Below, in pieces: positions 1-64,000 of a stretch of 64,000 nucleotides of DNA; position 1 is the first letter of the stretch, and every line of letters begins with the position of its first letter. Position numbers and translations under genes: made by a program. The stretch spans positions 1 to 64,000 of IMG/VR virus record IMGVR_UViG_3300044961_000262. One strand, given 5' to 3'. This stretch comes from a virus. Below the pieces are notes generated by a model. The model made no database searches, was not told the origin of the DNA, and was given only the letters and a program-made list of their open reading frames with translations.

Positions 1-2
1 TG

Positions 3-3000
3 ATTGATGTAAGTAAATTAGATAATAAAAATAAAATAGCAGGTAAAAAATTAAGTATTGTTGCAGAAAGAAGAAAACTTGCAACAATAAAAGATTTAGA
101 AAATTCACAATTAATAAAAAATATTAGAGTTGATAAATCTCAATCTAAAGATATTAAACCTAATCAGGCTGATAAAAATTTGGCATCTATAATGTTATAT
201 GGTCATAGATATGATGACTTATCTAATGTAGATTATATAAATAAAAATTTAAAAACTATTAGTAATCCTTCAGAAATGCAATCTGAAGCAGAAGTATTAG
301 CTTATAGAATATTAAATGATTTATTGTTTAATATTGACGAATTAAATGAATTTTATGAAGAAATAAAAGATAATCCAGAATATGCTTCAGCTTTAACTAC
401 TAATGAAAATCCTATAAAAGAGTTTTTTGAAAATGATATTTTTGAAGAAAGCGATAAAATTAAATTAGAAAACATTCAATCAACAAGAGAACAAATAATT
501 GCAGATTTATTAGCTAATTATAGTTATACTATTGAGATTAATACTGCTAAAGAAAAAGGATTAAAAAATCAAAAAAAGGGGTATGAGTTAGAACAAACTC
601 AAAATGGTATATGGGTTGTTATAAACTACCGAACAGGATTTAATAAATATTTTGCAACTAAAAAAGAAGCTATTGATTATATTAATGGTGAAAATCAAGA
701 AGAAATTAATACTCAAATTTACAAAGATTTATCAGCAAGAAATAACAACAATATTTCTAAATATGAAGGTAATCCTGATTGGGAATATCAAGAATTAAAA
801 ATACAAGTGCCACAAGTTAATTTAACAGGTGAAGTATTAAAACATAATCCTTTTAATGAACCACAAACTATTGCTCACGCAAGAATACAATATAATAATA
901 AAACTAAAACAGTAGAAGTTCAAGAATTTCAATCAGACCCTTTTCAAGATAATAAACAACGAGAGTTTAAGGATGAAAACGCAGCTAAAGATTATGCTGA
1001 ACAATTGAAGGACATTTATAATGATGTAAGTATTAAAAAAATAAATGATGATATTTGGAAAGTTGCTGGTAGAGAAAGAAAGGATTTAATTACAAGTAGA
1101 AATTTAAATAGTTCAAATTTAGAAGGGTTACAAGGGCAAACGACTATAAGAGAATATATAGATGCTTATAGGTACAGTTTAGAAACTTATGATATGCCAG
1201 ATGCTACTAAAGAAGAAATAGATAGATTAGTGGTAATTGAAGAAAAAGAATTACAATCTAAATTTAAACCTATAAATGAAACTATAAATTCAAAAGATAA
1301 TAAATTTCTTCAACTTCTAAATAAAAATGATGTATGGATAACAGTTGGTTTAAAAAGTTTAATACAAGATAGTGCTAAAAAAGGATATGAAAAAGTATTA
1401 TTTCCTGTAGGAGATACTGCTGCTAAGATTGAAGGACATGAAACTGTTGAAGAGTTTGTTAAGAATAAAGAAGAAAGACTAAATGACTTAAATAGAGAAA
1501 AAAATAAACCTTGGAGTGTTTATAATAAAACAAAAAGTGCAAGTTATTTAGGATTTAAAACTAAAGAAGATGCTGAAAAATATATAATAAATAACAATTT
1601 AGTAGGTTGGAATGTAATAAAAGAGAATACGAGTGATAATATAGATAATGAAATCAAACAATTAGAAAAAGAAATAGAAGATGCTAAAGCAGGTAGATTA
1701 AAAATATCTGCTATTTATGATTTTTATGAAACTACTATTAAAAACATTCTTGATAAAAATTATGGTAAAGAGAATGTAAATAGAATTACCGATGAATATG
1801 GTAATGGCTGGTATGAAATCGAAATAAATGAAAAAGCTAAAGATAAAATATTATTTAATAAGCAAGGAAAAAACACTAATAATTTATCAAAATATTTTAC
1901 TTCAGACAATTCATCTTCTCAAAAAATATTAAAACAAATTGCTGAATTAGGTGGTGGATTAGGGACCATTGCTAAAAAATTACTTGAAAATCAATTAGAT
2001 ATTCCTATTAAATTAATTGATGTACCTCATTTTTCTAATGAAACAATGCCTAAAGAATTAAAAGATTTAGGAATTGTCTTAAAAGATGGATTTTCAGCAG
2101 CTGCTTTTTATAATCCTAGTAATCGTACTATTTACGTTGCTAAAAATGTTAAATTTAAAGATAGTACAGAATCTACTTTAGTACATGAAATTCTTCATGC
2201 TTATACTTCTCATTATGTATATAGTAATCCGAATACAGCATCAGTAAAAAAATTACAAGAATTGGTTGATTATTTAAATCAACCTAAAATAAAAGAATTG
2301 TTGAGGGATACTTATCCTATCACAAATATTGATGAATTATTAGTTGGTATTTTTACTAATAAAAAATTCATCGAAGATTTAAAGATGCTTCCTGCTAAAA
2401 ATCGTAATTTTAAAAGTGTTTGGGATGAAATACTTCAAGTATTTAAAGTAATTTTCGGTATATCAGATAAAACTCTATTTGATGAAGTATTTTCTAGTGC
2501 TGCAACAGTACTTGATGAAAGTATGCAACAAATGAAATCATTTGAAGACGCTTTAGATGTTGATTATATATTAGCTGATGAAGCTGCTGATAATACAGGT
2601 AAACAAAAACTTATTAGTAATAAATTAGATGAACTTCAAGCTAAAGTTAATAGAAATCCTGTAGATAATAGTGTAATTATTAGCGGTAAAGAAGAAATTG
2701 AGTGGATTCGTCCTTCATCTGAAGCTAAAGGAGATATTCAAAAGAGAAGTTTTGGATTAATTTCTGAAAGACAAGAAGAATTTAATAAATTAAGTCAAGA
2801 AGTTGGTACTTTAGTTCATGCTATTCAAGCCGATATTATTAAAAAGAATTTTCCGGAATTTAATAAGTATGTTCCTACAATGGAAGTACCTGAAAATTTA
2901 CAGGAATTCTACGCTTCATTAGAAAAAGAGTTACAACCTATTATAGATAATGCTAAGAAAAAAGGATCTATACTAAAAGCTGAAGTTTTTGTAGGAAATA

Positions 3001-6000
3001 TTCGTACTAAAAAAGGAGGTACCATAGATTTACTTGAAATAACCAGAGAAGGAAATTTTATTATTTTTGATACTAAAACTAGATATTCTGAGGATAAAAC
3101 TGCTAAAAGGAGATTAAATAAATTAATTGAATGGACTAAACAAACAGCTATTTATGGTGAAATTCTTAAAACAGGTGATCCAGAATTAGGAGTTGTTTCT
3201 GGTAAAATTGAAGGAGCATATATATTAGAATTTGAATTTGAAAAATTAGGAGAATTTCTAAACATTAAATTTAAACCTACTTCTAATGGTACAACGGCTT
3301 CTAAATTTTTAAGTAGAAGAAATGCTAAATTGAAAATAACTGCTCCTTTATTTTTAAGAACAAAAAATGAAAAACTTAATAAAAATATTGAATTTCTTTT
3401 ACGTCAAATTGATCAATTAAGTAAACAAAAAGGAGGAACGGAAGAACAAAAAAGTCAAAGAAATAAGTTACTTCAAGGTAAGTTAAATCTTCTTCAATCT
3501 CTTCAAATTAAAGCTGATACAGAAGATTTAATTGAAAAAGCTTATGAAGATTTAGGAGATATTAAAACTATGTTAAGTAAAGGAGTTTTAACTGATTCTA
3601 GATTTATAGAAGAACAGTTGAGTTTTTATTCATCTTTAAAATCTCAAATTGAAGATATTGATGTTAATAAAATTCAAAAAATTAAACAAATAATGATTGA
3701 AGCTCAAGAACTTATGGATGAATATCATAAATTACTTGAGAACATAGCTAAAAGTTCAGTTAAAAATACTCAGATTCAAGATGTTTTAGATAGAAGAGGA
3801 ATTAATTTAAATGATCCTATTCAAGATTCAGGAAAAATGTTTTCAATGTTAATGACAACATCATCAATTGATGATCCTTATATAGCTTCAGCTGTAGCTG
3901 AAACAAATTTAGCATTATCTAAATCACGAACTAGATTAAAAGAATTATTTAGTATAATTCAAAAAAAGACTATTGCTTATCAAAAAGCTACTGGATTAAC
4001 TACATATGATAATATGATAGAGGACGGTAAACTTGTCGGAGAATATACTAAAGAATTTTGGAAAAGTTATAATAATGCTAAGTTAGCTAAAGATTTCGAT
4101 TGGGCTAAAGAAAATTTAATATTTGATAAAGAAAAGTATCAAGAAGCTAGAAATAGACAATTAAATTTTTATGAAGCTTATCGTGAAAACTATAGAAACC
4201 AACTTAAATTTAAAAATCCAGAAATTACAGAAATTGAATTGAATAAATTAACTGAAAAATATATAGCTTTAGAAATGTCAAATTGGGAAGAAGCGAATAA
4301 TAATTCATTTACTTATTTTAAAGCTAAACAAAAATGGACTAATCCTAAATATAATGAAATAATGAAAGGTCCTAAAGAAGTTAAAGAACTTTTTGAAACT
4401 TTTAAATCATTAATCGATTACGCTAATCAAATTATGCCAGATAAAGTTAAAAAGAACTTTATACCTTCTTTTCAAAAAAATTACATAGAAAAATTAGCTT
4501 CAATGAATTTAATGTCAGCTATTCCTGATTTTATGTCAGGTTTATTAGATTCGGTTGCGATGGATTATGATGATGAACTATTTGGAAAAAGAAGTGCTCT
4601 TACAGGAGAAAAAATTGGAGAACTTTATGTTCCGGGTACAGGAAATGTAGCCGATAAATCATTAGATTTACCTGTAGTATTTTTTAAATTTATGGAAGGT
4701 ATTTATAGATATCAAGAATTATCTGCTATTGAAGAAACCGTACTTGCATTAAAACATATGGTTAAAACTCGTAATTATTTAAAAGTTGATAGATTGGGTA
4801 GAGTTATACCTGATTCTAAAGCTCCTGCTGCTCCAAATCCAGCCGCAAATAATCTTAAAACTTTTGAAGCATATATAGATTCGACATTTTACGGTATTAA
4901 AAGTAAAGATGATGTAGGATTTGAAGTAACAGGTAACGGATTTACTGAAGTATTAGGAATACTTAAAAAAGGAGATTCTCGTAAAATATCCGTAGCTAAA
5001 ATTGTAGATAAATTAATTAAATATACTAGTATTAGAAACTTAGGTTATAATATATATTCTCCTTTTGTGAACTTAGGTGGAGGTACTGCTAACTATTATA
5101 TGACCGGTTTTAATGGATTATATTATAGTGAAAAAGATTTTACTAAAGCTATGGGTCTAGCTTTATTAGGTAAAACTCCTAATAACGAAACTGGTGAAAA
5201 AGTTAAATTAATAATGGAATGGCTTGAAGCAGATACTGGTGAATTTGTAAAAGAAGAACAAAATAAATTAACTACCGCTAAAGGTTTGCAATTAATTGAA
5301 GAGTTTGGTCCAATGTCATTAATGAGAGAATCAGAAAATGTTATGAGAAACGCAGGTGCAATAGCTATGATATTATCGGGTAAACATCAATTTAAATGGG
5401 ATGATTTTAAAGTTGTAGATGGAAAGTTGGAAGTTAATACTGATATAATGACTAAAGAGAAATTTAGACAAAAAGTTATTAAAATAAATAATAAAAATCT
5501 TGGAGGAATTAACCCTGATGATATGATGATGATGAAACAATACATTGTAGGTAGAATGTTAATGCAACATAGAAGTTGGCTTCCCGCTTTATTTTTTGAA
5601 AGATTTGGTAGAAAAAGATTTGATTATATTTTAGAACAAGACATAGAAGGAAGATATTTAACTGCTTTTAGATTATTTAAATATTATTTTAATCGTTCCA
5701 AATTTAAAGAACTTAATGAATTCGAAAAAGCTAATATGAAATCAGCTGCTGCTGAAATGGCAATGTTAATTGGTACAGGATTACTTTTAGCTTTACTTAA
5801 AGCCGGATTAGACGATGAAGATGAAAAAGAAGTATGGGCTAAATTTACTAAAAAAGTTTCTTCAAGAGTATTTTCTGAATTATTATTTTTTGTGGATCCA
5901 ACATTTGAAAGTCAATATGCTATTTTATTAAATCCAGCTCCTGTTTTAGGAACAAGTGGCGATTTTGGAAAATTTGTAGGTTCGCTATTTAATGATAAAG

Positions 6001-6119
6001 AAGAAGATAAACGTAAAAAAGGACCTGTGGAGAGGGGGATTAAATTAATTCCCGGTGTCAATAAAGTAACTACATTTTTAGAAGATTTAAATGTAATAGA
6101 TTTTGATGATAAAAAGTAG
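3..6119 (+). CDS. Giant virion-associated (polyvalent cargo-type) protein, 3' part
   Basis: The reading frame is open from the first complete codon at base 3 with no stop, so the gene begins outside the window; the TTG at 180 is only an internal codon. At least 2038 residues are present. Numbering from the TTG codon, an HExxH zinc-protease motif (HEILH, 669-673) lies in a helical context. It is followed by a PD-(D/E)XK signature of the RecB/AddB/Cas4 type: H880, E935, D950 (GTIDLL), D964-T-K966 and Q988xxxY992. Long helical, coiled-coil-rich stretches follow, and a hydrophobic segment lies near 1855-1877. Such multi-enzyme giants sit in the late module of crAss-like phages and are thought to be packed in the virion and ejected with DNA; that role is inferred. 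The gene ends 10 bases from the convergent UDG gene. Confidence 0.85.
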   Translation: MDVSKLDNKNKIAGKKLSIVAERRKLATIKDLENSQLIKNIRVDKSQSKDIKPNQADKNLASIMLYGHRYDDLSNVDYINKNLKTISNPSEMQSEAEVLAYRILNDLLFNIDELNEFYEEIKDNPEYASALTTNENPIKEFFENDIFEESDKIKLENIQSTREQIIADLLANYSYTIEINTAKEKGLKNQKKGYELEQTQNGIWVVINYRTGFNKYFATKKEAIDYINGENQEEINTQIYKDLSARNNNNISKYEGNPDWEYQELKIQVPQVNLTGEVLKHNPFNEPQTIAHARIQYNNKTKTVEVQEFQSDPFQDNKQREFKDENAAKDYAEQLKDIYNDVSIKKINDDIWKVAGRERKDLITSRNLNSSNLEGLQGQTTIREYIDAYRYSLETYDMPDATKEEIDRLVVIEEKELQSKFKPINETINSKDNKFLQLLNKNDVWITVGLKSLIQDSAKKGYEKVLFPVGDTAAKIEGHETVEEFVKNKEERLNDLNREKNKPWSVYNKTKSASYLGFKTKEDAEKYIINNNLVGWNVIKENTSDNIDNEIKQLEKEIEDAKAGRLKISAIYDFYETTIKNILDKNYGKENVNRITDEYGNGWYEIEINEKAKDKILFNKQGKNTNNLSKYFTSDNSSSQKILKQIAELGGGLGTIAKKLLENQLDIPIKLIDVPHFSNETMPKELKDLGIVLKDGFSAAAFYNPSNRTIYVAKNVKFKDSTESTLVHEILHAYTSHYVYSNPNTASVKKLQELVDYLNQPKIKELLRDTYPITNIDELLVGIFTNKKFIEDLKMLPAKNRNFKSVWDEILQVFKVIFGISDKTLFDEVFSSAATVLDESMQQMKSFEDALDVDYILADEAADNTGKQKLISNKLDELQAKVNRNPVDNSVIISGKEEIEWIRPSSEAKGDIQKRSFGLISERQEEFNKLSQEVGTLVHAIQADIIKKNFPEFNKYVPTMEVPENLQEFYASLEKELQPIIDNAKKKGSILKAEVFVGNIRTKKGGTIDLLEITREGNFIIFDTKTRYSEDKTAKRRLNKLIEWTKQTAIYGEILKTGDPELGVVSGKIEGAYILEFEFEKLGEFLNIKFKPTSNGTTASKFLSRRNAKLKITAPLFLRTKNEKLNKNIEFLLRQIDQLSKQKGGTEEQKSQRNKLLQGKLNLLQSLQIKADTEDLIEKAYEDLGDIKTMLSKGVLTDSRFIEEQLSFYSSLKSQIEDIDVNKIQKIKQIMIEAQELMDEYHKLLENIAKSSVKNTQIQDVLDRRGINLNDPIQDSGKMFSMLMTTSSIDDPYIASAVAETNLALSKSRTRLKELFSIIQKKTIAYQKATGLTTYDNMIEDGKLVGEYTKEFWKSYNNAKLAKDFDWAKENLIFDKEKYQEARNRQLNFYEAYRENYRNQLKFKNPEITEIELNKLTEKYIALEMSNWEEANNNSFTYFKAKQKWTNPKYNEIMKGPKEVKELFETFKSLIDYANQIMPDKVKKNFIPSFQKNYIEKLASMNLMSAIPDFMSGLLDSVAMDYDDELFGKRSALTGEKIGELYVPGTGNVADKSLDLPVVFFKFMEGIYRYQELSAIEETVLALKHMVKTRNYLKVDRLGRVIPDSKAPAAPNPAANNLKTFEAYIDSTFYGIKSKDDVGFEVTGNGFTEVLGILKKGDSRKISVAKIVDKLIKYTSIRNLGYNIYSPFVNLGGGTANYYMTGFNGLYYSEKDFTKAMGLALLGKTPNNETGEKVKLIMEWLEADTGEFVKEEQNKLTTAKGLQLIEEFGPMSLMRESENVMRNAGAIAMILSGKHQFKWDDFKVVDGKLEVNTDIMTKEKFRQKVIKINNKNLGGINPDDMMMMKQYIVGRMLMQHRSWLPALFFERFGRKRFDYILEQDIEGRYLTAFRLFKYYFNRSKFKELNEFEKANMKSAAAEMAMLIGTGLLLALLKAGLDDEDEKEVWAKFTKKVSSRVFSELLFFVDPTFESQYAILLNPAPVLGTSGDFGKFVGSLFNDKEEDKRKKGPVERGIKLIPGVNKVTTFLEDLNVIDFDDKK

Positions 6120-6133
6120 GGATTACTCCCTAC
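6116..6133. terminator. Bidirectional hairpin between convergent genes
   Basis: A perfect 7-bp stem (GTAGGGA/TCCCTAC) with a TTAC loop overlaps both stop codons, flanked by AAAA on the left and a T-rich stretch on the right. It lies exactly where the rightward late module meets the leftward replication module. Confidence 0.6.
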
Positions 6134-6831
6134 CACTTTATCATCGACTTTTCTCCATAATGAAGTTTTAAAAACTCATTAGTTTTACTAAAACAGTTTT
6201 CATGATTCAATTCTCTAGATAATCTACACGCATAAGCAGGATGTTCAACATTTATAATTAAATGATGTTTCTTTAAAGAAGAATTTGTTACTAAGTCTTT
6301 AGCTCCTTGACCAAAAGTAATAATTGCTAAAGGTGAATCATCTATTAATTTTAAAGTTGATTTAATGAAATTTTTCCATCCGTATTCATTATGACTTAAC
6401 GGAGCACTATGTTCAACAGTTAACGCCACATTAAGTAGTAAAACTCCTTGTTCAGCTAAATAAGTTAAATTGTTACGAAATTCAAGTTTAAATCCATTAT
6501 AACAATCGTCTTCAATAGCTCTATGTAATTTAACTAAACTTTTAGGTGTTATATCATTATCATCGGCACTAAAAGCTAAACCATCAGCTACTGGTTTATC
6601 TAAAATCGCAGAATAGGTAGGATATGGATCTTGACCTATTACTACGCAATTCACCGTTTTAGGGTTGGTTAATTCATATGCTTTAAATACTAAATCACTT
6701 TCAGGATATACTCTCGAAACAATTCTTCTTTTAGCAATAATTCCTGCTAGTTTTTTAAAATAATCTTTTTCAAATTCACCTTTTAAATAAGGATACCATT
6801 GACCTAATCTATCTTCAATTGTTCTTTTCAT
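6130..6831 (-). CDS. Uracil-DNA glycosylase, family 1
   Basis: The enzyme removes uracil from DNA. The 233-residue length fits family 1 Ung. Visible motifs are the water-activating loop GQDPYPT (66-72, catalytic D68), ADGLAFS (82-88), LLLN..LTVE (131-140, uracil-binding N134), HSAPLSH and the DNA-intercalation loop EHPAY (H197). The usual HPSPLS is replaced by HPAYAC, a divergent Leu-loop. UDG next to replication genes is typical of crAss-like phages. It is the last gene of the leftward operon, 3 bases after the preceding small gene. Confidence 0.93.
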   Translation of the reverse strand: MKRTIEDRLGQWYPYLKGEFEKDYFKKLAGIIAKRRIVSRVYPESDLVFKAYELTNPKTVNCVVIGQDPYPTYSAILDKPVADGLAFSADDNDITPKSLVKLHRAIEDDCYNGFKLEFRNNLTYLAEQGVLLLNVALTVEHSAPLSHNEYGWKNFIKSTLKLIDDSPLAIITFGQGAKDLVTNSSLKKHHLIINVEHPAYACRLSRELNHENCFSKTNEFLKLHYGEKSMIKW

Positions 6832-6834
6832 TTA

Positions 6835-7023
6835 TTATAGAATTTGACCGCCACCATTTACCGCATTACTTATTTTTTTAAAATTGAAAATCGCACTTTG
6901 AGGATACATGCTTTTAATTTTTTTAATTATAATATCTCTATTATTTGAATCTACAGTTACAGATTTAAATTCCTTTTTCATAACTCCATCTATAGTAACT
7001 TCAAAAGATACATTATATCTCAT
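6835..7023 (-). CDS. Small hypothetical protein (62 aa)
   Basis: Not recognised. It has a beta-rich N-terminal half (MRYNVSFEVTIDGV) and a basic middle. It overlaps the MazG-like gene upstream by 4 bases, so translational coupling inside the leftward operon is likely. Confidence 0.6.
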   Translation of the reverse strand: MRYNVSFEVTIDGVMKKEFKSVTVDSNNRDIIIKKIKSMYPQSAIFNFKKISNAVNGGGQIL

Positions 7024-7394
7024 ATTTCTTCTCTATTATCTCCGGAACCGTGTAAAGTATTTGTTTCACGTCTTTTAATTAATTTGTTATAGTTTGTTTC
7101 CATAATATCTTCAAGAGATATATTTAATTCATTAGATATAGCTGTTAAATACCATAAAACATCTCCTAACTCTTTTTTTATATCTGATTTAAAATCGATT
7201 ACATCAGAATAATAATGAGAATTCTTATCTTTAATTAAAGCTAATAATCTAGGATTATCTCTATAAAGTTTTTTAATTTTTTCTAAAACTTCACCTGTTT
7301 CTCCAGCTAATCCTAATCCGCAATAAGCTAAACCTATTTCTTTAGGATAAACAGATGTTTTTTCGATAATTGTTTGATATTCTTTTATATTCAT
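7020..7394 (-). CDS. MazG-like nucleotide pyrophosphohydrolase
   Basis: Expected to hydrolyse (d)NTPs to monophosphates, acting in pool sanitation or alarmone control. The all-alpha MazG signature is present: GLAGETGEVLEKIKK (ExxE of motif I), then KKELGDVLWYLTAISNE (ExxD of motif II) and NxxKLxxR. The ATG at 7394 is chosen over an ATG 21 bases upstream because it forms an ATGA overlap with the stop of the preceding gene (7391-7393), giving 124 residues. Confidence 0.88.
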   Translation of the reverse strand: MNIKEYQTIIEKTSVYPKEIGLAYCGLGLAGETGEVLEKIKKLYRDNPRLLALIKDKNSHYYSDVIDFKSDIKKELGDVLWYLTAISNELNISLEDIMETNYNKLIKRRETNTLHGSGDNREEI

Positions 7395-7594
7395 ATTTCT
7401 ATTTTTATTGTACAATTTGGAGGATCAATTGTAGATTTTTCTTGAGCATTTATTACGGATATATAAGATTCTTGTAAAGCGACATCGTTTAAATAAGTTA
7501 AATATCTTTTACAGTTATCTCTCATTAAACATACACGCTCTTCAGTTTTTGTTTTTCCTGTACATCTTGACATGTCATTATTTAAATAATTCAT
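7391..7594 (-). CDS. Small Cys-containing hypothetical protein (67 aa)
   Basis: Not recognised. It has four cysteines (CTGKTKTEERVCLMRDNC near the N-terminus and one near the C-terminus), a spacing that could bind a metal. It is coupled to the MazG-like gene by ATGA. Confidence 0.6.
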   Translation of the reverse strand: MNYLNNDMSRCTGKTKTEERVCLMRDNCKRYLTYLNDVALQESYISVINAQEKSTIDPPNCTIKIEI

Positions 7595-7597
7595 TTT

Positions 7598-8377
7598 TTA
7601 TTCTATTATTGTATTATTCCAAACATTAGTTGTAAATTCAGATACATTTAAATCATCTAATAATTTTAAACATTTATATATTCTAAAATACTCATCCATT
7701 GCTAAATTTATTTCACCATAATGACTTATATATGCAGATAAAACTTTTTCAGGATAATTTGTGGTTCCTTCGAATAATTTTTTTACAAAAGATTCTCCTT
7801 TTCCTTTAAGTCCAGGAATATTATCAGATGTATCTCCAATAATCATTGATGAAAATAAATATTTATATTCATCTTGACTAGTAACATACGTCCATTCATT
7901 TTTTTTAGGATTAAAATGTTTACCTTCAATATTTAATAAATCTTTATCGGGTGATATTATAAATGAAGTATCTTTATTTTGACGATAGTAACTTACTACA
8001 TAATCATCTGTTTCATGTACATTATTTACTATTTTTACGTTTATCCAGTAGAAATTCCATTTATCTTTTAGATAATGTTTCATTTCTATAAGATTTTTTA
8101 AAGGTTCTAAATCTTTACGATTAGCTTTATAGTCAAAATATATATTTTTTCTATATTGAGAAGAACCTCCAAAAAATCCTATATATGAATAAGCATTAGA
8201 TTTATTTAAAATATCAGTAATATAATTATCGGCTACTTTACAACTTTCTTCAAATGTTCTTTCTCGATAAACAAATCTATTATCTACTTTAATGGGTTCA
8301 TTATTTTCATCTAATAGTTTTTCACCAGTTAAACTAAGATAAAAAATGTGATCCGCATCAATTACTGCCGTATTCAT
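7598..8377 (-). CDS. 5'-3' exonuclease (FEN/PIN-like)
   Basis: A flap/5'-3' exonuclease of the Pol I small-fragment and T5/T7 type, likely removing primers or flaps during phage DNA synthesis. Metal-binding acidic residues appear in order: AVIDADHIFY near the N-terminus, YKANR (arch/helix), ETDDYV, SPDKDLLNI and the helix-hairpin-helix-like GDTSDNIPGLKGKG. The 259 residues fit stand-alone phage enzymes. It lies next to the family B polymerase, which has its own 3'-5' but no 5'-3' exonuclease domain. Confidence 0.9.
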   Translation of the reverse strand: MNTAVIDADHIFYLSLTGEKLLDENNEPIKVDNRFVYRERTFEESCKVADNYITDILNKSNAYSYIGFFGGSSQYRKNIYFDYKANRKDLEPLKNLIEMKHYLKDKWNFYWINVKIVNNVHETDDYVVSYYRQNKDTSFIISPDKDLLNIEGKHFNPKKNEWTYVTSQDEYKYLFSSMIIGDTSDNIPGLKGKGESFVKKLFEGTTNYPEKVLSAYISHYGEINLAMDEYFRIYKCLKLLDDLNVSEFTTNVWNNTIIE

Positions 8378-8577
8378 ATTAATCTATCTCTATTATATCT
8401 ATGATTAATCCATTTAGCTTTGTTTGTGAGTTTATTATATTCATTTTCTAAAAACTTTCCTCTATTACCTGACCAAGTAATAGTTATCATAGGAAGTATA
8501 TTTAAACAATATTTATTAAATAGATCTGAATAATGTAATCCTATCCAAAAACTTTTGGGTCTAAATAAAATTTTCAT
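8374..8577 (-). CDS. Small hypothetical protein (67 aa)
   Basis: Not recognised. Basic and aromatic-rich, with ATGA-type overlaps to both neighbours (exonuclease downstream, coiled-coil protein upstream), which supports it as a real operon member. Confidence 0.55.
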   Translation of the reverse strand: MKILFRPKSFWIGLHYSDLFNKYCLNILPMITITWSGNRGKFLENEYNKLTNKAKWINHRYNRDRLI

Positions 8578-8879
8578 AAACTATCAACTAAAGGTTGTAT
8601 TTTTTTAAGAATTTCACTAAATATTTTTAATTCTTCTTTAACCGGTTTAATTTTTTCTTCCAAATCTTCATTATTCATTCCGACAATTTCGGTTTTAGCA
8701 TCTTCTTCATCAAAATGAGCTTTAGTTAAATCAGTTAAATCTTTCATAAAACTTGAAATACTTTTATATTGTTTTAACTTTTCATTACATATTTTTACAT
8801 AATCTACTATAAATTCATACAGATATTTTATTTCTTCAGGAGTTAAACCTTCTAATTGCGTTGTTATTTTTTCGTTCAT
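8574..8879 (-). CDS. Helical/coiled-coil small protein (101 aa)
   Basis: No family recognised. Almost entirely predicted helix with heptad-like Leu/Ile spacing and strongly charged (EEIKYLYEFIVDYVK near the start, Glu/Lys-rich end). It ends 8 bases after the polymerase start on the opposite side, in the replication operon. Confidence 0.6.
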   Translation of the reverse strand: MNEKITTQLEGLTPEEIKYLYEFIVDYVKICNEKLKQYKSISSFMKDLTDLTKAHFDEEDAKTEIVGMNNEDLEEKIKPVKEELKIFSEILKKIQPLVDSL

Positions 8880-8886
8880 GTTTTTA

Positions 8887-10797
8887 TTATAATAATTGTA
8901 TTTGTCCTATCTGTCTTATACTATTAACCCATTCCTTAGCTTTACTTATATAATAACTATAATCAATATCATAATCATTAAAATTATCAGGAAAATAAGC
9001 TTTATTGAAATAAGTAACTTTCCATTCTTTTAATAATTTATTTCCTTTCATTATAGGAGCTTCTACTTGAGCAAAACTATTATCTTCATAAAACTTAATT
9101 AAAGTTGAACCTTTTTTAGAAATAAAGTATCTTACAGTTTTAGATAATTTTTGTTTAATAACTTTACCGTTTTCTACTTTCCATATTTCATAGTGAGAAG
9201 CTCCTTTTTTGTCAGATTTTTTAGATTTAACTCCTGCACAAAAATCAAAAATATTTCTATGATTTTTAATTGTAGTTTCAACGGGTACATTATTTACCCA
9301 ATATTCGTAAAAAGCTAAAGGTATAATAGAATAAGATTTGTTTTTATGTAAAGGAATATCTTTAAATTCACACCTTCCTTTAGTTTTAACTTTACCGTTA
9401 CTATATATTGCAAGATAGTTGTTTACATCAAAAATAACCATTTTAGAATATTCAGCATATTCAAGTTGAAGATGTGTTATTGACATCCAGTTATTGCATA
9501 TTTGATAGTAAGTATTTAATTGAGATCTAGGAATTTTTAAAGTAAGACCATCAGTATTAATTTGAATAAGATTTGATTTAGGTATATTTAATAATTCTTC
9601 TGCTAACATTGTTAACATTAATTGACCATTAATGGTTGTAGCCATAGTATATTGAGGATCATATAACCAAGAATGTATTTGATTAGAATTACCATACACC
9701 GCATTAGCGGCTTCTTTAAATCCTTCAACAATAGCTTTATTACCTAATTCTTTTTTAGCTTTTTCCGCTAATCTTACATCTACAATTTCTTTTTTATAAA
9801 TATCACAAAACTCCTGACCTAAATGTTTAGGATATAAATTATTAACAATCGCAATTGACGGATATAGCGATGCAACGTCAGCATCGATAATTACATATTC
9901 ATCATCACTTTCAACAAGTTTATTATTAACTGAACCGTGAATACCTCCTTTTCCGTAAACAAATTCAAAGTTTTTATACCAAACAGAAATTTCTTCATCT
10001 TTTTTAGTTCTTGAAATTTCCATTAATTCAAATCTTTCTAAAAGAGATTTAAACTCTAAAGATTTAAATGTAATATATGGAAAAATAATATCTTTAACTT
10101 TAATTAATGGTCTAAATGTTCTTAAACTTCTAACATCTGAAACGTATTTACCTGTTTTTTCGCAATAAAGCTTTAAAAGAATTTCGGATCCTAATTTAGT
10201 ATTTGAATAATTCATACAATTAATTTTGTATAATTTTTTCAAATTCCGTCTTATTTCTAATAAAGAGTTGCTATACTTTAAAAGTTTTTTAGTAGCTATA
10301 ACATCATTTAAGTTATAACTAAGAACCGTTTCTTCCCAATTATTTCCTTCACCTTGACTCGGCATATCTTCGATATTTACCATATCGAGCATAAATTCAC
10401 ACCATTTTAAACCGGTTCTTCTATTTTTATTATCAAAATGATTTAATTTATATAAATCTAAATGTTTATGTCTAAGTTTCCATTCAGGAACATCTGGTTT
10501 TCTATCATTATTTGAAGTAATAATTTGAGCATAACTTTTTATCTCAGAAGGTGTACATTCAGGATACCTATACATAAACTCAATTATTTGAGCATCAAAG
10601 TGTAATGAATTATATCCGATTAATCCTGCAACTTCTGTATTTAAAAATTCAAATAATTCTTTTTTTTCATTTTTAGTTTTACTAAAAACAAATGTTCTAG
10701 TATCATCTGAATCTCTATCTACAAAAGTTGCAGTAAAAATATCAAGAGTTTCTAAATCCCATACCCAGAATTTTTTTTCAATCAACGGAGCTTTCAT
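8887..10797 (-). CDS. Family B DNA polymerase with 3'-5' exonuclease
   Basis: Replicative polymerase of the phage, 636 residues, compact for family B. The proofreading domain shows Exo I D14-L-E16, Exo II (GYNSLHFD, 61-68) and Exo III (YNLNDV, 161-166). The polymerase domain shows motif A DADVASLYPS (305-314), motif B KEAANAVYG (361-369) and motif C NTDG (414-417), where DTDS is more usual. crAss-like phages use family A or family B polymerases; this one is B. It overlaps the small membrane protein gene upstream by 4 bases. Confidence 0.93.
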   Translation of the reverse strand: MKAPLIEKKFWVWDLETLDIFTATFVDRDSDDTRTFVFSKTKNEKKELFEFLNTEVAGLIGYNSLHFDAQIIEFMYRYPECTPSEIKSYAQIITSNNDRKPDVPEWKLRHKHLDLYKLNHFDNKNRRTGLKWCEFMLDMVNIEDMPSQGEGNNWEETVLSYNLNDVIATKKLLKYSNSLLEIRRNLKKLYKINCMNYSNTKLGSEILLKLYCEKTGKYVSDVRSLRTFRPLIKVKDIIFPYITFKSLEFKSLLERFELMEISRTKKDEEISVWYKNFEFVYGKGGIHGSVNNKLVESDDEYVIIDADVASLYPSIAIVNNLYPKHLGQEFCDIYKKEIVDVRLAEKAKKELGNKAIVEGFKEAANAVYGNSNQIHSWLYDPQYTMATTINGQLMLTMLAEELLNIPKSNLIQINTDGLTLKIPRSQLNTYYQICNNWMSITHLQLEYAEYSKMVIFDVNNYLAIYSNGKVKTKGRCEFKDIPLHKNKSYSIIPLAFYEYWVNNVPVETTIKNHRNIFDFCAGVKSKKSDKKGASHYEIWKVENGKVIKQKLSKTVRYFISKKGSTLIKFYEDNSFAQVEAPIMKGNKLLKEWKVTYFNKAYFPDNFNDYDIDYSYYISKAKEWVNSIRQIGQIQLL

Positions 10798-11018
10798 TTT
10801 TTAATATTATTTCTATCTGTAATTTTGTCCATTAAATGTAATTGAATAGAATCTTTATATTGCAAATAATCTTGATTGTTTTTAATAATATCTCTATCTA
10901 CCCAAATAACACCAGCAAAATAAAAATTTAATGCTATACTACAACAAATTAATATTGTAGTTAACCAAGAAAACATAATCTTTACACTTTCCATTAATTT
11001 TTCTAAAAATTCTTTCAT
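10794..11018 (-). CDS. Small single-pass membrane protein (74 aa)
   Basis: Not recognised. A hydrophobic segment at about residues 15-37 (MFSWLTTILICCSIALNFYF) is preceded by an amphipathic charged N-terminus and followed by a polar tail. It is overlapped by 4 bases on both sides in the leftward operon. A holin-like or host-membrane role cannot be told from sequence. Confidence 0.6.
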   Translation of the reverse strand: MKEFLEKLMESVKIMFSWLTTILICCSIALNFYFAGVIWVDRDIIKNNQDYLQYKDSIQLHLMDKITDRNNIKK

Positions 11019-11347
11019 TTGTTTCTTATTATTCTAAGTCCACTCTGTAAATCTAACATCTTGACTTCATATTCAGCTTGTAATTTACTACAATTAAAAT
11101 ATTTCATTACTAATTTTACAGCTATATTAAACCATTCATCATGCTGTTTTTGAGTAATTGTAAATTCATTGATGAACATGAATTTTTGTTTAGTTAAATA
11201 TTCTTTAGCTGAATACATTTCAGCAGCTTCATCGATAGTCATATTATGACCCGCTAAAAATAATTGAATATCTAATAAATATCTTACTAAATCACTTTTA
11301 GATTTTTTATTGTTAAAATGAGTTTTCATCGTATCTTTTATCTTCAA
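11015..11347 (-). CDS. Hypothetical helical protein (110 aa)
   Basis: Not recognised. Predicted mostly alpha-helical, with a basic start (KDTMKTHFNNKKSKSD) that could contact nucleic acid. It overlaps neighbours on both sides. Confidence 0.55.
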   Translation of the reverse strand: MKIKDTMKTHFNNKKSKSDLVRYLLDIQLFLAGHNMTIDEAAEMYSAKEYLTKQKFMFINEFTITQKQHDEWFNIAVKLVMKYFNCSKLQAEYEVKMLDLQSGLRIIRNK

Positions 11348-11648
11348 TTGATGCTTCTAAAAGTAGTAAATAATTAATTAAATCTCCTATTTTTTCAGAA
11401 GTTAATTCTCTTTTAGGAATTTTTCCTTCATTTACTTCTTTAACTATATCCATTACAGATACTAAATGTTTAAGTGCAAATCCAAAAAGACATTTTTCTC
11501 GAGATTCTCCTGTTATTTCGGCAGCTTTATTAAAGTTATGTAATCTATCTTCATCTCCTTTAGCGTATTCTTTAGCTTTTTCTATAAGAATACGTTTACA
11601 TTCATTTAAACGATAATTAATTACTTCATCAAATTTTTCCGTCGTCAT
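11313..11648 (-). CDS. MazG-like / nucleotide-modification-associated helical protein
   Basis: Resembles a widespread phage family with the pattern KAKEYAxGDxDRLHNFNKAA, then FALKHLVSVMDIV and EKIGDLINYLLLLEA. That family is all-helical and related to MazG/dUTPase-like pyrophosphohydrolases. The EKIGD motif near the C-terminus resembles the metal-binding ExxxD of MazG. Function is inferred as nucleotide metabolism. It overlaps both flanking genes in the operon. Confidence 0.6.
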   Translation of the reverse strand: MTTEKFDEVINYRLNECKRILIEKAKEYAKGDEDRLHNFNKAAEITGESREKCLFGFALKHLVSVMDIVKEVNEGKIPKRELTSEKIGDLINYLLLLEASIEDKRYDENSF

Positions 11649-11988
11649 ATTCTTTAACTATTTCATTAATAGTTTTTTCAACGTCAAAAGGCGCGGAAGA
11701 AATATTTTTAATAATTAACATATCTTTTATCTTAGAAGTATTAACTGAATAATAATTTCTTTTTTTAAAAACATTAGGATAAGAAGCTTGAAAAGCTCCT
11801 TTAATTGAAGCTGGAGCTTTTTTATATAAATTCGTTAATATTTTATTACCTTTAATTGCATTTTTAATAAATAAATCTTCAGTTTGAGTTTGTTCAATTG
11901 TTTTTTCAGTATTAATTTTTTGTAATTTATTAACTATTGTATTTACAATTGCATTAATTTCCTGGCTGTTTAATTGTTTCATTTTCAT
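11629..11988 (-). CDS. Hypothetical protein (119 aa)
   Basis: Not recognised. It has a helical N-terminus (QEINAIVNTIVNKLQKI), a basic middle (KAPASIKGAFQASYPNVFKKRNYY) and an acidic end. It overlaps the RusA-like gene by 4 bases, so a DNA-processing partner is possible but unproven. Confidence 0.55.
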   Translation of the reverse strand: MKMKQLNSQEINAIVNTIVNKLQKINTEKTIEQTQTEDLFIKNAIKGNKILTNLYKKAPASIKGAFQASYPNVFKKRNYYSVNTSKIKDMLIIKNISSAPFDVEKTINEIVKEYDDGKI

Positions 11989-12611
11989 AATAATTTTAAT
12001 TGTTGTATTTCTTTTCTACGATCTTCATAAAAAGTAAATATTAAATTTCTATCTTCATAATTTTGTACAGGTGTAAATAAAGAAAGTCCTCCGCTAATAT
12101 ATCGAACTTCATCGTCAATAATTTTACCCTGTTCCACAAGAGTATCTTCAAATACTTTTACATAAGCAAAACTCATATTAGTATTATCCATAGTTTGATT
12201 ACCATAAGGAAAACACCAATTTAATTGAATTACCGTAGGATAATCTTTAAACACCGGAATATCATCTATATTTTCAGAAAAATATTGGTGTAAAAATTTT
12301 ACTACTTTAGCTCTTGTAAATTTTCCTCCTTTTTGAGAATAAAAAATTTGACCATTAATCGGAGAGTATTTAGGAGTACCTATACTTCTTTTATTTGCGA
12401 TAATTCTTTCATTATTTTCATCTAAACAGAAGCCTAAAGGATCCACATTGTATCCTTTTTTTTCTAACCATTTAGGTATCTTATCGATTCTTTGTTTTCC
12501 TTTTAAAGTAGAGTAGTATTTAGCTCTTCTACTTAAAGATAGAGGAACTTGAGTTGGATATTTAGGAAATTCTTTTACGTAAACATTTTTAAAATATTTA
12601 GGGTCTAGCAT
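11985..12611 (-). CDS. RusA-like Holliday-junction resolvase
   Basis: Likely cleaves branched recombination or replication intermediates before packaging. The C-terminal region carries the RusA pattern: D142-N143 (MDNTNMSFAYVKVFED), D156 and GKIIDDEVRYI with D166-D167. At 208 residues it is longer than RusA (about 120), with an extra N-terminal basic region. The stop abuts the next operon gene without a gap. Confidence 0.72.
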   Translation of the reverse strand: MLDPKYFKNVYVKEFPKYPTQVPLSLSRRAKYYSTLKGKQRIDKIPKWLEKKGYNVDPLGFCLDENNERIIANKRSIGTPKYSPINGQIFYSQKGGKFTRAKVVKFLHQYFSENIDDIPVFKDYPTVIQLNWCFPYGNQTMDNTNMSFAYVKVFEDTLVEQGKIIDDEVRYISGGLSLFTPVQNYEDRNLIFTFYEDRRKEIQQLKLL

Positions 12612-13574
12612 TTATTCTTCAATTAATAATTGGTTAATAAGTAATAAATCCGATTCTGTTATTTCTTCAGAAATAGATTCTTCAATTTTTGGTTTTTCAG
12701 ATTTAGTTGGTAATTCATCTAATAATATATATGTGTCAGCTAAATCTCTACTTCCTTCTTTAATATTAAAAAGTTTTAATAAATCATTACTTACTATTTT
12801 ACTAAATAGTTTATTAATTCTATCATAGTCATCAAGACTTTTAATTTCAATTTTTGAAATAAAATTTTCTTCTATAAAATCAAACTTTTTACTGTATTTA
12901 AAATCTATTGTATTTTTTTCACAGAAAGCTTGAATCTCAGATGTTAATAATATATCACTTTCATTTTCTTTTAAATAAACAGTAATTAAATCTTTCCATT
13001 TAATAACGCTTCTAGTTATAAAATTTAATGTAAATTGATATAATTTTTCTGGATTTACTGTTATTATAGCTAAAACTTCATATTCATTAAAGATAACGCC
13101 ATTACTCATACCATATCCTAAATTCTGAAATGTAAATCCAGAATCTAAACATTTTATAAAATACTCTAAAAAATGTAAGCTACTATATTTAGTATATTTG
13201 TGTATATCTAAATTTATAGCTTCAATATAATTAATTGAATTAACTAAACTTTTTATATACGATAATGATGATGAATGATTATCGTTATAGCGACTATTTT
13301 CAAAATTAATATTTAAATCTTCTAACTTTGATAAAAATAAGTTTTTTTGACTTTTAGACCATTTAGTTTTTGGTACAATTTTGGGTAAATAAGTAATTGA
13401 ACTAAAATCAATAAAACATATAGGAAGAACATCTTTATTTAAAAGATTATTATTGCTATCTAAAAATTTAATATTCGGTAAATTATCTCTATAATGTCTT
13501 TTCCAATTTCTTAAATCAGAAGTTAAATTTTCAATATTGAAATCTGATAACGGAGTAATACTATAAGTTCTCAT
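12612..13574 (-). CDS. Unknown partner of the E1/JAMM cassette (320 aa)
   Basis: No family recognised. Mixed alpha/beta with a conserved-looking core FTFQNLGYGMSNGVIFNEYEVLAIITVNPE (about 140-180, written here only as landmarks FTFQNLGYG and YEVLAIITV) and a very acidic C-terminal tail rich in Glu/Ser. The start overlaps the E1-like gene by 14 bases, so the two are probably translated together. By position it could correspond to the B component of PRTRC-type cassettes, but no sequence motif proves that. Confidence 0.6.
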   Translation of the reverse strand: MRTYSITPLSDFNIENLTSDLRNWKRHYRDNLPNIKFLDSNNNLLNKDVLPICFIDFSSITYLPKIVPKTKWSKSQKNLFLSKLEDLNINFENSRYNDNHSSSLSYIKSLVNSINYIEAINLDIHKYTKYSSLHFLEYFIKCLDSGFTFQNLGYGMSNGVIFNEYEVLAIITVNPEKLYQFTLNFITRSVIKWKDLITVYLKENESDILLTSEIQAFCEKNTIDFKYSKKFDFIEENFISKIEIKSLDDYDRINKLFSKIVSNDLLKLFNIKEGSRDLADTYILLDELPTKSEKPKIEESISEEITESDLLLINQLLIEE

Positions 13575-14229
13575 AAGTCATAAATTCAAATAATGGTATA
13601 TCGTAAGTTGTTTTAAAGGGAAGTTCTAATATGAAATCCGGATCTTTTTTCATAGTAATATAATTAGTAAAAGCTCCTGTCATTATGGCGGCAATTAACG
13701 CTCCGCTATGAGTTGTAGCTTTTGCAGAACAAGGTTGATCCTGAACTTCATTATCATTGAATAAAGTGGATTCGTATTTTTTTTCTAGTCCTTTCGTAAC
13801 AATATAAATTTGACCTGACTGTAGTAACATTCTGCCGTCAATAAAAATTTCTCTGTTTTCTAAAGCTGACCACTTTTCAAACATTAATTTTCTTGCTGCC
13901 ATATTATCGAATGCACTAAAACATATTGGAGTTACAAAAGAAGAACTTTGAAATTTACCTAAATTTATCATATTAGTTCCTTTACAGAACATATCGTTAT
14001 TAAATTTAGAAGCTTCAAATTTACTTTTACCTACTTGATTATAAGAATATAATTGACCTCCTATATTAGGTTCGTCTATTATATCGTATTCGTAAGTTAT
14101 CATTTTACATTCTAATCTTGATAGAAAAAGGGATAGGTATGATCCTATTCCCCCAATTCCACCAAGAGTTATTTCTGTTCCCGGACTATAGAACGGGGCT
14201 TCAGAAAATCTAACTGTTGTTTCTTTCAT
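13561..14229 (-). CDS. E1-like/ThiF-family adenylyltransferase
   Basis: E1/ThiF/MoeB enzymes adenylate the C-terminus of a ubiquitin-like protein with ATP. The Rossmann glycine loop GGIGGIGS is at 23-30. The acidic strand end and NIGGQ follow (D49, D52, N55, Q59; the family usually has SNLNRQ, so the Arg is replaced). GKSK (67-70) supplies the phosphate-contacting lysine, and FDNMAARK (107-114) corresponds to the D-N-x-x-x-R segment. C167 in QPCSAKATTHSG is a candidate thioester cysteine. At 222 residues it is a minimal E1 core. It abuts the JAMM gene (shared base 14229) and overlaps the 320-aa partner. Confidence 0.85.
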   Translation of the reverse strand: MKETTVRFSEAPFYSPGTEITLGGIGGIGSYLSLFLSRLECKMITYEYDIIDEPNIGGQLYSYNQVGKSKFEASKFNNDMFCKGTNMINLGKFQSSSFVTPICFSAFDNMAARKLMFEKWSALENREIFIDGRMLLQSGQIYIVTKGLEKKYESTLFNDNEVQDQPCSAKATTHSGALIAAIMTGAFTNYITMKKDPDFILELPFKTTYDIPLFEFMTYENL

Positions 14230-15332
14230 TACATTCTCATGCTATATTGTCTTTCAAAATCTGTTTCAATAAAATCTTCAAAAACACTTTCAAAGCATCC
14301 AGTTATTGTAGGTACTACGCTGAAATTTGAATATTGAGTGCTTTCTGTTAAAATTTTGTATCCTTCTTCACACATCGAAATTAAATCTGATTTTCTATCA
14401 TTAAATGTCAATCCTTTTTGTAAATATTCAGAATAAATCATGTTATATTTATAAGAAAAAGTGAAATCATTTGATAAATCTTCTTCACATTTTTCAATAA
14501 ATTTCCAGTTTTTACTATAATGCGATTCGATTTCAGCTAAATGCGCATATAATGTATCTACTTCTTTACAATTAATAAATTTCTTAAAATATTTACGTAA
14601 TAGAAACTTTATAAAATTAATAGCGTTAGTATCTTTACTTAAAGTTGATAAATTAATTTTAGTATTATTCACGTTTTTTTTACTCAATACTGGTTTATTT
14701 GTAGTCTGAATCCTATTAACTTGATTTACAAAGAATTCATCTATTTCTTCAGAATAAAGTACTTCAATGTCCATATTATAATAAAAGACAACTTCTTCTT
14801 CTGAAGATAGTATTTTTTTCATTTTACCGTTTTTACCTTTAAAAATAAATTCTTTCGGTTTTATTTTTCCCATAAAAGCTACTCTAGCTGTCATTTCCAT
14901 TTTATTATTTACAATTAATGATAAATAATAGTCATAGTTTGGAGCATTTTCTTGTAACTCTTCATTGTCGGTACCTGAAAAAAATACCGACATTAGATTA
15001 TGTGAATGCACATGTGAAATACTGTAATTTAGTAGTTCAGGTTTTTCAGTAATTGCATTTATATAATCTTCATTAAATTCATATGAAGTGTATCCTGAAG
15101 TACCTTTATCCATCGGTAAAATGTATTCGGCTTTTAATTCGAAACTTTCAGGTCTGTCAATGAATCCTTTACTTGAATGAAAAAGTACACCTGACCATTC
15201 TACATCTGGAATTTCCGAACATAAAAGTTTAATTTGTTCGTAAACTTTATTAGATATAAGAAGTTTAGGTTTATTTTCCAGAAGATAGAGCTTCGGCAAC
15301 GATTTTTGTAAATTTGACGTAGTTGAGTTCAT
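14229..15332 (-). CDS. JAB/JAMM (MPN) metalloprotease, N-terminal domain
   Basis: JAMM enzymes remove ubiquitin-like proteins or mature their C-termini. The zinc site is complete: E45, then H109-S110-H111, seven residues, S119-x-x-D122. The remaining 240 residues are unassigned. The gene sits between the E1-like gene and the candidate E2-like gene, as in PRTRC and related bacterial ubiquitin-like cassettes. The ATG used here overlaps the 3' end of the upstream gene by 62 bases; no later in-frame ATG precedes the catalytic region. Confidence 0.88.
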   Translation of the reverse strand: MNSTTSNLQKSLPKLYLLENKPKLLISNKVYEQIKLLCSEIPDVEWSGVLFHSSKGFIDRPESFELKAEYILPMDKGTSGYTSYEFNEDYINAITEKPELLNYSISHVHSHNLMSVFFSGTDNEELQENAPNYDYYLSLIVNNKMEMTARVAFMGKIKPKEFIFKGKNGKMKKILSSEEEVVFYYNMDIEVLYSEEIDEFFVNQVNRIQTTNKPVLSKKNVNNTKINLSTLSKDTNAINFIKFLLRKYFKKFINCKEVDTLYAHLAEIESHYSKNWKFIEKCEEDLSNDFTFSYKYNMIYSEYLQKGLTFNDRKSDLISMCEEGYKILTESTQYSNFSVVPTITGCFESVFEDFIETDFERQYSMRM

Positions 15333-16533
15333 TTAATTTTGTGTTTATTTGTTTAATAATATAATTTTTAATTTTAGGGTGAGCTATCAAAGTAGAATAA
15401 TCTATTAAAGATTTAGTTTCTTTTTCTTTATCGGAAATTCCTGAATAAATTTTTAAGTCTATATATTTTTCTTTAAACTTTTCTAATAAATTTATTGTGT
15501 TTACACATTTATATTCCTCATATTTTTCATTAGAAAAGATTTCAAAATTTCCTTGAGAAAGTTCTTTACCTATAACTGTTGAAATTTTATTAATTAGAGG
15601 GGTAATTAAATTAACATCTACTTCTAATTTATTTTTTACAAGATTATATGTAAGAAACAATTCATTTTTATATCTTATGAGAAATCTTTTTAAATTTTTT
15701 TTTAAAATTATATTAGATAAGTTTAATCCAGTATTATCACCTATAGATTGAATTCTAATATAAGGCCCTCCTTCTAAAGATTCCCATCTAACATAGGCAT
15801 CTAAAGTTGTAAAAAATGAAAGAATGAGTTCATCCGAATCAAGCTTTATATGTCTAAAATTGCTTATTGGGGTATTTTCACCTAAACAAAAATTATGATA
15901 TGAGGTACTATTTCTTGGACGCAAATGTGAATGCAAATAATTTGAATTATATTCCTTTAAACTAAGATGTCCTCTCAATCCTTTTATATTTGAAATACAA
16001 CCTTCTTCAAGATTTAAATTTACATAAAGTTCTTTTATTAAATGCTTTTTACCATGACTATTTTCAATAATAATTTCAGGATATAATATTGTAAAGTCAA
16101 ATTCATTAAAATCTACAAATTCTTCACCATAATATTCAACGGCTAATCTTTTAATATTATTAAATACTTTTTTTGATTCATTATTTATATGATCTAAATA
16201 GTTTTTTATATCTTTTTCAAGTGATTCTTCTGTATATCCTGAATTTGTATTTTCATTTGTTTTGTAGTCATAATTAATATTGTACAAAACGTTAATATCT
16301 AAAATATTTTTTACAGACAATGTTATATTACCTGAGTTTACATAATATATCGAATTAGATTCATAATTATCAAAAAAATGTATTTTGTCTAAATTATCTT
16401 CTGAATAATTATTTAAAACAAATTCTTTAAATTTTACACAAACAGAAATGTATTCATCATCTTCGTTTTTTTCTGACACTACTATAAATATTTCACTAAA
16501 ATAATTTTCATCAAAACTTCGAAGTAATCTCAT
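15271..16533 (-). CDS. Candidate E2-like (UBC-fold) protein of the ubiquitin-like cassette
   Basis: A 420-residue protein without an obvious family overall. Residues about 187-225 read like the active-site region of prokaryotic E2-like proteins: strand GHLSLKEYN, histidines H201/H203 (LHSHLRP) and a CLG motif with C216 (HNFCLGENTPIS). Prokaryotic E2 homologues carry similar H...CLG signatures, so C216 is the proposed thioester cysteine. The long N-terminal part is acidic and Asn/Tyr-rich. It sits directly upstream of the JAMM gene and downstream of the ubiquitin-like gene. The E2 call is inference and needs structure comparison. Confidence 0.5.
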   Translation of the reverse strand: MRLLRSFDENYFSEIFIVVSEKNEDDEYISVCVKFKEFVLNNYSEDNLDKIHFFDNYESNSIYYVNSGNITLSVKNILDINVLYNINYDYKTNENTNSGYTEESLEKDIKNYLDHINNESKKVFNNIKRLAVEYYGEEFVDFNEFDFTILYPEIIIENSHGKKHLIKELYVNLNLEEGCISNIKGLRGHLSLKEYNSNYLHSHLRPRNSTSYHNFCLGENTPISNFRHIKLDSDELILSFFTTLDAYVRWESLEGGPYIRIQSIGDNTGLNLSNIILKKNLKRFLIRYKNELFLTYNLVKNKLEVDVNLITPLINKISTVIGKELSQGNFEIFSNEKYEEYKCVNTINLLEKFKEKYIDLKIYSGISDKEKETKSLIDYSTLIAHPKIKNYIIKQINTKLNELNYVKFTKIVAEALSSGK

Positions 16534-16549
16534 ATTTTTTTTTTATAAA

Positions 16550-16579
16550 AAAAAAGAGAGAAATTAATCTCTCTTTTTT
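16550..16579 (-). terminator. Hairpin terminator after the ubiquitin-like gene
   Basis: An 11-bp stem (AAAAAAGAGAG/CTCTCTTTTTT) with loop AAATTAAT is followed on the minus strand by a U-rich run. It lies between the ubiquitin-like gene and the candidate E2-like gene, so the small protein could be made in excess of the enzymes. Confidence 0.75.
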
Positions 16580-16591
16580 ATTTTAATTTAA

Positions 16592-16981
16592 TTATTTTAA
16601 TTCATCAGCTAATCTTTTTAATTCAGCAATGCTGATATCATCGGTTTCTTGCGGATCACCGAATTCTCCAGATTCAACTTCATCGATAATTTCATCAAAA
16701 GCATTGTTGATTTTTTCACGTAAAGAAACCATTAAATCTACAATACTTAACGATCCCGATTTAACGCTAATAGGAGTTGCTATAATAGTTAAATCTCCTG
16801 TAAATAATTCCGCAGCAGCAGCTTCTAACGTTACTTTTCCTGGAATCATTGTGTATTTTAAAGTAGACTCTAAAAGTTCTTTATCTCTTAATGTTTCACG
16901 TAATTCTCCCCAAGTAGTAGCTGAAGAATTAAATGTTTCTTTTTTATTCTTTGATTGAATAAATACTGTTATTTTTCTCAT
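16592..16981 (-). CDS. Ubiquitin-like (beta-grasp) protein
   Basis: A 129-residue protein with the order expected for a beta-grasp fold: strand RKITVFIQSK, strand KETFNSS, helix TWGELRETLRD, then VTLEAAAAELF and strand GDLTIIATP ending in ISVKSGS (71-77). Prokaryotic Ubl proteins of E1/JAMM cassettes often end shortly after such a KSG segment. Here about 50 acidic, helical residues continue to a C-terminus without GG, so either JAMM processing near G76 or a non-conjugating role is possible. It overlaps the primase stop upstream by 38 bases. Confidence 0.62.
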   Translation of the reverse strand: MRKITVFIQSKNKKETFNSSATTWGELRETLRDKELLESTLKYTMIPGKVTLEAAAAELFTGDLTIIATPISVKSGSLSIVDLMVSLREKINNAFDEIIDEVESGEFGDPQETDDISIAELKRLADELK

Positions 16982-17951
16982 TGTTAATTAATTTTTTTGT
17001 TAGTTCTTCTCCATGAAGATAATAAAAGTCGGATATATCTTTGGCACCAAGATATCCCTTTTTTCTTGCCCATAATTTTTCAGTTAAAAAAAGAGGTTTA
17101 GTTCCGTAACTTTTTCTCATTTGCCAACCAAAGTGTATTCCTGCATTATCATAATCAGATAAAGTAAAAATGTTCTTGCTTATTTTTTCTAAATCTTTCA
17201 TTTGATTTTCAGTTAATATTACGCTTTCTGCTTGTGGAGCTACAGAAGGTATATTAAACTTATGTAAAGTTCCTACATCTTTGTAAGACTTCGTGATTAC
17301 TAAAAAGTCACATTTTTTAGGTAATAAATGTTTACCCTGTAAAGTTTCCTTAGATACGTTACCTAAAAATCTATACTCTTTTCTTTTAAAAAAATAAAAT
17401 TTCCATTTATTATTGTCAAAATAATATCCAATACAAGGATCTTCGTCACGATAATAATATATTAATCGTCCATTATCATCCCATATTTTGTCAATATAAA
17501 ACCATTTAGCGAGTTTTATAAACTCTGATGTAACACCATAAAATTTACAAAAATTTACACCAATGTTATTAAATTTTTTAACTTTAACTTTAAAACTCTT
17601 ATCGATTTTATTTAAGGATGGTTTTTTAATAATAATATTTTTAGTCGGTATATTTTTAAGATAAAATACTTCATAAATCTTTTGTAAAGCTTTATAATAA
17701 GATAAATTATCTACTTCCATAACTACAGAAACGCAAGTGTAAGTTTTGTTTATTGCAAAATCTTTAAAAAATAAGACTCCCGCATTCCAATAGAAACTAC
17801 ATCCAACTTTATTATCAACTCTTAAAGGATTAGTAAATTTTTCTGTTAAAGAACAGAACCCTAGATATTTCTCATAAACTTCTTCTTGACTGACTCTATC
17901 AAAGAGCCAGTCAAAAGAAATTTCAAGCGGTATTTCGGGGTATCCGTACAT
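16944..17951 (-). CDS. DnaG-type DNA primase (Toprim)
   Basis: Makes RNA primers for the replisome. The Toprim domain is clear: VITKSYKDV (218-226, Lys where the family usually has Glu or a related start), SDYDNAG (265-271, DxD) and KDISD (304-308). The N-terminal region (NPLRVDNKVGCSFY, 41-54) resembles the CHC2-type domain but lacks a full set of zinc cysteines. At 335 residues it has no helicase domain, matching the separate DnaB-like gene three genes upstream. Confidence 0.88.
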   Translation of the reverse strand: MYGYPEIPLEISFDWLFDRVSQEEVYEKYLGFCSLTEKFTNPLRVDNKVGCSFYWNAGVLFFKDFAINKTYTCVSVVMEVDNLSYYKALQKIYEVFYLKNIPTKNIIIKKPSLNKIDKSFKVKVKKFNNIGVNFCKFYGVTSEFIKLAKWFYIDKIWDDNGRLIYYYRDEDPCIGYYFDNNKWKFYFFKRKEYRFLGNVSKETLQGKHLLPKKCDFLVITKSYKDVGTLHKFNIPSVAPQAESVILTENQMKDLEKISKNIFTLSDYDNAGIHFGWQMRKSYGTKPLFLTEKLWARKKGYLGAKDISDFYYLHGEELTKKLINNEKNNSIYSIKE

Positions 17952-17962
17952 TCTTTTTTTTA

Positions 17963-18499
17963 CTAAAAATCTAAATCAGCATTACTGGCGGTAATTTCAG
18001 CTTCTGACGAAGCATTAACTGATTTAATCAATTTAGGTTCTTCAGATTTACTAATACTTAAAGTAGGTTCTTTCATGTTTTTAACAGTTGGGTCATATTT
18101 AGGCATTTCTAAATATCCTTTATCGTTATAAAGTAATTTGATTTGCAACTTAGTAGTAGCATAATTACCTAATGAACGAATAAATGATGTAGCACAATCT
18201 TCCCAAGAATTAAAATTTGTTTGAAATTCATTTCCTGTAACTTCTTTTACGATGCGTTTAAGACGTTTCATTTGAGAAATAATCTTTTTTTCGTCATTAT
18301 CTGTTACTGGAAATTCAGTATGAGTATAGGTTTGACCCAACTCACCTTCAAATGTAATTCTTATTACGGTTTTGTCGGATGTTCCATCTTTTTTAGCATT
18401 TTCAAATGCTACTGTTTTAATTACTACATTGTTGTTAATACCCACATCAAATAGTGGGGTATCTCTGTTTAACTCAACGTTGTTTGCTCCGTATGACAT
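17963..18499 (-). CDS. Single-stranded DNA-binding-like protein
   Basis: A 178-residue protein, beta-rich over residues 1-120 with a flexible Ser/Lys/Glu-rich tail that ends in an acidic tip with terminal phenylalanine (ASNADLDF). This tip is the hallmark of SSB proteins that dock helicases and primases. Position between primase and recombinase/helicase genes fits. OB-fold identity is inferred from layout rather than a recognised motif. Confidence 0.6.
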   Translation of the reverse strand: MSYGANNVELNRDTPLFDVGINNNVVIKTVAFENAKKDGTSDKTVIRITFEGELGQTYTHTEFPVTDNDEKKIISQMKRLKRIVKEVTGNEFQTNFNSWEDCATSFIRSLGNYATTKLQIKLLYNDKGYLEMPKYDPTVKNMKEPTLSISKSEEPKLIKSVNASSEAEITASNADLDF

Positions 18500-18508
18500 A
18501 TTCTAAAA

Positions 18509-18751
18509 TTAAATCGATGATTCTTGAACAGGTTGGTCATTAAAGATTTCTTCATTACTAGTGTTAGTAATTACTTCATCTACAATAGAATAACGTTTTT
18601 CACGTTTCTTCTTAATTGTAAGATTAAGCTGTTTAGCTATATCTCTAATTTCTCTTTCACTCAATTGCCATTTTTCGGCAAGTTCTTTAGAACTTAATTC
18701 GTTGTTTACGTCAGCAGTAAACGCTGCTTTTGTTACGATAATTTTACTCAT
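18509..18751 (-). CDS. Small helix-turn-helix-like protein (80 aa)
   Basis: Residues 18-50 (LSSKELAEKWQLSEREIRDI then AKQLNLTIKKKREKR) read as a helix-turn-helix followed by a basic patch, with an acidic tail. It may be a small DNA-binding regulator or replisome adaptor. It lies 10 bases from the SSB-like gene and 6 bases from the Sak4-like gene. Confidence 0.6.
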   Translation of the reverse strand: MSKIIVTKAAFTADVNNELSSKELAEKWQLSEREIRDIAKQLNLTIKKKREKRYSIVDEVITNTSNEEIFNDQPVQESSI

Positions 18752-18757
18752 ATTTAT

Positions 18758-19414
18758 TTATTTATTAAATTCTATTATTTTTTGAAAAACTTCATTTGTA
18801 TCATTAGGAATTTTCATTACACTTTCTCCAAATAAATCCGGAGGACATTTAGCTGAATTAGTTCCGTCATTTACTAACGTAAAAAAATATTCAGGTTTAC
18901 CGTCAGGTTGAGGTTTTGCTTCTGTGAAAAGTACAATGGTATAATCTTTTTCGAACATTCCTTCCCACTCTTTACCTTTGCATTTTACACGTCTTTCTCT
19001 ACTTCCTGATAATTCATCCTGAATGATTTCATAATGAGCTGTAACAAAAACTTCTTTTTTAGTTTTTTTCACGGCATCATTGAATTTAGCTATACCTTCA
19101 TTATAATGTACAAAAATATCATATCCTCTTTTAGTTGCTCTAGCTTCAGCCATTAATAAATCTGTATAAGCAGAAAATGAATCTATCACTATAGATTCTA
19201 TTTCTGGATTTTTGCTTCCAGAAGCTAAAGCGGAAAGCACCTCTATTGGAGAATTTGGAACAATTGTGTTTTTAAAATTACCTTTAAATGGTAAAGGTTT
19301 GTTTTCTACATTTACAAATAAAGTTTTATCTCTATTCATATTACGCATAGAGTAAGTTTTACCTCTACCCGAAGTTCCTACTAATAGAACTTTATAATAC
19401 GCTCTTTCATTCAT
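18758..19414 (-). CDS. Sak4/RecA-like recombination ATPase (AAA_24 type)
   Basis: A small RecA-fold ATPase, 218 residues. Walker A is GTSGRGKT (13-20); IESIVIDSFSAYTDLL supplies Walker B; EVFVTAHYE is the sensor strand. Phage Sak4 proteins anneal single strands with SSB. The neighbouring SSB-like protein with a C-terminal docking tip fits that pairing. Confidence 0.8.
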   Translation of the reverse strand: MNERAYYKVLLVGTSGRGKTYSMRNMNRDKTLFVNVENKPLPFKGNFKNTIVPNSPIEVLSALASGSKNPEIESIVIDSFSAYTDLLMAEARATKRGYDIFVHYNEGIAKFNDAVKKTKKEVFVTAHYEIIQDELSGSRERRVKCKGKEWEGMFEKDYTIVLFTEAKPQPDGKPEYFFTLVNDGTNSAKCPPDLFGESVMKIPNDTNEVFQKIIEFNK

Positions 19415-19420
19415 ATTTTT

Positions 19421-20491
19421 TTAAATTTGATTGTAATTAATTTCTGATGGTTTCGGCAATTCTGAAAAATAATTAATTGCACCGTTAAACTTTAAATGTA
19501 CATATTTATTTGCGCAACCGTAATGTCGATCTTTTAACACCTTTAAGGCTCGATATTTATCGCCAAGTTTAGATATATCATAACCTCTATAATATTGAAT
19601 ATTATATCTTGCTGGTGCAAAAAGACCTAATACTACATCCGCATCTCTTTGACACTCTTTGTTGTTAGCCAAACCATCTAATGAAGGTTCTAACTTTTCT
19701 TCAATGGTTTCTCCACGGTAAAATTCTTGTTTTTCTTTTGCCGACTCTTGTTGCTGAATGTTAATTGTAATACAATGGTATTTTTTGCAAAATTTCTTTA
19801 AACAGTATTGCTTAGAAAACATTCCCATTGTTTCATGTAAACTTAGACGTGAACCTTCTATGTTTTCTTGTGATAGTAAACTTATATGGTCAGTTATAAC
19901 GAATACCCACAAGTTTTCATCAGTATATTCATATCCCTTAGCTTCAGTATTATCTGAATCATGTATTTCTTTTCCTGTTTCAGGATTATCGAAATATCGT
20001 TTTACATGTTTATAAATACCTGTTGGATTTGAAACGTGGTCTATTACTTCTATGTAATTTTCCATATCTGTTACAATATTTTCACATTCAGCTATTTTTT
20101 CTATTACTGATTCTTCTAAATTAAAGTTACCTAATGATTTTAATTGGCTTGGTGATATATTAATTTGATATTTTTCGTATAAAATCGTAGATATGATACC
20201 TAACCAAAAATCCTCTTTAGTTTCTTCTAAAGCAAAATAAAATATTTTGTATTTTAGGTGAGGATTAGATTTAATGAATTCGTAAACTGTTGTAATTGAT
20301 AGAAATTTAGCCAATTTAGTTTTACCAATACCGGAATTTGCAGTAAGTAAATAATACTTACCTTTCTCCCATCCAGGAAAACTTTCAGAAAATCTTTTAA
20401 AGGGAAAAACAATACTATTTTGTTTACCTTCATCTTTATTTTTCTTATTAGTTTTGATTTTTTGATAAAGACTATTAAAAATCTTCTCCAT
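19421..20491 (-). CDS. DnaB-type replicative helicase (RecA core)
   Basis: Unwinds DNA at the fork. Walker A ANSGIGKT (51-58), FALEETKEDF (Walker A-adjacent glutamate), VITDHISLL (Walker B), TINIQQQES and the H4-like segment ANNKECQRDADVVLGLF are all visible, then a C-terminal arginine-finger region. At 356 residues it lacks the DnaB N-terminal domain, as in other short phage helicases. Its start overlaps the next upstream gene by 17 bases. Confidence 0.88.
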   Translation of the reverse strand: MEKIFNSLYQKIKTNKKNKDEGKQNSIVFPFKRFSESFPGWEKGKYYLLTANSGIGKTKLAKFLSITTVYEFIKSNPHLKYKIFYFALEETKEDFWLGIISTILYEKYQINISPSQLKSLGNFNLEESVIEKIAECENIVTDMENYIEVIDHVSNPTGIYKHVKRYFDNPETGKEIHDSDNTEAKGYEYTDENLWVFVITDHISLLSQENIEGSRLSLHETMGMFSKQYCLKKFCKKYHCITINIQQQESAKEKQEFYRGETIEEKLEPSLDGLANNKECQRDADVVLGLFAPARYNIQYYRGYDISKLGDKYRALKVLKDRHYGCANKYVHLKFNGAINYFSELPKPSEINYNQI

Positions 20492-21059
20492 TGACAGCTT
20501 CTCCTTTCATTCTTCTAATTGAATCTAACATCGGTTTAGTTAAAAACTTATCTAATTTGCAATTAATTAGATTTTTCTGTCGAGCAAATTTAATTAATTC
20601 TATTACTTCTTCATGCTTTTTTTGAGAATTTTTTATAATCTTTTTATAATCACTAGATAATTTATCTAAATCTCCAGTTTTTGTAAAAAAAGCTGAACCT
20701 TGAACAGTTATTGTATCGGGATAAGCATCTAAAACTTCCTCAAAAGCAATGTCAGAATTAATAAAAAATAATTCAGAAAATTTAGGAGTAATTATAAGCT
20801 GATCAATAGAATAATTACTTTTATTGATAGGTATCAGGTACCCTTTACTTTCTAAATCTTCGACCTCATTAATTGTCCATCCGCTACCTTCATTTTGCCA
20901 TTTATATATTGATCCTGAAGAACTATACTTTAAACTACCTTGCGAATCTCTCACCATTTGCTCAGTAGATAGAAGATATAGTAATAGAAATTGATTACAA
21001 GTTAACTTATTTTTTGTTAAAAAGTTAACATACTCTGTTACATTGTCTAATATTCCCAT
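20475..21059 (-). CDS. Winged-helix replication accessory protein (possible helicase loader)
   Basis: Not assigned to a family. Residues about 10-90 have a helix-helix-wing pattern (LTCNQFLLLYLL, then GWTINEVEDLESKGYLIP and a beta wing). The C-terminal half is helical and basic. Direct overlap with the DnaB-like gene suggests a loader or organiser role; that is inference. Confidence 0.6.
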   Translation of the reverse strand: MGILDNVTEYVNFLTKNKLTCNQFLLLYLLSTEQMVRDSQGSLKYSSSGSIYKWQNEGSGWTINEVEDLESKGYLIPINKSNYSIDQLIITPKFSELFFINSDIAFEEVLDAYPDTITVQGSAFFTKTGDLDKLSSDYKKIIKNSQKKHEEVIELIKFARQKNLINCKLDKFLTKPMLDSIRRMKGEAVNGEDF

Positions 21060-21080
21060 AATATTTATATTTGTGAATTG

Positions 21081-21268
21081 TCAACCAATCACATCTTTAA
21101 CAGAGTATTCATATGAACTACTTGATAGTTTTTTCTTTAAATTTTCTTTTATAGCTTTTGATTTTTTTTTTAATATTGTATTTTTTTTTCAAAATGAATA
21201 TCTTCACATTCACCTAAAATAGAACGACAATACGTAGGATCTTTACATTCCTTACATGGTATTTTCAT
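21081..21268 (-). pseudogene. Small Cys-rich protein, frame-shifted at an A-tract
   Basis: The ATG at 21266-21268 overlaps the stop of the upstream small gene. The readable frame gives 32 residues (MKIPCKECKDPTYCRSILG then ECEDIHFEKKIQY, stop 21170-21172) with a CxxC-x5-C-x6-C pattern. The next bases, in another frame, encode a protein-like tail (ILKKKSKAIKENLKKKLSSS then YEYSVKDVIG, stop 21081-21083) that has no start codon of its own. Adding one A to the 9-A tract joins both into about 62 residues and fills the gap to the next gene. Confidence 0.55.
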
Positions 21269-21356
21269 AAAAATCTTCTTCTATTTCAATTACACTTTCG
21301 TGTTTAATAAAATGAAGAGCTTCTTCTATCTCATTCTGAGATAGAGGAAGTTCCAT
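21252..21356 (-). CDS. Very small acidic protein (34 aa)
   Basis: Starts at ATG 21354-21356, overlapping the DnaA-like gene by 26 bases, and ends in an overlap with the next ATG. Sequence is helical and acidic (NEIEEALHFIKHESVIEIEE). Longer in-frame starts exist upstream but run through the DnaA-like gene. Confidence 0.45.
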   Translation of the reverse strand: MELPLSQNEIEEALHFIKHESVIEIEEDFYENTM

Positions 21357-21858
21357 TAATGGTTTTTTCAGTTTCAATTGAAGACTCACTAAACTTATGT
21401 TGTAATTCAGATTGTTGTCTAACGAATTCTCTTTCGATTTCATCCGATAATTTTTTATGTTCTTTATCTGTATCATTAAGATCTAAATGCTGTAGGAAAG
21501 AGTGCATAATCGTAGTATGATCTCTATTTCCTAAATATCTTCCTATTTCTGAATATGAAATTTTAGGTATATGTTTTTTTGATAAAAAACAAAATATATG
21601 TCTATATTCTGAGATTTCTCTAGATACCCTAGCGTTAAGTCTTAAAGTAGATACAGGAACATTTGTTTTTTCGGAAACTATTTTAATTAAAAGTTCTAAA
21701 TCCGGATTTTCGTGCCTTTCTTCAAGTTTAACTTTTTTTTCTAATCTAACTTTTTCAAGTTTATTTACTTTAGATTTTAAAACTCGAATTGTTGTTTCAA
21801 GTTTTTTAATTTGACTTTCATATTCTTTCTGAGATAGTTTTCTTTTTTTCAATGTCAT
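21331..21858 (-). CDS. DnaA domain IV-type DNA-binding protein
   Basis: The signature of the DnaA box-binding domain is present at 105-119 (IGRYLGNRDHTTIMH), preceded by helix SYSE and by VSRE...R residues of domain IV. Residues 10-48 are a basic coiled coil. There is no AAA+ domain, so at 175 residues it can bind DnaA boxes but not act as a full initiator. It may mark the phage origin or compete with host DnaA; DnaA-domain proteins occur in crAss-like phages. Confidence 0.85.
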   Translation of the reverse strand: MTLKKRKLSQKEYESQIKKLETTIRVLKSKVNKLEKVRLEKKVKLEERHENPDLELLIKIVSEKTNVPVSTLRLNARVSREISEYRHIFCFLSKKHIPKISYSEIGRYLGNRDHTTIMHSFLQHLDLNDTDKEHKKLSDEIEREFVRQQSELQHKFSESSIETEKTINGTSSISE

Positions 21859-23113
21859 ATTGTATCAAATTATAAATGTCTTCTATTCTTTTTAACCAAA
21901 AGACATTAGATTGTTTTTTAAGAGATTCTTTTAACCATCTTTCATCTTGAGTATCAGGAACGTATAATTCAATAAAGTATGCGGTTTTACCTTCTACGAA
22001 TCTACAAATTCTACCTAAAGTTTGAGTAGCTCTTAACGATTTTGATGTTCTGGACCAACATATTCCTAATTCTAAACCTTCAACGTTAAATCCTTCTTCT
22101 AAAGCTTTACATGAAGAAATATATTTGACTTTAGTTCTTCCGTCAGTAAGTTTTTTAATAGCATCTTTTTTTTGAGAAGATTTTAATTTAGAATGATAAA
22201 GAACACATTCATTTCCTAACATTTCAGCTATTTGATCGGCTCCTTTTTGAGATTGACCAAATAAAATAGTTTGAAGTTTTAAATGATTAGCTATTTGAGC
22301 AGCAGCTACAATCTTACTCTCAACATGATAAAGAAAATCTTTTCTCATTCTCATGTTCCTGTTCCAATTAAAAGTAGCTGCGTTAACTCTTTCAATTTTC
22401 CAACCTAGTTCGTTAGCTAATCTATTTCTTTCTGAAGAATCAGTAACACATTTCATAGCCAATTGGAAATCAAAGTTAAACATTGCAAAATGCTTATTGA
22501 ATTCAGAGTGCATTTTATCATAAACTTCTCTATCGTATTCAGATAAATGAATGGGAACACATAAAACTTTATATTCGCTAATCCATCCGTTATTCATTGC
22601 TTCTTTAGCTGTAACTTTTCCGCAAGAACTGAAACCTCTTTCTTCTAAAAATTGTTTATGTTTAAATTCTAATGTCGCAGATAACGCTAATGCCCAATTA
22701 AACTTTGTTCTTTGAATAACTGTTTTAAAAGTGTCTGAACTTTCATTAGAGTATCTATGACATTCATCCATTATTAATAATGCACATTCATGTAATGATG
22801 TTACATATGTATTAACGACATAAACTCTTACATTTTTTAAATTATGAATTTCAATATGTCCTTTAACCCATTTTTTAGATTTTCCTTTACCTGTCCAATA
22901 ACCAGTCCAATCTTCAAGTAATTTAGTAGTTGGAACAATTACGTTAATATAAGCTTCAGAGTGTCGGGAATTACATTCTTTAATTGCTAAAATTGCAATG
23001 TAACTTTTCCCGACACCCGTAGCTGCTTCAATATATCCTTTAGCTTTAACTTGTTTCCAATTTTCAATAACTGATTTTTGCCATAAAGTTCTGCTGCTAT
23101 TAGGATTTATCAT
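21818..23113 (-). CDS. SF2 DNA helicase
   Basis: A superfamily 2 helicase, 431 residues. Motifs in order are Q-like WQKSVIENW, Walker A ATGVGKS (31-37), motif Ia VPTTKLL, Walker B DECH (116-119), motif III LALSATLE, and motif VI with RTSKSLRATQTLGRICR. It is likely a recombination or replication-restart helicase (UvsW/RecG-like or restriction-type core). The stop overlaps the DnaA-domain gene by 41 bases. Confidence 0.88.
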   Translation of the reverse strand: MINPNSSRTLWQKSVIENWKQVKAKGYIEAATGVGKSYIAILAIKECNSRHSEAYINVIVPTTKLLEDWTGYWTGKGKSKKWVKGHIEIHNLKNVRVYVVNTYVTSLHECALLIMDECHRYSNESSDTFKTVIQRTKFNWALALSATLEFKHKQFLEERGFSSCGKVTAKEAMNNGWISEYKVLCVPIHLSEYDREVYDKMHSEFNKHFAMFNFDFQLAMKCVTDSSERNRLANELGWKIERVNAATFNWNRNMRMRKDFLYHVESKIVAAAQIANHLKLQTILFGQSQKGADQIAEMLGNECVLYHSKLKSSQKKDAIKKLTDGRTKVKYISSCKALEEGFNVEGLELGICWSRTSKSLRATQTLGRICRFVEGKTAYFIELYVPDTQDERWLKESLKKQSNVFWLKRIEDIYNLIQYDIEKKKTISERI

Positions 23114-23115
23114 TT

Positions 23116-23553
23116 TTATTTAACTAAAAGTTTTTCAATTTTAGCCATTGTTAAAGCTTTCTGATCTTCAACTGATAAGAATCCACGAACTTCAGAAATT
23201 AAAGCTTCAAGTTCTTTTTTACGAGTTTCATGAGTAATGATTTTAATTCTTAAACTGATATCTTCTTTCCAATCGTTTTTAGATCCTCCGCTTAATACAA
23301 AAGCAGGTACTTCATCAAGACCTAATTCATTAGTTGCATCAAAATAAGCTTTTTCTCTTACTATTACTGAAGCATAAGCTTTAACTAAAGAACTTAAATC
23401 CGTCATAATTTTAATATCACCAACACCCTCTAATATACCAGATGTTCTATAATTCGATTCAGTTACTTCCTTAATACTTTTAAGTTCATTTTCTAATAAA
23501 ACTATTAATGAAGGAACATCGTTTGTTTTTGCAATTTGTTTATTGTTTACCAT
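23116..23553 (-). CDS. Hypothetical helical protein (145 aa)
   Basis: Not recognised. Long amphipathic helices at both ends and a central segment FVLSGGSKNDWKED. It abuts the SF2 helicase gene by 2 bases and overlaps the coiled-coil gene upstream, so it belongs to the replication operon. Confidence 0.6.
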   Translation of the reverse strand: MVNNKQIAKTNDVPSLIVLLENELKSIKEVTESNYRTSGILEGVGDIKIMTDLSSLVKAYASVIVREKAYFDATNELGLDEVPAFVLSGGSKNDWKEDISLRIKIITHETRKKELEALISEVRGFLSVEDQKALTMAKIEKLLVK

Positions 23554-23750
23554 ATTGTTTGTTTTTTTAATTTTTCTATTTCGGTTTTTAAATTTTCTAT
23601 TTTTTCTTCATAATCTGATACTTCACATTTTAAATCATTTACTTTTTTTGTAAGGTTATATATTTCATCAGATTTATTAGAATTTTCATATTCTAAAGTT
23701 TCTACATAATTTTGTAAATTAGTTATTAATTTATCAAATTCTTTACTCAT
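23547..23750 (-). CDS. Coiled-coil small protein (67 aa)
   Basis: Residues 5-63 form one continuous heptad-patterned coiled coil (LITNLQNYVETLEYE, IYNLTKKVNDLKCEV, KIENLKTEIEKLKK). No enzyme motif. Probably an oligomeric scaffold or adaptor. Confidence 0.6.
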   Translation of the reverse strand: MSKEFDKLITNLQNYVETLEYENSNKSDEIYNLTKKVNDLKCEVSDYEEKIENLKTEIEKLKKQTIW

Positions 23751-23752
23751 AA

Positions 23753-24040
23753 TTAATAAATTGGAAATGAATTAACTATTACATCTTTCGGCATATTTTC
23801 AATTAATATATTATTTATAGGATCTTTCAAATGCCAATTTACTTCTTCTGGAATAGCCTGTCGCCAATCAGATTGATTAGCTTTACTTGTACCTCCTACT
23901 TCACTATAATATAAAGTATCGGAGCTATATTTACGTATTTTATAAATTTTTCCTATTGTTCTATTTGTAGATCCTTTTAAACCTATACATACAGCGTATC
24001 CGGGATATTCTATTCTTCCCCATATTAATTGTTTTTCCAT
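23753..24040 (-). CDS. Hypothetical beta-rich protein (95 aa)
   Basis: Not recognised. Short beta-barrel-like pattern (GYAVCIGLKG, TIGKIYKIRKY, LYYSEVGG) similar in flavour to small SH3-like phage proteins. Closely packed with neighbours (2 bases each side). Confidence 0.55.
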   Translation of the reverse strand: MEKQLIWGRIEYPGYAVCIGLKGSTNRTIGKIYKIRKYSSDTLYYSEVGGTSKANQSDWRQAIPEEVNWHLKDPINNILIENMPKDVIVNSFPIY

Positions 24041-24042
24041 AA

Positions 24043-24525
24043 TTATTTCCAGTTAATTTTAGGACAGTAATTTTTATACCAAGATTTACAATAATTTACA
24101 ATTATATTATTAGATATTTTATCTTCTAAAGTATATTTTACATTTTTTTTAATCCATATTTCTCTAATAATTAAAATACATATTATAATTGATATTATTC
24201 CTCCTAATGTAGCAAGAGTTGAATTGTAATTATCGAAATTCAATGCCCATAAAATATAATGATATATTCCTATAATATAAAATATAATTATAGTTACAAT
24301 TGTATATATTATTATACCTATACCAGTTCTTCCATCTCCTTTATGAAAACCGTCTTTAGTAATCATATTTACAATACTTACAGGTAATCTTAAAATAAGA
24401 TTAGGAATGAATAATATTATTGCCGTTACTAATTTCCAAAAAAAAGGGCATAAGTTTTCAGGTAATTTTGAATTGTATGTATAGTTATATAACCATACAT
24501 ACCATGATTTCGTTTTTAATTCCAT
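24043..24525 (-). CDS. Multi-pass membrane protein (160 aa)
   Basis: Three hydrophobic segments at roughly 28-52, 72-98 and 103-126 (for example IIIYTIVTIIIFYIIGIYHY). No family recognised. Located in the accessory part of the leftward module; may act at the host envelope. Confidence 0.6.
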   Translation of the reverse strand: MELKTKSWYVWLYNYTYNSKLPENLCPFFWKLVTAIILFIPNLILRLPVSIVNMITKDGFHKGDGRTGIGIIIYTIVTIIIFYIIGIYHYILWALNFDNYNSTLATLGGIISIIICILIIREIWIKKNVKYTLEDKISNNIIVNYCKSWYKNYCPKINWK

Positions 24526-24534
24526 GTTTATTTT

Positions 24535-24987
24535 TTATTTAATTAAGTTTTCTAAGCAATAGATTATTGCTGCTTCTTTAGCTTCTTCTGGTGTGTCAAA
24601 GTTATACCCAACATCTATAATGTCTGATGGGTTATTAGGGTTAAGTTTACAAATATTATAATTATATCTTATTGTATCTTTTTCATAATTCCATTTAATT
24701 ATTTTTGATGTAATATAAATATCAAAATTTACAAATACCCAGTCAATAGCTAATTGTTGTGTCGGTGCTAAAAACACATTTTTACGGTTTAACGCAACAT
24801 ATTCTCCAATAACGTACAGTTTATTTTTTACATTTTTTATTAGATAATTTCTACCATGTTCATCAATACCAAATACTTTACTATTTGGTTTCATGTAAAA
24901 GAAAGAACAGTAAGCATCAAATCCTTTTCCTTTTAACAGCTTAGCTGCTTCAAAAGATACTAATTTTTCTTCTATATTATTATTCAT
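24535..24987 (-). CDS. Hypothetical protein (150 aa)
   Basis: The ATG at 24985-24987 (MNNNIEEKLVSFEAAKLLKG) is preferred; the longer frame would add an unlikely hydrophobic/basic leader. The N-terminal pattern (aKLLKGKGFDAYC...Y) resembles a family of small Bacteroidota phage and prophage proteins of unknown function. No catalytic motif seen. Confidence 0.6.
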   Translation of the reverse strand: MNNNIEEKLVSFEAAKLLKGKGFDAYCSFFYMKPNSKVFGIDEHGRNYLIKNVKNKLYVIGEYVALNRKNVFLAPTQQLAIDWVFVNFDIYITSKIIKWNYEKDTIRYNYNICKLNPNNPSDIIDVGYNFDTPEEAKEAAIIYCLENLIK

Positions 24988-25007
24988 AATTTTAATCTTA
25001 ATTGATA

Positions 25008-25259
25008 TTATAAAGTATTTAAAATAAACCATTCAAGCCATATTTTAACCTTATATGTTTTTCCAAAACCACCTTTTAATTCTAAAATTTTAGAATATTC
25101 TATATTTGGATTTTCAGTATTAACGTTATTTATTACTTTATAATCTCCGTAATATTTTTTAATAATTTCTTCAGCATTTTCAATTGAATCAGCAACACCT
25201 ATTATGATATGTTCATCATCATCAAAGTCTTTCTCATGTATTACTATTACTTTTTTCAT
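25008..25259 (-). CDS. Hypothetical protein (83 aa)
   Basis: Not recognised. Alpha/beta with an acidic loop (HEKDFDDDEH) after the first strand and a helix ENAEEIIKKYYG. Confidence 0.55.
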   Translation of the reverse strand: MKKVIVIHEKDFDDDEHIIIGVADSIENAEEIIKKYYGDYKVINNVNTENPNIEYSKILELKGGFGKTYKVKIWLEWFILNTL

Positions 25260-25281
25260 TTTTTATACCTTATTAATATTT

Positions 25282-25557
25282 TCATTTTATAATTCTTTTA
25301 ATCGGTATAAAATATGCACTATCACCTGTTTTATCTTCACTACCTAATGCAAGAATAGCTTCTTCATGAAACCAATCTTCTTCCATATATTCTTGTGATT
25401 CAGGCCATTGTATTAAACAATATCCATTTTCAGTATGATCTAATATATCATTTATAATTTTTACTTTTTCATTATTTTCATTATTTTCAGGATTTAATAT
25501 ATCAGATGTTGATTCTCTTATAAATCTTATTGCTGCTTCAAATTTTGTTTTTATCAT
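25282..25557 (-). CDS. Hypothetical acidic protein (91 aa)
   Basis: Not recognised. Acidic, helical N-terminus (NENNEKVKIINDILDHTENG), then a WPESQEYMEEDWFHEEAILAL segment in the second half (landmarks only). Accessory region. Confidence 0.5.
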   Translation of the reverse strand: MIKTKFEAAIRFIRESTSDILNPENNENNEKVKIINDILDHTENGYCLIQWPESQEYMEEDWFHEEAILALGSEDKTGDSAYFIPIKRIIK

Positions 25558-25595
25558 AAATGTTTATTTATTATTAATATTATTTAGTAATAATT

Positions 25596-26369
25596 TTAAA
25601 TTTTAATTTCAATTACTTCTCCTTCTGAAGTTAATGTTGTTTTGATTATTAAACAGTTAGGATAAAAGCAATTATTGTTTAATGAACAACTTGAACCTTC
25701 TTCTTTGATACCATTTTTAGTACATTCCATCTGCAAATTAATTACGTCAGGTAGTTTAGGTTGGTTTTTCAGTTTTTCAGTTAATTCTTCAAAAGTTATT
25801 GAATTACCTGATGTTTTCCAATATTCTTGACCGCCTTTCCATATTATTTTAGCTTCTTCTTCTGTATATTTCTTATCAGAAGATTTAGCTTGGTTGTAAA
25901 GCATTGTTGCTAATTTTGTTCTACCATAAAAACAATTGTCACAACCGCAATCTAATTTTGAAAATTCACCATAAGAAGCTATTTCTTCTTTGTCATACCC
26001 AAATTCTTCTGATAAAGTTTCTTTTATTCCATCAGGATTTCTTAAATCATAATAACAAAGGTTAGTTAAAATTTCTTTTTCAACACTCTGTTCTACAAAT
26101 TTGATTATAGGTATTGATTTATCAATCAATTTTCCGATTGATGCTATAATTTTAATAGCTCCAAAATTATTCTTTTTAAGAGGATTATATATCTGAACTG
26201 CTTTATTTCCAATAGGGTCAAAAACCCAATTCAGATGTTGTAATTTAGCTTTTGTATCAACAACTACCCAATAATCATCTACTTTAATAGGTTTTAAATT
26301 ATCTGATATTTTGCCATTTACAGATACCGCTGCAAATATGTGTTCATTTGGTATTTCTATTACTTTCAT
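25596..26369 (-). CDS. Hypothetical Cys-containing protein (257 aa)
   Basis: Not recognised. Residues about 145-155 hold CGCDNC and the C-terminal part holds CTKNGIKEEGSSCSLNNNC, which could bind metal. The N-terminal half resembles accessory proteins of unknown role in Bacteroidota phages. It is the last long gene before a patch of small, compositionally different genes. Confidence 0.6.
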   Translation of the reverse strand: MKVIEIPNEHIFAAVSVNGKISDNLKPIKVDDYWVVVDTKAKLQHLNWVFDPIGNKAVQIYNPLKKNNFGAIKIIASIGKLIDKSIPIIKFVEQSVEKEILTNLCYYDLRNPDGIKETLSEEFGYDKEEIASYGEFSKLDCGCDNCFYGRTKLATMLYNQAKSSDKKYTEEEAKIIWKGGQEYWKTSGNSITFEELTEKLKNQPKLPDVINLQMECTKNGIKEEGSSCSLNNNCFYPNCLIIKTTLTSEGEVIEIKI

Positions 26370-26385
26370 AGTTTTATTTTAAAGT

Positions 26386-26502
26386 TTATTTTAAAGAATT
26401 TAAATACTCGTACATTTCTTTTGTTTGGGCAAATTTGCAATTTGTAATTAGAAAATATACATCATCATAGCTTGGGTTTAATGATTTGTAATAATCTAAC
26501 AT
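26386..26502 (-). CDS. Small protein or gene remnant (38 aa)
   Basis: ATG at 26500-26502, 38 residues. With the 12 upstream open codons included, the frame shows an internal repeat, KAQTRDMLDYYKSLN and FAQTKEMYEYLNSLK, about 30 residues apart. An upstream TGA and lack of another start suggest a truncated copy of a longer repeat protein. Confidence 0.4.
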   Translation of the reverse strand: MLDYYKSLNPSYDDVYFLITNCKFAQTKEMYEYLNSLK

Positions 26503-26579
26503 ATCCCGTGTCTGTGCTTTTGGATAATTTACTATTAATCAGCGTAAATTATTTTTTACGTCTATTGTTATGTGAAATT

Positions 26580-26891
26580 TCAGAACCACCCACAAGAAAT
26601 CAATTCTACAATAGTTTTTTCACTATTAACGGTATCATATCGCAATATTTTCCATTTTTTTCCTAATGGTTTAGGTAATGGGAATTTTAATGTTTTCCAA
26701 TCTGCACTATTATTACTATTTGCAATGAAATTATTACAAACAGTAACATCACAATTATAAAAATTTTTTGGTATCTCTATCTTAATTATTTTGCTTGGCT
26801 TCCTAAAGAAACTTCGCACAACATTGGTTTGTGGCAAGTGCGGCTGACGTGGTTTAACCAGATTTAGTAATTCTAATAATCTTCTGTACAT
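26580..26891 (-). CDS. Hypothetical basic protein (103 aa)
   Basis: Not recognised. A basic, Pro-rich N-terminus (VKPRQPHLPQTN) is followed by a beta-rich half with three cysteines. Flanked by intergenic stretches of higher GC than the rest of the module, which suggests recent acquisition. Confidence 0.5.
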   Translation of the reverse strand: MYRRLLELLNLVKPRQPHLPQTNVVRSFFRKPSKIIKIEIPKNFYNCDVTVCNNFIANSNNSADWKTLKFPLPKPLGKKWKILRYDTVNSEKTIVELISCGWF

Positions 26892-26950
26892 ATTTTCAAA
26901 ATTTGTGTTTCAAAATCTGCACCTGACCACAAGTTAAGTGCCGTTAGTGA

Positions 26951-27232
26951 TCATTTCTTTTTACGTTCTAACCATTCTATAAAATATTTCATCGCTGCCC
27001 ATCCTTCTGCATCGTAATGAAAAGGTGTGTTCCAATCAGACATTTCTTCATCTCTGTATTGTTCTAACAAAGATTTAATTTCCGCAAGCAACGAACCGCT
27101 AACAGGTTGTTGGCGTAATGTTACTTCCATCTGTCCAATTAAGGTTAGTAAATCATCGTGCTGCCTACCTCTTGCAGTTTTTACTTGCCCAGTTGCTACC
27201 CATTTTCTAAGTATTTCCAAATGTTCTTTCAT
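26951..27232 (-). CDS. Hypothetical helical protein (93 aa)
   Basis: Not recognised. Helical, balanced charge (EHLEILRKWVATGQVKTARG at the start, AMKYFIEWLERKKK at the end). Codon use includes many CTG/GCC/CGC-type codons rarely used by neighbours, suggesting a transferred cassette. Confidence 0.55.
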   Translation of the reverse strand: MKEHLEILRKWVATGQVKTARGRQHDDLLTLIGQMEVTLRQQPVSGSLLAEIKSLLEQYRDEEMSDWNTPFHYDAEGWAAMKYFIEWLERKKK

Positions 27233-27306
27233 TCTATTGTAATTTATCGTTAATAATTCACACTACTCCAACCACCAACACATTAGGTGTAAGTGCTATG
27301 ACACTG

Positions 27307-27528
27307 CTACCAAGCATCATCTGTAATTCTAACATTTAATTTTATTTTACCATCAGACCATCCAATATCGTGATTTTCTTTTTTAACCTCACATCTTTGA
27401 GTATCTATTGGGTAAGGGTATGCACGTTGCATAAGTTCATTTTTTGGAACTTCTTTTTCCACTTCAATTTCAAAAATAAAATCATCAGGAATAGATGAAA
27501 TTAAATCTTTTAATTCTTTGATTGTCAT
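27307..27528 (-). CDS. Hypothetical protein (73 aa)
   Basis: Begins with the pattern MTIKELKDLISSIPDDFIFEIEV, which is common at the start of small bacterial and phage proteins of unknown role. Beta-rich C-terminus. No catalytic motif. Confidence 0.55.
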   Translation of the reverse strand: MTIKELKDLISSIPDDFIFEIEVEKEVPKNELMQRAYPYPIDTQRCEVKKENHDIGWSDGKIKLNVRITDDAW

Positions 27529-27583
27529 TTTCGTTTAATTTACCGCACCAGCCACTAACAGCGGTTTGGTGCTATTATTTTAC

Positions 27584-27682
27584 CTAACTTTCTTCTTGCG
27601 GATAAGAACTAATATCGGCAAAAATTCTTTTACCATCAGTGCTTACTCTTAATCTTTCTTCGCTTGGAATATGTATTTCCAT
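27584..27682 (-). CDS. Very small protein (32 aa)
   Basis: ATG at 27680-27682, stop at 27584-27586. Reads MEIHIPSEERLRVSTDGKRI then FADISSYPQEES, a compositionally normal peptide. An A-rich leader precedes it. Confidence is limited by size. Confidence 0.4.
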   Translation of the reverse strand: MEIHIPSEERLRVSTDGKRIFADISSYPQEES

Positions 27683-27728
27683 TTTCTTATTTATTTAAGT
27701 TGTTAAAAATTCATTTAAAAAGGGCGGC

Positions 27729-27835
27729 GTATAACGGTGGCTAAAATAAATTGTAGCATTTGTTTTTAGATTGAAGTTTTAGATCTCCAAAACCCTAACT
27801 TCTTTAGCCGTAAAAAATTAGCGACAAAGCTATAC
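27729..27835. repeat. Nested imperfect dyad (hairpin-forming spacer)
   Basis: Three nested inverted repeats share one axis: GTATA (27729-27733)/TATAC (27831-27835), GGCTAAA (27739-27745)/TTTAGCC (27803-27809) and GAAGTT (27773-27778)/AACTTC (27797-27802). The stretch is GC-richer than its surroundings. It resembles folded intergenic elements of Bacteroidota chromosomes; function unknown. Confidence 0.5.
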
Positions 27836-27854
27836 AACCTTCCAACTATCAATT

Positions 27855-28094
27855 CTAACTAAATATTTCCTTTATATAAATTTTCCATAAATCTTCAATT
27901 CCACCATCATTATCTCTACCTCTTTCAACACGTCTATCCATAAAATACATTTTACCTTTATATAACCTCACATTAGATTGAATTGAAGATGTATTCTTCG
28001 TAATCTATATAATGAAATTAACTGTATCATTATTAACATCAGATATATTCAAGTTTTCTTGGTTTTCTTTGAAACTTTTTATTTTATTTTTCAT
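27855..28094 (-). pseudogene. Small gene interrupted by in-frame TAG
   Basis: From ATG 28092-28094 the frame gives 29 residues (MKNKIKSFKENQENLN...), then TAG at 28005-28007. It continues in the same frame for 48 more codons to TAG 27855-27857. The second part is protein-like (KGKMYFMDRRVERGRDND, then GGIEDLWKIYIKEIFS). The upstream half is plausible but AT-rich. Either a disabled gene, amber readthrough, or the second part starts alone at GTG or ATG codons inside it. Confidence 0.4.
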
Positions 28095-28121
28095 TTTTAA
28101 TTTTATTTACTAATAATAAAA

Positions 28122-28149
28122 AAAAGAAGTATCCGAAGATACTTCTTTT
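28122..28149 (-). terminator. Strong intrinsic terminator downstream of tmRNA
   Basis: A perfect 12-bp stem (AAAAGAAGTATC/GATACTTCTTTT) closes a UUCG tetraloop on the minus strand, followed by a T-rich tract. It ends leftward transcription just after the tmRNA 3' end. Confidence 0.88.
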
Positions 28150-28189
28150 CCACCTTTTAATCTAATCAAGCATATGACAAAATTTGATT

Positions 28190-28569
28190 TGTGGAGATGT
28201 GGGGAATTGAACCCCAGTCCAGATAACTGCTATATAACAACTTTTATTACATGCTTAAATCTAATATTTCTATTTGATTAGTATTAAGCTTAACTGAAAT
28301 TAAGCTTCACCAGTTAATCTTTAATATTATTATACTCCTAATAGATTAACAAACTTGGGAGTGAAAATTAAGCAGCTAAAACTACTTCTTTTTCTGCAAC
28401 AGGAGCAAAAGCAATTACCATTGCTTCTACTTTATCAGCAAAAGTCCTAGACTCGTCTGATATATTGTTATTGTTTGCATTTGTTTTTTGATAGTAATTT
28501 AGATGTAATCTATCATCCATCGCATGATTGTTATAAGGCTAAACGTTACTGTCAAATCCTGTCATCCCC
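28190..28569 (-). ncRNA. ssrA: tmRNA (SsrA), phage-encoded
   Basis: Transfer-messenger RNA rescues stalled ribosomes with SmpB and tags the nascent chain. The 5' end GGGGATG (28569-28563) pairs with CATCTCC (28199-28193) as a 7-bp acceptor stem with G3-U70, the alanine identity pair. The D-like segment GGATTTGACAG and a perfect T-arm (TGGGG-TTCAATT-CCCCA) follow. Pseudoknot 1 is visible: GATG 28518-28521 with CATC 28502-28505, and TGATAG 28510-28515 with CTATCA 28489-28494. The resume codon GCA (28476-28478) begins 10 bases after it. The tag frame runs 36 codons to TAA (28368-28370) and ends ...VVLAA. Further hairpins and the conserved AAGCATGTA segment precede the 3' tRNA half. CCA is not encoded. 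It starts 7 bases after the upstream gene's stop. Confidence 0.93.
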
Positions 28570-28576
28570 TAAATAG

Positions 28577-28843
28577 CTAATCTTTATCAGCTATTTCTAA
28601 TTTCTGCAAAGCTAATTTTTTTTCTTCAATTCTTTGTTTTAAAACTTCATCAAATTGTTCTACAAAATTTGTAAATTTTTCATACAAATAGTAGTGCATT
28701 TCGTTTTTTTTTAAACAAATTTTACGAAATTTAATTAACTCGTCATCTGTTAATTCCGATATTGGTTTTAACGAACCGTCTTTCATTTTCCAAATGAGTT
28801 CTTTTTCATCTGTTTTGAGCATTATTTTGTTAACTGGTGTCAT
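28577..28843 (-). CDS. Hypothetical helical protein (88 aa)
   Basis: Not recognised. Beta start (MTPVNKIMLKTDEKELIWKM) and a long C-terminal coiled coil (LKQRIEEKKLALQKLEI). It is directly upstream of the tmRNA, with 7 bases between stop and RNA, so both may come from one transcript. Confidence 0.55.
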   Translation of the reverse strand: MTPVNKIMLKTDEKELIWKMKDGSLKPISELTDDELIKFRKICLKKNEMHYYLYEKFTNFVEQFDEVLKQRIEEKKLALQKLEIADKD

Positions 28844-28871
28844 ATGTTTATTTATTAAAAAATGAATAAAA

Positions 28872-28893
28872 AGAAGAGTCTTTCGACTCTTCT
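28872..28893 (-). terminator. Hairpin terminator
   Basis: A perfect 9-bp stem (AGAAGAGTC/GACTCTTCT) with a 4-base loop, followed on the minus strand by a U-rich run. It lies after the 156-aa gene and before the gene upstream of tmRNA. Confidence 0.85.
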
Positions 28894-28912
28894 CTTTAAA
28901 TTAAACTAAAAA

Positions 28913-29383
28913 TTAAAATACAGGAGCTTCTTCTACTTGAGATACTACAGTTGTATTTACTGGTTCTACAACTTCGTGTCCACGTGATTTAAATGCAGAT
29001 TTAACTGTAGATTCCCAAGCTGGAGAAGCTGTATCTCCGAACACAACCGTAGTATAAGTATTTACAGCGCGAATTCCGCCATCTTTAGATTCGATGTCGT
29101 ACTCTCTTACATTACGATTTTCAATTTTACCTTCAAAATAACCTCCCGCTTGAGGATTTCTTTCATTGAAAATAGGTGCTGAATAACCTGGATCTGGTTG
29201 ACCAAGATAATTTAGTTCATACTGATTTACAGATGTTGAACGGCATTGGCTCAATGGTTTAGGCATTGGTCCAAATTGAGTGTTTAACATAGTACGTTCA
29301 GTAAATGTAACTGTTTTGTAGTTACGTCCGTTTTTGTCTTGTTTGATAGCTGATTCAGCTGTTTTTACGATAATGTGATTCAT
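28913..29383 (-). CDS. Possible second SSB-like protein (156 aa)
   Basis: Beta-rich core (KNGRNYKTVTFTER, GGYFEGKIENRNVREYDIE, INT/VNTYTTVVFG) and a disordered tail ending in EEAPVF, an acidic tip with terminal Phe like SSB docking tails. It stands alone between two terminators, so it is likely expressed strongly. Codon use is richer in GC than neighbours. SSB identity is inference. Confidence 0.5.
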   Translation of the reverse strand: MNHIIVKTAESAIKQDKNGRNYKTVTFTERTMLNTQFGPMPKPLSQCRSTSVNQYELNYLGQPDPGYSAPIFNERNPQAGGYFEGKIENRNVREYDIESKDGGIRAVNTYTTVVFGDTASPAWESTVKSAFKSRGHEVVEPVNTTVVSQVEEAPVF

Positions 29384-29484
29384 TTTGTTTTAAATTATTT
29401 AAAGCGATACTAAAATGCGTAATCTTGTCGTTGAAACGCTTCACGCCCACATAGGTTATACTGATTGGGTCCAGTTAAAAAAGA

Positions 29485-29522
29485 AAAAGTTACAGTAAAA
29501 CTTGGCAAATGCTGTAACTTTT
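29485..29522 (-). terminator. Hairpin terminator
   Basis: An 11-bp stem (AAAAGTTACAG/CTGTAACTTTT) with a 16-base loop and a U-rich 3' flank on the minus strand, directly after the 105-aa gene. Confidence 0.8.
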
Positions 29523-29547
29523 CTTTTAAAAATAATACAAAGAACGA

Positions 29548-29865
29548 TTAGAATAATTCTGCTTGAAGAGCTATTAGATTGTTATAATCTACTTCTGCAT
29601 TTTCCAAATTGTATTTTGCTGCCAAAATAACTGAAGAATTAAAATTTAAATCAGATTTAGCACGGTCTAATACTGCTTTAGCTAAACTTACAGCTTTTTT
29701 AGCTTGAAGAATATCGTGTTGAATTTGAATACGAGCTTCTTCTACTTTTTCAAGAACTAATTCTTGATTTTTAGTTTCGTTAGATTTTGAAAGAAGTGAT
29801 TGATACAAACACGTTTTTGTTGATTCAGTTTCTTCAGAAACTACTGTTTTTTTTGAAGTTGTCAT
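29548..29865 (-). CDS. Coiled-coil protein (105 aa)
   Basis: Residues 20-100 are one long helix with heptads (VLEKVEEARIQIQHDILQAK, AVSLAKAVLDRAKSDL, AKYNLENAEVDYNNLIALQ). No enzyme motif. Its start overlaps the next small gene by 4 bases. It has its own strong terminator. Confidence 0.6.
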   Translation of the reverse strand: MTTSKKTVVSEETESTKTCLYQSLLSKSNETKNQELVLEKVEEARIQIQHDILQAKKAVSLAKAVLDRAKSDLNFNSSVILAAKYNLENAEVDYNNLIALQAELF

Positions 29866-30068
29866 TGTTTTGATTTAACTTTAATTACTTGATAACCCGG
29901 TACTGTTCTTTTAAATCCACTTCGTACCGGTTCAAAAGTAGATCTTGTTGTTTGGTGAGAGATTGTTTTTTTTTGAATAATTTTTTCCTTATTATCTTTT
30001 TTAAAATTAAGTGTTATCGGAACTTTTTTCATTGCATCTTTGATGTCTTTTGCTATTTGCGATTTCAT
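29862..30068 (-). CDS. Small basic protein (68 aa)
   Basis: Not recognised. Highly Lys/Arg-rich with a Thr/Arg-rich centre (HQTTRSTFEPVRSGFKRT), pI clearly basic; possibly nucleic-acid binding. Overlaps the coiled-coil gene by 4 bases. Confidence 0.5.
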   Translation of the reverse strand: MKSQIAKDIKDAMKKVPITLNFKKDNKEKIIQKKTISHQTTRSTFEPVRSGFKRTVPGYQVIKVKSKQ

Positions 30069-30222
30069 TTTGATATAATAATAAAAATGTAATAAATAAA
30101 ATAAAAAATAATAACGATACTATCCATGCTATAATTTCTTTTAAATTTATATTAATATACACTAATAATAGTGCTATTATAAAAAATATTATAGAAATAG
30201 ATAAATAAAATAATTTTACCAT
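30007..30222 (-). CDS. Small two-pass membrane protein (71 aa)
   Basis: Two hydrophobic stretches (about 3-24 and 29-50) and a short polar tail that is encoded over the start of the following gene. The overlap of 62 bases is large for this operon, so the true end or the existence of the gene is less certain. Confidence 0.45.
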   Translation of the reverse strand: MVKLFYLSISIIFFIIALLLVYININLKEIIAWIVSLLFFILFITFLLLYQNEIANSKRHQRCNEKSSDNT

Positions 30223-30356
30223 TAAAATATTATATTTATTGCAAATGGACCAATGAAAATAAATAAAGTGTTTTCATCAAGATCAATAGCTGCTCCTAAA
30301 ACAAACATTGCTGCAATGTCTATTTTAACTTTAGGAATTAGATTTTTTTTGTTCAT
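30222..30356 (-). CDS. Very small hydrophobic protein (44 aa)
   Basis: ATG at 30354-30356, stop at 30222-30224 which touches the next ATG (30220-30222). Sequence reads MNKKNLIPKVKIDIAAMFVL and onward, with a hydrophobic centre. Junctions on both sides support a real gene. Confidence 0.5.
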   Translation of the reverse strand: MNKKNLIPKVKIDIAAMFVLGAAIDLDENTLFIFIGPFAINIIF

Positions 30357-30624
30357 TTTGATTAAGAGTTACATGTTGTGGTTTAAATGCAGATAAATCT
30401 TCTATTTTTTTAGAAAGTTCTGTCATTTGTCCTGATTTAAGTGAAATAAAGTAAACATTTTTAGATTTGAAAAGTAGATAACCGTATTCTATTAATTTAT
30501 TAATTAAAACTTTAGATTCTTTACTGAAATTTTCAATATTTACGGTATTTCCGTAATTCATTTTAAGAAATTCAGCTGCGGATTTCATACTAGTCATTTT
30601 ACAAAAAGATTCTTCGTTTATCAT
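30331..30624 (-). CDS. Hypothetical protein (97 aa)
   Basis: Not recognised. Helical with a winged-helix-like middle (LINKLIEYGYLLFKSKNVYF). Overlaps the upstream gene by 4 bases. Confidence 0.55.
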   Translation of the reverse strand: MINEESFCKMTSMKSAAEFLKMNYGNTVNIENFSKESKVLINKLIEYGYLLFKSKNVYFISLKSGQMTELSKKIEDLSAFKPQHVTLNQNEQKKSNS

Positions 30625-30887
30625 AATGGTCTATGAATTATTTCTTTATTTATTAATTCTCCAGTATGCTTATCAATACATGTAATATATTGAATGTAGA
30701 ATTTGTACCCGTTACTTCTAGACTTTTTAATTCTAGTTTTAACGTGTGTAAATTTAGGATTAGAATTTTTTTCTTTCTTAGGTTTAACTATAGGTTTTTG
30801 TTCAACGTCTTCTATAACGCTAAGAGTTACTTTATAATCTCCATTTTGATTTTTTTTGGTAAGTAATCTATGAATTGTTTTTAACAT
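30621..30887 (-). CDS. Small basic protein (88 aa)
   Basis: Not recognised. Basic linker (KPKKEKNSNPKF) then a beta-hairpin-like end (SNGYKFYIQYITCIDKHTGE). Possibly nucleic-acid binding. Confidence 0.5.
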   Translation of the reverse strand: MLKTIHRLLTKKNQNGDYKVTLSVIEDVEQKPIVKPKKEKNSNPKFTHVKTRIKKSRSNGYKFYIQYITCIDKHTGELINKEIIHRPL

Positions 30888-30889
30888 AA

Positions 30890-31017
30890 TTATGATATTA
30901 ATAAAATTTCGATAATATTTTTTTTTTGACGATCTAATTTTCTAATAACTGAAATTACAATATTGCATTTATCATCATTTGATAAAGTATTTTTATTCTA
31001 TCTAACTGTATTTTCAT
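30890..31017 (-). pseudogene. Small gene frame-shifted at an A-tract
   Basis: ATG at 31015-31017 overlaps the stop of the secreted-protein gene as ATGA, as in genuine coupled starts here. The frame reads MKIQLDRIK and then leaves frame at a 5-A tract (30990-30994). One extra A joins it to NTLSNDDKCNIVISVIRKL and DRQKKNIIEILLIS, stop 30890-30892, just 2 bases before the next gene. As read, only a 20-residue peptide is made. Confidence 0.5.
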
Positions 31018-31394
31018 TTATATGTAACTAAAATTGTCCAACATTTAAATTCTTTAGAGTATTGTAAAAACAGTTTTCTTTCTTCATGTTCGTAAATATT
31101 TTTAGATACATATTTCCATCTAGTTTCTTCAATAATAGAAATTGCTTCATTTTCAGTTATATCTAAAGTAAATAAAATACCTATACAATAATTTTGTTTA
31201 CTCATATAATAAACATGAAGTACGGAGTTTTTAAATGTAGTTAAACACTTAGTTCCATCATCTAATTTAATTACTTCTACAGAATATCCGTTAGATTCTA
31301 GTTCTTTCCTAACTTCACTTGCGCTCATACCTAAGTCTTGAGCATTTAACAATCCTCCAAAGAGAATTGATACGATTAATAATAATTTTTTCAT
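31014..31394 (-). CDS. Secreted or periplasmic small protein (126 aa)
   Basis: A clear signal peptide MKKLLLIVSILFGGLLNAQ with cleavage after NAQ, typical of Bacteroidota. The mature part has a beta-rich fold with three cysteines and pattern DLGMSASEVRKELESNGYSV. Family unknown. A phage protein exported by the host during early infection may act at the envelope, for example in exclusion of other phages; that is speculation. Confidence 0.65.
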   Translation of the reverse strand: MKKLLLIVSILFGGLLNAQDLGMSASEVRKELESNGYSVEVIKLDDGTKCLTTFKNSVLHVYYMSKQNYCIGILFTLDITENEAISIIEETRWKYVSKNIYEHEERKLFLQYSKEFKCWTILVTYK

Positions 31395-31397
31395 GAT

Positions 31398-31496
31398 TTA
31401 ATTTTTTAATTCTTGTAAAACAGCTACAATAACCAATGCCAATATTGCTAATACCGAAAATGATACTAATAATATTTCTTTAATTTTTCTTTTCAT
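31398..31496 (-). CDS. Very small membrane protein (32 aa)
   Basis: ATG at 31494-31496, stop at 31398-31400. Reads MKRKIKEILLVSFSVLAILA then LVIVAVLQELKN: positive start, one transmembrane helix, short tail. It sits 4 bases before the secreted-protein gene. Confidence 0.5.
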   Translation of the reverse strand: MKRKIKEILLVSFSVLAILALVIVAVLQELKN

Positions 31497-31595
31497 TTTT
31501 TATTTAAAGATTAATAATTTAAAAATAATAAACTTGACCCATCTATTGTGAGAAAATTGTCGAAACATTTTTCAGGGAAGCAGTAACAATATTTC

Positions 31596-31742
31596 TTAAA
31601 ATCCTATTTGTTTTAAAAAAGTATTATTAGCTGTTACAATAACTATACTCTTAATTATTTTGTAAGTAAAGCTTTGATAATGTAATTTTGCAATTTTGCA
31701 AAAATTAATAAACTCACCGGTTGTCATTTTTACATTTTCCAT
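31596..31742 (-). CDS. Very small protein (48 aa)
   Basis: ATG at 31740-31742, stop at 31596-31598. Reads MENVKMTTGEFINFCKIAKL and continues with basic and hydrophobic residues. Ordinary composition, no motif. The stretch 31500-31595 between it and the next gene shows nothing recognisable. Confidence 0.4.
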   Translation of the reverse strand: MENVKMTTGEFINFCKIAKLHYQSFTYKIIKSIVIVTANNTFLKQIGF

Positions 31743-31754
31743 GTTTTTAATTGA

Positions 31755-31940
31755 TTAAAGGTAATAAATTTGATTTCTTTTTTTCTTTTTTTTAGTTTTA
31801 ATTAATACTACACTAATTATAGCTATTAAAGCAGTTAGATAACAAACTGATGATACGATTATTTCTGTTTTTAAAAAAAGTGGAACGAATCCAAAAAATA
31901 ATCCGCAGATTAAAATTAGTAGTTTTTCTTTTCTAGTCAT
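31755..31940 (-). CDS. Small two-pass membrane protein (61 aa)
   Basis: Basic start (MTRKEKLL), hydrophobic segments at about 7-23 and 28-47, and a Lys-rich end (KTKKKKKRNQ). Positive-inside pattern puts both ends in the cytoplasm. No family recognised. Confidence 0.55.
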   Translation of the reverse strand: MTRKEKLLILICGLFFGFVPLFLKTEIIVSSVCYLTALIAIISVVLIKTKKKKKRNQIYYL

Positions 31941-31989
31941 ATTATTGTTGATTAAAATTAGGTTTTAGATTTCTTTATTTTTAATAAAA

Positions 31990-32011
31990 AGCAAGAGGTA
32001 GTTCTCTTGCT
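31990..32011 (-). terminator. Intrinsic terminator at the end of a structured RNA region
   Basis: An 8-bp stem (AGCAAGAG/CTCTTGCT) with a 6-base loop, followed on the minus strand by TTTTTATTAA. It closes the gene-free region 32012-32490. Confidence 0.82.
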
Positions 32012-32490
32012 AGTTTGTAAATACTTTACATATTGTAATAGTATTTACATTTTTTAACACAAACACCATCAACATTTGCAACTGTTGATATATAAATTTA
32101 TTCTCCACTTACCTTTAAAAGTTTCGTAGTTTCTAAAACTATTTTATATTCGTATTTGTGTTGTAGTAAGTAAATAGCTGACAGTGCAGTTCATTTAAAC
32201 CAATTTGTCCTATTAATAAGGATGGTCACTTTTACTTACCAAAACCTAAAATCTACTTAGGTAAGGATAAAATTGTGTTGTCAAGTCATTAATTAAAAGG
32301 ATATACCAAGCATCATACTTAACTTGCTATTTGATACGTCAGCCGTTTAATTACTAATTCCTTTCGGAACAACACAATTTTAAATTGTTAGGTAAACTGT
32401 TTGTAGTCACGAATACTACCAGCTCAAGTATGTAGGGTTGAATACCTACTATGCCCAGTTAATTTTTTTCATCCTAACAATTTATTACAA
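31990..32490 (-). ncRNA. Large structured non-coding RNA candidate (about 500 nt)
   Basis: No coding frame over about 560 bases, but many long helices: 9 bp GTAAATACT/AGTATTTAC (32017-32025/32040-32048); 8 bp AACACAAA/TTTGTGTT (32056-32063/32155-32162) enclosing 7 bp ATCAACA/TGTTGAT (32068-32074/32083-32089); 9 bp GTAAGTAAA/TTTACTTAC (32166-32174/32231-32239); 11 bp AATTGTGTTGT/ACAACACAATT (32271-32281/32369-32379); 11 bp AAATTGTTAGG/CCTAACAATTT (32382-32392/32473-32483). The last encloses AACTG/CAGTT and two 5-bp hairpins, a multi-branched junction. An intrinsic terminator on the minus strand sets strand and 3' end. It follows the 90-aa gene by 20-30 bases. Size and ornateness recall phage-associated RNAs such as ROOL or GOLLD, but no family match is claimed. 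Confidence 0.7.
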
Positions 32491-32508
32491 CTCCTTAATT
32501 GTAATTTT

Positions 32509-32781
32509 TTATTCAATTTCACTAGCTTTTTCAACAGCCAATTCTAATTCATCTACTGTTTCTTTAAACCATTTTGAATATTTTAAAATTTCTTTAAAAT
32601 AATCATCATCTTTTAAAGATTTAATTTTTGTAATAGTACTTGCATAATCTATAGCGGGTATTTTTTGACCTATTTGTATTTCTTTAGGTTTATTTCCCGT
32701 TACTGCATTAACTATTTCTTTAATTTCATTTTCGGTAGCTTTAATTAAAAAGCCTTCATTTGTTTTTGCTATTACTTCCAT
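32509..32781 (-). CDS. Hypothetical helical protein (90 aa)
   Basis: Not recognised. Short beta start (MEVIAKTNEGFLIKATENEI) then helices with KWFKETVDELELAVEKASEIE. It is immediately upstream of the large structured RNA region and probably shares its transcript. Confidence 0.55.
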   Translation of the reverse strand: MEVIAKTNEGFLIKATENEIKEIVNAVTGNKPKEIQIGQKIPAIDYASTITKIKSLKDDDYFKEILKYSKWFKETVDELELAVEKASEIE

Positions 32782-32789
32782 AATTTTAA

Positions 32790-33284
32790 TTAGTTTTTAA
32801 ATATTTCTTTAATTTTTTTATTACTCACTGAATTAGACAAAGGTAACACATTTTTATCCGGTTTAATTTCTATCCATTGAGATTTTTCTAATCTGCTAAA
32901 TTCAGATAAACAATATCTTACAGCAGCTTCATTTATATCCCATTCAGGAAATACTTCATCTTTTTTTGGATTTATCCAACCATTTTGATTAGTATAATAT
33001 CCATATTTCCAACAATTGTGTGGTTTGATTGCTTCAAAAAAATCAGTAATAGTTCTTGCGTTACCTGTTAATGGTATTCTACTCATTTGACTAACTAATA
33101 AATAAGCTATTCTGTTTTTCTTTTGTTCTAAAGAATCACTTTCTAAACAACCTAAATAACCATCAGCTTGAATAAGTATTTCTAAATCATCCCAAATAGT
33201 TTTTCTTTTAGTAGATTTAGGATTGTATTTTTTATACCATCCTTTACTGTAAAGCACAATGTGTTGTAATGTGAATTTTTCCAT
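32790..33284 (-). CDS. Hypothetical protein (164 aa)
   Basis: Not recognised. Trp/Tyr-rich, with segment KRKTIWDDLEILIQADGYLG near residue 25 and a C-terminal basic end. Several Bacteroidota phages carry accessory proteins of this style; no role known. Confidence 0.55.
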   Translation of the reverse strand: MEKFTLQHIVLYSKGWYKKYNPKSTKRKTIWDDLEILIQADGYLGCLESDSLEQKKNRIAYLLVSQMSRIPLTGNARTITDFFEAIKPHNCWKYGYYTNQNGWINPKKDEVFPEWDINEAAVRYCLSEFSRLEKSQWIEIKPDKNVLPLSNSVSNKKIKEIFKN

Positions 33285-33289
33285 AATTA

Positions 33290-34027
33290 TTATTTTAAAT
33301 TATTTTCGATCCATTCTTTTGGTATATTAACACTGTTATAATAACCATCTCTACCATAATATAAAGTGTCTTTTTCATATTGATAAATTAATTCAATAAC
33401 TTCATCTCTACTCCAACTCTCTTTTACACTTGAAATATTAATAGTGTTATCTGGATTTATTTTTAATCTTATATCAATAGTAGATTCACCATCAGATAAT
33501 CCATAATTACCAACTGCATATTCTTCATATTCAACCATTACATCAGTAATAATATTACCTTTGTTATATTCATAAATATAATAGGCAATAAATAATTGTG
33601 GTATTTGAGGTAACTTAAACAATTTTGGTAGTTTTATATTTTCTGATTTACTACCAAACATATTTGTATCAAAACTATCAATACCATAAATTGAATTCGT
33701 AGTTAAAGAACTATCAGTTGTAGCTATTACTTTTTTGCAAAAATCTTTTTGTGTTGCTAAACCATTTAAAGAATCCGCTAACCAAATATCATCACCTGTA
33801 ACATCATTATCATAAGAAGATTTTACTTGCATTATATTATCTTCATTATATAATACCCAATCTCCTTCTTTAATTTCATCATCAGATAAAATGTAAAGAT
33901 GTTGATTAGTCCATGTATTACTTGGTGAATTTTGATTTTGTAATCCTCCTATTTCAAAACTTGTGTCCAAACAAATATTACTTGATTTATCAGTAGGTAA
34001 CATAATTATTTTACAGTGTTTTTTCAT
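33290..34027 (-). CDS. Hypothetical protein (245 aa)
   Basis: Not recognised by catalytic motif. The N-terminal half (LYILSDDEIKEGDWVLYNED, then CKKVIATTDSSL) matches a style of accessory protein seen widely in Bacteroidota phages and prophages. It is followed by a Leu/Pro-rich link and an acidic C-terminal domain ending IPKEWIENNLK. Confidence 0.6.
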   Translation of the reverse strand: MKKHCKIIMLPTDKSSNICLDTSFEIGGLQNQNSPSNTWTNQHLYILSDDEIKEGDWVLYNEDNIMQVKSSYDNDVTGDDIWLADSLNGLATQKDFCKKVIATTDSSLTTNSIYGIDSFDTNMFGSKSENIKLPKLFKLPQIPQLFIAYYIYEYNKGNIITDVMVEYEEYAVGNYGLSDGESTIDIRLKINPDNTINISSVKESWSRDEVIELIYQYEKDTLYYGRDGYYNSVNIPKEWIENNLK

Positions 34028-34059
34028 AATTGTTTTTTTTTTGAGTTAATTAGTAAATT

Positions 34060-34390
34060 TTACCCATCTGCATTTATAGAGGCTTTGGACTCTCAATGAT
34101 TAATCATTGGCTGCATTAATAAATCAGTAAACAATGGCGCAATCTTCGTCAAGACCGCTTATTTTCATTGTTTACCTACCTGTTTGTAGATGGTTCTGCC
34201 ATCGCAACATTAACTTTCATTAAGGAGCTACCTTAATTACTCGAAGGTCTTCTTCAAGTTTACTCGTAGAGCTGTTTTCCTTGCGCTAGGTTTTACAGAT
34301 ACTTGGATTACATGAAAATGCCATGTAGCAGGAACAATTAAATCCATACCCTATTCCTACTTTAAGGTATTTAAGACGGTTTAACTCACC
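34060..34390 (-). ncRNA. Structured non-coding RNA candidate (about 330 nt)
   Basis: A gene-free stretch with at least seven helices: 6 bp CAATGA/TCATTG (34094-34099/34104-34109); 10 bp GTAAACAATG/CATTGTTTAC (34127-34136/34166-34175) enclosing TCTT/AAGA; 5 bp GATGG/CCATC (34189-34193/34199-34203); 7 bp ATTAAGG/CCTTAAT (34219-34225/34231-34237); 8 bp ACTCGAAG/CTTCAAGT (34239-34246/34252-34259); 6 bp TACATG/CATGTA (34309-34314/34322-34327). The 8-bp helix has a C-A mismatch if read on the plus strand but a G-U pair on the minus strand, which favours a leftward RNA. It begins just after the 91-aa gene. No family recognised. Confidence 0.6.
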
Positions 34391-34399
34391 GACAGCTTT

Positions 34400-34675
34400 T
34401 TAATAAATATCTATTTCACAAGCATCAAATCCACAACAATATTCTCCTAAATGCTCTTCACCACAATTAGGACAAGTTTGTGAATTATTAAAATCTTGTG
34501 CAATATCACCTTTCAGTTTAAATTTAGTTACAGACTTACTATTATTCTGTTGTAACTTTTGGATATTGCGTAATAGCATCTTAAAAGCATTTCTAACATG
34601 GTTATTATCCATATCATCAACATTTATAAGATTGCCATTACGCATTTTCCAATAGACAGGCGAATTATCCTTCAT
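34400..34675 (-). CDS. Small protein with zinc-ribbon-like end (91 aa)
   Basis: Residues about 70-87 hold CPNCGEEHLGEYCCGFDAC, a CxxC...CC...C pattern likely to bind zinc. The N-terminal half (PVYWKMRNGNLINVDDMDNNHV) resembles that of the 88-aa protein at 28577 (ELIWKMKDGSLKPISELTDDEL), suggesting two related small families. Confidence 0.6.
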   Translation of the reverse strand: MKDNSPVYWKMRNGNLINVDDMDNNHVRNAFKMLLRNIQKLQQNNSKSVTKFKLKGDIAQDFNNSQTCPNCGEEHLGEYCCGFDACEIDIY

Positions 34676-34958
34676 AAGATTGATTTTTTAATGAATTTAA
34701 TTTAGATTCGTTTTTTAAATCAAGATATTTCTGATATTTAAGACAATCTAATTCATCAGTTAGTTCTGAAATTGCATAATTCCATTCTAAACGATATTGA
34801 TAATTATCTGAAACATCTTCAATATCTTCTAAAGATAATCTATTTTTACTTTTTAAATCTTTCAGTTCTTGCAATTCTTTTTCAACCTGTCTAATTCTTT
34901 CTTCTATATCAGAAGGAAAATAAGGTTGCATTTCATCGAAATACTTAGGCTTTTTCAT
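34665..34958 (-). CDS. Coiled-coil protein (97 aa)
   Basis: Residues 18-45 (IRQVEKELQELKDLKSKNRL) and 60-90 form charged amphipathic helices. No enzyme motif. Overlaps the zinc-ribbon-like gene by 11 bases. Confidence 0.55.
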   Translation of the reverse strand: MKKPKYFDEMQPYFPSDIEERIRQVEKELQELKDLKSKNRLSLEDIEDVSDNYQYRLEWNYAISELTDELDCLKYQKYLDLKNESKLNSLKNQSYEG

Positions 34959-34969
34959 TTTGTTTATTA

Positions 34970-35230
34970 TTTAAGTTTTACAACTAACTCTCAGCATAGT
35001 TGAACTCTGAATTTGAATAGTTTATTCTATTTTTCTGTTTCGATGCTCAATTACATCATCATCAGTATGAACAATAGTCCATAGACAGATATTATAAAAA
35101 TAACTCTCAACCATTAGGCTTTATGATTGAGAGTTATAGTTGCGAGTTCTCGCTGCAATTTACTGAGTTTACATGATCGTAGTTTTAAATTAACAAAATA
35201 AAGAAACAGTGTATCTATAAAGGTAGAGGT
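34970..35230 (-). other. Gene-free region with hairpins (weak ncRNA candidate)
   Basis: About 260 bases without a gene. The best helix is 10 bp TAACTCTCAA/TTGAGAGTTA (35101-35110/35127-35136) with an inner CAT/ATG pair; a short GCGA/TCGC hairpin follows (35142-35145/35150-35153). Less ornate than the two candidates at 32 and 34 kb. Confidence 0.4.
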
Positions 35231-35277
35231 TAATTACTCCTTTTTTGGTTCACCTTGTGGATTTTTACCACAGTAGC

Positions 35278-35673
35278 CTACACTATTTCTTTAACAATAG
35301 GAGCAACATTCATATACCTAATTTTAGGTCTACGATTGTTATTCCTTGCTACAGCTTCAATTTCCTTATTACTAAGGTTATTATCGCCATAGCTTCTTTC
35401 TAATTCATACTGATATACATCTTCAAGATAGCCTTTTTCTTGTTGATTCATATAGTTAATGAATTTTTCAGCATCAGAATCACGAATTAGATATAGAAAT
35501 TTATTTTCTCCATCTTCTTCGTAAACTGTTCTTCCTTCATTTAATCCCCAAAATGAACACATAATATATGGAGGTTCATCATTAGGAAATGTATGTTTGT
35601 GGATAATAGTATATCCTTTTACTTTTTGTCCAACATACGGAAATAACAAAAAGAGTTCTCTTGATTTGTTCAT
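35278..35673 (-). CDS. Hypothetical protein (131 aa)
   Basis: Not recognised. Aromatic-rich beta domain (FPYVGQKVKGYTIIHKHTFP) and an Arg/Asn-rich end. Just past the stop, another frame reads GYCGKNPQGEPKKE to a stop at 35234-35236, so the original C-terminus may have been longer. A perfect DnaA-box sequence (TTATCCACA on the minus strand, 35598-35606) lies inside the gene. Confidence 0.55.
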   Translation of the reverse strand: MNKSRELFLLFPYVGQKVKGYTIIHKHTFPNDEPPYIMCSFWGLNEGRTVYEEDGENKFLYLIRDSDAEKFINYMNQQEKGYLEDVYQYELERSYGDNNLSNKEIEAVARNNNRRPKIRYMNVAPIVKEIV

Positions 35674-35689
35674 TTTAATATTTTTTTTG

Positions 35690-35870
35690 AGTTTGAGCTA
35701 CCATTTATTTTAATTCTTTGGGAACATTAAGAATTTGTTTAAGTGTAAAAACAAAAAACCTTACTAAGTACGAAACTTTTCAGGTTTTATGACAAATCCG
35801 CGTGATTTGTTCAGACACGCTCATAATCAACAAGTTACATTGTTGAATTTAAAGTTTTACTTTAATTTTT
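35690..35870 (-). other. Gene-free region with hairpins
   Basis: About 180 bases without a gene. Two clear hairpins: ACAAATC/GATTTGT (35792-35798/35804-35810) and TCAACAA/TTGTTGA (35827-35833/35840-35846). Could be a small RNA or part of the adjoining repeat region. Confidence 0.4.
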
Positions 35871-35882
35871 ATATTAAACCAG

Positions 35883-35977
35883 TTAGCAAGTTTAGCAAAT
35901 TTAGCAATATTAGTAAGTACGAATAGTTAGCAACATTATCTGAAGACAATGTGCTAACTATGCTAACAATGCTAAAC
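35883..35977. repeat. Iteron-like 9-bp repeat cluster with opposing halves
   Basis: TTAGCAA occurs at 35883, 35892 and 35901, with a TTAGTAA variant at 35910, an exact 9-base period, and again at 35927. The opposite orientation, GCTAA, occurs at 35953, 35962 and 35971, again every 9 bases. The middle forms a hairpin (TTAGCAACATT with AATGTGCTAA). The element lies just beyond the end of a leftward gene and about 700 bases from the divergent promoter region. Iteron arrays of this type bind replication or partition proteins. Confidence 0.6.
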
Positions 35978-35989
35978 AACCTATTGTCC

Positions 35990-36328
35990 TTACATTTGGA
36001 CAATAAGTTGTGTGCCGAATACAGAAGCGGCTTTCGCAAATTCAGTTGCTGAACCTGCACCGTCAAACGATTTGAATTCCATAGATTGTTTCAAACGTGT
36101 AACAGTTTCGCCTTTAAGAAACAACGGTTTACCGTCTTTTAACGTTTTAGAGTCGTTTTGGGCTATAAATTTGTCGCCAACTTCGTTGATAACGATAGAC
36201 ACGATACGTGCTCCATTATTTGAAGTGTCGCCATTAGCCCAAACGGTTCCGTTAGGTGTTTCGATAGCGGTTTTGCCCAATTTTTCGATAAAACGTTGGG
36301 CAATAATTGGTTGATTTTCAAATTTCAT
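35990..36328 (-). CDS. Hypothetical first gene of the leftward module (112 aa)
   Basis: ATG at 36326-36328 (MKFENQPIIAQRFIEKLGKT) is chosen; a longer frame adds 17 hydrophobic residues. Beta-rich with ARIVSIVINEVGDKFIAQ and KGETVTRLKQSMEFKSF, suggesting a small OB- or beta-barrel fold. Codon use is more GC-rich than neighbours. Its position next to the divergent control region fits a very early protein; function unknown. Confidence 0.6.
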   Translation of the reverse strand: MKFENQPIIAQRFIEKLGKTAIETPNGTVWANGDTSNNGARIVSIVINEVGDKFIAQNDSKTLKDGKPLFLKGETVTRLKQSMEFKSFDGAGSATEFAKAASVFGTQLIVQM

Positions 36329-36419
36329 AATGATAGAATTAAAAGGTTGAAGAATAAGATACGGGTAACATCCCCGCAAAATTGGAGAGGGGGATCTTTG
36401 TATGACCTAGAACACATTC

Positions 36420-36653
36420 ACATATTTTTCTCAAAAAAAAAATTCCAAAAAAAAATTTTTAAAAAATAAGCATGTTCAAAACGCAAACATCTAACTCTCT
36501 GATAATCATTCAGAAACGTAACGAAAATTTGCTATATATATTCTCTATAATTTGACAAGATTTCTCTCTGAATATCAACAACTTAACACTTTCCTTTTTG
36601 AACATTGTTCATTTTATTAAATTTGTTCATATATTTGAACCGCAATAAAACAA
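36420..36653. promoter_or_regulatory. Divergent control region with A-tracts
   Basis: The region separates the leftward and rightward halves of the genome. It holds several runs of 5-10 A/T (36433-36468), expected to bend DNA, and is otherwise gene-free. Together with the repeat cluster at 35.9 kb it is the best candidate for an origin or transcription switch in this window. Confidence 0.55.
36597..36640 (+). promoter_or_regulatory. Rightward Bacteroidota-type promoter with TGAACA operators
   Basis: A -33 TTTG (36597-36600), 17 bases, and -7 TAAATTTG (36618-36625) match the Bacteroidota housekeeping consensus; a second -7 TATATTTG is at 36630-36637. Overlaid on them are a perfect 13-base palindrome TGAACATTGTTCA (36599-36611) and a dyad GTTCA-6-TGAAC (36625-36640). 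This is a typical repressor-operator layout in front of the first rightward gene. Confidence 0.6.
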
Positions 36654-37184
36654 ATGAGTAAACAAGTACCAGATTCCATTAAACAAGCTAAATCTCCTTT
36701 TATTCAGGAGCTTAAAATACCTGTATTTAATAAACAGGTATCTGAAGATTTAGCCGTTATGGATAGATTAAGTGTTGAAAATGATGTAGTTATCTCTTTA
36801 GGAGCAACTCATACTATCAAAAGAGGATACGTTATTGAAAAGGATAGAAAAGTAAATCTTTATTATGAAAATGATGGTGAAGATCTTAGACCCGCATATT
36901 CTTCTTTATCTAAAGAAGGTAGAATGTTATTAGAGTATATACTATTATATTGTCTTAGGGAAAATAAATTGTACTGTTACATTGATTTTAAAGACTTTAT
37001 GGAAAAGTATAATGTGTTTTCTAGAACTACGGTGTGGTCATCTAAAAAAAATCTTATAGATCATATATTTATTGCTCCAACTTCTCATAACGGATGGTAT
37101 TGGATTAATCCTAAATATATGTTTAAAGGATATAGAACTAAGGTTTACGAATTACAAGATAACCTTAAAATTAAAGAAGTGTAA
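36654..37184 (+). CDS. Winged-helix replication/regulatory protein (176 aa)
   Basis: First gene of the rightward module. Residues about 85-165 form a winged helix of the type seen in plasmid replication initiators (LSKEGRMLLEYILLYCL, then SSKKNLIDHIFIA and the wing GWYWINPKYMFKGYR). The N-terminal half is an extended linker. It may bind the palindromes just upstream; that is inference. Confidence 0.6.
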   Translation: MSKQVPDSIKQAKSPFIQELKIPVFNKQVSEDLAVMDRLSVENDVVISLGATHTIKRGYVIEKDRKVNLYYENDGEDLRPAYSSLSKEGRMLLEYILLYCLRENKLYCYIDFKDFMEKYNVFSRTTVWSSKKNLIDHIFIAPTSHNGWYWINPKYMFKGYRTKVYELQDNLKIKEV

Positions 37185-37202
37185 ATTATAATAAGAAAAA
37201 AT

Positions 37203-37613
37203 ATGAAAGAAAGAGAAAAATTAGCAGTAGACAAAGAAGGAAATTTAATTCCTACCGGTCAAAAACAAATATCAATTGATGACATTAATGAATTACAAGA
37301 ATGTAATTACGTTCCTTATGGACATGAAACACTATTACAAATGTTATCGACTAAAGAACAGGTAACTCAATCGGGTATTATTTTACCTAAAACTGAAAGA
37401 GGTGAAATTAAAGCGATTGTAGCTGCAACCAATGAACATTCTGGATTAACTAGAGGTCAAGTAGTTAGATTAGACGGAATGATGTTTGGACAAACGGGTG
37501 TTTGGATTGATTATATTGAAGGTAAACCTTTTACTCAGGTACCTAATCATTTCATTAAAGGAGTTTATCAAGGAATTAATTTAAGTAATTGGAAAAACAA
37601 TGAACATAACTGA
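37203..37613 (+). CDS. GroES-like co-chaperonin candidate (136 aa)
   Basis: Residues about 35-110 follow the GroES beta-barrel order: YVPYGHETLLQML, a mobile-loop-like VTQSGIILPKTERGEIKAIV, then RGQVVRLDG. The SGIILP segment matches the GroEL-binding mobile loop of GroES. Phage GroES-like proteins (T4 gp31 type) help fold capsid proteins. It is upstream of the capsid genes. Divergent, so moderate confidence. Confidence 0.55.
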   Translation: MKEREKLAVDKEGNLIPTGQKQISIDDINELQECNYVPYGHETLLQMLSTKEQVTQSGIILPKTERGEIKAIVAATNEHSGLTRGQVVRLDGMMFGQTGVWIDYIEGKPFTQVPNHFIKGVYQGINLSNWKNNEHN

Positions 37614-37857
37614 AGAATCTAAAGAGTTTGAAACTCCTCAAGTAGAAAGTATTCAAGAAGCAATTGAAGCTCTTAAACAAACAGGTAATGTTTTTAAAAC
37701 AATTAATGTTGGAAATGAAGAAGTTAGATTGTTTCAATCTTATTCAAATCAAAGATTACCTGAAGAATCTTATTATGAATATAAAATTAGACAGTATATT
37801 ATGAAAGAAAGCCTTAAATCTCATAAACGCAATGGGTACTCTGGTAGTAACGTATGA
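37600..37857 (+). CDS. Hypothetical protein (85 aa)
   Basis: Not recognised. Helical, acidic start (EFETPQVESIQEAIEALKQ) and a basic end. Overlaps both neighbours by 14 and 26 bases. Confidence 0.55.
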   Translation: MNITEESKEFETPQVESIQEAIEALKQTGNVFKTINVGNEEVRLFQSYSNQRLPEESYYEYKIRQYIMKESLKSHKRNGYSGSNV

Positions 37858-37990
37858 GTTTAATGAATTAAGTGAGTTATTAGTAGGTACAGAGAGATAT
37901 AAATCTTTGTACCGAACTAATAATTTAACTTTCAATTATCAAATGTTTATTGGTAATAATAAATTTATAAGTATTTTTGTACTGAAATGA
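37832..37990 (+). CDS. Very small protein (52 aa)
   Basis: ATG at 37832-37834 inside the end of the previous gene; stop TGA 37988-37990 overlaps the next ATG as ATGA. Reads MGTLVVTYEFNELSELLVGT then aromatic/Asn-rich sequence. The coupled junction and the otherwise empty gap support a real gene. Confidence 0.6.
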   Translation: MGTLVVTYEFNELSELLVGTERYKSLYRTNNLTFNYQMFIGNNKFISIFVLK

Positions 37991-38241
37991 ATCAAAGGAA
38001 TATACTATTTACAACAAACTATGCTGTATATTATGATAGTTGGGTTAAAGTTCCTTCTGAAGGAAGACCTAAAGGTTTTTTCGATACTTACACAAGAAAA
38101 GATTATACAATTAATGTTACTTCTGGCGAATTCTATCTATTATTAGAAATAATAGATTCTAAAAATAAAGTTGTTTTTAAAGGAACAGTTAGAACGATTC
38201 CGGATTACATAAAGTTAAAAAGAAAATTAAAATGGATTTAA
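37987..38241 (+). CDS. Hypothetical protein (84 aa)
   Basis: Not recognised. Beta-rich (ILFTTNYAVYYDSWVKV, YTINVTSGEFYLLLEI) with a basic end. Overlaps the HU-like gene by 10 bases. Confidence 0.55.
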   Translation: MNQRNILFTTNYAVYYDSWVKVPSEGRPKGFFDTYTRKDYTINVTSGEFYLLLEIIDSKNKVVFKGTVRTIPDYIKLKRKLKWI

Positions 38242-38525
38242 AACAATTAAATAGTGAATTTGTTAAGTTAGCTCGTAAACATGAATTAACTGTAAGTCAA
38301 ATTAAATTAATTTATAATCACCAGTTTAAGCTTATTATGAATAAAATTCATGAAGATTTTGAAAAACCGATTAACGAAAGAGATTCTATTAAATTGAGAG
38401 GATTGGGTACTTTAAAATTTAATCCATATCTTGCGAAACGAATAACAGAAAAAAAAGATAATTATGAACAAAAAATTTTATTTAAAGGCTCTTCCGAAAA
38501 TGGAAACGGAGCTGAATCTAATTAA
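38232..38525 (+). CDS. HU/IHF-like DNA-bending protein
   Basis: HU-family pattern: helices (SQIKLIYNHQFKLIMNKI), then the GLGTLKFNPYLAKR strand-loop near residues 57-70, equivalent to the GFGTF...R part of HU/IHF. The protein is 97 residues, as in the family. crAss-like phages carry IHF-like proteins in this part of the genome. It may assist packaging, replication or nucleoid organisation. Confidence 0.7.
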   Translation: MDLKQLNSEFVKLARKHELTVSQIKLIYNHQFKLIMNKIHEDFEKPINERDSIKLRGLGTLKFNPYLAKRITEKKDNYEQKILFKGSSENGNGAESN

Positions 38526-38700
38526 AACAATGATTGATGTTTTAATTTATGAAAAGAATGTAGCGGAAAATCCTAACATTGAAGTAATTAACATTGCTCA
38601 AAATACTATGAGAGAAACCGTTTTAAATATTAAAAAGGTTTTGTCTAATCCTAGTAAATATGATAATAGATTAACTCCCGAAGACGATTTATTATCTTAA
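38464..38700 (+). CDS. Hypothetical protein (78 aa, or 66 aa from ATG 38500)
   Basis: Not recognised. Helical with a conserved-looking NTMRETVLNIKKVLSNP. Two starts are possible: 38464, overlapping the HU-like gene by 62 bases, or 38500, overlapping by 26. Confidence 0.5.
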   Translation: MNKKFYLKALPKMETELNLIKTMIDVLIYEKNVAENPNIEVINIAQNTMRETVLNIKKVLSNPSKYDNRLTPEDDLLS

Positions 38701-38702
38701 TT

Positions 38703-39473
38703 ATGAAACAAAAAATTAAACGTCTATATTTCGATATAGAAATAAGTCCGAATGTTGTATATTCTTGGAATACAGGATACAACATAAAAATTGATCCTGA
38801 AAATATAGTAACTGAAAGAGCTATTATATGTATATGTTATAAATGGGAAGATGAAAAAAAAGTACACTACTTAACTTGGGATAAAGGGAATGATAAAAAG
38901 CTATTAAAAGAATTTATAGAAATAATAAATTCAGCGGATGAAGTTGTAGGTCATAATTCCGATAAATTCAATATTAAATGGGTAAGAACAAGATGTTTAT
39001 ATCATAGAATTCCGGCAATGCCTAAGTATAAATCTATTGACACATTAAAGCTTTCTAAAAGTCAATTTAAATTTAATTCTAATAAATTAGATTATATATC
39101 TAAATATTTAGGTTTCGGAGGTAAGATTAAAACGTCTTATGATTTATGGAAAAGAATAATGAATAATGATCAGAAAGCTTTAGATCAAATGGTTAGGTAT
39201 TGTAAAAAAGATGTTTTAATTTTAGAAGAAGTATATAAATCAATACAGCTATATTCTCCACATAAGACTCATGTAGGAGTTCATTTCGGAGGATATAAAT
39301 CGGATTGTCCTAAATGTGGCTCCGAAAAAGTTCATTCTAGAGGTTATTCTACAACAGCTGCCGGTACTATTAGCAGAAGATGTAATTGTAAAGATTGTAA
39401 TACTTGGTTTAGTGTACCCTTAACAACATTCAATAAAGAAAATAGAATTAAAAATAATGTCGCAAAAATATGA
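38703..39473 (+). CDS. RNase H-like 3'-5' exonuclease with C-terminal zinc ribbon
   Basis: DEDD-type nuclease (YprB/DnaQ-like): YFDIEIS (D, E of motif I), GHNSDKFNIKWV (motif II D), DTLKL and NKLDYISKYLG, then YCKKDV (motif III D). Residues about 208-240 are a zinc ribbon (CPKCG...CNCKDC). The combination suggests a structure-specific nuclease or a maturation enzyme of the packaging region; the target is unknown. Confidence 0.82.
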   Translation: MKQKIKRLYFDIEISPNVVYSWNTGYNIKIDPENIVTERAIICICYKWEDEKKVHYLTWDKGNDKKLLKEFIEIINSADEVVGHNSDKFNIKWVRTRCLYHRIPAMPKYKSIDTLKLSKSQFKFNSNKLDYISKYLGFGGKIKTSYDLWKRIMNNDQKALDQMVRYCKKDVLILEEVYKSIQLYSPHKTHVGVHFGGYKSDCPKCGSEKVHSRGYSTTAAGTISRRCNCKDCNTWFSVPLTTFNKENRIKNNVAKI

Positions 39474-39754
39474 AATTTATTAAATTAGAAGTTCTTTATT
39501 CGTCAGTTAATGATGATGAAACGGATTCATATAAAAATGTATTAAAAGAAATAGGTGTAGATTCGGAAGAAGATGCTGTTTTTAAAACTACATATTTTAA
39601 TAATGAAAACTTTAAAGAAGAAATATTTTGTATAGCAGCAAGAAAGGATAATCCTGATAATTCAGTTATTGAATTTTTTGACGGTAAAAGTATAATTGTA
39701 AATGAAAAGCTTGAAAATTTAATTTTAAAATTAAATGATACCGAAACAGTTTAA
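39470..39754 (+). CDS. Hypothetical protein (94 aa)
   Basis: Not recognised. Alpha/beta with an acidic middle. Overlaps the exonuclease gene by 4 bases and the metalloprotease-like gene by 20. Confidence 0.5.
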   Translation: MKFIKLEVLYSSVNDDETDSYKNVLKEIGVDSEEDAVFKTTYFNNENFKEEIFCIAARKDNPDNSVIEFFDGKSIIVNEKLENLILKLNDTETV

Positions 39755-40058
39755 AATATTAAACCATACAATTGATGTAATATTCGACAATGAATATTGT
39801 TATCAGAAAAATGCTTTCGGTATATTTTTAGCAAATGAAAATAAAATAATATTAGCTGATAGCTATAGAACAAAGAAGCAATGGAGAAAATATAAACCTG
39901 AAATTGTAGAACATGTCTTTCATCATGAAATGGTTCACGTAATATTGTATTATATGAATCATTCTCTTTTTGAAAATGAAGAATTTGTAGATAATTTTGC
40001 AGGATTATTAGCTCAAATAGAACAAACGAAAAAATATGAAATTAATGAAAGTAACTGA
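39735..40058 (+). CDS. Minimal zincin-like metalloprotease (107 aa)
   Basis: Contains HHEMVHVIL with the zinc motif H64-E65-x-x-H68 in a helix and a downstream helix with E/D residues (NEEFVDNFAGLLAQIE) that could give the third ligand. Similar small SprT/ImmA-like phage proteins are known. Position just before the terminase genes suggests a role in prohead processing or host-factor cleavage, but that is inferred. Confidence 0.65.
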   Translation: MIPKQFKILNHTIDVIFDNEYCYQKNAFGIFLANENKIILADSYRTKKQWRKYKPEIVEHVFHHEMVHVILYYMNHSLFENEEFVDNFAGLLAQIEQTKKYEINESN

Positions 40059-40635
40059 AGATCTTCAACTTGAAGTTCTTCCCGAAACAGTTTTAATACC
40101 GGAATTTAAAGATATAATTAAAAAAAATAAAACAGTCGATGGAGCTAAAAAAGATTTTGCTTATATTTATCATATGGCTAATCATGATGGTCCTTATTCA
40201 AGTTATCCAATTCAAGAACGACAACAAAGATTAGCTAATGATTTATATTTAGATCACACTTGGGTTCCTGACGAATACATTAATAAAGCCATTGAAAAAT
40301 ATAAAGAGTTAAATAATAGTCCTTCAACTAAAGCTTTGACTACTATTATTAATGCCATGTATAAAACTAATAAAATAGTAGATACGCTTATTAATGAGAT
40401 AGAACAGAACTTAGCAGATAATAAACATAAAGTTGGTATTAATAACAAAAGAGGTCAAGTTGTTTCAGGTATTGAATTAATGCTCAACGACTTAACGGCT
40501 TTAATGAAAGCTTCTAAAGAAGTTCCGAATCTTATAGATCAATATGAAAAGTTACAAGATAAATTAATGAAAGAAAAAATGGAAGCCGCTTCCAAATTTA
40601 GAGGAGGAGCTTCGATAAGTGAATTTGAAAGATAA
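40036..40635 (+). CDS. Candidate small terminase subunit (199 aa)
   Basis: No motif proves function, but it lies directly upstream of the large terminase gene with a 1-base overlap, is 199 residues and mainly helical, with a C-terminal coiled coil (LIDQYEKLQDKLMKEKMEAA). This fits a small terminase or packaging-recognition protein. The start could be ATG 40036 or 40045. Confidence 0.5.
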   Translation: MKLMKVTEDLQLEVLPETVLIPEFKDIIKKNKTVDGAKKDFAYIYHMANHDGPYSSYPIQERQQRLANDLYLDHTWVPDEYINKAIEKYKELNNSPSTKALTTIINAMYKTNKIVDTLINEIEQNLADNKHKVGINNKRGQVVSGIELMLNDLTALMKASKEVPNLIDQYEKLQDKLMKEKMEAASKFRGGASISEFER

Positions 40636-42713
40636 TGTTTAATTTAGATATATCACATATAAACGTAAATGAATTTAGAAGACCAGCTCTCGACTTTTTA
40701 GAAAATGAAAAAAAGTACGGAAGAGGAAAAGGATTTTATATTGAAGCACCTAAAGGTTCAATCGAATATAAAAACTATTGGCAATTACAAGAACATTACT
40801 GCCGTAATGGATTTTCTGTAGGAGGAATTAAAATTACAGGAGAACATTATTTCTATCTTAACTTTTGTCAAATATCTCTAAAGTTATCCGCAAAAGCAGA
40901 TTCAGTTGAAGAATTAGTTGGTAAAAAGAAAAAAGTATTAACGTCAGTTACTTTTCCTGATTTCTGGGATAGTGACTGGTATTACTTCAATGAATGTAAA
41001 AGAGCTGAAGAACTAGGTCTTCATATGATCGTTTTAAAACCTAGACGTAGAGGTTATTCTTATAAAAATGCAGCTAAATGCGCATGGACATATACATTTA
41101 GTAAAACAATGTCCAACTCTTTAATATTAGCTGAAGATAAAAAATATTCTGAAGAAACTATGAGAATGGCTGTAAGTTATTTAGATTTTTTAATTAAATA
41201 TACAGCTTTTGGTAGACAAAGACAGCATATTAATAAACCTAGAGAAATGGTTCAAGCTTCTTATGAAGAAATAACTGCTGACGGAAGAAAGATACCGGGA
41301 GGATCAATGTCAAGAATAATGCAATATTCTACTTTAAATAATCCAGATGTTGTTCGTGGTAAAGATGCTAGAGTAATTTTATTTGAAGAAGCCGGTTCAA
41401 TGTCGAACTTAAAAGCTACCTATACTGTAACGAGACCAACTGTTGAAAGCGGTACTTCGGTTTCAGGACAAATATTTGTTTATGGAACCGGTGGTGACTT
41501 TAGTGGAGGTATGGTAGATTTTGAAGAAATGTTTTATGATCCAAATAGTTACGGGTTTTTAGCTTATGATAATATGTATGATGAAGGAAGTACTCAACAA
41601 ATAGGATACTTTCTTCCAGATTCGTATTCAAAAGAAGGATATATTTCAAGTCAAGGTAAATCTTGGCATAAAGAAGCTGAAGTTGCAATATTAGCTGAAA
41701 GAGAGCGTCTTAGAAGAACTACTAAAGATATAAATTTAGTAGATAAAATGATTTGCGAAAATCCTCTTAAACCTTCTGAAGCAATGTTAAAAATGGGTAC
41801 TAACATTTACCCTAAAGCTGAAATTAATAGACAAATATCCCGCATTAAATCTGACGGAATGATTCGTAATCTAGGTATTACTGGTTATTTTGAAACAAAT
41901 GAAATGGGAGAAGTTAAGTTTAATCCATCTACTGATGTTAAACCTATACTTAACTTTCCATATAAACAAGATACTGATGGAGAAGGCTGTGTAATAATTT
42001 ATCAGCATCCATTTAAAATGGGAAATATTATTCCAAATGAACTTTACTACATCTGTACAGACCCTTACGCAATGGATAAAGATAAATCTAAAGAATTAAC
42101 TAAAAGAGATTCATTAGGAGCAGCTTATGTAATAAAGAGAATTAATAATTTTTCTAAACCTTTCGATATAATTGTAGCCGAATATGTGGCTAGACCTAAA
42201 TTTCAAGATGATTTTAATAGAACTCTTTTTCAATTAGCTGAATACTATAATGCTAAAATTGTATTTGAAAATGATAGAGACGGTAATATAATATCTTATG
42301 CTAGAACTCATAAATTACTTAATCGTCTTGAAGAAGAGTTAACAGTTTACGATTCTAATGACCAACCTAGAAGAAAGTTAGGTAGAAGTTATGGAGTTTC
42401 AATGTCTAATATTGAAGTTAAAAAACAAGCAGTTCAGTATTTTAGAGATTGGTTATTAGCTCCTAGAGAAAAAAATGCTGAGGGAATTCAAGAACTTAAT
42501 TTACATAAAATTTATTCCGTACCGTTACTTGAAGAAATTCTTAAATTTAGTTATGACGGTAACTTTGATAGACATTCGGCTATGTTAGTTGCAATGTTAT
42601 ATAAAAAAGAATTGTTAATGAAACCTGAAGTTAAAAAAACGGAAGAATCTCCGTTTAAAAGTGAGTTTTTTCAAAACTTAGATAACTCTCTTGGAATTAG
42701 GCAAAACATATGA
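40635..42713 (+). CDS. Large terminase subunit (TerL)
   Basis: Packages DNA into the prohead. ATPase domain: Walker A-like KPRRRGYSYK (135-144), Walker B VILFEEAG (247-254), coupling motif around FVYGTGGD. Nuclease domain: ICTDPYAMD, then FENDRDGN and a late Asp/His region (FDRHSAM). The 692 residues are usual for crAss-like TerL. Followed by the portal gene. Confidence 0.92.
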   Translation: MFNLDISHINVNEFRRPALDFLENEKKYGRGKGFYIEAPKGSIEYKNYWQLQEHYCRNGFSVGGIKITGEHYFYLNFCQISLKLSAKADSVEELVGKKKKVLTSVTFPDFWDSDWYYFNECKRAEELGLHMIVLKPRRRGYSYKNAAKCAWTYTFSKTMSNSLILAEDKKYSEETMRMAVSYLDFLIKYTAFGRQRQHINKPREMVQASYEEITADGRKIPGGSMSRIMQYSTLNNPDVVRGKDARVILFEEAGSMSNLKATYTVTRPTVESGTSVSGQIFVYGTGGDFSGGMVDFEEMFYDPNSYGFLAYDNMYDEGSTQQIGYFLPDSYSKEGYISSQGKSWHKEAEVAILAERERLRRTTKDINLVDKMICENPLKPSEAMLKMGTNIYPKAEINRQISRIKSDGMIRNLGITGYFETNEMGEVKFNPSTDVKPILNFPYKQDTDGEGCVIIYQHPFKMGNIIPNELYYICTDPYAMDKDKSKELTKRDSLGAAYVIKRINNFSKPFDIIVAEYVARPKFQDDFNRTLFQLAEYYNAKIVFENDRDGNIISYARTHKLLNRLEEELTVYDSNDQPRRKLGRSYGVSMSNIEVKKQAVQYFRDWLLAPREKNAEGIQELNLHKIYSVPLLEEILKFSYDGNFDRHSAMLVAMLYKKELLMKPEVKKTEESPFKSEFFQNLDNSLGIRQNI

Positions 42714-42721
42714 TAAATTTG
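42690..42721 (+). promoter_or_regulatory. Bacteroidota-type promoter before the portal gene
   Basis: CTTG (42690-42693), 20 bases, TAAATTTG (42714-42721), ending 13 bases before the portal ATG. The -33 element is one base off TTTG. It overlaps the end of the terminase gene. Confidence 0.45.
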
Positions 42722-42734
42722 TAATAAAAAAACA

Positions 42735-45059
42735 ATGTCTGAAGATATAAAAGTTTCCGGTAATTTACTTCCTGTACAAACAGTAAGTTATGATGAAAAG
42801 ATTAAAGACAATTTTGCGTGGGCAAAACAAACTATGCAATCTTTAATTGGACGTTCATATTTTGCTACAACTCAACATAAATTAGCTATAAAAAAATTAT
42901 ATGACTACTATAATGGTCATGTTGACATTAAAGATTATAAAATGATCACCGAACCTTTCGGTATTAAAATGGAAGGAGATTGGTCAGATGTAGTTAACTA
43001 TCCTATCATTAAACCTAAAATAGATTTACTTAGAGGTGAATTTGCTAAAAGACCGAATCAGTTTGAGGTATATATAACTAATTCTGATGTAGTTAATCAA
43101 CAGTTACAAGCTAAAAATCAAATGATTTTACAATCACTTGAGCAGATTTTTGTTAATACTTTAAACGAGCAAGGTTTAAATACAGGAGTTCCTACAGAGC
43201 AACCTCCGCTTCCGGAAGAAATAGAAAAGGAATTCGCTTCTAGTTATCGAGATAAAAGAGCAATTAATGGTCAAAATCTTTTAGAATATATTCGCCAATA
43301 TAATAAAATAGATGAAAAATGGAGATTAGCTTGGTTTCATTGGTTAATTGCAGGAGAAGTTTATACTTGTCATGGAATCGAAAACAATGAACCTTATGAA
43401 GAAATAGTTAATCCTTTAGATATTGATTATGATAAAGATCCGGATATAGAATTTATTGAAGATGCTGAATGGGTAGTTAGACGTAAGTTTATGAATCCAT
43501 CAAGTATTGTTGAGTTTTTTTATGAAGATTTAGGAAAAACAGATGAAGAAATTAAAGATGCAATTCAGAAAATAGAAAATATGGCGACAAATACTACAAT
43601 GTTTTCGTCAACAACTCCTCATATATCGGATCGTACAGGACCTCAACAAGTATATAATAGATTAGTTGAAGTAAAACATGTAGTTTGGATAAGTAAAAAA
43701 AGAACTGGAATTTGCACATTTACTGACGAATATGGTCAAATTCAATCAATGGAAGTTGATGAAAATTTTAAACCGTTAACTGAAATAGGTCAGGAAGTAG
43801 AATGGTTTTGGGTAAATGAAATATGGGAAGGATATTTAATTGGAGTGGATATGTATTTAAAAATACGTCCTGTTCCTGTACAAAGAACCGCTTTAGATAA
43901 TATATCTAAATGTAAACTTCCGTATAATGGTAGAATTTTACAAGCAATTAATTCTCAAAACATATCTTTAGTAATGTTAGGAGTACCTTATCAGATACTT
44001 TATAACGCTACTTTTCATCGTCTTAAATTAGCTATGGCTAAAATGAAAGATGATATGATACAACTTGATATTAATCTTAAACCTAAAGACATGTCTCTCG
44101 AGAAGTGGTTACTTTATGGAGATATGACTTCCATTTTATTTGTCGATTATACTAAAGACGGATATAGGGGTTCTTCAACTCACCAGTCAGTTCTTAAAAT
44201 GGCATCTACAACTGTAGCAAGCTATATTGAACTTTTAAGATTTATTAAACAAGAATGGGAAGAAGTTTGCGGAATATCTAGGCAGCGTGAAGGACAAATA
44301 GCAAATTCAGAAACAGTAGGAGGAGTTGAAAGAGCGGTAGTTCAATCATCTTTAATTACTGAAATTTATTTCGATTTATTCGATCAATTTAAAGAACGTG
44401 AACTTCAAGCTTTATTAGATTATTCTAAATTTGCTTGGGCTGATGGTAAAAAAACATCGTTTATATTACCTGATTCCGGTAAAATTGTATATTTAGATGT
44501 GGATCCAATTGAACATACTGAAGCTGAATATGGAATTTTTGTAGCAATGTCAGGTAAACAATTAGAAAAACGTAAACAGCTTGAAGCTCAATTACAAAAC
44601 TTTATTCAAAATAATAGTAAACCATCTACTATAATTGACATTATAGATTCGGATAACTTCGCTGATATTAAAGCTAAAGTACTTTATGCTGAACAAAAAG
44701 CTGATGAATATAATCAACAAATAGAGCAGATGAAAGGTGAACAGCAAAAACAAATTTTAGCGATGCAAGATGAAATGGCTCAAAAACAACATCAATATAA
44801 ACTTGAAGAAATAGATAGAAAAGGTGAATGGGATTTACGTAAAGCTGAAATAGTAGCTTATGGTTTCGATGAAGGTGATGATAATGATTTGATTAAAAAT
44901 GCTACGAATGAAGCTCTTAAACGTGAAGAACTTAACATTAAACGTCAAGAACTTAGTCAGAAAGAAATAGATTCTCAACGTAAAGCGAATACTGAAAAAT
45001 ATAAAATCGATAAACAAGTTGAAATAGCAAAAACTAACAAAAATAAACATGATAAATAG
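42735..45059 (+). CDS. Portal protein
   Basis: 774 residues. It follows TerL and precedes scaffold and capsid genes. Sequence shows the portal core with a long acidic/basic alternating region (EEIVNPLDIDYDKDPDIEFI), stem/crown helices, and a C-terminal Gln/Lys-rich coiled coil (about 640-770). Length and position match the crAss-like portal; no single catalytic motif is expected. Confidence 0.85.
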   Translation: MSEDIKVSGNLLPVQTVSYDEKIKDNFAWAKQTMQSLIGRSYFATTQHKLAIKKLYDYYNGHVDIKDYKMITEPFGIKMEGDWSDVVNYPIIKPKIDLLRGEFAKRPNQFEVYITNSDVVNQQLQAKNQMILQSLEQIFVNTLNEQGLNTGVPTEQPPLPEEIEKEFASSYRDKRAINGQNLLEYIRQYNKIDEKWRLAWFHWLIAGEVYTCHGIENNEPYEEIVNPLDIDYDKDPDIEFIEDAEWVVRRKFMNPSSIVEFFYEDLGKTDEEIKDAIQKIENMATNTTMFSSTTPHISDRTGPQQVYNRLVEVKHVVWISKKRTGICTFTDEYGQIQSMEVDENFKPLTEIGQEVEWFWVNEIWEGYLIGVDMYLKIRPVPVQRTALDNISKCKLPYNGRILQAINSQNISLVMLGVPYQILYNATFHRLKLAMAKMKDDMIQLDINLKPKDMSLEKWLLYGDMTSILFVDYTKDGYRGSSTHQSVLKMASTTVASYIELLRFIKQEWEEVCGISRQREGQIANSETVGGVERAVVQSSLITEIYFDLFDQFKERELQALLDYSKFAWADGKKTSFILPDSGKIVYLDVDPIEHTEAEYGIFVAMSGKQLEKRKQLEAQLQNFIQNNSKPSTIIDIIDSDNFADIKAKVLYAEQKADEYNQQIEQMKGEQQKQILAMQDEMAQKQHQYKLEEIDRKGEWDLRKAEIVAYGFDEGDDNDLIKNATNEALKREELNIKRQELSQKEIDSQRKANTEKYKIDKQVEIAKTNKNKHDK

Positions 45060-45103
45060 TGTATAATATAATAAGGAGAGATTAAAAAACTTTTCATAAC
45101 TAA

Positions 45104-45119
45104 TTGACAAATAAATAAA
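45104..45119 (+). promoter_or_regulatory. A-rich leader / possible promoter before the scaffold-like gene
   Basis: TTGACA (45104-45109) overlaps ACAAATAAATAAA (45107-45119), a 13-mer that recurs at 49782-49794 before the 434-aa structural gene. It may be a promoter part or a translation-enhancing A-rich leader, which Bacteroidota use in place of Shine-Dalgarno sites. Confidence 0.35.
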
Positions 45120-45142
45120 CATATATTAATTTTACAACAGAA

Positions 45143-46243
45143 ATGGCAGAAGAACTAGAATTTGATGATTTCGGTCTGGAAGACCCAATCTCAACAGATG
45201 AAAATTTAGAAACCGATAATGGATCGGCAACTAATGACACTACAGCTGATTCTCAAACAGACCCTGAGAATCAACCTGAACCTAAAAAGAAGGGTCGACC
45301 TAAAAAAGATGTACAAAACAAGGGAGTTTCAACTAACGATGGAGCAGAAGAAACGTCTGGAAAAGACGATTTTACTGATCCAAAAAAGAAAGAAATTAAT
45401 GAAGAACTCTCGGAAGAAAGTATCATCAAATCAATGGCTCAAAAATTGGGTATTGAACTTGAAGATGAAATTGAAGATAGTGAAGAAGGTCTTGAGCAAT
45501 TTGTTCAGTTAGCAGCAGATAATATTGCTGATGCTAAACTTAACGAATGGTTACAAAGTCTTCCTCCTGTGGCTTCAGATTTTTTTGATTATCTTCAGTT
45601 ACTTGGAGAAGATGCAAATGAAGATAACATAAAACAGTTCTTTTCAACAGTTAAACCCGAAATAGATTATAAATCTATTGACATTAACAACGAGGACGTT
45701 CAAAAATCTGTAATGAGAAGTTTCTTTAAAAAAATGGATTATACCGATGAAGAAATTAAAGAAGCTATCGAAGATATGGAAATAAGTAACACTCTCAGAA
45801 AACAAGCTGAAATTGCTTCTAAAAAATTAGCGGCAATGCAGGAAAAAGAAAGAGCTAAACTTATTGAACAAGAAAAAGAACAAGAAAATTTACGCAGACA
45901 AAATACTCAAAGGTTTTTTAGTAACGTAAAACAGATTTTGGATCAAGGAAAAGTAAATAACTTTACTATACCTGTAACAGAACGTAAAGCAATTTTTGAT
46001 TACGATACTAAAGGTCAATTTATGGAAGACCTTAATGCTGCTTTGAAAGATCCAGCTAAACGTGTTGAATTAGCGATTGCTTTAAAAAATAAATTTAATC
46101 TCAGTAAATATGTAGCTGTAGCGGCAACAACTGCAAAAGCTAATACTTTAAAAGAGAAACTGTTAGCATCACAAGGTAAAACTAAAAATGGTGCAAACAC
46201 TTCTCAAAGTATTAACAGCGATATTGATTGGGATACATTATAA
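45143..46243 (+). CDS. Scaffold-like acidic protein (366 aa)
   Basis: Very acidic, low-complexity N-terminal third with a small basic patch (PKKKGRPKKD), then long coiled-coil helices (IASKKLAAMQEKERAKLIEQ) and a compact C-terminal part. Sits between portal and major capsid genes, the usual place of the capsid scaffold. Function inferred from position and composition. Confidence 0.65.
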   Translation: MAEELEFDDFGLEDPISTDENLETDNGSATNDTTADSQTDPENQPEPKKKGRPKKDVQNKGVSTNDGAEETSGKDDFTDPKKKEINEELSEESIIKSMAQKLGIELEDEIEDSEEGLEQFVQLAADNIADAKLNEWLQSLPPVASDFFDYLQLLGEDANEDNIKQFFSTVKPEIDYKSIDINNEDVQKSVMRSFFKKMDYTDEEIKEAIEDMEISNTLRKQAEIASKKLAAMQEKERAKLIEQEKEQENLRRQNTQRFFSNVKQILDQGKVNNFTIPVTERKAIFDYDTKGQFMEDLNAALKDPAKRVELAIALKNKFNLSKYVAVAATTAKANTLKEKLLASQGKTKNGANTSQSINSDIDWDTL

Positions 46244-46273
46244 GTAAATTTCTAAAAAACCAATAAAATAAAA

Positions 46274-47704
46274 ATGGCAAGAATTATCACAAGTCAAACT
46301 TGGAATGAGGAAATGAAGACTAATGATGCTAATCTTAGCAACATGCTTCTTTTACAACCAGAGAAAATATCTCCGGTCCTCACCTATTTAATGGGTAGCG
46401 AAGACTCACGTTTTCCGCTACATTATTTATCAGAAGGTATGCGTTCAACCGAAGAAATCGTAGGTGACGAATACGAATACGACATTATGGGTCGTCTATT
46501 TAAAGCTGTTCCTCTTGCTGAAGCAGTTAACATTACTGAAGCAGGTAAAGGATATAGCGAATTTATTATGAAGTTTAATGAAGGTATTTTCCCTGAAAAG
46601 TACACTATCATTTCTCCTCGTCAATACCAATTGACAATTGTTAGTCGTAAGAGCATTAGCGGTCAATGGCATTACAAGGTAAGATTAGCTTCACCTAAAT
46701 CCGCTAATGAATCAATTCCCGCAAGTGAATTACAAGCTGGTAGTTTGTATACACTAGGATGGTACGCAGCTTCAAGCTTTGGATCACGTGGTTCTGAATC
46801 AACTTCAACTGCTCCATTTAAAGTACGTGGACACGTTTCAACTATTCGTAAATCTTACAAATGGGAAGGTAACGTAAAACATCGTAAAGCAATGGGTATT
46901 GAACTTGGAACTAAAGGTGGAGGTTCGAAACAATTATGGTGGTCATTTGAAGAATGGCAACATAACCTAAGTTTCCGTAGAGAATGCGAAACTAACTTCT
47001 GGTATTCAAAATCTAACGTTGACGCTAATGGTCAAACTCACGAATTTGATGAAGAAGGAAATCCAATTTATCGTGGTTCAGGATTGCTAGAACAAGTTAT
47101 TAATAAAGATACTTACTCTGAATTAACAGCTGAAAAACTTAAACAAGTTGTTCGTGATGCTTTCTTTGGAATGAGCGATGCCCAAAACAAATCAATTACT
47201 TTATTTACCGGTACAGGTGGACGTGATATGTTCGATACCGCAATGAAGAATGAATTGTTAGGTGCTGGTTATATTAAACTTTCTGATAACAAATTTGTTA
47301 CAGGCGGTGGATATAGCCTTAAATTAGGTGGATACTTCGATACTTACCAACATGTTGACGGTTACACAATTAATATTGTAACTAATCGTCTTTATGATGA
47401 TGGTCCTGCTGCTAAAGGTTTATTTCATCCTAAAACCACTTTACCTCTCGAATCATATCGTATGACTTTTGTTGACACTTCAGTTTATGACGGTCAATCT
47501 AATTTAACGATGATTACTAAAAAAGGACGTTCTATGGTACGTGCTATGGTAAAAGGTATCAATGAAGTAAGTCAGAATCTTCAAGGTAACGATTTAGTTG
47601 CTACCGATAAAGATGCTAGTTCACTTCACATGTTAAAAACCGGACAAGTTGTACTTCGTAGGTTCAATACTTCTATTGACCTTCAATGTGTCGCTGGTTT
47701 GTAG
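46274..47704 (+). CDS. Major capsid protein (HK97-fold, crAss-like)
   Basis: 476 residues following portal and scaffold. The N-terminus (MARIITSQTWNEEMKTND...) and regions EYEYDIMGRLFKAVP and SLEVYR-like LESYRMTFVD are in the style of crAss-like capsid proteins. Codon use is strongly biased to a favoured set and GC is higher than neighbours, as for highly expressed genes. A strong hairpin terminator follows within 10 bases. Confidence 0.82.
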   Translation: MARIITSQTWNEEMKTNDANLSNMLLLQPEKISPVLTYLMGSEDSRFPLHYLSEGMRSTEEIVGDEYEYDIMGRLFKAVPLAEAVNITEAGKGYSEFIMKFNEGIFPEKYTIISPRQYQLTIVSRKSISGQWHYKVRLASPKSANESIPASELQAGSLYTLGWYAASSFGSRGSESTSTAPFKVRGHVSTIRKSYKWEGNVKHRKAMGIELGTKGGGSKQLWWSFEEWQHNLSFRRECETNFWYSKSNVDANGQTHEFDEEGNPIYRGSGLLEQVINKDTYSELTAEKLKQVVRDAFFGMSDAQNKSITLFTGTGGRDMFDTAMKNELLGAGYIKLSDNKFVTGGGYSLKLGGYFDTYQHVDGYTINIVTNRLYDDGPAAKGLFHPKTTLPLESYRMTFVDTSVYDGQSNLTMITKKGRSMVRAMVKGINEVSQNLQGNDLVATDKDASSLHMLKTGQVVLRRFNTSIDLQCVAGL

Positions 47705-47710
47705 AAATAT

Positions 47711-47732
47711 AAGGGAGGGTAAAACCTCCCTT
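47711..47732 (+). terminator. Terminator hairpin after the major capsid gene
   Basis: An 8-bp stem (AAGGGAGG/CCTCCCTT) with loop GTAAAA, then TTTAAT. It begins 6 bases after the capsid stop codon. Confidence 0.8.
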
Positions 47733-47738
47733 TAATAT

Positions 47739-47812
47739 CGGGTTGTAGTGTTAATGGCAGCACAATAATTACGAGAATTATTAGATGGGGTTCGATTCCC
47801 TGCCCCCGACCA
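47739..47812 (+). tRNA. Degenerate tRNA-like element
   Basis: D-arm GTGT-TAATGGCA-GCAC, anticodon stem ATAAT/ATTAT, T-loop TTCGATT in stem TGGGG/CCCTG, and 3' ACCA are recognisable. It is not a normal tRNA. Only four acceptor pairs form (CGGG/CCCG) and the rest mismatch, with the 3' strand one base short. The anticodon loop TACGAGA has A instead of the invariant U33. Read literally the anticodon is CGA, but a long variable arm for serine is absent. It lies between capsid terminator and the next gene. Confidence 0.5.
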
Positions 47813-47832
47813 CTTTAAAATAAAAAAGAAAA

Positions 47833-48699
47833 ATGAGTAGAAAAATCAGATTAGTAAGAAAAGAAGCCGTTAGATACGGGCTTCCTAAAAACTTAGCTGC
47901 CGAAAGAGTTTTAAACATCGGTAGTTCATTAGACAAAAACGGTAATCCTGTTAGAGGATTAAGTCATGAAGAAGAAGATAAACTATTGCCTTCGGTAGTA
48001 AGTTTACAATCAAGTGATCCGGGATTTAGAGTTTCGGTAACAAATCTTTACAAAAACATTAGAATCCCTTTGGATTCAGCAGGTAAAGAACTGGAAATCG
48101 GTTTAGATGATTACGGTAATCCTCTTAATATTGAAGATTACATTAAATATAAAATTGCAATAAAACACCCGTGGTTTGCAAAAAGTGAAGAGGAAGCTTA
48201 TAAAAATGACCATCTTCAGTTTTGGGTAGTTGATCCTGAAATTGAAAAAAATCAAGAATCTGATAAACTTCAATTCGCTAAAAAAGCTTACGTTGAGTTT
48301 GCTAAAGTATCTGAAGATTCAGAAAAAATGGATTGGATTTTACGTAACTTAATTGCTAAATATCCGGAAATAGGTTCTATTTCAGATTTAGTTAAATTAA
48401 AACCTAAAGATAAAGAATTAACTTTAAGTAAAATTGTAAAAGATGATCCTGAATATTTCATTAAAGTAGTTGAAGATAAGGATATGTTCTATAAAGCTGA
48501 AATCGCTTCTTTCGTGGAAGCCGGAGTTTTGGTACTTGAAGGTAAGAAATATATTAATGGAACCGAAACTTTAGGAGCTTTAGATTCTACAATTGCTTGG
48601 ATGAAAGATCCTAACAATGCTGAATCGTATGAAATCTTAAAAGCGAGGTTATCTGAATATGGACAACCTTTAACTAAGTCAGTAAAAAAAGGTAAATAA
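47833..48699 (+). CDS. Structural protein following the capsid gene (288 aa)
   Basis: Not recognised by motif. Helical, charged, with repeated acidic/basic segments and a helical C-terminus. Placement between capsid and the neck-type gene is conserved in crAss-like phages and suggests a capsid-associated or head-completion protein. Stop and next ATG overlap (TAATG). Confidence 0.6.
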   Translation: MSRKIRLVRKEAVRYGLPKNLAAERVLNIGSSLDKNGNPVRGLSHEEEDKLLPSVVSLQSSDPGFRVSVTNLYKNIRIPLDSAGKELEIGLDDYGNPLNIEDYIKYKIAIKHPWFAKSEEEAYKNDHLQFWVVDPEIEKNQESDKLQFAKKAYVEFAKVSEDSEKMDWILRNLIAKYPEIGSISDLVKLKPKDKELTLSKIVKDDPEYFIKVVEDKDMFYKAEIASFVEAGVLVLEGKKYINGTETLGALDSTIAWMKDPNNAESYEILKARLSEYGQPLTKSVKKGK

Positions 48700-49766
48700 T
48701 GATTATACAAGATATGCACATAGCTATAGATTTGGAGTTAAATAAAGTTAACTCCAATCTATACGATATCGTTCTTCCTGAAGAGAAAGATTATTTTCTT
48801 AATCGTGCTCAAGAAAGGTTTATAAAACAACGATATGGCGCAAAATCTAATAATAAAGGAGAAGGTTTTGAAATGAGTCAAAAGAGAATCGATGATTTAC
48901 AAAATCTTCTCGTTCCTAACTATTACGATAAAGCTTATAGATTACCTCAATCTGATTTTGATTATGAAAGTAAAGTTAGATTTTTTCTTCCGAATGACTA
49001 TATGTTTCTTACGTCTCAACGCAGTAAAGTAATGCTGAATGAATGCGGAAACATTGTTCCTAAAGAAAACGTTAAGAATGAAAAATATTATATATTAGAT
49101 ATAAATCTTTTAAATAACGTTACTAATGGTTACTCTACTTTTAAAATTAAAAGAAATTCTGATAACTTAATTTATATTGAAAATTTAAATTACCAAATTG
49201 AAGATAGAAGTTTATTTGTAACTGATTTAATTAATACGTGGAACTCTTTAACTAATAATCCCGGATATGATATTTACTATGAAAGATATAGAGATATAGT
49301 TAGTTCGGGTAATTTAATATTTGTAGCTAAAGATAATAATTTTCCTATTAGTTGGCAATATGGAGAAATAACTGTTCCTATGGATTTAATTATTAAACCT
49401 TACACTTATTTTACGGCAACTTGCGCTGAAGAAAAAATTGTAACAAACGTATTTGCTCAACAAGATGATATTTATAAAATGCAAATGGATCCTTTTAATA
49501 ATACTAATATGTGGGGCCCATTAACAATTATAAATAATCAATTTATTGATGTTTTTATAAACTTAAATAATTTTGTTGTAAAAGAAGTTTCAATATCCTA
49601 TATTCGTAAACCGAAATTAATATCATTAAAATTAAATCAGTCTTGTGAACTTGCAGAAGAAACTCACGCTGAAATAATTAGAGATGCTGTTAATTTAATG
49701 CTTGAAAATTTTGAAGCAAGTAATAGATTACAAACTTCATTACAAGTAGAGCAAACTAATGAATAA
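48699..49766 (+). CDS. Neck/ring-type structural protein (355 aa)
   Basis: Begins MIIQDMHIAIDLELNKVNSN with LPEEKDYFLNRAQERFIKQR, a signature I associate with a conserved crAss-like virion protein near the capsid gene, thought to form part of the portal-tail connector. No enzyme motif. The exact ring position cannot be told from sequence. Confidence 0.65.
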   Translation: MIIQDMHIAIDLELNKVNSNLYDIVLPEEKDYFLNRAQERFIKQRYGAKSNNKGEGFEMSQKRIDDLQNLLVPNYYDKAYRLPQSDFDYESKVRFFLPNDYMFLTSQRSKVMLNECGNIVPKENVKNEKYYILDINLLNNVTNGYSTFKIKRNSDNLIYIENLNYQIEDRSLFVTDLINTWNSLTNNPGYDIYYERYRDIVSSGNLIFVAKDNNFPISWQYGEITVPMDLIIKPYTYFTATCAEEKIVTNVFAQQDDIYKMQMDPFNNTNMWGPLTIINNQFIDVFINLNNFVVKEVSISYIRKPKLISLKLNQSCELAEETHAEIIRDAVNLMLENFEASNRLQTSLQVEQTNE

Positions 49767-49805
49767 TTTTTTTAATTTTTAACAAATAAATAAAACAAAA
49801 CAAAA

Positions 49806-51110
49806 ATGGCTAAATCCGTTTTAATTAGTAACTTGACTGGAACAGTCAATTACACTTCCGCTGTTTCTCCAAATGCTTTAACCGCAGGACAAATTGGCGT
49901 TTATTCTATTGCTGAATCAGGTGCTTATACTCTGATTACAACTACTCCATCAGCAGCTCAACTTAAACTACCTATTTTGGTAGCAGTAGGTTTAGGTTCA
50001 GGTGAATTTAAAGCTGTAACAGTAAAACCTGGTCAAAAAATAGCTTATGCTCAAACAAATTATGTTGCTCCAATACCTCACGTAGCTATTGCGGGGTTTG
50101 ACGGAACAACTTATGATCTTGTAAGTGGTGCAGCCGGAACTTATGGTTATAAGTTGCAAAACTTAACTTTAGGTAATCCTCCTTTCCCAACTTACAGTTC
50201 AACTCCTTATTTTGCTGTAGCTAATCAAGCAACTTCAACTGCAATTGCTCAAGCTATCGTTAAAGATATTAATGCTCAAGTACTTAATAGCGTTAACGAA
50301 GTAATGCCGGAACAATTCTTTGCATTTGTGGAAATGCTATCTAATGCGAATTCGGTACAATTAGTTACTTCGGCTCCTGCTAACGTAACCGGTACATTTA
50401 CTGTAGGTTCAACTTCAGTTACTTTATCTGGTTCAACTGTCGGTGGTTCAACTCCACTTGTTGCGGGCGATTATCTTCGTGTTGGTCACGCAACAACTAA
50501 AACACTTGCTGTATATAAAGTAGCTTCTGTATCAGGTACATCTGTAGTTTTAGAAACACCTTACGTTAATCCTTCTTTAGCTCTTGGAGCTTCAGTATCG
50601 GGAGTAGCTTTAGGTTATATTGCTGCTGCGACAATCGTTTCTACAGCTGCTGGAATTAGAGCTACTGAAATTGGAAACGTATTTAACGGATCTAGAGTTC
50701 AAGCTCCTCAAACCAATAAGTTAATTAACGTTTCATGTAATGTTAACTTGGAAGGAACTCCTGTTCAAGACAATAAAATAGTAAGTAGGGCTTTTACAGG
50801 TGCTAACGGAACTATTACTTCAGGTGTTTATACTGAAGGTAACGGTACTTACGCTCAAATTTTCAAACAAGAATTAGAAGCTGCCGGATATAGAGGATTT
50901 AATAACAGAAGTTTCTTACCTGATAATTTTCCACTTTATTCTGTAAGCGATAATACTTATGCTACAACTGCATTTACTTTTATGCAACCGGCAAAAGATT
51001 ACACAGGAATGGGTTTTCAAACAGGTACTGAATCAACTGTGATTATTGCTACAGCTACATCTACAGGTACTCAATATTCTGTACTAAATACTATTCTCTC
51101 AGCTTACTAG
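49806..51110 (+). CDS. Abundant virion structural protein candidate (434 aa)
   Basis: Ala/Thr/Ser/Gly-rich, beta-rich protein without a recognised domain; a middle insert (VTGTFTVGSTSVTLSGSTVG) looks like an immunoglobulin-like or beta-sandwich domain. Strong favoured-codon bias, its own terminator downstream and an A-rich leader upstream suggest high expression. Capsid decoration/auxiliary protein or tail-tube-like protein are both possible. Confidence 0.55.
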   Translation: MAKSVLISNLTGTVNYTSAVSPNALTAGQIGVYSIAESGAYTLITTTPSAAQLKLPILVAVGLGSGEFKAVTVKPGQKIAYAQTNYVAPIPHVAIAGFDGTTYDLVSGAAGTYGYKLQNLTLGNPPFPTYSSTPYFAVANQATSTAIAQAIVKDINAQVLNSVNEVMPEQFFAFVEMLSNANSVQLVTSAPANVTGTFTVGSTSVTLSGSTVGGSTPLVAGDYLRVGHATTKTLAVYKVASVSGTSVVLETPYVNPSLALGASVSGVALGYIAAATIVSTAAGIRATEIGNVFNGSRVQAPQTNKLINVSCNVNLEGTPVQDNKIVSRAFTGANGTITSGVYTEGNGTYAQIFKQELEAAGYRGFNNRSFLPDNFPLYSVSDNTYATTAFTFMQPAKDYTGMGFQTGTESTVIIATATSTGTQYSVLNTILSAY

Positions 51111-51135
51111 TAATTAACATTAATCGTAACTACTT

Positions 51136-51160
51136 AGGGGAAAAGAAATTTTCCCCTTTG
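51136..51160 (+). terminator. Strong intrinsic terminator
   Basis: A 9-bp stem (AGGGGAAAA/TTTTCCCCT) with GAAA tetraloop followed by TTGTTTTTTTT. It ends the capsid-region transcript after the 434-aa gene. Its U-tract also provides the -33 TTTG of the next promoter. Confidence 0.88.
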
Positions 51161-51188
51161 TTTTTTTTATTTAATTACATTAAATTTG
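51157..51188 (+). promoter_or_regulatory. Bacteroidota-type promoter abutting the start codon
   Basis: TTTG (51157-51160), 20 bases, TAAATTTG (51181-51188), then exactly 4 bases and the ATG at 51193. The transcript would begin at or next to the start codon, making a leaderless message. Confidence 0.65.
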
Positions 51189-51192
51189 AACC

Positions 51193-52005
51193 ATGACAAT
51201 ACCTAAATTTAAATTTCAAGGTTTATTTAACCAATTAAAAACGTATGTTAAATTATATGTTCAGAACAAAGAATATGATGTTCCGTTAAAAGATTTGTTT
51301 GCTTCAATAGATAGTACAGACATAGACATAAATGAACTATTGCCGTATAAAACTTATACAGCTAAATTAACTCAAACTGGTTCACCTGAAGTATTAAGTT
51401 CACCTACTTCTTTAGTTATAGGAAGAAAATATACTATTGACAATTATATTTCTCAAAAAACTTTTGTTTCAGGTACTTTAACTGTAGGTTATACTTACAT
51501 TATAAATAATCTTAATATGACTGATAATTTTTTTAACGTAGGATTTGTATCATTAGGTACACCTTTCGTTGCTACTGGTACTACTCCTACCGTTTGGACT
51601 GGAGGAACTGAAGTTCTTACTGCTATACCTGATGATTTTACAAACGTTGGTGCGCCATCTAATGCAACCGGAGTAACTTTTATAGCTACGGGAACTACTC
51701 CCGCTTCTTGGGAAAATAACTCACAACTAGTATATAATGCAGATCCAGTAATTGAAGTTTTTGAAAATACAATTGGAAATTTATCTGTAACATATTCTGG
51801 AGAAGGAAACGCTAAAATTCAAAGTTTATTACCTTTATTTGAATTTAATAAAACATTTGTTCAAATTACATCAGGTACAAACGGAGTTTCTCAAAATTTA
51901 TCAGCTGAAAGAATTAACGCTAATGAAATAGGTATAGTCGCTAAAAATAATAATGTAGCTGAAAATAATTGGACTGCTTATTTACAAATTAAGTTATATA
52001 AATAA
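51193..52005 (+). CDS. Tail or virion surface protein (270 aa)
   Basis: Beta-rich with the short repeat FVATGTTPTVWTGGTE / FIATGTTPASWENNSQ, a spacer type common in Bacteroidota phage and prophage structural proteins. No enzyme motif. Shares a 1-base overlap with the next gene. Confidence 0.6.
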   Translation: MTIPKFKFQGLFNQLKTYVKLYVQNKEYDVPLKDLFASIDSTDIDINELLPYKTYTAKLTQTGSPEVLSSPTSLVIGRKYTIDNYISQKTFVSGTLTVGYTYIINNLNMTDNFFNVGFVSLGTPFVATGTTPTVWTGGTEVLTAIPDDFTNVGAPSNATGVTFIATGTTPASWENNSQLVYNADPVIEVFENTIGNLSVTYSGEGNAKIQSLLPLFEFNKTFVQITSGTNGVSQNLSAERINANEIGIVAKNNNVAENNWTAYLQIKLYK

Positions 52006-52742
52006 TGTTAAAATTAATTCCTAAATTAGTAGATACACTTAAATGTTCTGAAATTATATTTTCAGATACAACCGGAAACGATCTTACCGGATATCAAGAA
52101 CTATTTTCTTCGGAGAATATACATTCGTCTAAACTAATAATTTCATTATTAAACTGTAGTGAAGAAAACATTTATAATTTTAATCAAGCTAAAGCTATTG
52201 ATTTAGCTAATCAAAATGATACGTTTACTATATCTGACTATGAAGACAGTAATGTAATTAAATCTGAATATATAGTTTTTTTTGAAGCACCTAATGAAAC
52301 ATTGTTTTCGATAGTAAATGGAAGTAAGAATTTAATTATTACAGGTAGTGAGTTTGATGATTATTTGAATTTCAATTATGTTCTTCTTGATAATCAACCT
52401 TATAAAGTAGCTTCAATAATAGTTGATACGGATATAACTGTGGTATTAGAAACCGAATATACAGGACCAACGTTAATTGATTATCAAGGAATTTTTGGTT
52501 ATGCTAAAAATTTTTATCATGCTCATATATGTACAATTAATAAATGTCTTCATGGTAAAATTGCTACATTAAGTACCGAATCCTGTTCATGTAAAGATAA
52601 ATCAATAGATAAAGTTTCAAGATATTTATTTATGTTTTTTGGAATTGAAGTGCTAATTGAAGCAATGAATTATAAAAAAGCTCAGGAAGTAATCGATTCT
52701 TTAAAATTAATATGTCAATCTGATAAAACTTGTGGTTGCTAA
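52005..52742 (+). CDS. Hypothetical structural protein (245 aa)
   Basis: Not recognised. Mixed beta domain and a Cys-rich C-terminal part (CTINKCLHGK, ESCSCKDK, CQSDKTCGC). The cysteines could bind metal. Overlaps the next gene (TAATG). Confidence 0.55.
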   Translation: MLKLIPKLVDTLKCSEIIFSDTTGNDLTGYQELFSSENIHSSKLIISLLNCSEENIYNFNQAKAIDLANQNDTFTISDYEDSNVIKSEYIVFFEAPNETLFSIVNGSKNLIITGSEFDDYLNFNYVLLDNQPYKVASIIVDTDITVVLETEYTGPTLIDYQGIFGYAKNFYHAHICTINKCLHGKIATLSTESCSCKDKSIDKVSRYLFMFFGIEVLIEAMNYKKAQEVIDSLKLICQSDKTCGC

Positions 52743-53017
52743 TGAGTTGTGTAGTATATACAAGAGAAGAATATAATAGAGTATTCGGTCAATTAAAAGA
52801 ATGCTTTGGAAAAAGTGTATCTATTAATGCTAAAGAAATTTTATATAAAACTAAATGTAAAGAAGATAATTTGAAAGAATTATTTTTATACATTTGGGCT
52901 TTAAATGATTGGACAATGATAAATAATACAATACCATCTGAAGATAATTTTTTAACTATAGAAGAGTTTGATAATATTGTAACTAGAGTTTTATCTATTT
53001 GTAATTGTAATGTTTAA
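52742..53017 (+). CDS. Hypothetical Cys-containing protein (91 aa)
   Basis: The ATG at 52742 overlapping the previous stop is preferred to an upstream TTG. Helical with cysteines near both ends. Part of the structural gene string. Confidence 0.55.
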   Translation: MSCVVYTREEYNRVFGQLKECFGKSVSINAKEILYKTKCKEDNLKELFLYIWALNDWTMINNTIPSEDNFLTIEEFDNIVTRVLSICNCNV

Positions 53018-53483
53018 ATTAAAACCTACTGAAGAAACTTGTAATTTATCAAATAAATTATCATTTGAAATAAATGATGTTAATTCTGAGTGCGGTGATG
53101 CAAGTAAATTTAATTTTGATATTAAAGACGGTAAATGTTGCGATAATCAATCAAATATTGTTTGTGATGACGTGGAAATTGAAATAAATGGTAATTTATT
53201 TTTGGAAGTACCTTCAGGAAATACTATAAATGTTACTCTTATAGATAAAGATAATAATATTTACAATCCTTATGTAACAAATACTGTTTTAAGAATAGCA
53301 AAAGAACGAAGAAGTGACTTTGTTTCTCCTTATAGTTATGTAGGATACTCTCAATACTTGTCAGATGAAAGCGCAAATGTATGGAGAGTAGCTAGGATAA
53401 CCGTACTTGCAGATGGAACTACGACAGTAGGGGTAGCAACTAACGTAAATTGGACTGACAGATATACTCACACTTATACATAA
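53010..53483 (+). CDS. Hypothetical beta-rich structural protein (157 aa)
   Basis: Acidic, Cys-containing N-terminal part, then a beta-rich region with VPSGNTINVTLIDKDNNIYN, typical of carbohydrate- or fibre-associated beta domains. Base composition shifts near the 3' end toward that of the following adhesin genes. Confidence 0.55.
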   Translation: MFKLKPTEETCNLSNKLSFEINDVNSECGDASKFNFDIKDGKCCDNQSNIVCDDVEIEINGNLFLEVPSGNTINVTLIDKDNNIYNPYVTNTVLRIAKERRSDFVSPYSYVGYSQYLSDESANVWRVARITVLADGTTTVGVATNVNWTDRYTHTYT

Positions 53484-53488
53484 AAATT

Positions 53489-53770
53489 ATGAAACTACAA
53501 TTAAAAACACCGATTCAACACGAAGATAGCACGTATCCCTACGCTAATCTTCGACTAAGCGTAAGCACACAGTACGGAAACCCTGATGGCTACTCATTTG
53601 CAATGACAGTAACACCTTATAGAATTACCGATTCAAACGAGGTAGAGTTATTGAACTCACACGCAATGAACTTTAATTCATTGAACGCTTTAGAAGATGC
53701 GAACTTGTTGCTAAAAGATTGTTCTACCAACGTAATTACAGAGATTCAAAACCTTTTAAACAATCTATAA
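53489..53770 (+). CDS. Small tail-adhesin accessory protein (93 aa)
   Basis: Not recognised. Higher GC and different codons (CTA/CGA/GAG/TTG mix) than flanking genes. With the next gene it forms a module that looks imported. Confidence 0.55.
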   Translation: MKLQLKTPIQHEDSTYPYANLRLSVSTQYGNPDGYSFAMTVTPYRITDSNEVELLNSHAMNFNSLNALEDANLLLKDCSTNVITEIQNLLNNL

Positions 53771-53771
53771 T

Positions 53772-55166
53772 ATGGCACAATATAGAAGAAACGCAACGGG
53801 TAATTGGAGTACCGTTTCAGAATGGAGTACGTGGAATGGTTCAACATGGGTAACTGCAAGTGTTGTACCGGGAGCTGCGGATGATGTGTTTGCAAATAAC
53901 TTCACTACAACCATTGACCAAGATATTATGGTTCTAACATTGCGAAATACAAATACAGGTGCATTGGGAACAGGTACAAATAACGGTGGTGTTTATTTAA
54001 TTAGTACAGGGGGCTATACTATTAGTTGTACGGGTGTAGGTACAAATATATTAATTGGGGCTGTCAGTATAATAAACGTAACTGCTGCATCAGGTGTTAC
54101 TACAATTAATGGGAATATTGTTGGGAGTACCACAGCAAATATAAACGCTATTACAAAATCAGGGGCAGGTACTTTAAGTTTTATTGGCAATGTTAGTTTA
54201 TCTGCAACAAATAGCGGCAATGCTACTATCAATATTTCAGATGGTACATTAAATGTTGTTGGCAATATAATCTCAAACTTAGGGGCTGCGCAATCGGGTG
54301 TGATAAGAGTTACAGGTAATTGTACAGTAAACATTACTGGGGATTTAGTATCGGGCGCAGGTACAAACTGTCATGCCATTTGGGTTAGTAGCGGTATTTC
54401 TACAATTACGGTGACAGGCAATGCCACAAGTGGGCATATCCAAATACTTGTCAATTTAGCTTCACAAACAACATTTACATTGACTGGAATAGTATCTTAT
54501 TCAGCAGCATCTAGTGGTGCAATTATATCTTCATCTAATGCAAACTCTGCAATTTATATTAACGGGAACATCTTGGGCAACCTTTCTGGTGGCACTGGTA
54601 TAAATATAAATTGTACTGCTCCTAATTATGTAAAAATAGTCGGCAGCATAACCGCAGGTGTAACAGTTACAAGTGTTTCAAATATTGCAGCAGCTAGCGC
54701 TATAACAATATGGGGTGGCGGGAAACTAACATCTTCTAGTTACGGTATATTGCCAATTGCTGCAACCAGATTATTTATAATAAATTCCTCTACAGTTGAA
54801 TATGAATTTGCATCTGACCAATACAACGGTGCGACAACTCCTCCAATACCCGCAAGATATTCGCTATATTCAGCCAATACACTTGCAGACGCACCAATAG
54901 CAGCCGATGTAAGAGAGGGTACTGTATATGCTTTAGGTTCACAAACAGGTACGTTAATCGTACCAAGTCCTGCAAATGTAGCATTGAATGTACCTACAGA
55001 TAATACGGTAGGTACTGCCGTTATAACTAAAGAAGCAGTAAAAGAAGCTGTATGGGATGCTTTATTAAACGACATAACAGAGCCTAATAGTATTGGAGTG
55101 CGACTTAAAAACGCAGCAACGGTAGAATCTACTGGTGCTCAATTAGCTAATTTGATAAATACTTAA
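53772..55166 (+). CDS. Tail adhesin/fibre with beta-helix and C-terminal VWD motif (464 aa)
   Basis: N-terminus WSTVSEWSTWNGSTWV, then Thr/Gly/Ser/Asn-rich repeats (about 60-300) that read as a beta-helix. The C-terminal part (YALGSQTGTLIVPSPANVAL, then VKEAVWDALLNDITEPNSIG and LKNAATVESTGAQ) is a motif common at the ends of phage adhesins. Likely receptor binding. Composition is GC-richer than neighbours, which suggests exchange between phages. Confidence 0.72.
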   Translation: MAQYRRNATGNWSTVSEWSTWNGSTWVTASVVPGAADDVFANNFTTTIDQDIMVLTLRNTNTGALGTGTNNGGVYLISTGGYTISCTGVGTNILIGAVSIINVTAASGVTTINGNIVGSTTANINAITKSGAGTLSFIGNVSLSATNSGNATINISDGTLNVVGNIISNLGAAQSGVIRVTGNCTVNITGDLVSGAGTNCHAIWVSSGISTITVTGNATSGHIQILVNLASQTTFTLTGIVSYSAASSGAIISSSNANSAIYINGNILGNLSGGTGININCTAPNYVKIVGSITAGVTVTSVSNIAAASAITIWGGGKLTSSSYGILPIAATRLFIINSSTVEYEFASDQYNGATTPPIPARYSLYSANTLADAPIAADVREGTVYALGSQTGTLIVPSPANVALNVPTDNTVGTAVITKEAVKEAVWDALLNDITEPNSIGVRLKNAATVESTGAQLANLINT

Positions 55167-55182
55167 TTTTTAATTATATTTG
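55151..55182 (+). promoter_or_regulatory. Bacteroidota-type promoter abutting the fibre start codon
   Basis: TTTG (55151-55154), 20 bases, TATATTTG (55175-55182), then exactly 4 bases and ATG at 55187. The same geometry as the promoter at 51157-51188. Confidence 0.65.
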
Positions 55183-55186
55183 CCAC

Positions 55187-56464
55187 ATGTGCAATTGTCC
55201 AGAAAATAATACCAATCCTTGTCCTGATGGTTCAACTAATAAAATAGTAGTTAAATGGTCAGATATTATAAATAAACCTGATTGTTTTACTCCATGTTTA
55301 AATGATTTAAATTTAGTTTTACAGTCTAGAACTTTAAGTATTAATGGAATAACTTATGACTTATCTCAAAATAGAAGTTGGACAATAAATTCAGGAGTTT
55401 CTAATTTAAGCGAATTAGATGACGTTAACGTAAATACTCCTATGTCAGGTAATGTACTTATATTTAACGGAAGTGTTTGGGTAAATGAAACTCTCGAAGG
55501 TTCTAAATGGACAGCTACAGGAAGTAATATTTTTAGAAATAGTAATGTTGCGATAGGAACTACGGAAATTAGCGGTAGATTACATGTATCTGGAAACCTT
55601 CATTTATCTGGAGGAAACGTAAATGTATTTAATGTTACTAATAATAATTTATCTTTAGGTACAAATAACTTAGAAAGAATTAGAATTGAAAATACAGGAA
55701 TTGTAGGAATAGGTATTAATTATAACCATATTGGGTCAAATTCTACAACCGATAGATTATTATTGGGAGTAAATACAGTTGCTCCTAATAATGTTAATTA
55801 TGATATTTTAAGATTAATTACTAATCCTCTTTCAGCTCAACCTAAATATGTAGGTATTAATTTTGAGGTAGCTACTTCAAGTTCAATTTTTGGTTTAGCC
55901 GCAATAAGAGCTTTTGATATGGGAGTATTTAAAGGAGATTTAACTTTTTGGACGGATCCCGGAATTAATAACATATCTTATGTTGAAAGAATGAGAATTA
56001 CATCTGAAGGTATAGTCGGTATTGGAACTTCTAGTCCATCTTTAGCTTCTCGACTTCATGTAATTGGATCAGGAATATTTAGTGAAAATTTAACTGTATC
56101 AAATTCACTTCTTGTTGGGTCTTCGATTAATGTTAATGGAGGTTTAACTGTTTCTGGACCAACAACTTTAAACAACTCTTTTAAATTAATTACAAACAAT
56201 ACTACAGTACTTGACGTTAATTATGTAACTACAGCAACTGATAATATTTTGTATTTTTCAACTACAGCTGTTAGAACATTAGATTTACCTGATCCTTCCA
56301 CAAATGTTGGTAGAATTATATATGTTTATAATAACGGTAGTCATAACATAATTACATCAACTCCAACGGGAAGTATCGTAGGTATACCTAACGTAAATGC
56401 CGGAAAAGGAAAAGTATTTATATGCTTTAGTACAACAGTATGGTTAGCTTTAACTACAGAATAA
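55187..56464 (+). CDS. Tail fibre with repeat shaft (425 aa)
   Basis: N-terminal Cys-rich anchor (MCNCPENNTNPCPDG). The shaft contains the fibre repeat ERIRIENTGIVGIG and ERMRITSEGIVGIGTSSPS, widespread in Bacteroidota phage fibres, with LHVSGN-type strands. The C-terminus (TTAVRTLDLPDPSTNVGRII) resembles a knob or receptor-binding head. No S74 autoprotease at the end, unlike many fibres with this shaft. Confidence 0.75.
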   Translation: MCNCPENNTNPCPDGSTNKIVVKWSDIINKPDCFTPCLNDLNLVLQSRTLSINGITYDLSQNRSWTINSGVSNLSELDDVNVNTPMSGNVLIFNGSVWVNETLEGSKWTATGSNIFRNSNVAIGTTEISGRLHVSGNLHLSGGNVNVFNVTNNNLSLGTNNLERIRIENTGIVGIGINYNHIGSNSTTDRLLLGVNTVAPNNVNYDILRLITNPLSAQPKYVGINFEVATSSSIFGLAAIRAFDMGVFKGDLTFWTDPGINNISYVERMRITSEGIVGIGTSSPSLASRLHVIGSGIFSENLTVSNSLLVGSSINVNGGLTVSGPTTLNNSFKLITNNTTVLDVNYVTTATDNILYFSTTAVRTLDLPDPSTNVGRIIYVYNNGSHNIITSTPTGSIVGIPNVNAGKGKVFICFSTTVWLALTTE

Positions 56465-56465
56465 T

Positions 56466-56885
56466 ATGAAAATAACATTTAAAGAATTAAACGAAAAAAG
56501 AAAAATTTTATTACATTTAATTGCTAATGAAGAAGAAATGTCTAAAATTAAATATGCTGTCCTTAAATGGGATAAAGAGGTTTCTAAAATCTTATCTGAA
56601 ATTCAAGCTGAATATACCGATAAGTTTGCTGAACTTAAAGAAGAGAAAGAAATTTTTTACGCAATAGAAAAAGATGGAATTTTACTTAAAAAAGATGATA
56701 AATATCAATACAATAAAGAAAATTCCATACTTTTGTCAAAAGAACTTTTTTCTATTAAAAAACAAATAGAAAATGAATTAGCTAATCACATAATTGATTT
56801 TGAACCTTACATTTTAAAAGATGAAGCTGTAATAAATCAATTAGATGTTTTCGCAAAAGAAGAGTTAAAAAATATATTTATATGA
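56466..56885 (+). CDS. Coiled-coil hypothetical protein (139 aa)
   Basis: Long charged helices (VSKILSEIQAEYTDKFAELKE, then ELFSIKKQIENELANHIIDF). No family recognised. Overlaps the next gene by 4 bases. A small chaperone for the fibre is possible from position. Confidence 0.55.
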   Translation: MKITFKELNEKRKILLHLIANEEEMSKIKYAVLKWDKEVSKILSEIQAEYTDKFAELKEEKEIFYAIEKDGILLKKDDKYQYNKENSILLSKELFSIKKQIENELANHIIDFEPYILKDEAVINQLDVFAKEELKNIFI

Positions 56886-57142
56886 CAACATTAGAATCAT
56901 TAGTACAAACAATATTTAGAAGTTTTATTACTAAATCTATAATTCGACCTATAGTGTCTAATACAAAATTCGGAAACGAAAATGTAGTTAAAGAACTAAC
57001 TGTAGTTTTACAGGTTGACGGTCAACTTTTTATTGAAAATGTCGCTTTTGAATGTTTAAAAGGAATACCTTATACTTTTAAATATGTAAATCTAAATAAT
57101 TGTAGTGCTAATCAGAATGGAGCAATAGCAATTTATTTATGA
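56882..57142 (+). CDS. Hypothetical protein (86 aa)
   Basis: Not recognised. Beta-rich second half (VVLQVDGQLFIENVAFECL). Overlaps the amidase gene by 4 bases at the head of the lysis cassette. Confidence 0.5.
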   Translation: MTTLESLVQTIFRSFITKSIIRPIVSNTKFGNENVVKELTVVLQVDGQLFIENVAFECLKGIPYTFKYVNLNNCSANQNGAIAIYL

Positions 57143-57579
57143 GAAGGATTGATCACATAGTAGTTCATACAACCTATACTTCTCAAAAAGCTACATTAGA
57201 GGATTTAAAGAAAGGATGGAAAAGTTTAGGATGGAAAAATAATGGTTATCATTATATAATTCATTCTAATGGAGATATTGAAAACATTACTCCTGAAGAG
57301 AATATAGCTAACGGTGTAGCAGGATTTAATTCTAATTCTATACATGTAGCTTATATTGGAGGAAGAGTTAATAATAGACCAAAAGATAATCGAACCGAAC
57401 TTCAAAAAGCTGCTTTAATTGTAATTTTAACAGAATTAAAAATTAAATATCCAAAAGCTAGAATATTAGGTCATAGAGATTTTAGTCCTGATACGAATAA
57501 AAACGGTAAAATAGATACTTGGGAATTTATAAAAGAATGTCCTTGTTTTAACGCAATAACAGAATATCAAAACATATGA
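57139..57579 (+). CDS. N-acetylmuramoyl-L-alanine amidase (endolysin)
   Basis: Amidase_2/PGRP fold like T7 lysozyme, 146 residues. Zinc ligands H10 (IVVHTT), H112 (GHRDFSPD) and C134 or C136 (ECPCF), with catalytic Y/H near 37-38 (GYHYIIH). Cleaves the amide bond between MurNAc and the stem peptide. No signal peptide, so it needs the holin. It overlaps the spanin gene by 4 bases. Confidence 0.92.
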   Translation: MRRIDHIVVHTTYTSQKATLEDLKKGWKSLGWKNNGYHYIIHSNGDIENITPEENIANGVAGFNSNSIHVAYIGGRVNNRPKDNRTELQKAALIVILTELKIKYPKARILGHRDFSPDTNKNGKIDTWEFIKECPCFNAITEYQNI

Positions 57580-58040
57580 AATATATAATTATTTTAATCG
57601 CTTTATTATCAAGTTGTTCAGCTGAATGGCATTTAAAAAGAGCTGTAAAAAAGAATCCTAAGTACGGAGATTCAACTAAAGTTTACATTCCGTATATAAA
57701 AGATACTACGATTTATGTGCAGTTACCGGGAGATACTAACGAAACTTCTTTAAAGTTTAGAGATTGGTATAATAGAGCTAAAGATAGTACCGCTACTTTA
57801 TATAAAGATAGTATGTTACATATCTATCAAAAACTAGATTCGTTAGGTAACGTAAAGACAAAAATAATTAGAACTCCTTACATTTTAGAAGTTCCTATAA
57901 CCATTCATGATACAATACCTGTAAATTGTCCGCCAACTATATCAGTTGAAGATAATAAATGGTCAACTTTTGATTGGATACTATTATTTGTATCTATTGT
58001 ATTATTTTTACTATTAATTATTCAATATAAATTAAAATGA
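57576..58040 (+). CDS. Unimolecular spanin (u-spanin)
   Basis: N-terminal lipoprotein signal with lipobox LSSC (C14), an extended periplasmic region with coiled-coil and beta parts, and a C-terminal transmembrane helix (about 133-152). This one-chain link between outer and inner membranes defines u-spanins such as T1 gp11, which fuse the membranes at lysis. It overlaps both amidase and holin genes. Confidence 0.78.
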   Translation: MKYIIILIALLSSCSAEWHLKRAVKKNPKYGDSTKVYIPYIKDTTIYVQLPGDTNETSLKFRDWYNRAKDSTATLYKDSMLHIYQKLDSLGNVKTKIIRTPYILEVPITIHDTIPVNCPPTISVEDNKWSTFDWILLFVSIVLFLLLIIQYKLK

Positions 58041-58429
58041 AAGAAGTTTATAGTAAATTATTTACAATTGTTTCCGTAACCTTAATTACTTTTTTTACTC
58101 CCATCAGTAAAGATCTTTTTTTTGTAGGAAGTTTAGTAATAGCTGATTGGATCACTGGAATGGCAAAAGGAGTAAAAGAAAGTAATTTTAAAAGTTCTAT
58201 AGCTATTAGAAAATTTTGGGTATCTGTAGGTTACTTTATCGGCATTATAATTTCTGTAATTGTTCAGAATTACTTCGGAGGAGAAATACCGTTACTTAAA
58301 GCCGTTATAACTATTATTGCTGTATCTGAATTACAATCTTTACGGGAAAATATAATATCTTTGAATGGAGTAGACATTCTTAAACCGATAATTAATTTAG
58401 TTCGAAAAATTAAAAAAAATGGCAACTAA
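58037..58429 (+). CDS. Holin (phage_holin_4-like)
   Basis: 130 residues with two to three hydrophobic helices (about 10-26, 31-40 and 60-80) and the family-type segment VIADWITGMAKGVKE...SSIAIRKFW between them, where the tandem AD-W-TG pattern is typical of the BhlA/phage_holin_4 group. Charged C-terminus. Forms the inner-membrane hole that releases the endolysin. Overlaps the next tail gene by 11 bases. Confidence 0.82.
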   Translation: MKEVYSKLFTIVSVTLITFFTPISKDLFFVGSLVIADWITGMAKGVKESNFKSSIAIRKFWVSVGYFIGIIISVIVQNYFGGEIPLLKAVITIIAVSELQSLRENIISLNGVDILKPIINLVRKIKKNGN

Positions 58430-59078
58430 AAAAGAAATAATTTATAACATTCTCAATTTAATTGAAGGAGGTAGATTATCAGATGATGTTATTCCTTCCT
58501 ATCGTCAAATCGGTTTTATACTCGATTATAAAAGAGCACAATATCTTCGTCAAGATCAAACTAAAAACTGGTTTGATATGGATACAATTTATCAGGATTT
58601 AGGTGTTCTTAAAATGATACCTGTAGATTCATCTGAATGTTGCGCTTTTGAAACAGGATGTACAGTTTATCGTACATCAAATAAAATACCTGAAGTTTTA
58701 AGATTTAATTTAAGAAACGCTATAAAAGTTAATGCTATTGATAAACGTAAAAGATTTGAAATAGTTTTACCCGAAAGATTTGATTTTGTAAGTTATACTA
58801 AATTCGGAAGATTAACTGAACCTGTATATTATTTAAACGGATACATTTATTCTAAAGAAATTTACGCATTAAATGTTAGAGCCGCTCTAATTAATCCTGA
58901 AGAAGCTAAAGGATTTATATGTGGAGACGGACCGTGTTTTACGGATAATAGTCAATATCCATTACCCGCAGATATTATTGATTTAGTAACTAAAGATATA
59001 ATATCTACTGAAATGAACGTACTTCTTCAAACAATAAATGATTTAGAAAATAATGCTAAAGACAATAACGGTAGGTAG
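58419..59078 (+). CDS. Tail/neck structural protein (219 aa)
   Basis: No motif named with certainty. Helical start (ATKKEIIYNILNLIEGGRLS) typical of a conserved crAss-like tail or ring protein, and several cysteines (SECCAFETGC, FICGDGPC). Overlaps the next gene by 26 bases. Role inferred from its place just before the giant tail gene. Confidence 0.6.
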   Translation: MATKKEIIYNILNLIEGGRLSDDVIPSYRQIGFILDYKRAQYLRQDQTKNWFDMDTIYQDLGVLKMIPVDSSECCAFETGCTVYRTSNKIPEVLRFNLRNAIKVNAIDKRKRFEIVLPERFDFVSYTKFGRLTEPVYYLNGYIYSKEIYALNVRAALINPEEAKGFICGDGPCFTDNSQYPLPADIIDLVTKDIISTEMNVLLQTINDLENNAKDNNGR

Positions 59079-59529
59079 TTTATTATCGGATGAATTACCG
59101 GTAAATGTTTCTACTAAAATATATCAAGATGTTTGGTACATTATTAATCAAAAAATAGCAGACTCTTTAGTATATGATGGAGGTAAGAAATTTTACATTA
59201 ATAGATACTTCGGAGCATTGTCTATCATTAGATATAAAAAGAAAATTAAAATAAATAAATTTGGTAAACCTAATACCCCCGTCAATTGGGGAAAAACTTT
59301 AAAATATAGAAAAGAGGGTCTAATAGGAGAAAATAAATTTATATATTCTTCTTCGCAATACGGTTACAGATTTGTTTGGTATAGATATGACGGAATAAAA
59401 GGTTCTTCTCCTTATAAATTTATTCCTTCAAGAACTAACGGAAAAAATTCTAAATCCGGTTTAGCAAATAAGTTATATTCTTTTTTAGCTGAAAACGATA
59501 CTAATTATCTTAAATTTGAACTTAAATAG
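59053..59529 (+). CDS. Tail-region structural protein (158 aa)
   Basis: Not recognised. Basic and aromatic-rich (YINRYFGALSIIRYKKKIKI, FVWYRYDGIKGSS). Probably a connector or tail component because of its neighbours. Confidence 0.55.
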   Translation: MLKTITVGSLLSDELPVNVSTKIYQDVWYIINQKIADSLVYDGGKKFYINRYFGALSIIRYKKKIKINKFGKPNTPVNWGKTLKYRKEGLIGENKFIYSSSQYGYRFVWYRYDGIKGSSPYKFIPSRTNGKNSKSGLANKLYSFLAENDTNYLKFELK

Positions 59530-59537
59530 TATATTTG
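59530..59537 (+). promoter_or_regulatory. TATATTTG box 4 bases before the ATG
   Basis: A -7 element TATATTTG followed by exactly 4 bases and ATG 59542. No good -33 TTTG is seen at the right distance, so the promoter is weaker evidence than the ones at 51.2 and 55.2 kb. Confidence 0.4.
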
Positions 59538-59541
59538 CTAT

Positions 59542-60276
59542 ATGAATTATAGAACTATATCTTCTAAACATATTGTTGAAAGGGTCTTTGGATTATTAGG
59601 TAATACTATATCTCAAGATTCGGATAGATTTTTAGGTAACATTATTGAATGGATTGGTGGAGGATTAGAATTAATTGGTATTCTTCCTGCTATGAAGAAA
59701 GAATCTGTTATTTATAAAGTAAACGGAGGAAGAATTCCTCTTCCTTGTAACTTATATTTAATTGAATCTGTAGCTTACGATAGTCAATGGCTTCCTTACG
59801 GATCTCAAACTTTTAATTACGATTTGCATTGCGAAGAATGTGTAAATGCTACTCAAGCTTCAAGTTTACCTTTTTCTTATACGGTAAATGATAATTATTT
59901 AATGACAAATGTAGAAGACGGTGAAGAAATATGTATAACATTTTTTTCATTTGCCGTAGATGAAGAAGGATTTCCTGAAATTCCAGATAAAGAAACTGTC
60001 AAACAAGCTTTATTTTGGTTTGTATTAAGATCGTTAATGTTAGGAGGATTTGAACATCCTAATAAACAAATTACATTTAGTACAGTAGATGAAATGTGGA
60101 CAAGATACTGTGGTCAAGCTAATGTTGATTTAAATATGATGGACACACCTAGACTTGAAACATTTAAAAGAATGTGGGTTCGTCTTATACCTGAAGTTAA
60201 TTGGGCTGATAATTTTTTTGCTACCGGTACCGAAAAAGAAATCGTAAAACAACATTATAATATAAGAACTAGATAA
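59542..60276 (+). CDS. Tail tubular/adaptor protein, T7 gp11- or P22 gp4-like (244 aa)
   Basis: Reads as a gatekeeper/adaptor protein of short-tailed phages: helical N-terminus (SKHIVERVFGLLGN), then GGRIPLPCNLYLIESVAYD, VNDNYLMTNVEDGEEICITF and a helical C-terminus. Its length and position before the giant tail gene match the tail tubular protein A role in crAss-like phages. Its stop overlaps the next ATG (TAATG). Confidence 0.6.
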   Translation: MNYRTISSKHIVERVFGLLGNTISQDSDRFLGNIIEWIGGGLELIGILPAMKKESVIYKVNGGRIPLPCNLYLIESVAYDSQWLPYGSQTFNYDLHCEECVNATQASSLPFSYTVNDNYLMTNVEDGEEICITFFSFAVDEEGFPEIPDKETVKQALFWFVLRSLMLGGFEHPNKQITFSTVDEMWTRYCGQANVDLNMMDTPRLETFKRMWVRLIPEVNWADNFFATGTEKEIVKQHYNIRTR

Positions 60277-63200
60277 TGGCAATTCCTAATATAATGTGGA
60301 CAGATGCGGATGTTTCTAGAAATCCTCAAGGAACTACTCGTATTGTGTTTAATGCTAACATGGATGTTAAGAAAGGAACCTTAACTCAAGAAGAAGCTTT
60401 TGAATTAATTCATGAATTAAATAGTAATTTATTACCTATAGGATTTATTTCTTTACCTGATCAAACATGTTTAATATTATCTTCTTTAAAAGAATTTTCA
60501 GATTATAAAAACGAAATAGGAGCATTAAATATATCGTCTGGTAATTATCAAGTTGTACTTAGAGATAACTTGAATATAGATGTAAATTTTAATTTTAGCA
60601 AAGAACACTTAATAAAAGGAGTGTCTAAACAAAACGTTAACGGAGATATTATAGCTTACTGGGTTGACGGTTTTAATTTTGACAAATATTTAAATATTAC
60701 AAATCCCATAATAAGTAGAGATAATGATTTAAAAATAAATTCTAAAGAAGATTTTATCTTGTTAAGTCAATTTAGGACAGCATCTTCGATAAATATAGAT
60801 TTTGAAGAAGTATCCTCTGGAGGAAACTTAACTTCCGGAGTTTATTACATTGGTGTACAACAATTAGATAGAGATGAAAACTCTACTCAAACTGTAAATT
60901 TAAGTAATCCGATATCAATAACCAATGGTACTAGCGGAAGTTTCAATAATAATTATGACGGTTGTCCTGCGGGAACACCTACATCTTCTGCTATAAAAAT
61001 TAGAATAAATAATTCTGAGTTAAATCTTTCTTTTCCTTTTTTAAGATTTATTGTAATAAAAAAAGAAAATCAATCTTTATCGGCTCATTTATTACCTAAA
61101 TTTAATTTAAGTTTAAGTTCTGAATATGTAATTTCTACTTTAAATAACTCTACTCCAGTAGCTATTGATTCCATCATCAATGATTCTAATTACATTACAT
61201 CTAAGTCAATTACTCAATTAGATAACGTTTTATATAAAGCTAATTTAAAATCAAATGATAATTACGATCTACAACCTTACGTTAATAATATAAGAGTAAA
61301 CTATATAACAGATACTAAAAACATTCTAGATACAAATGATAATTACAGAAATCCTTATGTAATTTTCGAAGATAAGTCTTTTATGTGGGATGAAATTTAC
61401 GCACTATACGTTTCGTTTGATATGGAAACAGAACACGGAATTGTTGAAACAAAAGCATTTCATTTACCGGGTAGACCTTGTTCTGATATTTTTATTGATG
61501 GAAATTTTTATTCTGAAAGAGATTCTTTAGAGTCGATAAATACAGTAATACCTAATTTTTTTGACAAAAACGATAATTCAGGACTAAAAAAATATTGGCC
61601 GGGAAATCAAATGTATAATGTTAATCCTAACGCTAAATTACACCACGCTATAGATACTTCAGATAATCCTTTAGCTTCAACTAATATGGGATTTTGGGAA
61701 AATGTTTCTGAAACTTATTCTAACGAAGATAAATGGCTTATAAAAAATTCTAATGATACCGTTATAGGTAGTTTAAAAGGAGAACGTGTAAGACATCATA
61801 GATTTCCTGAATCTATAATTAATAGAGGATTATATCATCCTACAAAATCTAATTTAGTAAACGTTTTAGGTATACAACTTACAAATGTTTTATTACCCGA
61901 AAAGTATAAAATTAAAAACGTTAAAATATACTACGCTAAAAGAGATATATCTAACAGAACAATATTAGGACAAAGTTTAGGATTAAATTGTTTAGGTTAT
62001 TATAAACAATCATTTCCGAGTTCTAATGTAACTCCCGAAAAAGAAAATGTATATTCTTCAATCGGTAATATAAATTTAAACAATCTAAAAATACAAGATA
62101 CGGGTCCACAAATTGAAGCGAATTTAATAACTTTAGGTGTAAGACTTGATAATTTTTTTTATTATCAACATAGCTTTGACGCAGCTAAATCTGATAGTGG
62201 TTATATAAAATGTAAACCTTTCGATTTATTATCGCAAAATGTTTCAATAAACGGAGCAACGCATGTAAAAAACGTGTATAGAATAAAGCATCGTTACGAT
62301 GCTGGATTATCTAACGGACCTATCGCAATAGATAAGAATTTAGATTTAAAATTTATATTCGATATTACTCAAAGAGATAATAACGCTAATCAAACTTTTA
62401 TATCCGATAGTTCTACAAATATTCCGGGAATAAATAGAATTAGAAAAATTAAAAACATTGATTATGTAAATAATAATTCAGGAGATTCGAAAGCGGGAGT
62501 TTCTTCAGATTCATATTCTTTTTCTCAATTTGTAAATAATCCTGAAGGGGATAGAGCTATTTGGATTGAAATGGACGGAATGTTACAAGGACTTCAAGCT
62601 AATCCTTTTAAATTGTATGAACAAGATGATTTAGCTTTTTTTCCTCTATCCGGACAATTTCCTGCTCCTGGTTTTACTAAAGATACTGCTGCACCGTATT
62701 TAACTAATATATGTGCATTTAAAGAAGATTTGTTTTTAGGATTTGATAATTATACTTTATGTTATACCGGAAAAGCTTTTCTTTACGGTCAAGATGCTAC
62801 TCAACCATATGAAGTTTTTGGTGGAGATACTTTTAGTTCGTATTATGGAGAAAGAAGTACTTTGACATTAGAAGGAAATATGGTAGGTAATCAGTATCAG
62901 AGTCCTGTTAGAACAATAGGTGTGTTTAGAAGTTTACATTATTATATTTGTCAATCAACATCTAATATTAATTATAGACATGAAGGTCCTAATAATATAG
63001 AAAAATATTTTCCTAAAAGTGCAAATTTTGAAATTTTAAATTTACCCAATTTTGTAGATAACTGGTATGGATATAATACTGATTACTCTTCGGTAAATGA
63101 TATAATTCAACCATTAATAGAACAAAACGGCATTTCAGATTTTATAAATACTTTTAAAAATAGAATAATTCGTTCAGCTAATAATAATCCTGAATTAAAA

Positions 63201-64000
63201 AGTGATAATTACAGAATATGGGAACCGGGTAACGAATATGATGTAGGGATCGATAAAGGAGAAATTTGGGATATTAATGGTTTTACTAATAAACTTTTTA
63301 TTCAAACAGAAAGAAGTATATTTCAAACCATTGGTCGACAAATACTTAAAACTGAAAATTCAGAATCATTTATAGGTTCAGGAAATATATTTGAAGTTTT
63401 ACCTCAAGAACTCGTGTCTACAAGCGGAGTTTATGGAGGAACTCAATCTAGATTTACGACAGCCATTAGTCAATACGGATTAATGTTTGCTGATTCAAAT
63501 TCAGGAATCGTATTTAATGTAGTAGACAATAGATTAGATGAAATAAGTAAAAACGGTCAGGAAATATTTTTTAGAGATAATTTAAGATTTAGTTTACCGG
63601 AATATGTTGATAACTTAACTTATAATAATGCTTCTAATTGGCAATTTACGGAATATTTTAAAGGTCAAATAGTAAAATATAACGGAACTATATATGAATG
63701 TATAGCAGACTCTTCATTTAATGTTCCGACATCTTCTGATTGGAAAGAAGTTAAATGGAAATTTTCAAAAAAAGAATCTATTTTAGATGAACAATCTGTG
63801 GGAATAGAATGCGTATTTGATTATAAGTATAGAAGATATATTCTTACTAAAAAAGATTACGATACTGATACTCAAAATAATGAATTTTATCTATTATATA
63901 AGGGGTATTTAGATATAAATAATATTTCAGAAAACAATATTTATTTGTATAAAGGTGATTATATAACTGTTCAAATGCTATTCAATCCCGAAAAATATGA
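60276..64000 (+). CDS. Giant tail protein, 5' part (nozzle/muzzle-type), runs off window
   Basis: ATG at 60276-60278; open for at least 1241 codons to the window end with no stop. N-terminus MAIPNIMWTDADVSRNPQGT. Repeated beta-rich blades with patterns such as YALYVSFDMETEHG, DLFLGFDNYTLCYTG and GVYGGTQSRFTTAISQYG suggest a beta-propeller platform like T7 gp12 (tail nozzle) fused to further domains. In crAss-like phages a protein at this place forms the end of the tail. Function inferred. Confidence 0.68.
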   Translation, partial: MAIPNIMWTDADVSRNPQGTTRIVFNANMDVKKGTLTQEEAFELIHELNSNLLPIGFISLPDQTCLILSSLKEFSDYKNEIGALNISSGNYQVVLRDNLNIDVNFNFSKEHLIKGVSKQNVNGDIIAYWVDGFNFDKYLNITNPIISRDNDLKINSKEDFILLSQFRTASSINIDFEEVSSGGNLTSGVYYIGVQQLDRDENSTQTVNLSNPISITNGTSGSFNNNYDGCPAGTPTSSAIKIRINNSELNLSFPFLRFIVIKKENQSLSAHLLPKFNLSLSSEYVISTLNNSTPVAIDSIINDSNYITSKSITQLDNVLYKANLKSNDNYDLQPYVNNIRVNYITDTKNILDTNDNYRNPYVIFEDKSFMWDEIYALYVSFDMETEHGIVETKAFHLPGRPCSDIFIDGNFYSERDSLESINTVIPNFFDKNDNSGLKKYWPGNQMYNVNPNAKLHHAIDTSDNPLASTNMGFWENVSETYSNEDKWLIKNSNDTVIGSLKGERVRHHRFPESIINRGLYHPTKSNLVNVLGIQLTNVLLPEKYKIKNVKIYYAKRDISNRTILGQSLGLNCLGYYKQSFPSSNVTPEKENVYSSIGNINLNNLKIQDTGPQIEANLITLGVRLDNFFYYQHSFDAAKSDSGYIKCKPFDLLSQNVSINGATHVKNVYRIKHRYDAGLSNGPIAIDKNLDLKFIFDITQRDNNANQTFISDSSTNIPGINRIRKIKNIDYVNNNSGDSKAGVSSDSYSFSQFVNNPEGDRAIWIEMDGMLQGLQANPFKLYEQDDLAFFPLSGQFPAPGFTKDTAAPYLTNICAFKEDLFLGFDNYTLCYTGKAFLYGQDATQPYEVFGGDTFSSYYGERSTLTLEGNMVGNQYQSPVRTIGVFRSLHYYICQSTSNINYRHEGPNNIEKYFPKSANFEILNLPNFVDNWYGYNTDYSSVNDIIQPLIEQNGISDFINTFKNRIIRSANNNPELKSDNYRIWEPGNEYDVGIDKGEIWDINGFTNKLFIQTERSIFQTIGRQILKTENSESFIGSGNIFEVLPQELVSTSGVYGGTQSRFTTAISQYGLMFADSNSGIVFNVVDNRLDEISKNGQEIFFRDNLRFSLPEYVDNLTYNNASNWQFTEYFKGQIVKYNGTIYECIADSSFNVPTSSDWKEVKWKFSKKESILDEQSVGIECVFDYKYRRYILTKKDYDTDTQNNEFYLLYKGYLDINNISENNIYLYKGDYITVQMLFNPEKY

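Follow-up and report, generated by a model that had tools for sequence, protein, structure and literature searches.

A gene cassette resembling a ubiquitin-like conjugation system among the replication genes of crAss-like phages

Introduction

Ubiquitin-like conjugation in bacteria is known mainly as anti-phage defence. In the eukaryotic UBA5-UFC1-UFM1 pathway the E1 is short and lacks a separate Cys domain, and the ubiquitin-like protein (Ubl) has one terminal Gly, followed in the precursor by a short extension; UFM1 is matured by a Cys protease. PRTRC cassettes (ParB-related, ThiF-related), which occur on plasmids and other mobile elements, encode, in order, a Ubl (C), an E2 (B), a JAB metallopeptidase (A) and a ThiF-type E1. 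JAB and E1 proteins are also found in CBASS and Bil defence (PMC10097602, PMC11354881). In type II CBASS, Cap2 is an E1-E2 fusion and Cap3 is the JAB. The BilABCD system, whose role is host defence, encodes Ubl, E2, JAMM and E1 as separate genes, and in this proven bacterial system BilC trims BilA, freeing its C-terminal Gly (PMC11354881). BilA has two Ubl domains, BilD has two adenylation domains and a Cys domain, and BilB carries CEHH (PMC11354881). Type 6d of Iyer et al. 2006, in the sections of that article covered here, comprises five genes, encoding a Ubl with a C-terminal Gly, a JAB, an E1, an E2-like protein and one novel protein; for phages, the same sections refer to lambda and T1 tail-assembly proteins only (PMC1779556).

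Here we describe five genes in a 64,000-nt window (positions 1 to 64,000 of IMG/VR record IMGVR_UViG_3300044961_000262) that have so far been annotated just as vitamin-synthesis genes and unknowns and that together look like a complete miniature ubiquitin system. No description of the cassette was found in the open-access literature, and neither ThiF nor ubiquitin is named in the main texts of Yutin 2021 and Shkoporov 2018.

Results and Discussion

By its sequence, the source of the record is a crAss-like phage. Terminase, portal and head PHROGs were matched at 1e-79 or better, and relatives of the terminase occurred in 157 phage records, mostly of crAss-like or Flavobacterium phages. The five ORFs adjoin one another on the minus strand (12612-16981), where the initial annotation had placed five adjacent leftward genes. 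The crAss-like replication setting that it had described was likewise confirmed, with a DNA primase (toprim) gene on one side (16944..17951, minus strand; PHROG 12622, 2.8e-25) and a RusA-like Holliday junction resolvase gene on the other (11985..12611, minus strand; PHROG 1682, 2.2e-6).

The E1 search and the JAB search each returned 74 phage records. In the survey across related phages, the order Ubl-E2?-JAB-E1(-X) was kept, with all four core genes, in 95 of the 100 E1-bearing loci; the remaining 5 start at or near a contig end, and apart from these the linkage was universal. The number of records and the constant order rule out that the cassette is a product of chance. Loss of catalytic residues in relatives, a possibility raised by the initial annotation, was not seen, as those of the E1 (84/84), the JAMM site (84/84) and the E2-like protein (80/80) were unchanged across diverse sequences. 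The cassette is present in cultured model phages such as crAss001, DAC15 and Flavobacterium phage FpV4, in which its genes are annotated as thiamine biosynthesis, metalloprotease or hypothetical protein. A scan of 84,980 species genomes with the E1 yielded four loci, two distant and two of the phage type; of the latter, both on short MAG contigs, one holds the complete cassette (L102) and the other E1 and X at a contig end (L101). No homologues of the E2-like protein and the JAB were found in 396 Bacteroidota genomes by a search run without a positive control, and no E1 relative was found on plasmids.

The position of the cassette bears on the idea that it serves counter-defence, tagging or untagging host immune proteins so as to inhibit, for instance, E1-E2 CBASS or Bil systems. 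JAB and E1 are known from both systems (PMC10097602, PMC11354881), and PADLOC gave weak E1-E2 matches (1.3e-4), which cover the E1 domain only. However, in most loci the cassette keeps to one fixed site within the replication genes, with a primase upstream in 85/100, rather than lying in a variable accessory region, and a decoy or deconjugase needs less than a full conjugation set. We consider this use improbable.

The first gene in the direction of transcription (16592..16981, minus strand; PHROG 15560) encodes a Ubl of 129 aa, in which a ubiquitin-like beta-grasp domain (residues 1 to 76) is followed by a 53-aa C-terminal tail. The AlphaFold model has a pLDDT of about 96 over residues 1 to 70, and its Foldseek matches include ubiquitin, SUMO and Bacteroides fragilis ubiquitin (prob 1.00), so the beta-grasp fold proposed for this protein is upheld. 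The domain ends in a conserved Gly, G76, which was found in 80 of 80 aligned letters of the deep set within the motif [K/R/A][S/A]G; it is a single Gly and not GG. From this conservation and from short relatives, K74-S75-G76 (16754..16762, minus strand) is the predicted mature C terminus and JAB cleavage point. Fourteen of 20 short Ubls, with a median pairwise identity of 35%, end exactly one residue past the invariant Gly, while in other relatives the tail reaches up to 213 aa and exceeds 60 aa in 57 sequences. One-residue or long extensions past an invariant Gly are expected for a Ubl precursor that is matured by a JAB.

The long tails could also mean that the Ubl serves chiefly as a fusion partner and that the active protein is the variable tail, which the JAB would cut free, with conjugation a secondary function. 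Consistent with this, Steigviridae tails share an S-x-x-E-I-x-x-M-F-like C-terminal end, and the tail of cr126_1 is an L7/L12 C-terminal domain. In the crAss-like phage cr106_1, an HNH ORF interrupts the Ubl gene: the ORF for the Ubl ends two residues beyond KSG, and a separate ORF encodes the tail. A group I intron at this site was rejected, as there was no Rfam match and 15 nt separate the HNH stop from the tail ORF. Yet the 14 Ubls with a one-residue tail keep the E1, the E2-like protein and the JAB, and the active sites of the E1 and the E2-like protein are invariant to the same degree as that of the JAB. A system devoted mainly to tail release is therefore very unlikely.

The JAB/JAMM metallopeptidase (14229..15332, minus strand) has 367 aa, with the domain at about residues 20 to 190 and a C-terminal extension, and its gene shares 62 nt with that of the E2-like protein. 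The complete metal site that had been noted, E45 (codon 15198-15200) with H109-x-H111-x7-S119-x2-D122 (14967..15008), was invariant in 84 of 84 relatives. All 18 aligned JAB members match Pfam Prok-JAB (best, 1.1e-6), although the match of the window's protein by itself is weak (0.06).

The E1-like adenylation enzyme (13561..14229, minus strand; 222 aa, without a separate Cys domain) belongs to the ThiF family (Pfam ThiF, 2.2e-10; 40.5 bits against a cut-off of 28.1). It has the GGIGGIGS loop, D49 and GKSK of the E1/ThiF core described in the initial annotation, and D49, K70, D108 and C167 were invariant in 84 of 84 relatives. D52, which had been listed with them, is mostly Glu in relatives (E 58, D 25, N 1). 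C167 (13729..13731), the candidate catalytic cysteine, lines up with the Cys that is conserved in PRTRC ThiF and in MoeB/ThiF-type proteins. The usual Arg of the N-x-x-R-Q motif is missing, the phage sequence being N-x-[GAS]-G-Q. In the PDB, the top match of the E1 profile was MccB, with UBA5 among the best; MccB-type peptide modification is unlikely given the separate Ubl, JAB and E2-like gene.

The 420-aa protein (15271..16533, minus strand) is probably an E2. In the AlphaFold model its conserved core, at about residues 100 to 260, has the UBC-like order helix, four strands, Cys, helix, helix (pLDDT about 90), and H203, C216, G218, S252 and G255 were invariant in 80 of 80 relatives. C216, the candidate active-site cysteine (15886..15888), lies in the CLG motif that had been singled out, of which the Cys and the Gly are invariant but the middle residue varies. 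The earlier proposal of an E2 thus gains from the fold order and the Cys, whereas no UBC or E2 protein was among the 50 Foldseek matches listed against the PDB and viral libraries, which is why the assignment stays at probable. As for the Prok-E2_D/PRTRC_B family, 68 E2-like members gave no Pfam match. In hhalign, the core aligned with PRTRC B in the CLG region only (P 0.04-0.07) and gave no usable signal with Prok-E2_B; this test is insensitive, because PRTRC B and Prok-E2_B, both accepted E2 families, failed as a positive control too.

These proteins could instead form a sulfur carrier system, in which the E1 would adenylate the Ubl, a thiocarboxylate would form and supply sulfur for nucleotide or tRNA modification, and the JAB would trim the precursor. 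The best named NCBIfam matches of the E1 are ThiF-type, and a single terminal Gly with JAB maturation fits ThiS/MoaD-type carriers as presented in the covered sections of PMC1779556. This alternative is unlikely, as the E2-like protein with its invariant Cys is always there and neither a rhodanese gene nor a TtuA-type thiolase gene (ATP_bind_3) was found in the 83.8-kb, possibly incomplete phage record. CxxC occurs in only 2 of 84 phage E1s, a weak point against it since the frequency in the MoeB/ThiF-type comparison proteins was 2 of 8.

Protein X (12612..13574, minus strand), of 320 aa, is fast-evolving and without a known domain. An X-type gene occurs in 73 sequences and directly follows E1 wherever it was detected, and X may have a role in the system. 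Its alignment (A5) has no invariant column, and its Pfam matches were below the cut-off and limited to single members; one, to Latrotoxin_C (0.0005, 1 of 16 members), was taken as chance.

The resemblance to PRTRC seen earlier holds for the gene order and for the E1 and JAB, which are homologous by profile (hhalign to PRTRC ThiF, 99.2%, 6e-20; to PRTRC A, 82.5%, 9.8e-6). Further likenesses are the C-[LMV]-G motif of the PRTRC E2, comparable to the phage CLG motif, and carriage on mobile DNA alongside genes for replication or partition. However, tested against NCBIfam TIGR03735 (PRTRC_A), TIGR03736 (PRTRC_ThiF) and Pfam PF14460 (Prok-E2_D), the phage proteins missed every NCBIfam cut-off (E1, 25.1 bits against 144.75; JAB, 13.6 against 101.8). 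The E1 tree separates a PRTRC clade (support 0.67) from a phage clade (0.96). The phage Ubl had no NCBIfam match and no hhalign similarity to PRTRC_C, the fold alone being common, and most PRTRC C proteins stop at their Gly (GTKG) whereas phage Ubls always extend beyond it. PRTRC has F between Ubl and E2, whereas the phage cassette adds X after E1; none of the annotated phage cassettes examined has ParB, E or F, and X gave no hhalign alignment with F. By these tests, namely the cut-offs, the missing genes and the E1 tree, the cassette is not a member of PRTRC.

The gene content agrees with type 6d as given in the covered sections of PMC1779556, with the E2 fold judged by predicted element order only. 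In those sections, an N-terminal alpha+beta domain is ascribed to the 6d JAB, and the invariant His of the 6d E2 is placed downstream of its Cys, whereas the phage JAB is extended C-terminally and the invariant H203 lies upstream; downstream of C216 there is no invariant His but E-S-x-x-G-x-P. Unlike BilABCD, the phages have one Ubl domain, a 222-aa E1 and no CEHH after C216. Type II CBASS shares E1, E2-like and JAB functions, but in the phages separate genes encode them, and the cassette has its own Ubl and lacks a cGAS-like nucleotidyltransferase. UBA5-UFC1-UFM1 is similar in its short E1 and single-Gly Ubl, whereas phage maturation is predicted to depend on a JAMM protease.

We favour, as the likely reading, a virus-specific system of Ubl conjugation and deconjugation that is expressed with the replication genes, and we infer its chemistry as follows. 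The JAB would cut the Ubl precursor after G76, removing 1 to about 200 residues. The E1 would adenylate the Gly with ATP and then hold the Ubl as a thioester on C167, from which it would be transferred to C216 of the E2-like protein. The Ubl would then be joined to amino groups of targets, plausibly replication-complex or host proteins, and might be removed again by the same JAB. Because K74 precedes S75-G76, trypsin digestion of conjugates is predicted to yield lysines that carry Ser-Gly (+144.05 Da).

Some features count against this reading, namely the Foldseek and PRTRC B results for the E2-like protein, the single Gly, the missing Arg of the E1, and X.

Here phages themselves, cultured models included, own a complete-looking ubiquitin-like system. 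We suggest only tentatively that Crassvirales and related phages have a complete virus-specific Ubl pathway that covalently modifies proteins in replication and in which the JAB, besides maturing the Ubl, sets free an interchangeable C-terminal tail protein. If so, the released tail, which is L7/L12-like in one phage, would recall the ubiquitin-ribosomal protein fusions of eukaryotes.

Cassette locus and active sites of the E1 and JAB proteins

The cassette is real and conserved. Its five adjoining genes were confirmed at 12612-16981 on the minus strand, between the RusA-like gene (downstream) and the toprim primase gene (upstream; both PHROG assignments) of a crAss-like phage, as the initial annotation had placed them, and their order is kept in relatives. 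The source virus record comprises 83,779 bases. The terminase, portal and head proteins of the window matched PHROG families at 1e-79 or better, and 157 phage records, most of them from crAss-like or Flavobacterium phages, contained a relative of the terminase. A 1979-aa ORF (180-6119, plus strand) had no PHROG matches at 1e-3. A tmRNA at 28189-28569 (minus strand; Rfam RF00023, 92.2 bits, 1.4e-34) was missed by ARAGORN; its reading frame appears to finish ...AEKEVVLAA, and RF00023 matches above the cut-off were also present in phage FpV4 and the record of locus L062.

The initial annotation had named loss of catalytic residues in relatives as grounds for rejecting its reading; they are kept in all three proteins. 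In the E1 (13561-14229), D49, N55, Q59, K70, D108, R113, D131, R133 and C167 are invariant in 84/84 distinct sequences, C167 lining up with the Cys conserved in PRTRC ThiF and in MoeB/ThiF-type proteins. In the JAB (14229-15332), E45, H109, H111, S119 and D122 are invariant in 84/84. In the 420-aa E2-like protein (15271-16533), H203, C216, G218, S252 and G255 are invariant in 80/80, and E251 has a single exception among the 80.

The ubiquitin-like protein and its tail

The beta-grasp fold proposed for the 129-aa Ubl (16592-16981) was borne out. The AlphaFold model is strand-strand-helix-strand-strand (pLDDT about 96 over residues 1-70), followed by a flexible end and a helical tail, and the Foldseek list consisted mostly of ubiquitin, SUMO and Bacteroides fragilis ubiquitin (probability 1.00, the lowest E-value being about 1e-3). 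The fold terminates in [K/R/A][S/A]G, with Gly in 80/80 aligned cases. The tail beyond is 53 aa in the window and >60 aa in 57 other sequences, while 14 of 20 short Ubls (median identity 35%) end exactly one residue past the Gly; none of the phage Ubls found terminates at the Gly itself. Most PRTRC C proteins, in contrast, terminate there. Such an extension would be expected of a precursor processed by a protease, and the JAMM gene lies two genes away. Long tails may be released by the JAB as products in their own right, a reading that does not account for the one-residue tails.

In crAss-like phage cr106_1 (L015:1740-2943), the Ubl gene is split by an HNH endonuclease ORF located precisely at the KSG boundary. 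The result is a free Ubl ORF that stops two residues past KSG, with the tail in an ORF of its own; no match to an intron RNA family was obtained at the split. In crAss-like phage cr126_1 (L011:2338-3264), Pfam identifies the C-terminal domain of ribosomal protein L7/L12 in the tail (PF00542, 5.1e-12); this ubiquitin-like/ribosomal protein fusion was not seen among the other 17 members of the same scan or in the 68-member set.

The E2-like protein

Only the core of this protein (about residues 144-260) was modelled with confidence by AlphaFold. The elements of the model (helix 102-123; strands 127-132, 144-158, 163-176 and 179-187; C216; helices 222-228 and 234-248) follow an order that we take to fit the UBC fold. 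Element order and the invariant C216 are compatible with the proposed fold, but no E2 was among the Foldseek matches listed and no Pfam E2 family matched. With hhalign, only the CLG region aligned to PRTRC B (P 0.04-0.07); this negative result says little, because a control comparison of two accepted E2 families was negative as well. The protein is probably an E2. Sulfur transfer instead of conjugation is possible, but it gives no role to the invariant Cys of the E2-like protein, and the phage record contained neither a rhodanese gene nor an ATP_bind_3 gene.

Comparison with known systems and proposed mechanism

The proven Bil pathway comprises Ubl, E2, JAMM and E1, the JAMM freeing the C-terminal Gly of BilA (PMC11354881); the same set occurs in the phage cassette, where the E2 is a candidate. 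In Iyer et al. (PMC1779556), type 6d combines Ubl, JAB, E1, an E2-like protein and one further gene, a content resembling that of the five-gene cassette. Plasmid PRTRC cassettes (ParB-E-C-F-B-A-ThiF) share the relative order of Ubl, E2, JAB and E1, and profile comparison indicates homology of the phage E1 with PRTRC ThiF and of the phage JAB with PRTRC A (hhalign, 99.2% and 82.5%). Membership in PRTRC was rejected: NCBIfam cut-offs were missed by wide margins, the cassette lacks ParB, E and F, the phage Ubl is not recognizable as PRTRC C, and phage E1s form a separate clade (support 0.96). In the PRTRC-type cassettes of Bacteroidota (L109-L112), B and ThiF apparently have no JAB (PRTRC A) gene between them, and GTKG forms the very C-terminus of the Ubl.

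From these parallels and the E1/JAB profile homology, we infer that the usual Ubl relay would operate in the phage cassette. The JAB would trim the Ubl precursor, the E1 would activate the trimmed Ubl, the Cys of the E2-like protein would carry it to a target amine, and the JAB would later remove it.

Distribution and genomic neighborhood

In separate tblastn searches, the E1 and JAB queries each matched 74 phage records, belonging to Steigviridae (among them crAss001 and DAC15), Flavobacterium phages FpV and one uncultured bajarodcaudo virus. Steigviridae records annotate the E1 as thiamine biosynthesis protein and the JAB as metalloprotease; one record gives "E1 enzyme family protein". The open-access literature, to which the search was confined, yielded no account of the cassette as a ubiquitin-like system, and it is apparently undescribed as such. 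The cassette appears virus-specific: when 84,980 species genomes were scanned with the E1, phage-type loci numbered only two, each on a short MAG contig, alongside two distant loci, and the E2-like and JAB profiles had no matches in 396 Bacteroidota genomes. At the end of a Bacteroidetes MAG contig (L103:64-1937), a JAB-like gene (HRHPDGMNSFSSTD) comes after an E1-like gene, perhaps another Ubl-type cassette.

An IMG/VR profile scan gave 220 stretches with an E1 relative, of which 80 were kept. Across 100 E1-bearing loci, all cassette genes detected stood in the order Ubl, candidate E2, JAB, E1 and X (12612-13574 in the window). All four core genes were present in 95; the five incomplete loci (L030, L051, L083, L092, L101) start at or close to a contig end. 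A primase lies upstream in 85/100 loci, an exonuclease downstream in 58 and a uracil-DNA glycosylase on either side in 65, and the cassette is therefore part of the phage replication region. A counter-defence role is possible, but this fixed place among replication genes speaks mildly for a core function.
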